NCBI GenBank assembly: GCA_012519455.1 | Contig: JAAYQE010000030.1 | Location: 1-34,174, forward strand | Reading direction: 5' to 3' | Length of the DNA stretch: 34,174 nt | Source of the DNA: Syntrophomonadaceae bacterium | GTDB lineage: Bacteria; Bacillota; Ch66; Ch109 | Part shown: positions 1-34,174 of the stretch, in pieces | Layout: each line of letters begins with the position of its first letter | Position numbering within the stretch: position 1 is the first letter of the stretch | The notes under the pieces: model-generated | Told to the model about the DNA's origin: nothing | What the model saw: only the letters and a program-made list of their open reading frames with translations | The model's database searches: none | Translations under genes and position numbers: made by a program

Positions 1-15
1 CATAATAACCTCCCC
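1..15 (-). promoter_or_regulatory. RBS and start codon of a gene leaving the left edge
   Basis: Read on the minus strand, bases 15-9 give GGGGAGG, then a five-base spacer and an ATG at 3-1. This is what the start of a minus-strand gene looks like. Only the start codon is inside the window, so nothing can be said about the product. Confidence 0.5.
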
Positions 16-69
16 GGCCTGCATCCACGGTATTTATAATTTTAGCATGATATAAGAATTTTTTCCAAG

Positions 70-324
70 TTGATGAAGGGTTACATCGTTCGTATATTCA
101 TTATCGTATTCGGCAACTCTATCGTTGAGGTGATAACAATTAAACCGAAAAATGACTTTCCCATTGAAGATGCAACCGGTACTACTGACGCACCCAATTA
201 TGAAGGTCCTGGAGCCGGCTCTCCTCCTGGCTTTAAAGTTAATCAACCTACGGTTCAAAATTTTCCTCCCAAATACGGTGGTCCTGGCATAGTATATCCG
301 GAAAAAAAGAAAAGCGAGCAGTAG
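70..324 (+). CDS. Small Pro/Gly-rich protein of unknown function
   Basis: This open frame of up to 84 codons is closed by a clear terminator three bases after its stop, which is the best sign that it is expressed. The first 25 residues are mildly hydrophobic. The rest is rich in Pro, Gly, Asn and Tyr (for example PPKYGGPGIVYP) and ends in a basic KKK cluster. The start is uncertain: TTG 70, ATG 73 and GTG 130 are all possible and none has a convincing ribosome binding site. The GTG at 130 would give a 64-residue, wholly low-complexity protein. I do not recognise a family. It could be a surface or spore-associated peptide, or a decayed gene. Confidence 0.4.
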   Translation: MMKGYIVRIFIIVFGNSIVEVITIKPKNDFPIEDATGTTDAPNYEGPGAGSPPGFKVNQPTVQNFPPKYGGPGIVYPEKKKSEQ

Positions 325-326
325 GG

Positions 327-352
327 GCAGGTCATTTCGCGACCTGCTTTTT
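327..352 (+). terminator. Rho-independent terminator
   Basis: A 7-bp stem (GCAGGTC/GACCTGC, loop ATTTCGC) is followed by TTTTT. It closes the small ORF that ends at 324. Confidence 0.8.
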
Positions 353-360
353 AACATTAA

Positions 361-392
361 GCAAGGGAAAACGGATATCCGTTTTCCCTTGC
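361..392. repeat. Perfect 32-bp palindrome between convergent genes
   Basis: Bases 361-376 (GCAAGGGAAAACGGAT) are the exact reverse complement of 377-392, with no loop. It lies between the plus-strand terminator and the 3' end of the minus-strand DUF2935 gene. As RNA it could act as a terminator for that gene, but neither flank has a good U-tract. Confidence 0.75.
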
Positions 393-447
393 CTGTATTT
401 ATTTCATTATTCGTGCCGAATGAGGTTGGATCGAGTGCTTTCTCTTA

Positions 448-1368
448 TTATACCTTAAGATGTTCTAATTCATTGAGGAAATGATTAGCCTCGCGCAGCA
501 CATGATCGGCTAAGAGGGGATTAATGATAGAGCGCACTTGACACGCAAGAATTAGTTGCCCGCCTTTACTTTTAAAATCTCGTATATCACGGGTTGCCTT
601 TAGTTCTTCATTGAATAATTCTCTAAGCATGCGATTTGCTTTACCGGTTTTTTCCAGGCGCTTAACTTGCTGCTCTAGTTGGGTGAATACACGAGCAAAA
701 TTATCTGCTTGAGTAATTAGGGTTTTTTCGCTGGGATCTAAAAGGTGGGAAATAAACATGGCGTGTTCCGCCATGATGTGATCCCAAAAGACTTTTTCCT
801 CAATAATTTTTTGCCGTGGTGCAGTTTTTCTTCTTTCCTGAAGTTTTTCTAATCGCTCTAAATAAAACATGGCTTCTTCTCTAAGGTGTTCAATAAGTAG
901 AGGGAAGTTAAAAGCAAACAAGTTGCATTCTAATATTTTTTCTAACAGCAAGGTTTTAAAATCGATCAGAGATTTGGTTTGCTGCATAGCTATTAAATTG
1001 AATCGTTCTATTTTGGCTTCTAACGATGGATTCCCTCGACCGGGTCTTAGCCTTAGTTCTTTCTTGGACAACGCAAGGTCAATATCGATGCCAGTTAGTT
1101 CTTTTGTTTTTTCTTCGGCCGCTACAGTGTTAACCGTTACTACCTCCCCGGACCCGAGCACCTCTCCGCTCACATTATCGTTGGCTAATTCTACCGCCTG
1201 CTCTAAGAGCTGGTTAAACTCATTTTTGAACATCTCTGCGGACCAAGCTAAAGCTTGGTCTTTCGGAACGAATCCAGCTTCTAGAAAAATAGAGTGTTCC
1301 TTCATAATTCGTAGAAAGAATAAGTGAAGCCCAAGGGACTTTTGAACGAATTCCCCGGCAGATATCAC
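448..1368 (-). CDS. DUF2935 family helical-bundle protein
   Basis: This 306-residue soluble protein resembles the DUF2935 family of clostridia and bacilli, which is built of two similar four-helix bundles with His/Glu pairs that suggest metal binding. The visible signs are KEHSIFLEAGF near residue 24 and the related FWDHIMAEHAMFISHLLDP near 195, each an EH..F unit, plus further Glu/His-rich helices (EHLREEAMFYLE near 160 and DHVLREANHFLNELEHL at the C terminus). There is no signal peptide or membrane segment. The GTG start at 1368 follows AAGGGGAGTGA on the minus strand at good spacing. It is divergent from the ParA gene. The biochemical role of the family is unknown to me. Confidence 0.8.
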   Translation of the reverse strand: MISAGEFVQKSLGLHLFFLRIMKEHSIFLEAGFVPKDQALAWSAEMFKNEFNQLLEQAVELANDNVSGEVLGSGEVVTVNTVAAEEKTKELTGIDIDLALSKKELRLRPGRGNPSLEAKIERFNLIAMQQTKSLIDFKTLLLEKILECNLFAFNFPLLIEHLREEAMFYLERLEKLQERRKTAPRQKIIEEKVFWDHIMAEHAMFISHLLDPSEKTLITQADNFARVFTQLEQQVKRLEKTGKANRMLRELFNEELKATRDIRDFKSKGGQLILACQVRSIINPLLADHVLREANHFLNELEHLKV

Positions 1369-1584
1369 GTTAGATTCACTCCCCTTAATAAAGCTTATAA
1401 GACATCTTATTCAGAGAAAGATTATTCGGTGTAAGGGTAGTTTGCCCTATGGTCAATTTTGGGTTAGCATAGGGTTGAAAGCATACCTACAAGTATTCTT
1501 CATGTGGGAGGTATTTTATCTATTTATGCTATCAACGTAACTTACATGGAGACGGTGGTAAGTATGTTATAGGGAGGGAACTTC

Positions 1585-2448
1585 GTGCCTGTAGTAATTA
1601 GTATGATTAATCTTAAAGGGGGAGTGGGTAAGACTACTCTTACGGTTGCCTTAGCCGAATTCATGGTCCTACAGCATGGTTTGAAGGTGTTGGTAATTGA
1701 TCTAGATCCTCAAACTAATGCGACTATCAGCCTTATGAGTGAACAGGCATGGAAAAAGCAAAACATCAAGGGCCAGACTATTGTACGGTTATTTCGAGAT
1801 TATCTGGAAAACATGCAAATTTTCTCGGTCAGTGAGGCTATTGTACATAACGTTTCCAATATTGGGGGAGGGATTCCTGGTCTAGATTTGATACCCTCCA
1901 GCCTGGACTTAATCGACATTCAGGATGAATTAATTAAAATTCCAACGCGGGGGATTTTTAGTCAGCGACCTTTAAGCGTATTAGGGGAAACGATATGTGA
2001 AGAAATTAATGATTACGATATAGTATTAATTGATTGTCCCCCGAATCTGGGGTTAATCACCCAGAACGGACTAATGCTTAGCCAATATTACCTTATTCCG
2101 GTCATTCCGGACGTACTGTCGACTTACGGTATTCCCCAAATTGTTACTCGAATAAATAGGTTGCAGGCTGAAACCGGGGTTCCGATTGAACCCCTGGGGG
2201 TAGTAGTCAATCACTTTCGTAAACAGAACTCTCAGCATCAAATCCGAGTTAAAGTTTTGGAGTTAGAAGCAGACGAAATTGGCTATCGCCGGGTCTTCTC
2301 CACCATTGTACCCCACGCCTCGCGTGCGGCCAATGCTATGGACTATAGTCTGCCGGTTAAAAGCCTGCATGAAAAGTATGATTATGAGGTCCCGTACAAA
2401 CCATATCAGCTTTTAACTGAGGAGGTATTAAGCTTTGTCTTCTCCTAA
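1585..2448 (+). CDS. ParA/Soj-type ATPase
   Basis: This 287-residue P-loop ATPase belongs to the ParA/MinD family. The deviant Walker A is KGGVGKTT at residues 11-18, with the signature Lys at 11. It is followed by VIDLDPQTNAT at 38-48 (A' region) and a Walker B-like VLIDCPPNLG near 145. Family members dimerise on ATP, bind DNA or membrane, and position plasmids, chromosomes or protein clusters. The GTG start has AGGGAGGG six bases upstream. No ParB-like gene or parS palindrome is visible nearby. Instead the gene overlaps a small gene of unknown function, so this is probably an orphan ParA working with that partner rather than the chromosomal Soj-Spo0J pair. Confidence 0.9.
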   Translation: MPVVISMINLKGGVGKTTLTVALAEFMVLQHGLKVLVIDLDPQTNATISLMSEQAWKKQNIKGQTIVRLFRDYLENMQIFSVSEAIVHNVSNIGGGIPGLDLIPSSLDLIDIQDELIKIPTRGIFSQRPLSVLGETICEEINDYDIVLIDCPPNLGLITQNGLMLSQYYLIPVIPDVLSTYGIPQIVTRINRLQAETGVPIEPLGVVVNHFRKQNSQHQIRVKVLELEADEIGYRRVFSTIVPHASRAANAMDYSLPVKSLHEKYDYEVPYKPYQLLTEEVLSFVFS

Positions 2449-2839
2449 TATGAGTACGGCCTTAGCCGCCTTTTTGCGCTTACTGGCCGAGGAGGTTGAA
2501 AAAAATCAAGCTCTGGCGAAGCGGCTATCGCCTCCATTTCAAGAATGGATAAACGCGTCGACAACCCCCAAAGTTCTTCCGGCACGAAAAAAGGCGGCTA
2601 AGGCCCCAGAGATTCCGGAGGATTTTGACCCCTTTCGTATTTATCACGACCAAGGAAGTACAGGTCTTTATGCTGCCTTACAAGATTATGATGCAGCTCA
2701 GTGTAAAGTCATATTAAGCAAATTTGCCCTGGACCCGGTCCGTAAGTATAGCCGCTGGCGCAAACAAGAACGTCTAGCAAATTTCATTGTTGAAAGGGTT
2801 AAAGCTATGAGTGAAAAGGGCCGGGTGTTTATGGACTAG
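2435..2839 (+). CDS. Small partner protein overlapping parA
   Basis: This 134-residue protein starts at a TTG inside the 3' end of parA (14-base overlap), with GGAGG at 2421-2425 nine bases upstream. An ATG at 2450 is an alternative. The N-terminal third is helical (AAFLRLLAEEVEKNQALAKR). A basic Ala/Lys/Pro linker (PARKKAAKAPEIPE) follows, then a C-terminal module of about 65 residues running from FDPFRIY through GSTGLYAALQDY and ALDPVRKYSRWRK. I recall a similar DPF.xY...L..L....L..I....MDP module from uncharacterised Bacillota and actinobacterial proteins, but cannot name it. The overlap implies coupled translation and a shared job with the ATPase, perhaps as its DNA- or cargo-binding adaptor. 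Confidence 0.75.
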   Translation: MSSPNMSTALAAFLRLLAEEVEKNQALAKRLSPPFQEWINASTTPKVLPARKKAAKAPEIPEDFDPFRIYHDQGSTGLYAALQDYDAAQCKVILSKFALDPVRKYSRWRKQERLANFIVERVKAMSEKGRVFMD

Positions 2840-2930
2840 TATTATAGAACCGAAAATTTAAAAATTACAATCAAAAATATTTCTGACTTTTAAAAAGCAA
2901 AGCCTTAATAGATAAATGCTACCAAATAAA

Positions 2931-4187
2931 CTAAAGGAAAGTAAAATTGGTTAAATTACGTGAGCCTTCACTAAGCTCTCGTTCTAAAACTAGAACTTGC
3001 CCGCTGCTTGGGTCCCAAAAGGTGGCCTCGTAGTTTCCACTGCCTGTGGATAACAAAGCAGCACTTTCGTTTTCGATATCTACAACCTCTATTATTCGTT
3101 CAACCGGCTCTGCGCTCTCGGTTTGGGTACTGCGGCGCATCGTCAGGATTTTATTACCGTCTGTAGTAAAAGCGGCGTTGTAGTATTGCCAGCAGAAGTA
3201 TGAGTGGGCAAGGTTGAATGATTTTTGTAGGTGGCCCGATGCGTCGTATATTTGAATAATTCCACCGGCCCCGGCTTTCAAAAGCCTTCCGCCATTAGTA
3301 TCTATATCAGTGGTAAAATTCATATTGTCAATATTTTCACCCAGATCGATGATCTTACCGTCGGTCAGGTCGACGATGTGGTGAAAAAAGCCGTCATCCC
3401 ACCCGCTGACCACATGCAGGGACCGGCCCGGTACGATCCATTCCGCTTTGCGGAATTTACCGGTTTTTTGCGGTAAAATTTTTTCTACCGTACCATCGGC
3501 TATCGATATTTTAGCCATTCCCTGGAGGTGACCGGCACCGTCACCCAGCTTTTGCCCGAGATCGTTAAAGAAAAACAGGTATTGGCCGTCCGGGTACCAG
3601 ACCGGGTACCAGTCGTCGATAGTCGTAGTCAGCCTCGTTTTTTGGTTGCCGTCCGTATCGCAAAGCCAAAGGCCGTTTTTCTGCTGAATATAGGCTATCT
3701 TTTTACCGTCCGGGCTGAAGGTGCCGTAATAGCTGTTTTCCGCAATAGTAATCTTTTTATCATCCTTCAAAGACCGTCGTATGAGTGAACCGTCTTTCAT
3801 ATAAAGTACATTTTCTCCATCAGCGTCCCATGCCAGAACTCGGAAAAACTCACCTTGGTCAAGTTCAGTAACGCATTCTTTGGAAATATCTAGCATTAGC
3901 AGCATGCCGCTGGGATTCTCTGTTTGTTCCCCGGAATCATTCTGCGGGTAATTGTAACCGCTGAAAATAGCCCGTCCTCCACCCGGCGCAAATAAAAGAT
4001 CCTGGTTGTATCCGTTTAATGACAGATTTCCAAAGCTAATGCTTTTCCGTTCAGAACCATCTGCTGCCTCTCGGTAGACGTTTAAGCTGTCTGCGTTTTG
4101 TTCTCCCCTTTCATTTACTGCAATGGCCCAAAACAGGATTAAAAGAGTTAAAGTGAAAATTGACGCTAAAACCATTTTTCTGCGCAA
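2931..4187 (-). CDS. Membrane-anchored TolB/WD40-like beta-propeller protein
   Basis: The protein of about 418 residues has one N-terminal membrane segment (VLASIFTLTLLILFWAIAV). The remainder faces outside and is made of repeated PD40/TolB-like blades, seen as YGTFSPDGKKIAYIQ, YPVWYPDGQYLFFFND and YNAAFTTDGNKILTM. Such propellers are usually binding scaffolds; no enzyme motif is seen. The TTG at 4187 is preferred because AAAGGGGG (complement of 4197-4204) sits nine bases upstream. The TTG at 4196 touches the ribosome binding site and the ATG at 4175 is too far from it. There is no lipobox. It stands alone between the parA pair and the CAP gene. Confidence 0.7.
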   Translation of the reverse strand: MRRKMVLASIFTLTLLILFWAIAVNERGEQNADSLNVYREAADGSERKSISFGNLSLNGYNQDLLFAPGGGRAIFSGYNYPQNDSGEQTENPSGMLLMLDISKECVTELDQGEFFRVLAWDADGENVLYMKDGSLIRRSLKDDKKITIAENSYYGTFSPDGKKIAYIQQKNGLWLCDTDGNQKTRLTTTIDDWYPVWYPDGQYLFFFNDLGQKLGDGAGHLQGMAKISIADGTVEKILPQKTGKFRKAEWIVPGRSLHVVSGWDDGFFHHIVDLTDGKIIDLGENIDNMNFTTDIDTNGGRLLKAGAGGIIQIYDASGHLQKSFNLAHSYFCWQYYNAAFTTDGNKILTMRRSTQTESAEPVERIIEVVDIENESAALLSTGSGNYEATFWDPSSGQVLVLERELSEGSRNLTNFTFL

Positions 4188-4380
4188 AACAAACAACCCC
4201 CTTTATACCATCTTTATTATTTAACGCAAAAAAACAGTGAAAAGATAGTATTAATCGCCGAAAGCCGGGTAGAATACAATATTTAAGTTATAGGCTCAAA
4301 CATTACGGGGAGAAATTTTTCATGATGGAGAATTATCGGGTAGCATTAACTGGGAGGAATTAGTACCGGTTTTTTGAATA

Positions 4381-4413
4381 ATGACGGCCCCGATGCATGA
4401 TCGGGGCCGTCAT
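4381..4413. terminator. Strong hairpin, probable terminator of the CAP gene
   Basis: A 14-bp perfect stem (ATGACGGCCCCGAT and its complement) encloses a 5-base loop, 11 bases past the stop of the minus-strand CAP gene. The flanking T-tracts are weak on both strands. Confidence 0.6.
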
Positions 4414-4423
4414 TTCGATTAAA

Positions 4424-5152
4424 TTAATTTTTGATAAAGAGCTGGGTCCAGTAATGCCGATAAGACCCACCGGCAGCATAACCTACACCTAGTTGTGTAT
4501 AATTCGGGTTTAAGATATTTTGGCGGTGGCCCGGGCTGTTCATCCAACCATTCACTACTTCTTGTGGCGTAGCGTAACCAGCCGCAATATTTTCCCCGGC
4601 AGCAGTAAACGAGATTCCAAACTGCTGCAGCATGGCGAAAGGTGACCCATAGGTAGGAGAAGTATGCGAAAAATAGTTTTTATCACGCATATCTTCTGAT
4701 TTTAAACGGGCAACTTGGGAGAGTTCCGCGTTGTATTTCAGAGGTGCTAAACCCGCTTTGGTTCTTTCGGCGTTAGTTAGATCAATTACTTGTTGTTCGA
4801 AAGCCGAAATACCAGTTGTGGGCGGCTGTGGTTTAGTTGGTTGAGTGGTTGCCGGTGGATTAGACGTTGGTGTTTCGTTTACTGGCGGAGTAGTCGGTTG
4901 ATTGCGGTCCGTCTTACAGGGAATCTGAATAATTTGTCCGGGATAAATTCGGTTAAAATTCAGAATCTGAGGGTTGGACTTAATAATTTCATTGATCGGT
5001 ACTTGTGAGCGGAAGGCAATCTTCCACAAAGTATCTCCAGGGGCTACGGTGCTAGAACAGGCTCCAAAGGCCGGTAAGGATACGGAAAAGAACAACAGAA
5101 ACGTTAGAAATAGGGAAACTAGGATTTTGCTTGATCGATGTTTACGAAACAA
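4424..5152 (-). CDS. Secreted LysM plus CAP-domain protein (YkwD/SafA-like)
   Basis: This 242-residue exported protein has a signal peptide (basic RKHRSSK, hydrophobic core, cleavage near PAFGA). One LysM domain follows at about residues 37-77 (APGDTLWKIAFRSQ to IYPGQIIQIP), then a Thr/Pro-rich linker (about 80-115) and a C-terminal CAP/SCP-PR1 domain (about 118-242). Family-typical CAP motifs are YFSHTSP, GENIAAG, GWMNSPGHRQNIL and the YWTQLF end. LysM should hold it on peptidoglycan. Bacterial CAP proteins of this layout occur in cell walls and spore coats, and their activity is unsettled. The TTG start has GAGGAGG eight bases upstream. The gene is monocistronic between two hairpins. Confidence 0.9.
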   Translation of the reverse strand: MFRKHRSSKILVSLFLTFLLFFSVSLPAFGACSSTVAPGDTLWKIAFRSQVPINEIIKSNPQILNFNRIYPGQIIQIPCKTDRNQPTTPPVNETPTSNPPATTQPTKPQPPTTGISAFEQQVIDLTNAERTKAGLAPLKYNAELSQVARLKSEDMRDKNYFSHTSPTYGSPFAMLQQFGISFTAAGENIAAGYATPQEVVNGWMNSPGHRQNILNPNYTQLGVGYAAGGSYRHYWTQLFIKN

Positions 5153-5264
5153 AAGAAAACCTCCTCATTTAGATTATAGTAGAGTACAGCAACTGCCTCT
5201 CTATAAATATTTTAAAGTTGTCAGTGAAAAAGTGTCAATCCTTCAAATTTTGGTAATTAAGGGA

Positions 5265-5304
5265 TAAAAAAGTCAGAACTCTCGTTTAAAAGAGAGCCTG
5301 ACTT
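5265..5304 (-). terminator. Rho-independent terminator after the DUF1015 gene
   Basis: On the minus strand AAAGTCAG and GAGAG stems pair across a TTTAAA-type loop and are followed by a TTTTTTA run (complement of 5265-5270). It lies 36 bases past the DUF1015 stop. Confidence 0.8.
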
Positions 5305-5339
5305 TCGATTTTAGTATTTGATTCGGTTACCCGTTTAAG

Positions 5340-6665
5340 TTATTCCCCTAAGGGATTGATAACCAATCCGGTGATTAATTTGGGATAAAAATAGGTTGAC
5401 TTTTGCGGCATTTTGTCACCAGCGGAAGCAACCTGAGTAACTTCTTCTACCCGAGTCGGATTCAGGAAGAAAGCTAATTGTTCAATTCCTGCATTTACCA
5501 GATCTAGTGCTTCTTGTTCGCTGCGCGTATAGGTCAGGTGATCTTGATTTTTACGCTGTTCACTACCGATCCCCAGTAAACGGTCTAGTACAAGATTATC
5601 TAGAATAGCTACGTCTAAATTACGCCAGGCAGCAGAGCGATCAGGATCTAGCAGGGCATGGGGTGAACACTCTGGTTTTAGAGTTAGCAAAGATAATCCT
5701 TTTTCCCGGGAATACATGCCAAAAACATGCCCGGTTTTTCCACGCGTTTCTAATTGATTAAAGAAATCGGTAATAGCCTCCGCTTGCTCAGCTTCGCCGG
5801 AGGGTAAGACAAACGGTTCTACTTCAAAATAGGTGAAAAGTTGATCTTTAAAGTGTTCCTGATCTAAATTGCGGATATTTTTTACCAGTCGATGTGTGGG
5901 AAGAATTAACATACCCGGATCGTACAGATTAACTAGGGTCATTAATACTGTATCGTAGCCCTTTAAATCTTGCGTTTGCATTTCTTCGGCAAAACTAAGG
6001 GCCGTTTCATAACGATGATGTCCATCTGCGATAAAAATAGGGAGGGCCGTCATCCGCTCAACGACTTCTTTTAATATGGTTGGATCGGCAATTACCCAGA
6101 GACGATGGGTTTCCTCCGATTCATCGGTAAATTCCATATCCGGTGGTCGTTGGGTGCAGTCGGATTGAAGCGCCTGATTGATGGCTTGCTGGGGGTCTGC
6201 ATATAGACCGAAGACCGGACTAAAATTAGCGCGACAAGCCCGCATTAATTGCAACCGATCTGCTTTAGGTTTAGATAAAGTTTCTTCATGAGGCAATATA
6301 TTACCATTAGAGTAGGGTTCCAAACGGACCCCGCAGATAAAACCGGTACGTACCTTTTTTTCCCCGTGATATTCAAATTCCTGTTCATATAAGTATAGAG
6401 CAGGTTGTTCTTCTCGAGCCAGTATTCCTTCTGCTAGCCAGCGAGTATAATAATTGGCGGCCCTAAGATAACGGTTATTTTTTTCGTCATCTTGCGCAAA
6501 AGTCTGACCTAATTCCAACCGGATTATATTATTAGGATGCCGGGCATAGTAACGAGCTTGAGCTGCAGTGTCAATAATGTCATATGGCGGGGTTACTACC
6601 TGAGCGAGATCCTCAATTTCTTCTAAAACATAACGGATTCCTCGAATAGGAACAATTGTGGACAT
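5340..6665 (-). CDS. DUF1015 family protein
   Basis: This 441-residue soluble protein matches the DUF1015 family, which has a ParB-related N terminus. The N-terminal hallmark is VVTPPYDIID near residues 23-32, followed by NIIRLELG. The central motif FIADGHHRYETAL near 215 is the most conserved part of the family and looks like an active or ligand site. ILPHEETL near 130 is also typical. The length is normal for the family. The ATG start at 6665 has GGAGGAG upstream on the minus strand. It is divergent from the PHP gene across about 230 bases. I do not assign a reaction. Members often sit near amino-acid metabolism genes, but this neighbourhood does not fix a role. Confidence 0.88.
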   Translation of the reverse strand: MSTIVPIRGIRYVLEEIEDLAQVVTPPYDIIDTAAQARYYARHPNNIIRLELGQTFAQDDEKNNRYLRAANYYTRWLAEGILAREEQPALYLYEQEFEYHGEKKVRTGFICGVRLEPYSNGNILPHEETLSKPKADRLQLMRACRANFSPVFGLYADPQQAINQALQSDCTQRPPDMEFTDESEETHRLWVIADPTILKEVVERMTALPIFIADGHHRYETALSFAEEMQTQDLKGYDTVLMTLVNLYDPGMLILPTHRLVKNIRNLDQEHFKDQLFTYFEVEPFVLPSGEAEQAEAITDFFNQLETRGKTGHVFGMYSREKGLSLLTLKPECSPHALLDPDRSAAWRNLDVAILDNLVLDRLLGIGSEQRKNQDHLTYTRSEQEALDLVNAGIEQLAFFLNPTRVEEVTQVASAGDKMPQKSTYFYPKLITGLVINPLGE

Positions 6666-6898
6666 AACAAAAATCTCCTCCTTACCCCTGTGTTATGGAT
6701 ATCTTACCCCAAGTGTATTCATGAATGCATAGTCTATTCTTTTTTGCGTTTAACAAGAGTATTGGCCTATCTCATTCTATTATAACTACCTTCTTTATTC
6801 AATGGTTTATCCGATTAGACGAAAGTATTAGATATTTGATAAAATGAATTAATCGGTGATCCAACCGAATTTATTTTAGATTAAGGATGGATTTATCT

Positions 6899-7660
6899 GT
6901 GTTAGTAGATTACCATGTACATGGTCTGGGGCATCAAACTAGACAACATACCTTAGCTGAACTGACGCCTTTCGTCGTACAGGGTTTACAGCAAGGATTG
7001 TCTGAAATCGGATTTGCGGAGCATGATGCTTATATAGAAGATCTTGATTTTTCCAATTTTCAACATTTACAACGACAATTTCCGAAAATTAGAATAAAAA
7101 TAGGTTTGGAAGTAGATTTTTGGCCGGAGCAAGAAAAACGTTATCGTCAACTAAGGGAGATATATTCCTGGGATTATCTGATTGGGTCGGTTCATTATCT
7201 GGGGGATTGGGGGTTTGACCACCCGGATTATACCGAACGGTATCGGGAGTGGGATATAGATGCGTTGTACCGTACCTATTATGGCGTTTTGACCCAGATG
7301 ATCCAATCGCAGAGCTTTGATTTAGTCGGTCATTTAGATTTAATCAAAATATTCGGGTATCGTCCCCATAGTTCGGGGCTTAAACTGGCCGGGCCAACTT
7401 TGGCGGCCATACGAGAAGCCGGAATGACGGTGGAAATTAACACGGCCGGTTGGTACAAGCCGGTGGAAGAAGTATATCCGGCGCCGGATCTACTTGAGGC
7501 TTGTTTTCAGATGGGCATTCCGATTACTTTTAGTTCAGACGCTCATAGGTCAGAGGATACCGGTCGGGATATTATTCGGGCACGGGAATTGGCCTGGAAA
7601 GTAGGATACCGGCAGGTAGCTACTTATGTCCAAAGAAAGCGGATTATGCAACCCCTATAA
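6899..7660 (+). CDS. PHP-domain histidinol-phosphatase (HisJ/HisK-like)
   Basis: This metal-dependent phosphoesterase of the PHP superfamily is closest in pattern to HisJ-type histidinol phosphatases, which hydrolyse L-histidinol phosphate in histidine synthesis. Metal-ligand motifs appear in order: DYHVHGLGH at the N terminus, GFAEHD, GLEVDFWP, GSVHYLG, VGHLDLIK and SSDAHRSEDTGRD. The length of about 253 residues fits. The GTG at 6899 is chosen because TAAGGA (6882-6887) overlaps the ATG at 6887 and so cannot serve it, but lies 11 bases from the GTG. A start there also gives the family-like beginning MLVDYHVHG. No other his gene is near, so the exact substrate is inferred. Confidence 0.85.
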   Translation: MLVDYHVHGLGHQTRQHTLAELTPFVVQGLQQGLSEIGFAEHDAYIEDLDFSNFQHLQRQFPKIRIKIGLEVDFWPEQEKRYRQLREIYSWDYLIGSVHYLGDWGFDHPDYTERYREWDIDALYRTYYGVLTQMIQSQSFDLVGHLDLIKIFGYRPHSSGLKLAGPTLAAIREAGMTVEINTAGWYKPVEEVYPAPDLLEACFQMGIPITFSSDAHRSEDTGRDIIRARELAWKVGYRQVATYVQRKRIMQPL

Positions 7661-7739
7661 CGAGGAAAAATCAGATAGCTCATAAGCTATTATCGTAAAA
7701 AACAAACAATCAATCATAGTATAGAAGGGAGAGTCAAAC

Positions 7740-8090
7740 GTGTTAGTTTACGATCTAGCCCATCAGTTAGCGCGAGAAATTACCGAGACCGAAGAGTATC
7801 GCAATTTAATCAAGCTCCGGAATGAGATTCATGAGGTAGAGGCTAATCGGGAAATGTTGGTAGATTTTCAAAAGAGGCAAAATGAGTTGCTTAAAGTGCA
7901 TATGGCAGGGGAAACCCCGGCACCCGAAAAGGTGGAGGAGTTAGAAAAATTAATGGAAGTTATGATGATGAATCCCGTAATTCGAGATTATCGCTTGGCT
8001 GAGATAAGATTAATTCGGGTATTGGGAGATATAGAAAAAATTATACGTGAGGCCGTAAGCCCAGCCTTAATGTTTCAAGAAGATCAATAG
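7740..8090 (+). CDS. Com_YlbF family protein (YlbF/YmcA-like)
   Basis: This 116-residue all-helical protein resembles the Com_YlbF family. The hallmarks are the N-terminal YDLAHQLAREITETEEY, a charged helix with ANREMLVDFQKRQNELL, and a Met-rich helix ending in NPVIRDYRLAEIRL. In Bacillus subtilis YlbF, YmcA and YaaT form the Y-complex, which affects RNase Y, competence, biofilm and sporulation; that role is known for the family, not shown here. The GTG start at 7740 follows AGAAGGGAGAG. The gene follows the PHP gene by 79 bases and precedes nfnA by 80. No ymcA or yaaT gene is visible in the window. Confidence 0.8.
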   Translation: MLVYDLAHQLAREITETEEYRNLIKLRNEIHEVEANREMLVDFQKRQNELLKVHMAGETPAPEKVEELEKLMEVMMMNPVIRDYRLAEIRLIRVLGDIEKIIREAVSPALMFQEDQ

Positions 8091-8170
8091 TTGAGATTTT
8101 AAAGATCGATATATTATAAATTTATATAATAACCATAATTTTGGAGGAATGAAGGGGGATTAGATCGGTT

Positions 8171-9037
8171 TTGTATCGGATTGTCAGAAAAGAAGTATTG
8201 GCCCCGGGATTAAAACGTTTTGACGTAGAAGCACCTTTAGTAGCCAGGAGTGCCCGGGCGGGCCAATTTATTATTTTACGGCTAGATGAATGGGGAGAGA
8301 GAATCCCTTTGACCATAGCGGATCTTGATCCGGAACAAGGTACGGTCACGATTATTTTTCAGGAGGTTGGTAAAAGCACTCAGCTGCTAGGTCAGCTAGA
8401 GGAAGGAGAATATATACGTGATTTCGTCGGTCCTTTGGGCCGACCTTCCCATATCAGCCAATTGGGGCGAGTAGTGATGATTGGGGGTGGCGTCGGTATT
8501 GCTCCCATTCACCCTATCGCCCGAGAAATGAAGCGGGCCGGAAACGAGGTTATTTCGATTCTAGGCGCTCGCAATCGGCAACTTCTAATTCTAGAAGAAG
8601 AAATGAAGCAGGCCAGTACCGAGGTCCTTATTACTACGGACGATGGGTCTTACGGACGCAAAGGGTTGGTAACTAAAGTGCTTCAGGAACTTATTATCCA
8701 TCGTTCGCCGATCAATTTAGTCGTAAGTATCGGCCCTTTGGTAATGATGGAGGCGGTCTGTCGGGTGACCCAAGCAGCCGGAATTAAAACCATGGTCAGC
8801 CTGAATCCGATCATGGTAGATGGTACCGGGATGTGTGGGGCCTGTCGGGTACAGGTTGGAGCGGAGACCCGGTTTGCCTGCGTAGACGGACCGGAGTTTG
8901 ATGGTCATTTAGTGGATTGGAAATTAGCTCGACAGCGGGCTCAGATGTTTGTGGCCGAAGAAAAGCAGGCACTTCAGGAACATGAGGAGAGACGAAAAGG
9001 GGGGCTAGGCGGATGCGGTTGCCATTGCCATCAATAG
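8171..9037 (+). CDS. nfnA: NfnA-type ferredoxin:NADP+ reductase small subunit
   Basis: This 288-residue flavin subunit of the NfnAB (sulfide dehydrogenase/SudB-like) complex has an FAD domain (about 1-95), an NAD-binding part with GGGVGIAPIHP near 99, and a [2Fe-2S] motif near 217-237 (VDGTGMCGACRVQV, with Cys 222, 225 and 237). NfnAB couples reduced ferredoxin and NADH to NADP+ reduction by flavin-based electron bifurcation. A TTG start with AAGGGGG upstream makes the frame begin MYRIVRKE, as in homologs. The C terminus carries an odd GGCGCHCHQ tail with three Cys and two His. Its last 25 bases overlap nfnB, so the two are translated together. Confidence 0.9.
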   Translation: MYRIVRKEVLAPGLKRFDVEAPLVARSARAGQFIILRLDEWGERIPLTIADLDPEQGTVTIIFQEVGKSTQLLGQLEEGEYIRDFVGPLGRPSHISQLGRVVMIGGGVGIAPIHPIAREMKRAGNEVISILGARNRQLLILEEEMKQASTEVLITTDDGSYGRKGLVTKVLQELIIHRSPINLVVSIGPLVMMEAVCRVTQAAGIKTMVSLNPIMVDGTGMCGACRVQVGAETRFACVDGPEFDGHLVDWKLARQRAQMFVAEEKQALQEHEERRKGGLGGCGCHCHQ

Positions 9038-10473
9038 AAGAATTAAAGGAAGCAAGAAAAAGTACCCGTAAGCGGCCTATGCCCAGTCAAGATCCTCTTG
9101 CCCGTATGCATAATTTTGCAGAGGTAGCGCTCGGTTATAGTGAAGAAGATGCCTTATTAGAGGCGGCTCGCTGTCTTTCCTGCAAGAAAGCGTTTTGTCA
9201 GGAAGGGTGTCCGGTAGATATTGATATCCCAGCGTTCATCACTAAAATTAAAGAACGGGATTATTTAGGCGCTGCACGTAAAATTAAGGAGAAAAGCAAT
9301 TTGCCGGCCATTTGTGGCCGGGTTTGTCCTCAGGAAAGTCAGTGTGAAAAGTATTGTATCCGCGGAAAGAAAGAGGAACCGGTGGCCATTGGACGGTTGG
9401 AACGCTTTGTGGCGGATTATGAAATAGCTCAAGGGAAGTCTGATGGAACCGGGGTAAACTCCGTTGAGCGATCCACCAGAGAACCGTCACGCGATTCCCG
9501 GGTGGCGGTAGTCGGTTCAGGACCGGCCAGCTTAACGGTAGCCGGAGATTTGGCCCGGAAAGGGTATGCCGTAACCCTGTTTGAGGCGTTGCATGTACCT
9601 GGAGGGGTGCTAATGTATGGGATACCCGAGTTTCGGCTGCCTGAGCGGATCGTGCAGCACGAGATTGAGGGGATCCGTCAGCTAGGGGTAGAGATTCAAA
9701 CGAATGTGGTGATTGGTTCCACAATTACCGTGGATCAACTCTTTCAGAAGGGGTACGTTGCTGTTTTTTTGGGGACCGGAGCCGGTTTGCCATATTTTAT
9801 GGGGATTCCGGGGGAAAACCTGAATGGCGTCTACTCGGCTAATGAGTTTTTAACCCGGGTCAATCTGATGAAAGCTTATCTCTTTCCAACGTACCTGACT
9901 CCTATTAAGGTAGGTCGCCGGGTCGCGGTTTTGGGCGCCGGTAACGTGGCTATGGATGCAGCCCGGACCGCGCGACGACTAGGTGCAGAGGAAGTATCTA
10001 TTGTTTATCGTCGGTCTGCGGCGGAAATGCCGGCTCGGCACGAAGAAATAGAACACGCTAAAGAAGAAGGGGTTCAACTGCGTTTGTTGACTAATCCCAT
10101 AGAAATTAAAGGGGATGATGCGGGGTGGGTCAAGGAATTAGTGTGTTTGCGTTATGAACTTGGCGCGCCAGATGAATCCGGACGACGTGCGCCTATCGCC
10201 ATTCCCGGGTCCGAACATTCCTTGGAAGTAGATACCGTGGTGGTAGCTATTGGTCAGGGCCCCAATCCTTTAATCACGGCAACGACCGAAGGTCTGATAG
10301 CCAATAAACGAGGCAACATTGTGGCGGGTGAAAATGGAGAGACTTCCCGTCCTGGGGTTTTTGCCGGGGGAGACATAGTAACCGGAGCGGCTACCGTTAT
10401 TTTGGCCATGGGCGCCGGAAAGAAGGCAGCGGCAGCTATTGATCGTTATCTGAGTGAAGCTAGCCATGATTAA
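9013..10473 (+). CDS. nfnB: NfnB/GltD-like NADPH-binding large subunit
   Basis: This 486-residue partner of NfnA is built like the glutamate synthase small subunit. The N-terminal domain holds eight Cys for two [4Fe-4S] clusters (54, 57, 62, 66 and 101, 105, 111, 115). FAD binding is seen at GSGPASLTVAGDLARKG (168-184; the usual GPAG is GPAS here). NADPH binding is seen at GAGNVAMDAARTARRLG near 318. The C-terminal FAGGDIVTGAATVILAMGAG is typical. GltD itself is possible, but the adjacent NfnA-like gene and the absence of a GltB large subunit favour Nfn. The ATG at 9013 has AAAAGGGGGG upstream inside nfnA. Glutamate dehydrogenase follows. Confidence 0.9.
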   Translation: MRLPLPSIEELKEARKSTRKRPMPSQDPLARMHNFAEVALGYSEEDALLEAARCLSCKKAFCQEGCPVDIDIPAFITKIKERDYLGAARKIKEKSNLPAICGRVCPQESQCEKYCIRGKKEEPVAIGRLERFVADYEIAQGKSDGTGVNSVERSTREPSRDSRVAVVGSGPASLTVAGDLARKGYAVTLFEALHVPGGVLMYGIPEFRLPERIVQHEIEGIRQLGVEIQTNVVIGSTITVDQLFQKGYVAVFLGTGAGLPYFMGIPGENLNGVYSANEFLTRVNLMKAYLFPTYLTPIKVGRRVAVLGAGNVAMDAARTARRLGAEEVSIVYRRSAAEMPARHEEIEHAKEEGVQLRLLTNPIEIKGDDAGWVKELVCLRYELGAPDESGRRAPIAIPGSEHSLEVDTVVVAIGQGPNPLITATTEGLIANKRGNIVAGENGETSRPGVFAGGDIVTGAATVILAMGAGKKAAAAIDRYLSEASHD

Positions 10474-10493
10474 GGAAGTATTTTCCGGGATGA

Positions 10494-11957
<1,464 letters not shown>

Positions 11958-11998
11958 AGCCAGGTCCACCTACCTAAACTTATCGAAAGGTGATAATG

Positions 11999-12038
11999 AA
12001 AAGGTCTCTCGGAACTTCGGTTTCAAGAGACCTTTTTT
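11999..12038 (+). terminator. Terminator with UUCG tetraloop
   Basis: A long stem (AAAAGGTCTCT...AGAGACCTTTTT) has an inner GGAAC/GTTTC helix capped by a C(UUCG)G tetraloop and is followed by a T-run. It closes gdhA. Confidence 0.9.
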
Positions 12039-12243
12039 GATAAAAGAAGATAACACTATAACTAATTATAAAGGTTTTTCTTAACTGACCATAACGAATA
12101 GTTATATAAACTTATCGGTAATAGGTGGGTTTATCCAGAGTAAAGACGTATAATGGCGTATGAAAAGAAATAGTTATATCGAGGCCCTTTAGGGTATTAT
12201 TAATAAGAGTGTTTTTAATCCGGCAGAGTGGAGGTCCTTAAAT

Positions 12244-13401
12244 TTGATTTATCTGGATAATGCGGCTACTTCCTGGCCCAAACCGGAGGGTGTATATCAG
12301 GCCGTAGATGACTGTTTGCGACATCGGGGAGGCAATCCAGGTCGTGGGGGACACCGGTTATCCTTGCAGGCGGGACGGATAATTCTAGAAACCAGAGAAT
12401 TACTAGCGCAGCTTTTTAATATTACCGATTCAGCCCGAATTATTTTCACCGGTAACGTAACCGAAGCACTGAATTTAGCCCTTAAGGGGTTTTTGCGGGC
12501 TGGAGATCACTTGATACTGACTTCTATGGAACATAACGCTGTAGTTAGGCCGGCCTATCGATTGCAAGATACTGGGGTGGAGCAAACCATAATTCCGTGT
12601 TCGCGGGAAGGGCGTTTAGATCTGGCTACGTTGGCTAAAAACCTGCGGGCGAATACACGATTGATCTGCGTTAATCATGCTTCCAATGTCACCGGTACGA
12701 TTCAACCTATAGAAGCAATCGGAGAATTAGCGGCCAGCAAGGGGATCCCCTTGCTAGTGGACTGTGCCCAGACCGCCGGGATCTTACCGATCGATGTTGT
12801 AAAGAACAAAATTAGCCTGTTAGCGTTTACCGGGCATAAGGGATTGTTTGGTCCTCAGGGGACTGGAGGTTTGTATATAGGAAAGGAAATAGATTTACAG
12901 CCGCTTAAAGAAGGGGGAACCGGAAGTAAATCGGAAGTATTCGTCCAACCAGAGGAGTTACCAGACCGGTTTGAAAGCGGTACGCCTAATACCCCGGGGA
13001 TAGCCGGATTAGGGGCCGGCATAAAATTTGTTTTACAGGAAGGGCTGGAGCGGATTCGCAAACACGAACAAGCCCTTACCCGACAAATTATTGAAGGATT
13101 ACGGAGATTAGAAGGGGTTACGCGGTATGGTCCCAATGATCTGGAGGAGCAAACTGCGGTTGTCTCCCTTAACCTAGAGGGATGGGAAGCTGGAGAATTA
13201 AGCTACGTGTTAGATCAAGTTTTTGATATCGCGGTTCGAAGCGGTCTACACTGTGCCCCTCTAGCGCATGCGACGATCGATACCCTGGAGACCGGAACCC
13301 TTCGGATTAGTCCGGGTTATTTTAATACCCCGGCGGAAATAGAAGTATTACTAGAAGCCTTGTATAGCTTAGTTCGAGAAAAAACTTCGGGTAGACGATA
13401 A
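12244..13401 (+). CDS. Cysteine desulfurase family protein (EF2568/CsdB-like)
   Basis: This 385-residue class V PLP aminotransferase of the cysteine desulfurase group moves sulfur (or selenium from selenocysteine) from the amino acid to an acceptor. It starts with the classic IYLDNAATSWPKPEGV. His 97 (MEHNAVVRP), Asp 173 (VDCAQTAG) and the PLP lysine 199 in FTGHKGLFGPQGTGG are in place. A loop cysteine, Cys 337, lies in RSGLHCAPLAH, and the C-terminal GTLRISPGYFNT is typical of the subgroup. The TTG start has TGGAGGTCC upstream. It is followed by a DUF3343 gene and, after a short gap, sufCB, so it is probably the sulfur source for that block. Confidence 0.92.
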   Translation: MIYLDNAATSWPKPEGVYQAVDDCLRHRGGNPGRGGHRLSLQAGRIILETRELLAQLFNITDSARIIFTGNVTEALNLALKGFLRAGDHLILTSMEHNAVVRPAYRLQDTGVEQTIIPCSREGRLDLATLAKNLRANTRLICVNHASNVTGTIQPIEAIGELAASKGIPLLVDCAQTAGILPIDVVKNKISLLAFTGHKGLFGPQGTGGLYIGKEIDLQPLKEGGTGSKSEVFVQPEELPDRFESGTPNTPGIAGLGAGIKFVLQEGLERIRKHEQALTRQIIEGLRRLEGVTRYGPNDLEEQTAVVSLNLEGWEAGELSYVLDQVFDIAVRSGLHCAPLAHATIDTLETGTLRISPGYFNTPAEIEVLLEALYSLVREKTSGRR

Positions 13402-13437
13402 TCTGAGCGGACCCTCATGGCGAAAAGGTGTGATAAG

Positions 13438-13686
13438 ATGGCTCCAGAGCATAACGTATATACAGTTTTTACTTTCGTTTCTACGCATCAGGCCTTGAAA
13501 GCGGAGAAGGTATTGAAGGAAGAGGCTTTAAAGGCGTCCATTATCCCGGTTCCCCGGGAGATTTCCTCTTTGTGTGGACTAGCTATCCGGGTGGATGCCC
13601 AACAGCGGGGTCAGGTGGAACAAACTCTGCGGGGAAAAGGAGTAGGCATTGAAGCGGTATTTGATTTCGTTCCACGCACTAAATGA
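13438..13686 (+). CDS. DUF3343 (putative Se/S carrier-like) protein
   Basis: This protein of about 82 residues matches the DUF3343 family. The central REISSLCGLAIRV, with one Cys in an S-L-C-G context, is the family hallmark and suggests a thiol that can carry sulfur or selenium. The N terminus (VYTVFTFVSTHQALKAEKVLKE) has the ferredoxin-like opening. The ATG at 13438 is preferred because AAAAGGTGTGAT precedes it at good spacing, while the ATG at 13417 has no ribosome binding site. It lies 36 bases after the desulfurase. The family commonly neighbours cysteine desulfurases and selenium genes, so a carrier role is likely but not proven. Confidence 0.85.
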   Translation: MAPEHNVYTVFTFVSTHQALKAEKVLKEEALKASIIPVPREISSLCGLAIRVDAQQRGQVEQTLRGKGVGIEAVFDFVPRTK

Positions 13687-13776
13687 TATAAATGAGATGC
13701 TGAAAGTTTAGGTAGGTAAAACGAGATTTCATAAGTAGAAAAGAGCTTTCAAAAAGGATGTAAATGAAGCCGTTGC

Positions 13777-13805
13777 TAGACTTCGAGGGATATTTGTGCT
13801 ATATT
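13777..13805 (+). promoter_or_regulatory. Candidate promoter for sufCB
   Basis: TAGACT (13777-13782) and TATATT (13800-13805) are separated by 17 bases, matching four and five of six sigma-A consensus positions. The predicted start near 13812 lies just upstream of the sufC ribosome binding site. A short inverted repeat (CCTCC/GGAGG, 13806-13821) overlaps the predicted start and could be an operator. Confidence 0.45.
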
Positions 13806-13831
13806 CCTCCTAGAGGGGAGGCCAAAAAAGG

Positions 13832-14587
13832 ATGCTTGAATTACGCTCCGTCAGTTTGACCATAAGTAACGAAAACGGTGGAACGAAGGAGATATTAAAT
13901 AATATAGATTTGACCCTGAAAGAAGGGAAGTTTTATGCAGTCACCGGACCCAATGGCGGAGGAAAAACTTCTTTGGCTAAGATAATTATGGGAATTTACC
14001 TCCCTACTGAGGGCCGGATTTATTATAATGGTGAAGATATTACTAACTTAAGCATTACCGAACGTTCTCGCCGGGGTATTGCGTACGCTTTTCAACAACC
14101 CCCGCGGTTTAAGGGAATTCGTGTAAGAGATTTATTAGGTATTGCTGCTAACAATGGGTTGGACGAAAAAGATCTTCACTGCCTGCTGCACGATGTAGGT
14201 TTATGCCCAGAAGATTACTTGAACCGGGAAGTAGATGCCAGTTTATCCGGGGGCGAAATGAAGCGCATTGAAATTGCTACTTTACTGGTCCGACCAGCTG
14301 AAATGTTGATTTTTGATGAGCCGGAAGCTGGGGTAGATTTATGGACCTTTCAGCAATTGGTAATGATGGTCGTTCAACGGCATCACTTACGGAACAGCAT
14401 TACTTTAACTATTACCCATAATGAACGTTTTCTCTCGGTAGCGGATGAAGTTCTACTTATAGCTGAAGGGGAAATCAAGGAACGAGGAAAACGAGACCAG
14501 GTATGGCCGCTAATCAAAGATGACATAATCTGTCAGTGGAGACGGAATTGTGGAGGCGAATTTAGTGACCCTAAATGCTATCGATAA
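13832..14587 (+). CDS. sufC: SufC-type Fe-S assembly ABC ATPase (SMS type)
   Basis: This 251-residue soluble ABC ATPase powers the Fe-S scaffold. Walker A is GPNGGGKTS (39-47), the Q-loop is AFQQPPRF (near 87), the signature is LSGGEMKR (138-145), Walker B is LIFDEPEAGVDL (159-170) and the switch His is in TITHNER. The EPEAGVD form, with Ala where SufC usually has Ser, and the following single SufB-like gene fit the minimal two-gene SUF (SMS, SmsCB) systems of archaea and anaerobes. The ATG at 13832 follows GAGGGGAGG. The 3' end overlaps sufB by 23 bases. No sufD, sufU or sufS of the aerobic type is present. Confidence 0.9.
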   Translation: MLELRSVSLTISNENGGTKEILNNIDLTLKEGKFYAVTGPNGGGKTSLAKIIMGIYLPTEGRIYYNGEDITNLSITERSRRGIAYAFQQPPRFKGIRVRDLLGIAANNGLDEKDLHCLLHDVGLCPEDYLNREVDASLSGGEMKRIEIATLLVRPAEMLIFDEPEAGVDLWTFQQLVMMVVQRHHLRNSITLTITHNERFLSVADEVLLIAEGEIKERGKRDQVWPLIKDDIICQWRRNCGGEFSDPKCYR

Positions 14588-15494
14588 ACAATTGCTTGAA
14601 GCTGTTGCCGAATTACATGAAGTACCTATCGGGGCTTACAATATTCGTAAAGATGGACAGGCTGTAGCCCGCAACTCTACTGCTAATATAGTTATTATTC
14701 CTAAAACGGATCAGGAAAAGCCTGGGATTGATATTCTGGTTAAACCCGGGACCAAGAATGAATCGGTACATATACCGGTTATTCTCAGTCGTACCGGGTT
14801 ACATGATTTGGTGTATAACACCTTTGACATTGGTGAAGATGCGGATGTAGTTGTAATTGCCGGTTGCGGGATTCATAACGCTGGGTGTGAGACAACGCAG
14901 CATGATGGGATTCATGAGATTCGGGTACGCCGAGGAGCACGTCTGCGTTATATAGAAAAGCACTATGGGGAAGGTTTGGGCGAAGGGGCGCGTATCCTTA
15001 ATCCTCAAACCATATTAACGGTTGACGAGGGGGCTTCGGCAGAACTAGAGTTAATCCAGATTAAAGGGGTAGATTATACCCGGCGTTATACGGAGGTTAA
15101 GGTACATGAAGGCGGAAACTTGCGGATGGTAGAAAAATTGCTTACGCACGGTACGCAAGAAGCCAAATCTTTTATGGATATATATTTAATTGGCAAGAAT
15201 GCTAATGCGCAGGTTATTGCCCGATCAGTGGGACAGGATTGTTCGGTTCAAAACTTTCGGGCCGTTTTAATTGGACAAGCTCCATGTCGGGGTCACGTGG
15301 AGTGCGACTCCATTATTATGGACCAAGCCCGGATTGAGGCTTCTCCACAATTACGGGCAGAAAACACGGAGGCTGAGTTAACCCATGAAGCTGCGATAGG
15401 TAAAATTGCGGGCGATCAATTGATTAAACTCATGTCTTTAGGATTAACCGAAAAAGAGGCCATAGACACTATCCTGAACGGTTTCCTCCGTTAG
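14565..15494 (+). CDS. sufB: SufB-like Fe-S scaffold (SMS type)
   Basis: This 309-residue SufB/SufD-superfamily scaffold is much shorter than the roughly 470-residue SufB of E. coli, as expected for the SMS form. The core beta-helix carries AGCGIHNAGC and HDGIHEIRVRRGA, and the C terminus keeps the SufB-like CDSIIM...ELTHEAAIGKI...DQLIKLMSLGL, which contains the conserved Cys and Glu/His-rich segment. It should form a complex with SufC and assemble [4Fe-4S] clusters. The GTG at 14565 is chosen because GGAGG (14552-14556) is eight bases upstream; the GTG at 14550 would overlap that site. A LysR gene follows 15 bases later. Confidence 0.9.
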   Translation: MTLNAIDKQLLEAVAELHEVPIGAYNIRKDGQAVARNSTANIVIIPKTDQEKPGIDILVKPGTKNESVHIPVILSRTGLHDLVYNTFDIGEDADVVVIAGCGIHNAGCETTQHDGIHEIRVRRGARLRYIEKHYGEGLGEGARILNPQTILTVDEGASAELELIQIKGVDYTRRYTEVKVHEGGNLRMVEKLLTHGTQEAKSFMDIYLIGKNANAQVIARSVGQDCSVQNFRAVLIGQAPCRGHVECDSIIMDQARIEASPQLRAENTEAELTHEAAIGKIAGDQLIKLMSLGLTEKEAIDTILNGFLR

Positions 15495-15509
15495 GAGGGT
15501 GAAATTCTT

Positions 15510-16397
15510 TTGAAACTCAATCTATTAATTACTTTTGTACGGGTGGTTGAAAAACAGAGCCTTTCTGGAGCCGCGCGAGAACTTTTTTTAACCCAACCAG
15601 CTGTAAGTAAACACATCCAAACCCTCGAGGATTTATATGGGGTACAACTACTCGATCGAGTAGGCCGGCGAATACGGTTAACGGAAGCCGGGGAAGTGTT
15701 GTACCGTCATGCTTTAAATATCTTGAGAATTATGGAAGATTTAGATAATTCTATTGCGCAGACCACGATTGAAGTGCGCGGAAATTTAGTAATTGGCGCG
15801 AGTACTGTACCTGGGCATTACGTCCTACCATCGATCATTGGGCAATTTAAAAGGACTTACCCTGAGGTGAGGGTGAGTCTAGAAATTGGGGATACCGGAG
15901 GAATTATCAATAATCTTTTAGAACAGCGTTTTGATTTAGCAGTTGTAGGGGCGCAGGTCAAAAATCGAAAATTGACCTGTGTTTTTTTAGAAGAAGACCA
16001 GCTTAAGTTAATTGTTCCGACCCAGCATACCTTTGCGACGCAAAGCTTAGTTAAGGTTGAAGACCTGTTACGCGAAAACCTGATCTGGCGGGAAAAAGGT
16101 TCCGGTACGCGCATGGTGTTGGAAAAGAAACTGCTGGAACAGGGGATTAATCCGGATAAACTCCAAATCATATTGGAATTAGGTAGTACGGAAGCTATTA
16201 TTACCGCGGTGGAAGAAGGACTGGGCCTGGCTTTTGTTTCCCGGTGGGCGCTAGAAAAAAGTGAGGCTTTAGGTCGAATTGTCAGTTTAGACCTCGAAGG
16301 TTTCGATTTACAACGTAGCTTATACCTGGTATATCCTAAGCGGAAAGTGTACAGTAAAGCCATTCAAGCTTTTTTGGACTTAATTGAGAACCGTTAA
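15510..16397 (+). CDS. LysR-family regulator of the sulfur/selenium block
   Basis: This 295-residue LysR-type regulator has an N-terminal winged helix (residues 1-60, SLSGAARELFLTQPAVSKHIQTLE) and a C-terminal sensing domain beginning LVIGASTVPGHYVLPSIIGQF. The pattern is close to CysL and to the LysR group often found with selenium-metabolism genes. The TTG start follows GGAGGGTGA 15 bases after sufB, so it is probably co-transcribed with sufCB and may control them or the upstream desulfurase. Many clostridia use IscR here; none is visible. The ligand cannot be read from the sequence. Confidence 0.88.
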   Translation: MKLNLLITFVRVVEKQSLSGAARELFLTQPAVSKHIQTLEDLYGVQLLDRVGRRIRLTEAGEVLYRHALNILRIMEDLDNSIAQTTIEVRGNLVIGASTVPGHYVLPSIIGQFKRTYPEVRVSLEIGDTGGIINNLLEQRFDLAVVGAQVKNRKLTCVFLEEDQLKLIVPTQHTFATQSLVKVEDLLRENLIWREKGSGTRMVLEKKLLEQGINPDKLQIILELGSTEAIITAVEEGLGLAFVSRWALEKSEALGRIVSLDLEGFDLQRSLYLVYPKRKVYSKAIQAFLDLIENR

Positions 16398-16477
16398 CCA
16401 CCGGTTAATTGTGATTCTTGCCGGGAAAAATAACCTCTGAATTCAACTTTTAAGAATAGGAAGAGGAGGTTAGAAAC

Positions 16478-16762
16478 TTGGCGGGTAAACAGAAATGGTC
16501 AGTAGTATCGAAGAAAGATTTTTTAGGACAGGGAGATTGGTCACGGGAGTATTACGAGGGACTGCTTGTAGTTAATCATCGTGATCAGGGGTACGATCTG
16601 GGTGTGGAATTACCCGGAGAGCAAATTTTAAAGGTAGATACCGCTTCGGCTGAAGAGGTAAAAGATCGAGTTCAATACTGGGGGGCGCGATTGGAGGATA
16701 TTCGCCAGGAGTACGGATTTCGGGATAATCGGGCCGCCGAGTATTACGGCTGGCAAAGTTAA
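16478..16762 (+). CDS. Small soluble protein of unknown function
   Basis: I do not recognise this 94-residue protein. It is soluble, rich in Trp, Tyr and acidic residues, and has no Cys. It starts with a TTG preceded by a strong AGGAGGT. Visible segments are DWSREYYEGLLVVNHRDQGYD, a central LPGEQILKVDTASAEEVKDR strand-helix pattern and a C-terminal EYGFRDNRAAEYYGW. It follows the LysR gene by 80 bases and is closed by a terminator, so it is probably a separate or last gene of the sulfur block. Confidence 0.75.
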   Translation: MAGKQKWSVVSKKDFLGQGDWSREYYEGLLVVNHRDQGYDLGVELPGEQILKVDTASAEEVKDRVQYWGARLEDIRQEYGFRDNRAAEYYGWQS

Positions 16763-16807
16763 ATTTGTAAGTTTACTTTTTATATTTTAGTACCAAGGTT
16801 AGAAACT

Positions 16808-16853
16808 AAAGCAGCTCGTCCGATCTCAACGGTTTGGATAGAGCTGCTTTTAG
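16808..16853 (+). terminator. Rho-independent terminator
   Basis: A 10-bp stem AAAGCAGCTC/GAGCTGCTTT with a long loop is followed by a broken T-tract. It closes the 94-residue gene. Confidence 0.75.
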
Positions 16854-16989
16854 GTTTTAATTAGGGTTATTAACGGACGAGGTGGGTAGTTTTGTTCTCG
16901 GTTGTAATGGAAAAGCTTGACCCCGGTATTACTCTAAGTTAAAGTAAAAATAGAATTTATTATAGTTAGGGGCTTAAGGGGGTGTTCAG

Positions 16990-17277
16990 GTGCCCAGTGG
17001 AGATACAATGAACTTGCTAAGCACTGTGTTCTGGTTTTTTCTGGTTCCTTTTTCAATATTAATAGCCATAATTATTATTCCTAATAGAAAAAGACGCAAG
17101 GAGAAGCAGGAGTTTTTGGATAGCTTGAAAGTCAAAGATAAAGTGGTGACCCATGGTGGGGCTATTGGGGTAATAGAGAAAATTGGCAAAAATTCGGTTA
17201 TACTAAGAGTAGATGATAAAACCCGTATTGAGTTTTTAAAGGAGGCAATCATAAAACAGGCCAAGGATCTAGAATAA
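16990..17277 (+). CDS. yajC: YajC-like preprotein translocase subunit
   Basis: This protein of about 95 residues has one N-terminal membrane segment (TVFWFFLVPFSILIAIIIIP), then the basic NRKRRKEKQEFLDSLKVKDKVVTHGG and a small beta domain. This is the YajC pattern, an accessory of SecDF-YidC. The usual RP after the membrane segment reads IPN here, a small deviation. The GTG at 16990 has AAGGGGGTG upstream; an ATG at 17008 is possible. It is not next to secDF or tgt, the usual neighbours, so it may be a stand-alone or second copy. Confidence 0.8.
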   Translation: MPSGDTMNLLSTVFWFFLVPFSILIAIIIIPNRKRRKEKQEFLDSLKVKDKVVTHGGAIGVIEKIGKNSVILRVDDKTRIEFLKEAIIKQAKDLE

Positions 17278-17365
17278 TAAGTTTAATTAAGAACAAGAGC
17301 GATAAAGGTTTATAAGTAATGGAATTTAGTTAATGAAGATTAAAAATGAGAGGTAAGACAAGGGT

Positions 17366-18316
17366 ATGAAACTACCTGAATTAAAAATTGCCCACGTAAT
17401 TGCTCGTATTCCGATTATACAAGGAGGGATGGCGGTACGAATTTCTACTTCGCGTTTAGCTGGAGCTGTAGCGAATGAAGGCGGTATTGGCATAATCGCG
17501 GCTACGGGGATGAGTGTGGAGGAATTAATAAATGAGATTCGTAAGGCTCGGGCGCTAACAAAGGGGATTATCGGCATCAATTGTTTGTTTGCTGTACGGG
17601 ATTTTGCCAATCTAGTTAAAGCCGCGATACAAGAAAAAATTGACCTGGTGATCTCCGGGGCGGGGTTTTCCCGTGATATGTTTCAATGGGGGAAAGAAGC
17701 TAATATTCCCGTTATTCCAATTGTTTCGTCGGTGCGACTGGCGCGATTATCGGAAAAGCTAGGGGCGGCAGCGGTAGTTGTGGAGGGTAAAGAAGCGGGA
17801 GGACATTTGGGAACAGCCGAGTCTTTAAAGAAGATTTTACCCGAAATAAGAGCTGCCATAAGCATACCGGTGATTGCTGCGGGCGGAATAATTAACGGGC
17901 AGGATATTGTGGAGGCTTTAAAATTGGGAGCCAATGGGGTACAAATGGGGACTCGTTTTGCGGCCAGCGAGGAATCCGGAGCTTCGCAAGAATTCAAAGA
18001 ACTTTATTTACGTTCTGGCTCAGATGAGGTGGTTCTCGTTAAAAGCCCAGTAGGTATGCCTGGTCGAGCCTTGAAAAATGCTTTTTGGGAAAAGTTAGAC
18101 CGGGGAGAGGTTATAGAACTGGATGGTTGTAACGGATGCCTTAAGCATTGTACCGGTGATTATTGTATTATGGAGGCCTTAGAACGAGCTCGATTAGGGG
18201 ATATGGAGAATGGCCTGGTTTTTTCCGGGGAATGCGTGTATAAGATTCGAGAAATCTTACCGGTTAAAACCATTTTTCAGAATCTTTTACAAGAGATCGA
18301 AGCCTGTCCCGGTTAA
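17366..18316 (+). CDS. FabK/nitronate-monooxygenase-like flavoprotein
   Basis: This 316-residue FMN TIM-barrel enzyme belongs to the group that includes enoyl-ACP reductase FabK and nitronate monooxygenase. The N terminus has IPIIQGGMAVRIS. FMN-binding segments are GKEAGGHLG near 150 and IPVIAAGGIINGQD near 172, followed by GANGVQMGTRFAASEES. The C-terminal part has a compact CNGCLKHCTGDYC cluster (Cys 255, 258, 262, 267), which is not part of the catalytic core and looks like a metal or Fe-S site. It lies alone between yajC and sir2, with no fab gene nearby, so the substrate is open. Confidence 0.85.
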   Translation: MKLPELKIAHVIARIPIIQGGMAVRISTSRLAGAVANEGGIGIIAATGMSVEELINEIRKARALTKGIIGINCLFAVRDFANLVKAAIQEKIDLVISGAGFSRDMFQWGKEANIPVIPIVSSVRLARLSEKLGAAAVVVEGKEAGGHLGTAESLKKILPEIRAAISIPVIAAGGIINGQDIVEALKLGANGVQMGTRFAASEESGASQEFKELYLRSGSDEVVLVKSPVGMPGRALKNAFWEKLDRGEVIELDGCNGCLKHCTGDYCIMEALERARLGDMENGLVFSGECVYKIREILPVKTIFQNLLQEIEACPG

Positions 18317-18395
18317 AGATGGGTATCGTGATCGAGGTAAAACAAAACCCGTTTAAATCAGGATTAGGTTTTAGAAGTGTTAGGGAGAGGTAGCC

Positions 18396-19136
18396 TTGAA
18401 TTATTCGGAAAAGATTAAGCAATTAGCCGGATTTATCCGGCAATCACGGCGTGTCTTGGCTCTGACCGGTGCTGGTATTAGTACGGAAAGTGGTATTCCC
18501 GATTTCCGAAGTAAGGGAAGCGGGCTATGGGAAAAAGTAGACCCAATGGAGGTACTTTCGGTGCAGGTCCTAAAACGTAACCCGCAGCGTTTTTATCGGG
18601 AGGGTTTTGTACATTTTTTGAAACTAGAAAACGCCCGGCCAAATCCGGCGCACGAAGTTTTAGGCTGGTTAGAACAGAGAGAGTTTCTAGCCGGCGTTAT
18701 TACCCAGAATATTGACGGCTTGCATCAAAAGGCTGGTTCGCAACGGGTCATGGAAGTACATGGCCATATTCGTACTGGTCATTGTATGCGCTGCCAAAAA
18801 AAATATCCGATGGGGTTTATTCGGGGAAAATTAGATACGGATATAAACCCGCCAAAATGTACCTGTGGTGGACTGCTCCGGCCGGATGTAGCGCTTTTTG
18901 GGGATGCGATGCCTAATGATTTTTGGCGGGCTACAGCTGAAGCAGAGCAAGCGGATTTACTACTGGTCGTAGGTAGTAGTCTGAGTGTATCACCCGCTAA
19001 TAGCTTAACCCGATTGGTAGAACGGGTAGCCATTATTAATCTGGAACCTACGTTATACGATTATCAAGCTGATTTGGTTATCCATGAAAAGGCTAGTCGG
19101 GTTCTACTCGATCTCAAGTCCCAATTGGAAGGTTAA
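18396..19136 (+). CDS. cobB: Sir2-family NAD-dependent protein deacylase
   Basis: This 246-residue sirtuin removes acyl groups from lysines using NAD+. NAD-binding ALTGAGISTESGIPDFRS lies at 22-39, TQNIDGLHQKAG at 103-114, the catalytic His is H122 in VHGH, and the zinc Cys are 130, 133, 155 and 157. The C-terminal VVGSSLSVSPAN is present. The Tyr/Arg pair that marks class III desuccinylases is not seen in the usual position, so it is more likely a deacetylase. The TTG start follows GGGAGAGG. It ends before a good terminator and is therefore monocistronic. Confidence 0.93.
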   Translation: MNYSEKIKQLAGFIRQSRRVLALTGAGISTESGIPDFRSKGSGLWEKVDPMEVLSVQVLKRNPQRFYREGFVHFLKLENARPNPAHEVLGWLEQREFLAGVITQNIDGLHQKAGSQRVMEVHGHIRTGHCMRCQKKYPMGFIRGKLDTDINPPKCTCGGLLRPDVALFGDAMPNDFWRATAEAEQADLLLVVGSSLSVSPANSLTRLVERVAIINLEPTLYDYQADLVIHEKASRVLLDLKSQLEG

Positions 19137-19201
19137 CGCCTCGGATTTACTGGTTCGTTAGTTGGTAACGGCAAAGTCAAAATCTTATATGAATCCTTTT
19201 T

Positions 19202-19245
19202 TAGAGTATCATCGACATGGTAGATACTCTATTATTTTTTCTTTT
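19202..19245 (+). terminator. Rho-independent terminator
   Basis: A 9-bp stem TAGAGTATC/GATACTCTA with a 12-base loop is followed by TTATTTTTTCTTTT. It separates sir2 from pflB. Confidence 0.88.
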
Positions 19246-19339
19246 AGCCCTGATTCGATCGCGTAGCAAGGATAAAAAGGGGTCAAACCTGGAATGATTA
19301 AATCAGGCCTATTTATCTTTGATGGAGGAGAGACAAACT

Positions 19340-21580
19340 ATGATCTATTGCGACGAATGGCAGGGTTTTCAACCGGGAATTTGGCAACGCGAAATAGATG
19401 TACGCGATTTTATTCAACAAAATTATACGCCATATATGGAAGGACCGGGTTTTCTACAACCCGCCAGCGAGCGTACTTTACAGTTATGGGAAAAAGTATT
19501 GGAATTAATGAAAGCCGAACGTGAGGCGAACGGGGTCTTAGATATGGATACCGATGTCGTCTCTTCTATCGTATCCCATGCTCCCGGGTATATTGATCGG
19601 GATTTGGAAATCGTTGTCGGTTTACAAACCGATCAGCCGTTAAAAAGAGCGATCATGCCGGCTGGTGGGGTACGTACCGTTAGAGCATCCCTGGAGGCTC
19701 GGGGTAAGGAGCTAAGCCCGGAGATTGAAAGAATTTTTACGCAATACCGTAAGACCCATAATGATGCGGTCTTTGATGTTTACACTACAGAAATGAGGCG
19801 GGCCCGGAAAGCGGGGATTATTACCGGTCTGCCGGACGCCTACGGTCGAGGAAGGATAATTGGGGACTACCGTCGGGTTGCCTTGTATGGGGTAGATCTT
19901 TTAATTAGGGATCGTCGGAGATATTTGGAAGAATCCCTGACGGTAGAGGTAATGACAGAAGAAATAATTCGGTTGCGGGAGGAAATTAACGATCAGATAG
20001 AAGCTTTGGAACAACTCAAACAGATGGCTCAAACTTACGGTTTGGATATTGGTAACCCGGCTCGCAATGCACGGGAGGCAGTACAATGGACATATTTTGC
20101 TTATTTAGGGGCCGTTAAAGAGCAAAATGGAGCGGCCATGAGCCTGGGACGTATTTCTTCTTTTCTGGATATTTATCTAGAGCGAGACCGGCAAAAGGAA
20201 ATTCTAAATGAAGTAGAAGCACAGGAACTGATTGATCAACTGATAATAAAATTAAGAATGGTTCGTTTTTTGCGGACCCCTCAGTACGACGAGTTATTCA
20301 GTGGGGATCCGGTCTGGACCACAGAAGCAATTGGGGGAATGGGAATAGACGGTCGTACGCTAGTAACGCGGACATCTTACCGGTTGCTGCATACGCTATT
20401 TAATCTGGGGCCGGCTCCTGAACCAAACATGACCATACTCTGGTCGCAACACCTACCACCCAGCTTTAAAGAATATTGTACCAAGGTAACGATTCATTCT
20501 AACTCCTTACAATATGAAAATGATGATCTGATGCGCCCTTACTGGGGCGATGATTATGCGATTGCTTGTTGTGTGTCGGCTATGCGCCTAGGTAAGCAGA
20601 TGCAGTTTTTTGGGGCGCGCGTAAATCTGGCGAAAGCTTTACTCTATGCCATCAATGGTGGCGTAGATGAAAAGTTGGAAATGCCCGTGGCCCAGGGATT
20701 ACGACCGATTACGCGTGATATATTAGACTATGCAGAACTCTGGGCAGCTTTTGATCGGGTATTAGATTGGTTAGCTCGTTTATACGTCAATACCTTAAAT
20801 GCAATTCACTATATGCATGATAAATACGCTTTTGAACGGTTGGAATTTGCGCTCCACGATCCCCTTATTTATCGTACTATGGCTTTTGGGATTGCGGGAT
20901 TATCCGTGGTAGTGGACTCCTTATCGGCAGTTAAATATGCCCGGGTCAAAGTAAAGCGGAATCCGGCCGGTTTAGCGACAGATTTTGAGATTGAGGGAGA
21001 ATATCCATCGTTTGGCAACAGTGATGCCCGGGTAGATGAAATTGCCATTGAAGTAGTACGTACATTTATAGAGAAGTTAAAGCGAACTCCTACCTATAGA
21101 CATTCTGAGCATACCCTATCAATTCTGACCATTACCTCCAATGTGGTCTACGGACAAAAAACGGGGGCCACTCCAGATGGGCGAAAAGCCGGAGAACCGT
21201 TTGCCCCGGGCGCAAATCCGATGCACGGACGGGATCATCGGGGCGCTTTAGCTTCTTTGAATTCGGTAGCGCGGATACCGTATCATTATGCGCTGGATGG
21301 TATATCCTATACGTTTTCGATTGTACCCAAGGCCCTGGGGCGTGAGGAAACCGATCGAGTGAAAAATTTAGTTACCTTGTTGGATGGTTACTTTGCCCAG
21401 GGTGGGCATCACATCAACGTTAATGTTTTAGAACGAGAAACCTTACTCCACGCGATGGAGCATCCGGAAAAATACCCCCAGCTAACGATTCGGGTTTCCG
21501 GGTATGCGGTAAACTTTATTAAATTAACTCGAGAACAGCAACTAGATGTAATTAATCGGACCTTTCATTCCAAAATATAA
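19340..21580 (+). CDS. pflB: Pyruvate formate-lyase (formate C-acetyltransferase)
   Basis: This 746-residue glycyl-radical enzyme converts pyruvate and CoA to acetyl-CoA and formate. The catalytic Cys pair is C410-C411 in [19 protein letters not shown], and the radical Gly is G721 in RVSGYAVNF, 25 residues from the end as in E. coli PflB. The stretch around [20 protein letters not shown] marks true PFL rather than a diol or glycerol dehydratase. The ATG at 19340 is chosen because GGAGGAG (19322-19328) precedes it; the ATG at 19319 overlaps that site. Its activase gene follows 24 bases later. Confidence 0.97.
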
Positions 21581-21604
21581 ATAGTAAAGAGCAGGAAGAT
21601 GATC

Positions 21605-22345
21605 ATGCACCATATCGGTTATATTCATTCGATAGAAAGTTTGGGTACCCTGGATGGACCGGGTCTGCGTTATGTCTTATTCTTGCAGGGTTGTCCGCTT
21701 AGGTGTGCTTATTGTCATAACCCGGATACCTGGTCGTTATATCGGGGACGGCGAGTAACCGTTACGGAGATCCTGACGGACATTAAACAGTATTTACCTT
21801 ATTTTGCTGGGGGGCGAGGTGGAGTTACGGTCTCGGGAGGAGAACCACTGCTTCAGGCCCCGTTTTTGACGCAACTGTTTCAAGCCTTAAAAAAGCTGGA
21901 TATTCATACGGCCCTGGATACGAGCGGTTACGTGGATGTTGAAAAGGTGGAAAACTTGTTGCGTTATACGGACTTAGTCCTTTTATCCATTAAACATTCA
22001 GACCCTTTAAAGCATCAGCTTCTGACCGAGCATTTACCCTATAAACCTTTACGTTTGGCCCGGTATTTAACGCGTATCGGTAAGCCCGTGTGGATTCGTT
22101 ATGTTTTAGTTCCCGGATTAACCGATGCCGAGGCGGATATAACAGCCCTGGCTGAATTAGTCAATTCTATGCCGAATGTAGAGCGCCTTGAAGTTTTACC
22201 TTATCATGATTTAGGGGTAAGAAAGTGGGAAGAATTAGGACTGGAATACCGTTTAGGTGAAATATTACCCCCGGAGGAAGCCTATACGGAAAAGACACGT
22301 AATTTTTTACGAACCCTGGTTAGTCCTACGGTAAAAGTCAGCTAA
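21605..22345 (+). CDS. pflA: Pyruvate formate-lyase activating enzyme
   Basis: This 247-residue radical-SAM activase makes the glycyl radical on PflB. The CxxxCxxC motif is Cys 30, 34 and 37 in LQGCPLRCAYCHNPDTW. Other SAM motifs are VTVSGGEPLLQ and LDTSGYV. There is no extra ferredoxin-like insert, as expected for PflA rather than dehydratase activases. The ATG at 21605 has AGGAAG six bases upstream; the ATG at 21599 is too close to it. The pair with pflB is an operon. PFL activity implies strictly anaerobic growth, since the radical is oxygen sensitive. Confidence 0.96.
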   Translation: MHHIGYIHSIESLGTLDGPGLRYVLFLQGCPLRCAYCHNPDTWSLYRGRRVTVTEILTDIKQYLPYFAGGRGGVTVSGGEPLLQAPFLTQLFQALKKLDIHTALDTSGYVDVEKVENLLRYTDLVLLSIKHSDPLKHQLLTEHLPYKPLRLARYLTRIGKPVWIRYVLVPGLTDAEADITALAELVNSMPNVERLEVLPYHDLGVRKWEELGLEYRLGEILPPEEAYTEKTRNFLRTLVSPTVKVS

Positions 22346-22527
22346 AGGTTAAAGAGAGCAAGCGCCGTGGGGTTGTACAAAAAAGCGCACATAGGCGTAA
22401 AATAGATTAAATTGAATAAAAAGGAAGGTATATAAAAAAGTATGACGAAATACCTGGCATATGTTAGAATTAGATCAGTAGAAGATTGAAACCGCAGTTA
22501 TTTATAAAATAAGGAGAGGATCACCGG

Positions 22528-23508
22528 GTGCACAACAACGTAGAACAGATCAAGGAGGGTATGTATCAGGCTGGGTACATATGTGATGACAAAACAGCAA
22601 CGACTCTTTTTTTATCGGAGGCTTTACATAAGCCTATTTTGGTGGAAGGGCCGGCCGGGGTTGGCAAAACCGCCATCGCTCAAGCTTTCAGCCGTTTGAA
22701 GGATCTTCCTCTGATTCGCTTACAGTGTTATGAAGGCATTGATGAGTCTAAAGCCCTGTATGAATGGGATTACAAGCGACAATTACTTCATATCCAGGCC
22801 GTAGCCAACCAACAGTTAGATGTTGAAGAAGTAGAGGAGGATATTTTTTCTGATCATTTTCTTCTCCGGCGACCATTGCTTCATTCCATCAGTTTTAACC
22901 AGCCTACCGTTCTTTTGATTGATGAGATAGATAAGGTAGATTTCGAATTTGAGGCCATGCTCCTTGAGCTCCTATCTGAATTTCAAGTCACTATTCCAGA
23001 ATTCGGAACGATTAAAGCTAACTTTGCCCCCTACGTATTTCTTACCTCTAACGCTACGCGTGAACTGTCAGAAGCCCTTAAACGGCGTTGTCTGTATATG
23101 TATTTAGATTTTCCAACCCCGGAACTAGAAGAAAGAATTTTACTACTTAAAATTCCCGAAATCCCGAATCAACTGGCCGGTCAGATCGCCGAGGTAGTGC
23201 GTAAAATCAGGCAGGTTCGTTTAAAGAAATTGCCTAGTGTAGCGGAAAGTATTGATTGGGCCCGTTCTTTAATTTGCCTGGGAAAAGAGGAATTAGATAC
23301 CGAGATAACGCTACAAACGTTAAATATTCTGGCTAAGTATCAAGAAGATTGTATTAAACTGGATCAAATGGTACAGACGCAAAATAGTTTAAATTTTCAA
23401 CCCCTAGTAGGTGACCATTTGGAAATGTATGAATCCCGACCAACATCGGAAACAGTCAAGCCCCTATTTAATCCAACGGAAAGGTTTAAGAATCGGTCGA
23501 AAAAGTAA
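22528..23508 (+). CDS. MoxR-type AAA+ ATPase
   Basis: This 326-residue AAA+ ATPase of the MoxR group has Walker A EGPAGVGKTA (40-49), Walker B LLIDEIDKVD (129-138), a sensor-1 Asn in FLTSNATRELSEALKRRC near 173 and the sensor-2 lid that follows. MoxR ATPases act with VWA proteins as chaperones for metal-cofactor insertion or complex assembly. The GTG start follows GGAGAGG. The VWA gene begins 51 bases downstream, so the two form a pair. The client cannot be read here because no carbon-monoxide dehydrogenase or methanol dehydrogenase gene is near. The C-terminal 40 residues are hydrophilic and not family-like. Confidence 0.92.
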   Translation: MHNNVEQIKEGMYQAGYICDDKTATTLFLSEALHKPILVEGPAGVGKTAIAQAFSRLKDLPLIRLQCYEGIDESKALYEWDYKRQLLHIQAVANQQLDVEEVEEDIFSDHFLLRRPLLHSISFNQPTVLLIDEIDKVDFEFEAMLLELLSEFQVTIPEFGTIKANFAPYVFLTSNATRELSEALKRRCLYMYLDFPTPELEERILLLKIPEIPNQLAGQIAEVVRKIRQVRLKKLPSVAESIDWARSLICLGKEELDTEITLQTLNILAKYQEDCIKLDQMVQTQNSLNFQPLVGDHLEMYESRPTSETVKPLFNPTERFKNRSKK

Positions 23509-23559
23509 GTAAAGGTTAGATGAAAAGCTAGATTATTATTTTAAGATAAGGGTGAGGGT

Positions 23560-24669
23560 ATGTCCCTTTTTGATACCATGCAGCGGTTTTTTGAGGATCT
23601 AAGGCGAGAAGGAATACCGGTTTCCCCCAGTCATGCGGAAGACTGTTATCGTGCCTTGACCTTAATTGATTGGTCTATAGAAGATTTTTTTTATGCTTCT
23701 ATGTTTACCACCTTGGTCAAAGATTACCATTATAAGCCTCTATTTGATGACGTCTATCGTCGTTATTTTAAGGTGCCCACAGATATAAGCCGCCTTCAAT
23801 TGTTTAAATTGACGTCCCCGGAAAAGGAGGCGGATACCAAAGCGCCGGGTGAGATGGAAGGCCCTCCTACTTCTGAAGGAGTGGAAAGTCAAGGAACTTA
23901 TATTAATAAAAATGCTTCAGCGCCTGACGGTCGGAAAAACCCCTTGGTGCAGGATTTTCGTTTGGATAGCCTGGATGATGTACGACGGATGGAGGTTTTA
24001 TTTCCGCTTATCGCCAAGCGTTTAGCCTCTAAAATGATTATTAAGACGAAACGTAATGACCAAAATAAGGTCAATTTCCGGCGTACCTTGCGTCGCAGTA
24101 TGTCAACCGGGGGAATTCCGGTGGAGCTTATTACCCAGCGCAAACAAAAGGAAAAGCCGGTGATCATGGCTTTGTGTGATGTTTCCGTGTCGGTATTACA
24201 GTTTAGCTGTTTTGCTCTGGCCCTACTAGCGTCTTTGGAAAAGTTTTTTCAGCATGTACGGAGTTTTGGTTTTGTCGACGAAATTGATGAGATTACCCAC
24301 ATGTTAAAGCATGCGGACCCCGTAACCCTGCGCACCAGTGTGTTAAAAAACGCTAAAGTAGTTGGCGAAAGAGGATACACCAATTATGGTTTATCTTTCA
24401 AAAATTTTTTAGAGCGCTATGGCAGCCAGCTCTCATTAAAAACAACGGTATTAATCTTTGGTGATGCACGGAATAACTGGTTTCATGACCAGTCTTGGGC
24501 TCTGGAAGAAATTCGTAATCGCACCAAAAAGATTTACTGGTTTAATCCCGAAGAACAGGAAAGCTGGTCTACCGGAGATAGTAGGATGAAGGAGTACCTG
24601 AAGTACTGTGACGGCTATTTTGAAGTTACTAATTTGCTGCAAATGGAGGAAGCTTTTAGTCAATTCTAA
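23560..24669 (+). CDS. CoxE-like VWA-domain protein
   Basis: This 369-residue protein has an N-terminal helical domain (about 1-85), a low-complexity linker (about 90-130) and a C-terminal von Willebrand A domain. The MIDAS motif DVSVS is at 207-211 (ALCDVSVSVLQFS), with the later TNYG and FGDAR segments supplying the other metal ligands. It belongs with CoxE-type VWA proteins that pair with MoxR ATPases. The upstream AAA+ gene is its likely partner. It has no membrane segment. The function of the pair in this organism is unknown. Confidence 0.9.
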   Translation: MSLFDTMQRFFEDLRREGIPVSPSHAEDCYRALTLIDWSIEDFFYASMFTTLVKDYHYKPLFDDVYRRYFKVPTDISRLQLFKLTSPEKEADTKAPGEMEGPPTSEGVESQGTYINKNASAPDGRKNPLVQDFRLDSLDDVRRMEVLFPLIAKRLASKMIIKTKRNDQNKVNFRRTLRRSMSTGGIPVELITQRKQKEKPVIMALCDVSVSVLQFSCFALALLASLEKFFQHVRSFGFVDEIDEITHMLKHADPVTLRTSVLKNAKVVGERGYTNYGLSFKNFLERYGSQLSLKTTVLIFGDARNNWFHDQSWALEEIRNRTKKIYWFNPEEQESWSTGDSRMKEYLKYCDGYFEVTNLLQMEEAFSQF

Positions 24670-24741
24670 TCGAATCTTTATAATTGTTTTAATTTTTGGG
24701 TAAAATTTGTAAGGATTTCAGATAGTTCGGGAGGGTTAATA

Positions 24742-25215
24742 ATGGGTAAGGCGCTATCAGAAAGGTTGCCGGCCAATATTTATAATTTTTTCCAAAGTAA
24801 TACTATGACCGGGGTTGCCTCAACGATTGATGACGATGACTATCCGCGCGGAGCGCCAATGTCTCTTTTTTATGCGTTAGATGACCGAACTTTAGTTATG
24901 GGAACCCAAAATGGTTCGCAAACCTTTAAAAATGCAGAGCGTTCGGGCAAGATTGCGCTTACTTTTTTTAATGAGGGTGATATTGCTTTTAGTCTTCGGG
25001 GCCGTGTTTGGGTTTTTAAAAGGACTATGGAAAGCAGTAAATATTTAGGCATTCTAGTAGTAGAGATCGAAGCGGTTAAAAGTGATGTAGCGGTAGATGT
25101 GGAAGTCTCCGAGGGGATAAAAATAAAATATCGTTCTCCGAAGTGGGAAGATTTTATTAATCGGGTTTTAAAAGAGTTACGCCGTTATACCCTGAATGAC
25201 ATCCGCGATAATTAA
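24742..25215 (+). CDS. Pyridoxamine 5'-phosphate oxidase-fold protein
   Basis: This 157-residue protein is of the PNPOx-like split-barrel fold. The opening LPANIYNFFQSNTMTGVAST and the following PRGAPMSLFYALDDRTLVMGT then GSQTFKNAERSGKIALTFF are typical of the FMN- or heme-binding small members. It lacks the residues of true PdxH and the length is that of uncharacterised members. The ATG follows GGGAGGG. It lies 72 bases after the VWA gene and may or may not belong to that unit. Ligand and reaction are unknown. Confidence 0.8.
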   Translation: MGKALSERLPANIYNFFQSNTMTGVASTIDDDDYPRGAPMSLFYALDDRTLVMGTQNGSQTFKNAERSGKIALTFFNEGDIAFSLRGRVWVFKRTMESSKYLGILVVEIEAVKSDVAVDVEVSEGIKIKYRSPKWEDFINRVLKELRRYTLNDIRDN

Positions 25216-25217
25216 TT

Positions 25218-25436
25218 CTACGGATAAAGACCGTGCTTTCGGGCGAGGGCTACTCCTTTATGTATCGCTTCTACTTTAGACATAGCGTTAAATGTTTCGA
25301 CTTGGGCATAGTTATTGCGTCCCGGTTTTAAAACTACATATTCGGTCGTGAACTGGTTTTTCTCTGATGGAAAGCTACAAAAAGCGATCCAAAATTTTTC
25401 GTGGATATAGATTCGATTGCTGTATTTATTTGTCAT
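25218..25436 (-). CDS. Small protein of unknown function
   Basis: This 72-residue soluble protein converges on the previous gene with two bases between the stops. The ATG at 25436 has AAAGGGGTGG upstream on the minus strand; the longer frame adds a non-conserved basic N terminus and is rejected. The sequence shows a beta-rich first half (RIYIHEKFWIAFCSF) and a helical end (SKVEAIHKGVALARKHGLYP). I recognise no family. Confidence 0.65.
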   Translation of the reverse strand: MTNKYSNRIYIHEKFWIAFCSFPSEKNQFTTEYVVLKPGRNNYAQVETFNAMSKVEAIHKGVALARKHGLYP

Positions 25437-25547
25437 CCTAATCCACCCCTTTTTTGGTCGGGATAGGGAAAGTAATCTCATTCACATTATACATCTGGAA
25501 CCGGGTATTTGTAAACCGTTACTAATGGATATCAATCAAGAAGTAAG

Positions 25548-25582
25548 AAAGGACCGGGATTGATGCTTCCCGGTCCTGTGTC
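25548..25582 (-). terminator. Terminator of the 35-residue minus-strand gene
   Basis: On the minus strand GGACCGGGA and TCCCGGTCC pair across an 8-base loop and are followed by TTTCTTACTT. It lies 37 bases after the stop of the small gene at 25619. Confidence 0.75.
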
Positions 25583-25618
25583 TTTTGTAGGGGTTAGCTC
25601 GGCTCAGGGTACGTATTT

Positions 25619-25726
25619 TTAGTAATAATAGCCGCGACCCAGACAGCATTGAATAACCAGAAGGACAGCTATACAGTAGGCCAAATTACTAAAAATACCA
25701 CAGCCATATTCTTCAATTTTGGACAT
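25619..25726 (-). CDS. 35-residue Cys-rich hydrophobic miniprotein
   Basis: This short gene has its own strong ribosome binding site (AAGGAGGG on the minus strand, seven bases before the ATG at 25726) and its own terminator. The product begins MSKIEEYGCG, has a hydrophobic middle (NLAYCIAVLLVIQCC) and ends LGRGYYY, with four Cys. The layout, with a short polar start, one membrane-spanning stretch and a Gly/Tyr tail, is reminiscent of small spore or membrane miniproteins of Bacillota. I cannot assign a family. Confidence 0.6.
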   Translation of the reverse strand: MSKIEEYGCGIFSNLAYCIAVLLVIQCCLGRGYYY

Positions 25727-25919
25727 TTAGGCTTCCCTCCTTGATTAAAATAAGGGTTTCATCTTCGTTCGTATTATATTCATGAGAATTATATAATGTT
25801 CCAAAAAACATCTATAATACCAAACAACGGGGATCAAGCCTTAATCTTGGTAATTAGGTAACCAATGTTCGGTAATAACCATAAAATGTACCAGGAATTA
25901 CATTTAGGAGGGTAGGAAG

Positions 25920-26360
25920 ATGAACCATTATCATGATTCGTTGATGGAGGAAGATTTAATGGGGGGGCCACTAGAGTACGAAATGGAAGAATGGTCTACG
26001 GAAGAGTGGGGAGAAGAGGAGATGGGGGGACCGATACTCCCGGAGTACCCACCTGGTTATCGGAGGCATTTTCATTCCTATCAGAATAGAACTAGCGTAG
26101 ACCGTGCTCACGATCATCGGATGGGGGGCTTCACCGGTTTTGCGGTTAATTTTTTAGGTACCCATGTTCATCGTTACATGGGCGTAACCTCAAGAGATAT
26201 GGATCATAGGCATCGTTACGCCGGGTGGACCGAACGAGCTATGGGTCCGTTGGGGACGCATGTCCATAATTATTCTGGTACTACTTCGACTAATAGAGGC
26301 CACGATCATAGGTATCGGGGTCGTACTAGTCGGCCTCGTAGATCTAATATTGCCTATTAA
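25920..26360 (+). CDS. His-rich YmaF-like protein
   Basis: This 146-residue protein has an acidic N terminus (about 1-45, rich in Glu and Met with two MGGP units) followed by four His-rich repeats of the YmaF type. The repeats alternate H-V/F-H-x-Y and H-D/R-H-R units: RHFHSYQNRTS, AHDHRMGGFTG, THVHRYMGVTS, MDHRHRYAGWT, THVHNYSGTTS and GHDHRYRGRTS. The regular His spacing suggests divalent-metal binding. No signal peptide is present. It starts with an ATG after AGGAGGG and is closed by a terminator. YmaF proteins are uncharacterised; a spore or coat location is often suggested but not shown here. Confidence 0.8.
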   Translation: MNHYHDSLMEEDLMGGPLEYEMEEWSTEEWGEEEMGGPILPEYPPGYRRHFHSYQNRTSVDRAHDHRMGGFTGFAVNFLGTHVHRYMGVTSRDMDHRHRYAGWTERAMGPLGTHVHNYSGTTSTNRGHDHRYRGRTSRPRRSNIAY

Positions 26361-26378
26361 AAATAAAGGATCAAACCG

Positions 26379-26414
26379 TAAAGGGTGCCTAAAAAAATAT
26401 TTTGGCACCCTTTA
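26379..26414 (+). terminator. Rho-independent terminator
   Basis: An 11-bp stem TAAAGGGTGCC/GGCACCCTTTA, with an A/T-rich loop, closes the YmaF-like gene. Confidence 0.8.
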
Positions 26415-26415
26415 A

Positions 26416-26589
26416 CTAGAAAGCTTTCGGATCATGAAAATCAATATTTTCTAATAAAATACAAAAAGTTTGGAAATTCAACGTCTTTTTAATCTCGAAG
26501 TCGCTTAGATGCCCAAGGACGATGTGCCCTATTTCGTGCATTAATGTCCATCGAATGCGCTCAGGGAGCTTGTTTTTATTTATATAACA
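26416..26589 (-). pseudogene. ImmA/IrrE-type metallopeptidase fragment
   Basis: A minus-strand frame of 57 codons reads LPERIRWTLMHEIGHIVLGH and continues about 35 residues to a stop at 26416. This is the zinc-site segment of the ImmA/IrrE (DUF955) family, with HEIGH encoded by 26524-26538. The family is normally 120 residues or more. An in-frame stop cuts it off upstream (26590-26592), and no start codon or ribosome binding site precedes it, so the N-terminal half is lost. Intact ImmA proteins cleave an XRE repressor in integrative elements and phages. An XRE fragment lies about 0.9 kb upstream on the same strand. Confidence 0.75.
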
Positions 26590-26621
26590 TTAATGTCGAA
26601 ATGTCCTTAAAATGCCTATAA

Positions 26622-26652
26622 AAATACAAAAACCTGGCTTTTATTGCCTAGG
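26622..26652 (-). terminator. Terminator of the toxin-antitoxin pair
   Basis: On the minus strand CCTAGGC pairs with GCCAGG (one bulge) across AATAAAA and is followed by TTTTTGTATTTTT. It lies about 60 bases after the relE stop. Confidence 0.65.
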
Positions 26653-26712
26653 CTTCTAAGTCGTTTATTTTTTATTCTAAAGTTAAAGGGTATCGTTTAG
26701 GCTTGTATTTTA

Positions 26713-26994
26713 CTATTTTTTATAGATATCCCCGCGTGATCCTATGGCTTCGATGATTATTAATCGTTCTTCGATTTTTACGTTATAAATAAGCCGCAAG
26801 TCACCAACGCGGCACCTATACTTTTGGCTAGAACCCCGCAACTGTTTAATATTTGCTCCGTTTACGGGGTTTGCGGATATTTCCTCAATTGCAGTCGCGA
26901 TGCGTTTTTGGGTGGTCTTATCAACGCGTTTAAGATAGTTGCGAGGCTGGGCTAATAATTGGACATTAAAGGTCGAGTTCTCGCTTGAGTTCAT
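26713..26994 (-). CDS. RelE/ParE-family toxin
   Basis: This toxin of up to 93 residues is of the RelE/ParE superfamily, whose RelE members cleave mRNA on the ribosome and whose ParE members poison gyrase. The typical pattern is seen: an N-terminal helix pair with DKTTQKRIATAIEEI, then IKQLRGSSQKYRCRVGDLRLIYNV and the C-terminal IIIEAIGSRGDIYKK. The KYRCRVGDLRLIY strand is the family core. The start overlaps the antitoxin gene by 29 bases, which points to coupled translation. The ATG at 26994 has only a weak ribosome binding site. Promoter control is expected to come from the upstream antitoxin. Confidence 0.88.
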   Translation of the reverse strand: MNSSENSTFNVQLLAQPRNYLKRVDKTTQKRIATAIEEISANPVNGANIKQLRGSSQKYRCRVGDLRLIYNVKIEERLIIIEAIGSRGDIYKK

Positions 26995-27343
26995 CCCAGC
27001 TAACGCCGCTTTCCTGATATTGCTCCTTGCCCAAGGTTGCTTTTTCGCTTTCTGGCCAGTCTAAATAAATGATGTCACGGCAGGACGGACAGATGAATTC
27101 GTCATACCAGGTTTCATTTTTATTTACGTTTGGGTTATTTAGCAGATCAGCTAGTATCAAGGGCGTACCGCATGTGGAGCAAAACGGGTCAATGTAAAAT
27201 GGTTTATTTCCAGGCCGTGGCATGGCTGCGCTTTCTGGGTGTACGTTTTTTACTAGCTCTTCCAGATATTTTTTGGCTCTCGCTATGTTTTGCTCAGGAA
27301 GCCTGTCAACCAAGCGATGGAGATCCTCTTTGAGCAAGCTCAT
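26966..27343 (-). CDS. Zinc-ribbon-containing antitoxin
   Basis: This 125-residue partner of RelE has three visible parts. Residues 1-32 (LKEDLHRLVDRLPEQNIARAK...) match the N-terminal helix module of many RelE-associated antitoxins. Residues 50-95 hold two CxxC knuckles (Cys 55, 58, 85, 88) like a zinc ribbon. The end (ESGVSWDELKRELDL) is the usual toxin-binding tail. The ribbon replaces the short acidic linker usually found. The ATG at 27343 follows GAGGGG nine bases upstream; the GTG at 27352 overlaps that site and is rejected. Confidence 0.82.
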   Translation of the reverse strand: MSLLKEDLHRLVDRLPEQNIARAKKYLEELVKNVHPESAAMPRPGNKPFYIDPFCSTCGTPLILADLLNNPNVNKNETWYDEFICPSCRDIIYLDWPESEKATLGKEQYQESGVSWDELKRELDL

Positions 27344-27407
27344 TAATAACACCCCTCTTCATTTTCCCGTTGCAAGCATTTCGTGATACTTAATTTGCTC
27401 ACAAGCT

Positions 27408-27417
27408 AACGCGTTAA
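27408..27417. promoter_or_regulatory. Candidate operator palindrome upstream of the antitoxin
   Basis: TAACGCGTTA is a perfect 10-base palindrome about 65 bases upstream of the antitoxin start, where an autoregulatory antitoxin would bind. The assignment rests on position and symmetry only. Confidence 0.3.
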
Positions 27418-27440
27418 ATATATTATTTTGATATTAACCT

Positions 27441-27653
27441 TTAAAATTTAAACTTATTACTATTTTCGGTTTTTTCCTTGTGCTGCTTAATAAGTGCTTC
27501 TAGGGCATCCGCCACCTGATCAATGTTTTCTTCTGGCAGATCCTCAGCGCGAGCTATTACATCATAGAGTTTTTTAGATTCTAAAGTAGGTGGGGAGGGG
27601 TTGTTGCTGCGGCCAAGGAGGTAATCAACAGAAACCCTTGCTATTCCTGGCTT
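27441..27653 (-). pseudogene. C-terminal fragment of an XRE-family repressor
   Basis: A minus-strand frame of 70 codons begins KPGIARVSVDYLLGRSNNPS, the end of a HTH_3 repressor (the SVDYLLGRS segment marks the close of the helix-turn-helix domain). It continues through a helical tail with EDLPEENIDQVADALEALI to a stop at 27441. The DNA-binding helices are missing. An in-frame stop (27654-27656) lies just before the tRNA CCA end at 27658, so the gene is cut exactly at the tRNA. Together with the ImmA fragment this is what remains of an ImmR-ImmA type module. Confidence 0.72.
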
Positions 27654-27657
27654 TTAG

Positions 27658-27732
27658 TGGAGCTGATGGGGGGATTCGAACCCCCGACCTGCTCATTACG
27701 AGTGAGCTGCTCTACCCCTGAGCCACATCAGC
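27658..27732 (-). tRNA. tRNA-Thr (anticodon CGT)
   Basis: The cloverleaf runs on the minus strand from GCTGATG to CATCAGC with an encoded CCA end. The anticodon stem is GCTCA/TGAGC with loop CTCGTAA, giving anticodon CGT, which reads ACG (Thr). The T arm is GGGGGTTCGAATCCCCC. The 3' end abuts a broken XRE gene. Confidence 0.95.
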
Positions 27733-27875
27733 CTACATAAATTAAACCTATTGCTTCTCTAATATAAAGATAGACCCCTTATAACAGGTTACCCTATATC
27801 CAGACGGTATTTATTATAATTGATTCCTGAAAGCTTGGCAATAGGGGGGTGCGAAAGAAGCGGACCTTTCTAATA

Positions 27876-27908
27876 TAAAAAAATGGCTACCTGTTGTAGG
27901 TAACCATA
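27876..27908 (-). terminator. Terminator of the DUF378 gene
   Basis: On the minus strand ATGGTTACCTACAACAGGTA is the rising stem and loop of a hairpin that ends GCCAT and is followed by seven T. It lies about 45 bases past the DUF378 stop. Confidence 0.8.
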
Positions 27909-27954
27909 TAAAGGTAATACTTAATACCAGTCAAATTAGATGATTGTTTTTTAG

Positions 27955-28191
27955 TTAACGGTCGTCGCCTCTGACATCGCGTGCCTCAATCCGGTTATCC
28001 CTGAAAAGCGGGATGAGCGAATAGATTCCCGCCAATCCTATCAGCGTGTAGATAACGCGGCTGGCTAGAGCAGCTGAACTGCCAAAGATGGCGGCAATCA
28101 AATCGTACTGAAATAGCCCTACGAGGCCCCAGTTGAGGGCGCCAATAATTACCAGAATGAGTGCTGTTTTATCAATTGCTGAGGTATTCAT
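27955..28191 (-). CDS. DUF378 family membrane protein
   Basis: This 78-residue protein has two membrane segments. The first, TALILVIIGALNWGLVGLF, contains the family's IGALNWGL motif. The second is YTLIGLAGIYSLIPLF. The short charged tail (RDNRIEARDVRGDDR) is cytoplasmic by the positive-inside rule. The ATG at 28191 follows GGGAGGTGG on the minus strand; the longer frame through 28227 is rejected because it would translate that ribosome binding site. Function is unknown. A 38-residue membrane protein gene lies upstream on the same strand. Confidence 0.88.
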   Translation of the reverse strand: MNTSAIDKTALILVIIGALNWGLVGLFQYDLIAAIFGSSAALASRVIYTLIGLAGIYSLIPLFRDNRIEARDVRGDDR

Positions 28192-28275
28192 AATTCCACC
28201 TCCCTTCCATTTGAATATTATTTCCAAATTCGAGAGAGAGAATACATGAAAAAGTTAAAAAGGGTAGGGAATAGT

Positions 28276-28392
28276 TTAGGATTTGTTTCGGGAACTGACA
28301 AAGGTCATGATTACGTTATCGTAGAAAACGTAAAGTATGGCGCCGCCGATGAGAATAATTAGGCCGAGGGCAATCATTTTATTAAGCGGCAT
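28276..28392 (-). CDS. 38-residue membrane miniprotein
   Basis: This short gene has a strong ribosome binding site (AAAGGAGGT on the minus strand, six bases before the ATG at 28392). The product starts MPLNKMIALGLI and has one membrane segment (MIALGLIILIGGAILYVFY) and a short polar tail ending SSRNKS. It is 84 bases upstream of DUF378 and may be transcribed with it. No family is recognised. Confidence 0.65.
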   Translation of the reverse strand: MPLNKMIALGLIILIGGAILYVFYDNVIMTFVSSRNKS

Positions 28393-28549
28393 CTTTTTAC
28401 CTCCTTTATTTAAGGACTGTATACCACCGTTAGTATAAACGTTATTTGGTTAGAATATTTTAAGTACATAATATATTGAGTAATAGTCTAGTTCTAAGTA
28501 CAAAATTTAGAAATCAGATCAAAAGTCTTAAATTTTCAGGGGACCAGAG

Positions 28550-28576
28550 AAGAAAAAAAGACCCTTTATGGGTCCT
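28550..28576 (-). terminator. Rho-independent terminator after the histidine kinase gene
   Basis: On the minus strand GGACCC and GGGTC pair across ATAAA and are followed by TTTTTTTC. It is about 80 bases past the kinase stop. Confidence 0.75.
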
Positions 28577-28599
28577 ATTAAAAGCGCATTAGATCCGGG

Positions 28600-28615
28600 T
28601 AATCCTATAGGATTA
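28600..28615. repeat. 16-base perfect palindrome
   Basis: TAATCCTATAGGATTA lies between the kinase stop and its terminator. It could be a protein-binding site or an RNA stem; no role is evident. Confidence 0.4.
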
Positions 28616-28657
28616 GGATGGTTATGAAAAATAGTTTGCATCTTTTGTCCCGGTACT

Positions 28658-29830
28658 TTAGATTTTTTTGACGTCAAAATTAAGGCTATTTTTTAATGGA
28701 ATCTTTATAAATATTTCGGTTCCTTTTCCCGGAGTGGTGTTAATATGAAATTCTCCGTTGAGGATTTCTGCTCGTTCACGCATGTGGATTAGGCCGTAGT
28801 GATCCCGGTTGTTCGTTTGAACCGATTCTAAATCAAATCCCTGGCCATTATCTTTGATCAACGTGGTAACGGTACTAGGAGTTTGTTCTATCTTTATTAT
28901 GGCTTCGGTAGCTTCAGCGTGTTTTCGGATATTAGATAGTGCTTCTTGAATCAGTCGAAATAAGGCCACTTCTAAATAGGGTTGTAGGCGTTTATCCTGA
29001 CCTAAGGTAACGAGGTGAACCGGAATCTGGTATTGCTCCTTAAAATCAGCAGTATATCGTTTTAGGGTGGGAATAAGGCCGAGGTCGTCTAGAGCCTGGG
29101 GTCGTAAATCAAAAATAATGCGGCGGAGATCCTGCAGGTTACCGCGAACCATATCTTTCAATTCTACTAATTCCCGACGTACTCGATGGAGATCCTGGTC
29201 CCACATTTTCTCGCAGAACTCCAACCTTAAGAAAATGTTGGTTAGCGCTTGGGCCGTACCATCGTGTATTTCGCGGGCCACCCTTCGACGTTCTTCCTCT
29301 TGGGCTTGGATAACCCACCAACCTAGTTGTTGCCTCTTTTGAAACTTATCTAAATGGCTAGTAACATCTTGCAGATTACGGCCGATAAATTTAAGCATCA
29401 TTCCTACTTGGGCCATTAAAACTTCTGCTCTTTGCACAATCCCTTCTAATCTTTTAAGGCTTCTTTCTAGATCATCCCGGCGCTGTCTCAGGAATATTTC
29501 TTTTTCGCGCAGGACCGAAATTTGAATTTGTATATTTTTAGCCAGGTCATAAGCTTTATGGATATCTTCTTCCGAATAACGGGTAAAATCCCGACTTACC
29601 TCCATTAATCGCTGGCGACTAATTTTCTCTTCTTTTTCTAAAAGATCTACTTTCTGGATAATCTCTAAAGCTTGTTCTCGCGTTTCTATTAATTCACTTT
29701 GAATCCGGTAATATTCTTTGCGCGCATTTTCCGCAATTTCAAAAATTTGGCTTCGGCTTTTATCTATACTATCTGTCATTTGTTTTACGATCGATTCTAG
29801 GGCTTTAATGTCTAGAATTTTAGCCGGCAT
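28658..29830 (-). CDS. DegS-like sensor histidine kinase
   Basis: This 390-residue soluble kinase of the HisKA_3/DegS group has a long N-terminal coiled coil (about 1-165, rich in Glu, Arg and Leu heptads) and no membrane segment, like DegS. The phospho-acceptor is H189 in EEERRRVAREIHDGTAQALTN. The ATPase domain has EALSNIRKHAEA (N box), IKDNGQGFDLE (G1) and GLIHMRERAEILNG (G2). DegS-type kinases phosphorylate a DegU-type response regulator, but none is adjacent here, so the partner must lie elsewhere. The ATG at 29830 follows AGGGGGTAA. It sits downstream of the HD-GYP gene on the same strand, 133 bases away. Confidence 0.9.
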   Translation of the reverse strand: MPAKILDIKALESIVKQMTDSIDKSRSQIFEIAENARKEYYRIQSELIETREQALEIIQKVDLLEKEEKISRQRLMEVSRDFTRYSEEDIHKAYDLAKNIQIQISVLREKEIFLRQRRDDLERSLKRLEGIVQRAEVLMAQVGMMLKFIGRNLQDVTSHLDKFQKRQQLGWWVIQAQEEERRRVAREIHDGTAQALTNIFLRLEFCEKMWDQDLHRVRRELVELKDMVRGNLQDLRRIIFDLRPQALDDLGLIPTLKRYTADFKEQYQIPVHLVTLGQDKRLQPYLEVALFRLIQEALSNIRKHAEATEAIIKIEQTPSTVTTLIKDNGQGFDLESVQTNNRDHYGLIHMRERAEILNGEFHINTTPGKGTEIFIKIPLKNSLNFDVKKI

Positions 29831-29963
29831 AGTTCAGTTACCCCCTGTGTTTAAAGTTAATTACTGCGTAAATTACTATTACTAAATATAATCTTTAAAG
29901 GGCAAATTTTATAGAGGTCATCATTAGAATTGAAGTTTAATGGAGATTAGGCCTCAGGTTATA

Positions 29964-31112
29964 TTAATCAGGGTCAATTTGGGTGTTATCTAACAGGGAT
30001 TCAATGGAGCCTCCTTCTTCTACTTCTTGTAAAATAGAGTAAGATAGTTGCTCGCTGAAAACTTTTACTATATATACGGTAGATAATTTATCTAAATCAA
30101 TTTCCTGCCGGCCGGGGACTTTATTTCTGCGTCGATCGGTTAGCATACGAATTATGGGGCGATGTTGTGATTGTTTATTAACATCCATTACAATGCCCAC
30201 ATCACCCGTATTTAATTGAACTACACTACCGACTGGATAAATAGCTATATTATCTAATAAAGCCGCTACTACGCGCGGGTCAAATAAAGTATAAGCTCCG
30301 CGCGTTAGTTCACGGATGGCATCATACGGAAGAAAGGCAGGTCGGTAGACCCGGTCTGCCAACAGAGCATCATAAACATCGGTTACGGCCACGATACGAG
30401 AGTATTCATGAATATCGTTCCCGCTTAGGCCGCGCGGATAGCCACTCCCGTTTATCCTCTCGTGGTGTTGATAAGCCACATGGGTGGAGAGTATCGATAT
30501 TTCAGGATAGTTACGCAGGATTTCAAAACCCTGTTCCGAGTGTTGCTGCATGAGTTGGAATTCTTTTTTCGTTAAACGGGTTGGTTTATTTAGAAGATCT
30601 AGAGGGATTTTCGTTTTACCAATGTCGTGCATAAGCGCGCCAATACCCAGTTCCTTTAGCTGAAGGGTATTATAGGAAAGAGAAATACCAGTCAACAAGG
30701 AAAGAATACAGACGTTAACGGAATGAGCAAAAGTATAATCATCAAAAGTACGGATGTCGACTAGATGAACCAGGGTATTAGAGTGAGAAAGCACTTCATC
30801 TAGGATTTTATCTACGGCATCGCGTAGATCTAAAACATTAATTCGGCGCGATGCTTCGATTTGCGTAAAGGTCTGCCGGACAATTTTTATCGTTTCTACG
30901 CGGGTTTTTTCGGATACGATTTCCGGGATAGACAACTCACTAGCAAATTCATCTTGAATATAAAGAGAATAGATGCTCAGTTCTTTTAAACGTGTGATAT
31001 AAAAATCGTTAAGCGCGATACCAGCGGCTAAAAGAATTTTACCTTCTGAACTATAAATTGCCCTTGCATTTATCATGCCGGACTGGGCATTTTCGACAGA
31101 AATTCTGCGCAT
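29964..31112 (-). CDS. HD-GYP domain cyclic-di-GMP phosphodiesterase
   Basis: This 382-residue protein has an N-terminal sensing part (about 1-115, no membrane segment), an HD-GYP domain (about 120-300) and a C-terminal beta extension (about 300-382). The metal and catalytic motifs are present: H130, HD 162-163 in LMHDIGKTKIP, H191, HHE 216-218, GYPRGL 224-229 and D245 in AVTDVYDAL. HD-GYP enzymes hydrolyse c-di-GMP; a complete motif set suggests activity. The ATG at 31112 follows GGAAGGTGTAC. It is divergent from the 688-residue gene across 176 bases. Confidence 0.92.
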   Translation of the reverse strand: MRRISVENAQSGMINARAIYSSEGKILLAAGIALNDFYITRLKELSIYSLYIQDEFASELSIPEIVSEKTRVETIKIVRQTFTQIEASRRINVLDLRDAVDKILDEVLSHSNTLVHLVDIRTFDDYTFAHSVNVCILSLLTGISLSYNTLQLKELGIGALMHDIGKTKIPLDLLNKPTRLTKKEFQLMQQHSEQGFEILRNYPEISILSTHVAYQHHERINGSGYPRGLSGNDIHEYSRIVAVTDVYDALLADRVYRPAFLPYDAIRELTRGAYTLFDPRVVAALLDNIAIYPVGSVVQLNTGDVGIVMDVNKQSQHRPIIRMLTDRRRNKVPGRQEIDLDKLSTVYIVKVFSEQLSYSILQEVEEGGSIESLLDNTQIDPD

Positions 31113-31288
31113 GGTACACCTTCCTACTGATGTTCAAGAGGTTCGGTTGGAGATTACTTGTTGATAATCTATTCGGTAAAGATAGCTTAATTCCTGCCAG
31201 GAATAAGGAGGAACCCCTGTTTTTCTGTTCCTTGCGTCTACTATTTGTATATGATAAACTGATTTAAACATGCTCCGGGGGTGAGGTT

Positions 31289-33355
31289 ATGACAAAAAGA
31301 AGTCGAAATCGATTTCGTCGACAACCAGGGGTTCCAAAACACTTGCTGCGCAGTTTGGCGCAGGATCTGGTTACGATGATGGAAAATGAAGAAAACTATC
31401 CTCTGGCCCTGGAACTAATAGACCAATTACCAACAGAGTTACAGACGGTCTTTCTGGAGAATTTATCCTCGGTACGCCAAGTAGAATTAGCTCGTTTTTT
31501 TTGGTTAATTGCCGATGAATTTGAAGATGAAGTACAAAAGGCCGCCCAAAGAGCCTTAGAAAAATATCGTTTGGCTGGTTTATCCGTAGACGAATGGAAA
31601 ATTGTTCGGCCTCCCTTTCCCCAAAAGTTATTTATGGCTCTTGCCTCTCGGACCCGCTTGCTTGGCCAGGTTTCTTTAGTTATGGCCTGGGAGCAGCCGA
31701 AAAACATGTTGGATGTTTGGTACTTTATCTTAAAATATGACCCGCGGGGGATTATGCGTTATTTACGCGTAATGAACTTATCGAAAGAGGGATTCCTGGA
31801 AGAACATGACCCGGAAGAAACCGGTATTGTTGAAATTTCTTTTGCCGAGGCCCGGCATTTGTTGCTGGAAGCTTACCAACATAATTTAGCGGGTGGAATT
31901 CCCGCCGCGCGTCCAATCTCTCAATATAGAGATTGGCTTGTAGGTGAATCGGAATTACAGCCCGAAGAAATAGAGGCCCTTACCTTCAAGTTGTCGGATA
32001 AAAAGTTGAAACCTCAACATGCGGTTAATGCTTTTTTTGTGGCTATGCGTAATGGTGACTGGGGTTTAATTTATGATTTAGCTTCGCGTAATTCGGTGGT
32101 CCGGCGTCAGCCGCGTAAAGAGTACGTAATGCAGCATTTAAACCAGGATGATTATCGGGAGATTTTCTTTTTGCAATCCAATATCGAGAGTCAGTTAGTC
32201 CAGCGTAAAAACGCAGAACTGCAAGCCTGCCTGACGATAAATGAAGAGGAACAGGTAGAAGAACATAAATATAAGTTTAACCTTACTACCGAGGGTTCTG
32301 GGTGGAAGATTCGCCAGGTGAAAAAAATAGGTTCCCGTGAATTGGATGAGGATGATCCCTATAACCCGGTGAATTATGAAGTCTACTGTGCCTTATATGA
32401 GGTCGTTGACGATAAGGAGGTACAGAAATTTTTAGATGAACTACCCGAGGTAGAACTTTACACGGAATTGGAGACTGGACTGCACTATCGTTGGCCGCGG
32501 TATCGGGATCTATTAGAAGAGGGTATTGATGTGGCCAGTTCGATTTTTGGTGAGTTTATCTTGACGGATAATGAGTTGCTGATTAATTCCCGAGATCGAC
32601 GGGATGTAGATGCCATTTGTAGTCTACTAGAAGAACAAGTTACCGGCGCCGTGCGGTATCAACAGCAATATTATGTAGATATTGATCTAGTATATACGAT
32701 ACTCAGTGGGGAGTTTTCTAATTTTGAGGAACTCCTAGGGGAGCTAGCCATTGAGGAAAATGAGGAGAAGTCCCCGGTGATGGTGGCTACGTATAAGGTG
32801 GGTAATTTAAATCCAGTATTAAAACGAATTCGATCTTTCTTAGTATTCGAATTTGATACTCCTGAGGGGGTAAAGACTTTTTATGAATTCGAGCAAATAC
32901 GAACAAAAGCTGAAGGCGGCGAATTAGGAGAAGGCTTTATTGCCGAGTATCGAGTTACCCCAGAGTATCTAACCGTAGCTACTTTCGGAAGAGAATATTT
33001 GCATATGGTTTGCGATGAGTTAGAGCGTGGACTGCATCGAAATCTGACGATGATAGAAGTGGGAGAAAAGTCAGAAGACCTATCTCTCCTGGCAGCAGTT
33101 GGTAAAACTCAACTCCCTAAAGACGATCTGTTGCGTTGGCAAAAAGAAGAATTGCGCCGCTGGCTGGAGACTAAATTACCGGCCTTAGAGGGGATGACTC
33201 CACGGCAGGCACGGCGTTCTATACGGGGACAACAGCTTTTATGGTCCCTTTTCAAACATATGAAGAGTTTACAACAGGACCTGCGACGTAAAGGCTTGAA
33301 CCCACCGATTGATTACCGGGCGTATATCCGGGCGATCGGGAACAGTGAACGTTAA
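31289..33355 (+). CDS. Large protein of unknown function
   Basis: I do not recognise this 688-residue soluble protein as a whole. The first 170 residues are helical, with a HEAT-like pattern (VELARFFWLIADEFEDEVQKAAQRALEKY is split here only by its helices). The middle (about 240-360) looks like an alpha/beta NTF2-type fold (AVNAFFVAMRNGDWGLIYDLAS then a beta meander). The acidic stretch at about 365-560 is predicted to be mixed. The last 60 residues (KLPALEGMTPRQARRSIRGQ then LLWSLFKHM) resemble a short module seen at the C-terminal end of some SEC-C and DUF2384-like proteins. The ATG follows GGGGGTGAGG. It is transcribed alone before the T-box. Confidence 0.8.
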   Translation: MTKRSRNRFRRQPGVPKHLLRSLAQDLVTMMENEENYPLALELIDQLPTELQTVFLENLSSVRQVELARFFWLIADEFEDEVQKAAQRALEKYRLAGLSVDEWKIVRPPFPQKLFMALASRTRLLGQVSLVMAWEQPKNMLDVWYFILKYDPRGIMRYLRVMNLSKEGFLEEHDPEETGIVEISFAEARHLLLEAYQHNLAGGIPAARPISQYRDWLVGESELQPEEIEALTFKLSDKKLKPQHAVNAFFVAMRNGDWGLIYDLASRNSVVRRQPRKEYVMQHLNQDDYREIFFLQSNIESQLVQRKNAELQACLTINEEEQVEEHKYKFNLTTEGSGWKIRQVKKIGSRELDEDDPYNPVNYEVYCALYEVVDDKEVQKFLDELPEVELYTELETGLHYRWPRYRDLLEEGIDVASSIFGEFILTDNELLINSRDRRDVDAICSLLEEQVTGAVRYQQQYYVDIDLVYTILSGEFSNFEELLGELAIEENEEKSPVMVATYKVGNLNPVLKRIRSFLVFEFDTPEGVKTFYEFEQIRTKAEGGELGEGFIAEYRVTPEYLTVATFGREYLHMVCDELERGLHRNLTMIEVGEKSEDLSLLAAVGKTQLPKDDLLRWQKEELRRWLETKLPALEGMTPRQARRSIRGQQLLWSLFKHMKSLQQDLRRKGLNPPIDYRAYIRAIGNSER

Positions 33356-33369
33356 CGCAGAATTAGTTA

Positions 33370-33398
33370 TTGACACTAAGATGCGAATTCCCTATACT
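33370..33398 (+). promoter_or_regulatory. Consensus promoter of the ilvD leader
   Basis: TTGACA (33370-33375) and TATACT (33393-33398) are separated by 17 bases. Five of six and six of six positions match sigma-A consensus, and the predicted start near 33405 lies just before the T-box stem I. Confidence 0.85.
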
Positions 33399-33429
33399 AG
33401 TAGTAATTTCTTTTCAGAATATTATAGCA

Positions 33430-33732
33430 GTAAAGGCGATGACGGGAGCTAAGGCTGTATTTTAGGGCAGGCAACAGAGAGCCGGGGAGCTGGAAACCGG
33501 TCCTGCCGAATACAAGCGCGTCTCATCCCCGAAGCCGTTAGCTGAACCGTTAATTACCGGAGAGATGGGGTTAACCAAGTAGGTGAGGCCGGTAGCAGCA
33601 TCCGTTAATGTGCTGGTGTATTTTGTACACGATAAGTAGGTTGCCTTTGTAGCAACAAGCAGGGTGGTACCGCGGGTTCCCTCTCGTCCCTGACGCCGTT
33701 AGGTTTGTCTGGGGAGAGGGGTTTTATTTTTC
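33430..33732 (+). promoter_or_regulatory. T-box riboswitch leader of ilvD
   Basis: The leader has stem I with the AG-bulge segment ACAGAGAGCCGGGG, a large central region, the T-box core AGCAGGGTGGTACCGCGGG (33658-33676) whose TGGT pairs with the NCCA of uncharged tRNA, and a terminator stem CCCTCTC/GAGAGGG followed by GTTTTATTTTT (33679-33731). Pairing the lower stem as GGGA/TCCC leaves CTCA in the specifier loop, so the specifier is most likely CTC (Leu) at 33522-33524. GTC (Val) and ATC (Ile) overlap it and remain possible. Uncharged tRNA should favour antitermination and ilvD expression. Confidence 0.93.
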
Positions 33733-33763
33733 GTGGAGGTAATAATCATACGGGGGTGAAGAT

Positions 33764-34174
33764 TTGAAAAGTAATCAAGTAAAATTAGGTTTAGAAAAAG
33801 CACCCCATCGGTCTCTTTTTAAGGCTCTGGGGTTAATGGATGAAGAACTGCGGCGGCCATTGGTGGGGATAGTAAATTCCAAAAACGAGGTAATACCCGG
33901 TCATATTCATCTAGACACCATTGCCCAGGCGGTAAAAGACGGGGTCCGAATGAATGGGGGGACCCCGATGGAATTTGGCGTGATTGGTGTTTGCGATGGA
34001 ATTGCCATGAATCATCTGGGTATGAAGTATTCACTGGGCAGTCGTGAACTGATTGCCGATTCCATTGAGGTGATGGCGATTGCGCATGCTTTTGATGCAC
34101 TCGTCTTTATACCTAACTGTGATAAGATCATTCCCGGTATGTTAATGGCAGCTGCACGCTTGAATCTTCCCGCC
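33764..34174 (+). CDS. ilvD: Dihydroxy-acid dehydratase, N-terminal part
   Basis: The first 137 codons of IlvD, cut by the right edge. The enzyme dehydrates 2,3-dihydroxy acids to 2-oxo acids in valine, isoleucine and leucine synthesis. The TTG start has GGGGGTGA upstream and gives the normal N terminus [25 protein letters not shown]-like [19 protein letters not shown], the Fe-S Cys motifs [12 protein letters not shown] and [11 protein letters not shown], and the GSRELIADS segment are all family hallmarks. Expression is governed by the T-box leader just upstream. Confidence 0.97.

What the first reader, a model, noticed from the sequence alone, without database searches (positions are those of the whole stretch)
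26416..27732. Eroded ImmR-ImmA module at tRNA-Thr with a surviving toxin-antitoxin pair
On one strand lie a tRNA-Thr, an XRE repressor C-terminus cut four bases from the tRNA end, a RelE-type pair, and an ImmA/IrrE fragment with HEIGH. ImmR-ImmA pairs control ICEBs1-like elements and related phages, and tRNA 3' ends are their common insertion sites. The simplest reading is a deleted integrative element whose addictive pair remained.
Basis: partly seen in the sequence, partly recalled or inferred. Interest (0 to 1): 0.7.

Follow-up and report, generated by a model that had tools for sequence, protein, structure and literature searches.

The report
Phage-switch remnant with intact toxin-antitoxin pair
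Beside a threonine tRNA gene, the broken control switch of a mobile element, most likely a temperate phage, survives around an intact toxin-antitoxin gene pair; the same pair sits at the same place in other broken phage switches, so that place looks like a slot for swappable gene cassettes.

Summary
On the minus strand lie an intact tRNA-Thr(CGT), 64 residues of an XRE repressor C-terminus, an intact antitoxin-RelE pair, and a ~32-residue HEIGH fragment of an ImmA (M78) protease. Both fragments match one XRE-ImmA pair that is contiguous in relatives, mostly phages. tRNA-Thr(CGT) is a real hotspot: five of 19 relatives examined have a tyrosine integrase facing it, two carry eroded elements bounded by a 46-nt tRNA repeat, and one further genome has an intact XRE-ImmA-Fic-integrase module there.

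The "simple deletion of an ICEBs1-like element" is not shown. The window has no integrase and no att repeat, its module reads away from the tRNA (canonical modules read toward it), and its relatives look like phages.

The toxin-antitoxin cassette was not merely left over. Close copies elsewhere sit behind XRE tails, and in two of them before ImmA, but in a different XRE/ImmA type. In intact phages of that type the same slot holds HicBA or an HSDR_N-domain gene, or nothing. The antitoxin is unusual: RelB-like N-terminus, zinc-ribbon insert without a family model, short C-terminal helix. Verdict: an eroded phage immunity module with a swappable toxin-antitoxin cassette; a new variant of a known kind.

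The parts
27658..27732 (-). tRNA-Thr(CGT), intact, only copy of this isoacceptor found in the genome; phylum-wide integration hotspot
   Evidence: ARAGORN; Rfam; other genome matches are different tRNAs
27813..27841 (-). tRNA promoter-like site TTGCCA-17-TATAAT (11 of 12)
   Evidence: consensus scan only, number found equals shuffle expectation
27636..27657 (-). tRNA trailer; no terminator hairpin, unlike G001; resembles the trailer beside an integrase in G005 (L007)
   Evidence: fold z +0.9 versus -3.4 in G001; alignment
27444..27635 (-). C-terminal 64 residues of an XRE repressor, HTH missing
   Evidence: E 6e-16 and 9.5e-15 in the phylum search; 4e-19 to L085 and 9e-17 to L088
27357..27371 (-). 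possible scrap of the tail of a different XRE carried along with the TA cassette
   Evidence: DNA match to L080-L082 extends to 27371; 16-nt comparison reached by 0.18% of background stretches; modest evidence
26966..27352 (-). antitoxin: RelB-like N-terminus, zinc ribbon (CxxC...CxxC), short C-terminal helix SWDELKREL
   Evidence: no family model above cutoff in Pfam or NCBIfam, none in PADLOC
26713..26994 (-). RelE/ParE-superfamily toxin, intact
   Evidence: PF05016 6e-8, phrog_1213 5e-19; 1wmi 1.6e-5; dN/dS 0.16-0.17 to intact copies
26627..26658 (-). terminator-like hairpin with T run behind RelE
   Evidence: fold z -2.9
26416..26589 (-). ImmA/M78 protease fragment with HEIGH; N-terminus and the rest of the protein missing
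   Evidence: E 5.5e-10 to L085 over 26583-26488
26379..26414 (.). strong hairpin between the ImmA fragment and the convergent ymaF gene; left border of the remnant

Best explanation
This is the eroded lysogeny-control module (XRE repressor plus ImmA-type protease) of an integrative element, most likely a temperate phage, next to the tRNA-Thr(CGT) hotspot. An intact type II toxin-antitoxin cassette (zinc-ribbon RelB-like antitoxin plus RelE) occupies the junction between the two broken genes. Shown: the fragments, their shared origin type, the hotspot, the intact and conserved pair, and the same order XRE-TA-ImmA in another module type. Inferred: in the living element ImmA would cleave the XRE repressor under stress, as in ICEBs1, and the cassette rode in the same operon; after erosion only the TA pair is kept, because losing the antitoxin exposes the cell to the RelE toxin. 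With the tRNA terminator gone the pair may be read through from the tRNA promoter, and the antitoxin presumably autorepresses and neutralises RelE. How the module came to read away from the tRNA (inversion, or an element attached on the other side) is unresolved.
For: XRE and ImmA fragments match the same contiguous XRE-ImmA pair in L085 and in viral L088. Intact XRE-ImmA-Fic-tyrosine integrase at tRNA-Thr(CGT) in L136. Tyrosine integrases facing tRNA-Thr(CGT) in L007, L009, L012, L013, L019 and, in the other orientation, an ORF with the integrase motif in L015. Eroded elements bounded by 46-nt tRNA repeats in L109 and L110. Intact TA with dN/dS 0.12-0.17 to relatives. TA homology stops at the RelE stop codon on one side and at 27357-27371 on the other. 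XRE tail-AT-RelE-ImmA in L081; AT-HicBA-ImmA in L082; XRE-AT in L079 and L080; intact XRE-HicBA-ImmA in phage L146; XRE-HSDR_N-ImmA in L154.
Against: No integrase homologue or att repeat in the window. Module orientation is opposite to the canonical one. Intact relatives of the window's own XRE-ImmA type have no cassette at the junction (0-3 nt gap). The left and right flanks are orthologous to two different G001 contigs, so the ancestral arrangement is not fixed. Function of the TA pair is untested. The genome is a draft in 277 contigs with 4.3% estimated contamination.
Confidence: 0.65

Rival explanations
1. Simple deletion of an ICEBs1-like conjugative element inserted in this tRNA-Thr, with its own TA pair left behind.
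For: tRNA-Thr(CGT) is used by an intact XRE-ImmA-integrase module in L136; both genes are eroded and the TA pair is intact.
Against: Orientation is reversed relative to the intact modules examined that have an identified integrase or tRNA; no integrase or att repeat; intact relatives of this XRE-ImmA type lack a TA pair between the genes; relatives look like phages, and no conjugation gene was seen among the window ORFs (no profile search for them was made).
Confidence: 0.1
2. The TA cassette inserted on its own into an already dead XRE-ImmA remnant; the XRE-TA-ImmA order here is coincidence.
For: Cassette homology is confined to the TA genes; the window XRE-ImmA type differs from the type found beside the cassette elsewhere; L151 has the cassette with no XRE or ImmA match.
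Against: The same order recurs in L081 and L082, and intact phages carry other cassettes in the same slot; the window may keep a scrap of the foreign XRE tail.
Confidence: 0.2
3. Assembly chimera: the contig joins a tRNA region to an unrelated prophage scrap.
For: Draft genome of 277 contigs with 4.3% contamination; in G001 the two flanks are on different contigs.
Against: Both flanks are orthologous to the same relative at similar identity; no second copy of any part of the stretch in the genome apart from other tRNAs.
Confidence: 0.05

Closest known systems
ImmR-ImmA switch of ICEBs1 and related phages
   Same: XRE repressor followed by an HExxH protease gene, upstream of an integrase near a tRNA in intact relatives
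   Different: here both genes are broken, a TA cassette separates them, orientation to the tRNA is reversed, no integrase; relatives are phage-type
Predicted three-component Xre / COG2856 / RelE systems (Makarova et al. 2009, PMC2701414)
   Same: XRE, COG2856 protease and a RelE toxin in one neighbourhood; the paper already links COG2856-Xre genes with RelE and PIN toxins
   Different: here RelE has its own antitoxin and the pair sits as an exchangeable cassette between XRE and ImmA
RelBE / ParDE type II toxin-antitoxin pairs
   Same: RelE/ParE-superfamily toxin, upstream overlapping antitoxin with RelB-like N-terminus
   Different: antitoxin has a zinc-ribbon insert with no Pfam or NCBIfam model above cutoff
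HicBA cassette in the XRE-ImmA slot of phage contig L146
   Same: TA pair at the same position between repressor and ImmA
   Different: unrelated TA family; complete module followed by a large serine recombinase

Membership tests
Type II RelE/ParE toxin-antitoxin | toxin of the ParE/RelE fold family | tested here: met
   PF05016 33.6 bits vs cutoff 23; phrog_1213 5e-19; 1wmi 1.6e-5
Type II RelE/ParE toxin-antitoxin | antitoxin gene directly upstream, overlapping | tested here: met
   29-nt overlap; found together again in L079 and L081
Type II RelE/ParE toxin-antitoxin | antitoxin in a named RelB family | tested here: not met
   no model above cutoff; only the N-terminal 40 residues match RelB-like antitoxins
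Type II RelE/ParE toxin-antitoxin | mRNA interferase (RelE_StbE) rather than gyrase poison (ParE) | tested here: inconclusive
   TIGR02385 23.1 bits, below cutoff 27.9
Type II RelE/ParE toxin-antitoxin | toxicity and neutralisation | not testable with these tools
   needs expression
ImmR-ImmA module | XRE repressor with HTH | tested here: not met
   only the C-terminal 64 residues remain
ImmR-ImmA module | M78 protease with HExxH | tested here: met
   HEIGH in a fragment, E 5.5e-10 to L085 ImmA; full length absent
ImmR-ImmA module | the two genes adjacent in one operon | tested here: not met
   about 0.85 kb and the TA pair lie between; gap 0-3 nt in relatives of this type
Integrated element at tRNA-Thr(CGT) | direct repeat of the tRNA 3' end | tested here: not met
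   none above shuffled background
Integrated element at tRNA-Thr(CGT) | integrase | tested here: not met
   tblastn of five integrases (L089, L110, L111, L136, L138) finds none in the window
ICEBs1-like conjugative element | conjugation genes | not tested
   no conjugation gene seen among window ORFs of 110 aa or more, no profile search done

The most novel reading that the evidence does not exclude
The junction between repressor and ImmA in a family of phages is a dedicated slot for swappable toxin-antitoxin and defence cassettes (HicBA, zinc-ribbon RelB-RelE, HSDR_N), so the phage's induction switch and the cassette are co-transcribed and ImmA could act on both; the zinc ribbon would make the antitoxin respond to zinc or thiol stress.
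Probability: 0.25. Interest if true: 0.65.

Novelty: new variant of a known kind. Interest (0 to 1): 0.48.

Why it matters
It ties a long-standing prediction (three-component Xre-COG2856-RelE systems, PMC2701414) to concrete loci: a phage contig with a TA pair between repressor and ImmA, and eroded remnants in which the toxin-antitoxin pair is still open while both switch genes are broken. That makes it testable whether the ImmA switch also controls the toxin. It also exposes an antitoxin architecture (RelB-like N-terminus plus zinc ribbon) that has no family model.

Tried and rejected
(1) A 14-nt direct repeat (27646-27659 and 26633-26646, 13 of 14) looked like att sites bracketing the XRE-TA block; rejected, because the second copy is the loop and 3' arm of the RelE terminator hairpin. 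(2) A 24-nt match of the XRE start to L079 was first taken for chance (E 0.011); reading the other frame showed a true XRE fragment there. (3) A G001 synteny break at the tRNA was considered; both G001 contigs end in a similar outward-facing repeat (sequences), so adjacency in G001 is possible and no break is claimed. (4) G001 as an empty site: rejected, its tRNA is followed by a Holin_LLH fragment, itself a phage remnant. (5) The AlphaFold model of the antitoxin is too poor to use (pLDDT 46), so no fold search was made. (6) GC content shows no distinct island. (7) The antitoxin found no match in phage records and only its zinc ribbon in plasmid records. (8) Papers naming a zinc-ribbon RelB-type antitoxin were sought; two searches gave nothing whose title or abstract fits; the papers themselves were not read.

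Full report
What is there. On the minus strand, ARAGORN and Rfam give an intact tRNA-Thr(CGT) at 27732-27658. After a 22-base trailer come 64 residues of an XRE repressor C-terminus (27635-27444), then the antitoxin ORF (27352-26966), the overlapping RelE ORF (26994-26713), a terminator-like hairpin (26658-26627) and an ImmA fragment with HEIGH (26589-26416), which ends at a strong hairpin shared with the convergent ymaF gene.

Is it more than chance? Yes. The XRE piece hits full-length XREs at E 4e-19 and 9e-17, and the phylum search finds relatives of it at 6e-16 (G120) and 9.5e-15 (G173). The ImmA piece and L085 ImmA match at 5.5e-10. RelE passes the Pfam cutoff. The XRE and ImmA pieces match the same pair in L085 (genome G173; its ImmA is cut by the contig end) and in viral contig L088, where XRE and ImmA lie back to back with 3 and 0 nt between them. 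So both scraps come from one module type, and about 90 N-terminal residues and most of the rest of ImmA are missing.

The tRNA site. In 40 relatives searched, 19 loci with tRNA-Thr(CGT) were fetched; the tRNA is followed by a tyrosine integrase whose C-terminus faces it in L007, L009, L012, L013 and L019, and an ORF with an integrase motif in the other orientation follows it in L015. L109 and L110 carry eroded elements between the tRNA and a 46-nt repeat of its 3' half. L136 has an intact XRE-ImmA-Fic-integrase module ending at tRNA-Thr(CGT). But in L136, and in L088, L089, L091, L137 and L138, the genes read toward the integrase or the tRNA; in the window they read away from the tRNA. The window has no tRNA repeat and no integrase homologue. 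A single deletion of a canonical element therefore does not explain the order. An inversion, or an element attached on the ymaF side and then deleted up to the tRNA, would. The window tRNA has lost the terminator hairpin that G001 has, so read-through from the tRNA promoter into the TA pair is possible, though the promoter scan as a whole is no better than shuffles.

G001, the nearest relative, has the right flank (histidine kinase, the small membrane-protein ORF at 27955-28227, tRNA-Thr) on one contig and the left flank up to 25169 on another; no DNA match was found between 25169 and 27646. Its tRNA is followed by a holin fragment, so it is not an empty site. Whether the two G001 contigs are adjacent cannot be told.

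The TA cassette. Close copies exist in five other genomes (G223, G173, G099, G212, G308). DNA homology is confined to the TA genes, from 27371 or 27357 to the RelE stop. In L080, L081 and L082 the antitoxin stands directly behind the C-terminal tail of an XRE of another type (motif SWWYRDTPP), and L079 keeps the upstream half of that XRE; in L081 RelE is followed by an ImmA with one frameshift, and in L082 a broken antitoxin is followed by HicBA and a broken ImmA. L151 has the cassette without XRE or ImmA, and a frameshifted RelE. RelE is truncated in L080. So XRE and ImmA are broken wherever they are recognisable beside the cassette, and the TA pair is intact in the window, L079 and L081. Intact phage modules of the SWW type carry HicBA (L146) or an HSDR_N-domain gene (L154) between XRE and ImmA, or nothing (L147); L145 has a gene with a sub-threshold HEPN match behind XRE at a contig end. 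The junction thus behaves like a slot for swappable cassettes; this rests on few loci. The window may keep 10-15 nt of the foreign XRE tail, which suggests that the cassette was brought in from such a module; the evidence is modest.

The antitoxin. Its N-terminal 40 residues match ordinary antitoxins that precede RelE-type toxins (L053, L055, L063) or, by my reading of their sequence, MazF/PemK-type toxins (L051, L052, L056, L062); L055 RelE is 40% identical to the window RelE. The middle is a zinc ribbon (PRPxNKPFYIDPxCxxCGT...WxDEFxCPxCRD.IYxDWPE) that also occurs fused to Fic in L050, in a MAG protein (L025), in a Paenibacillus frame (L155), and directly behind HTH-HicB-HicA on an Alicyclobacillus replicon that also has a terminase gene (L156). 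No Pfam or NCBIfam model passes its cutoff and PADLOC has none, and the structure model was poor. dN/dS is 0.12-0.14 for the antitoxin and 0.16-0.17 for RelE between the window and relatives: purifying selection over that divergence, which cannot be assigned to the time after erosion alone.

Mechanism. From established knowledge, ImmA-type proteases cleave their XRE repressor on stress and release the element. In the living phage the cassette would be in the same operon. After erosion the TA pair would persist because loss of the antitoxin leaves RelE active. In L080 and L151 the toxin is broken and the antitoxin intact, the harmless order of decay; L082, where the antitoxin itself is broken, no longer has RelE. 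Makarova et al. (PMC2701414) already noted Xre-COG2856 genes beside RelE and PIN toxins and proposed a three-component system; the present loci fit that neighbourhood but with a complete TA pair as an exchangeable insert.

Verdict. Observation confirmed; interpretation partly right; a new variant of a known kind, of moderate interest.

Noticed in passing
L146:483-4544, L154:3262-7592, L145:4851-6184: Phage contigs with an SWW-type XRE carry HicBA or an HSDR_N gene between XRE and ImmA; L145 has a possibly HEPN-like gene behind XRE at a contig end.
   Followed up: partly
L050:1480-2478: The antitoxin's zinc ribbon is fused to the N-terminus of a Fic-domain protein.
   Followed up: partly
L156:791-1707: On an Alicyclobacillus replicon with a terminase gene, HTH-HicB-HicA is followed by a short frame with the same zinc ribbon, next to a tyrosine integrase.
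   Followed up: no
L136:6304-10980: Complete XRE-ImmA-Fic-integrase module at tRNA-Thr(CGT); the Fic matches the PADLOC SoFic model strongly (E 2.8e-123), and the integrase has an internal HTH domain.
   Followed up: partly
L037:11305-11493: Holin_LLH fragment 3' of the orthologous tRNA-Thr in G001: another phage remnant at the same site.
   Followed up: no
L082:9546-10390: Two TA cassettes in one slot: a broken zinc-ribbon antitoxin followed by HicBA and a broken ImmA.
   Followed up: partly
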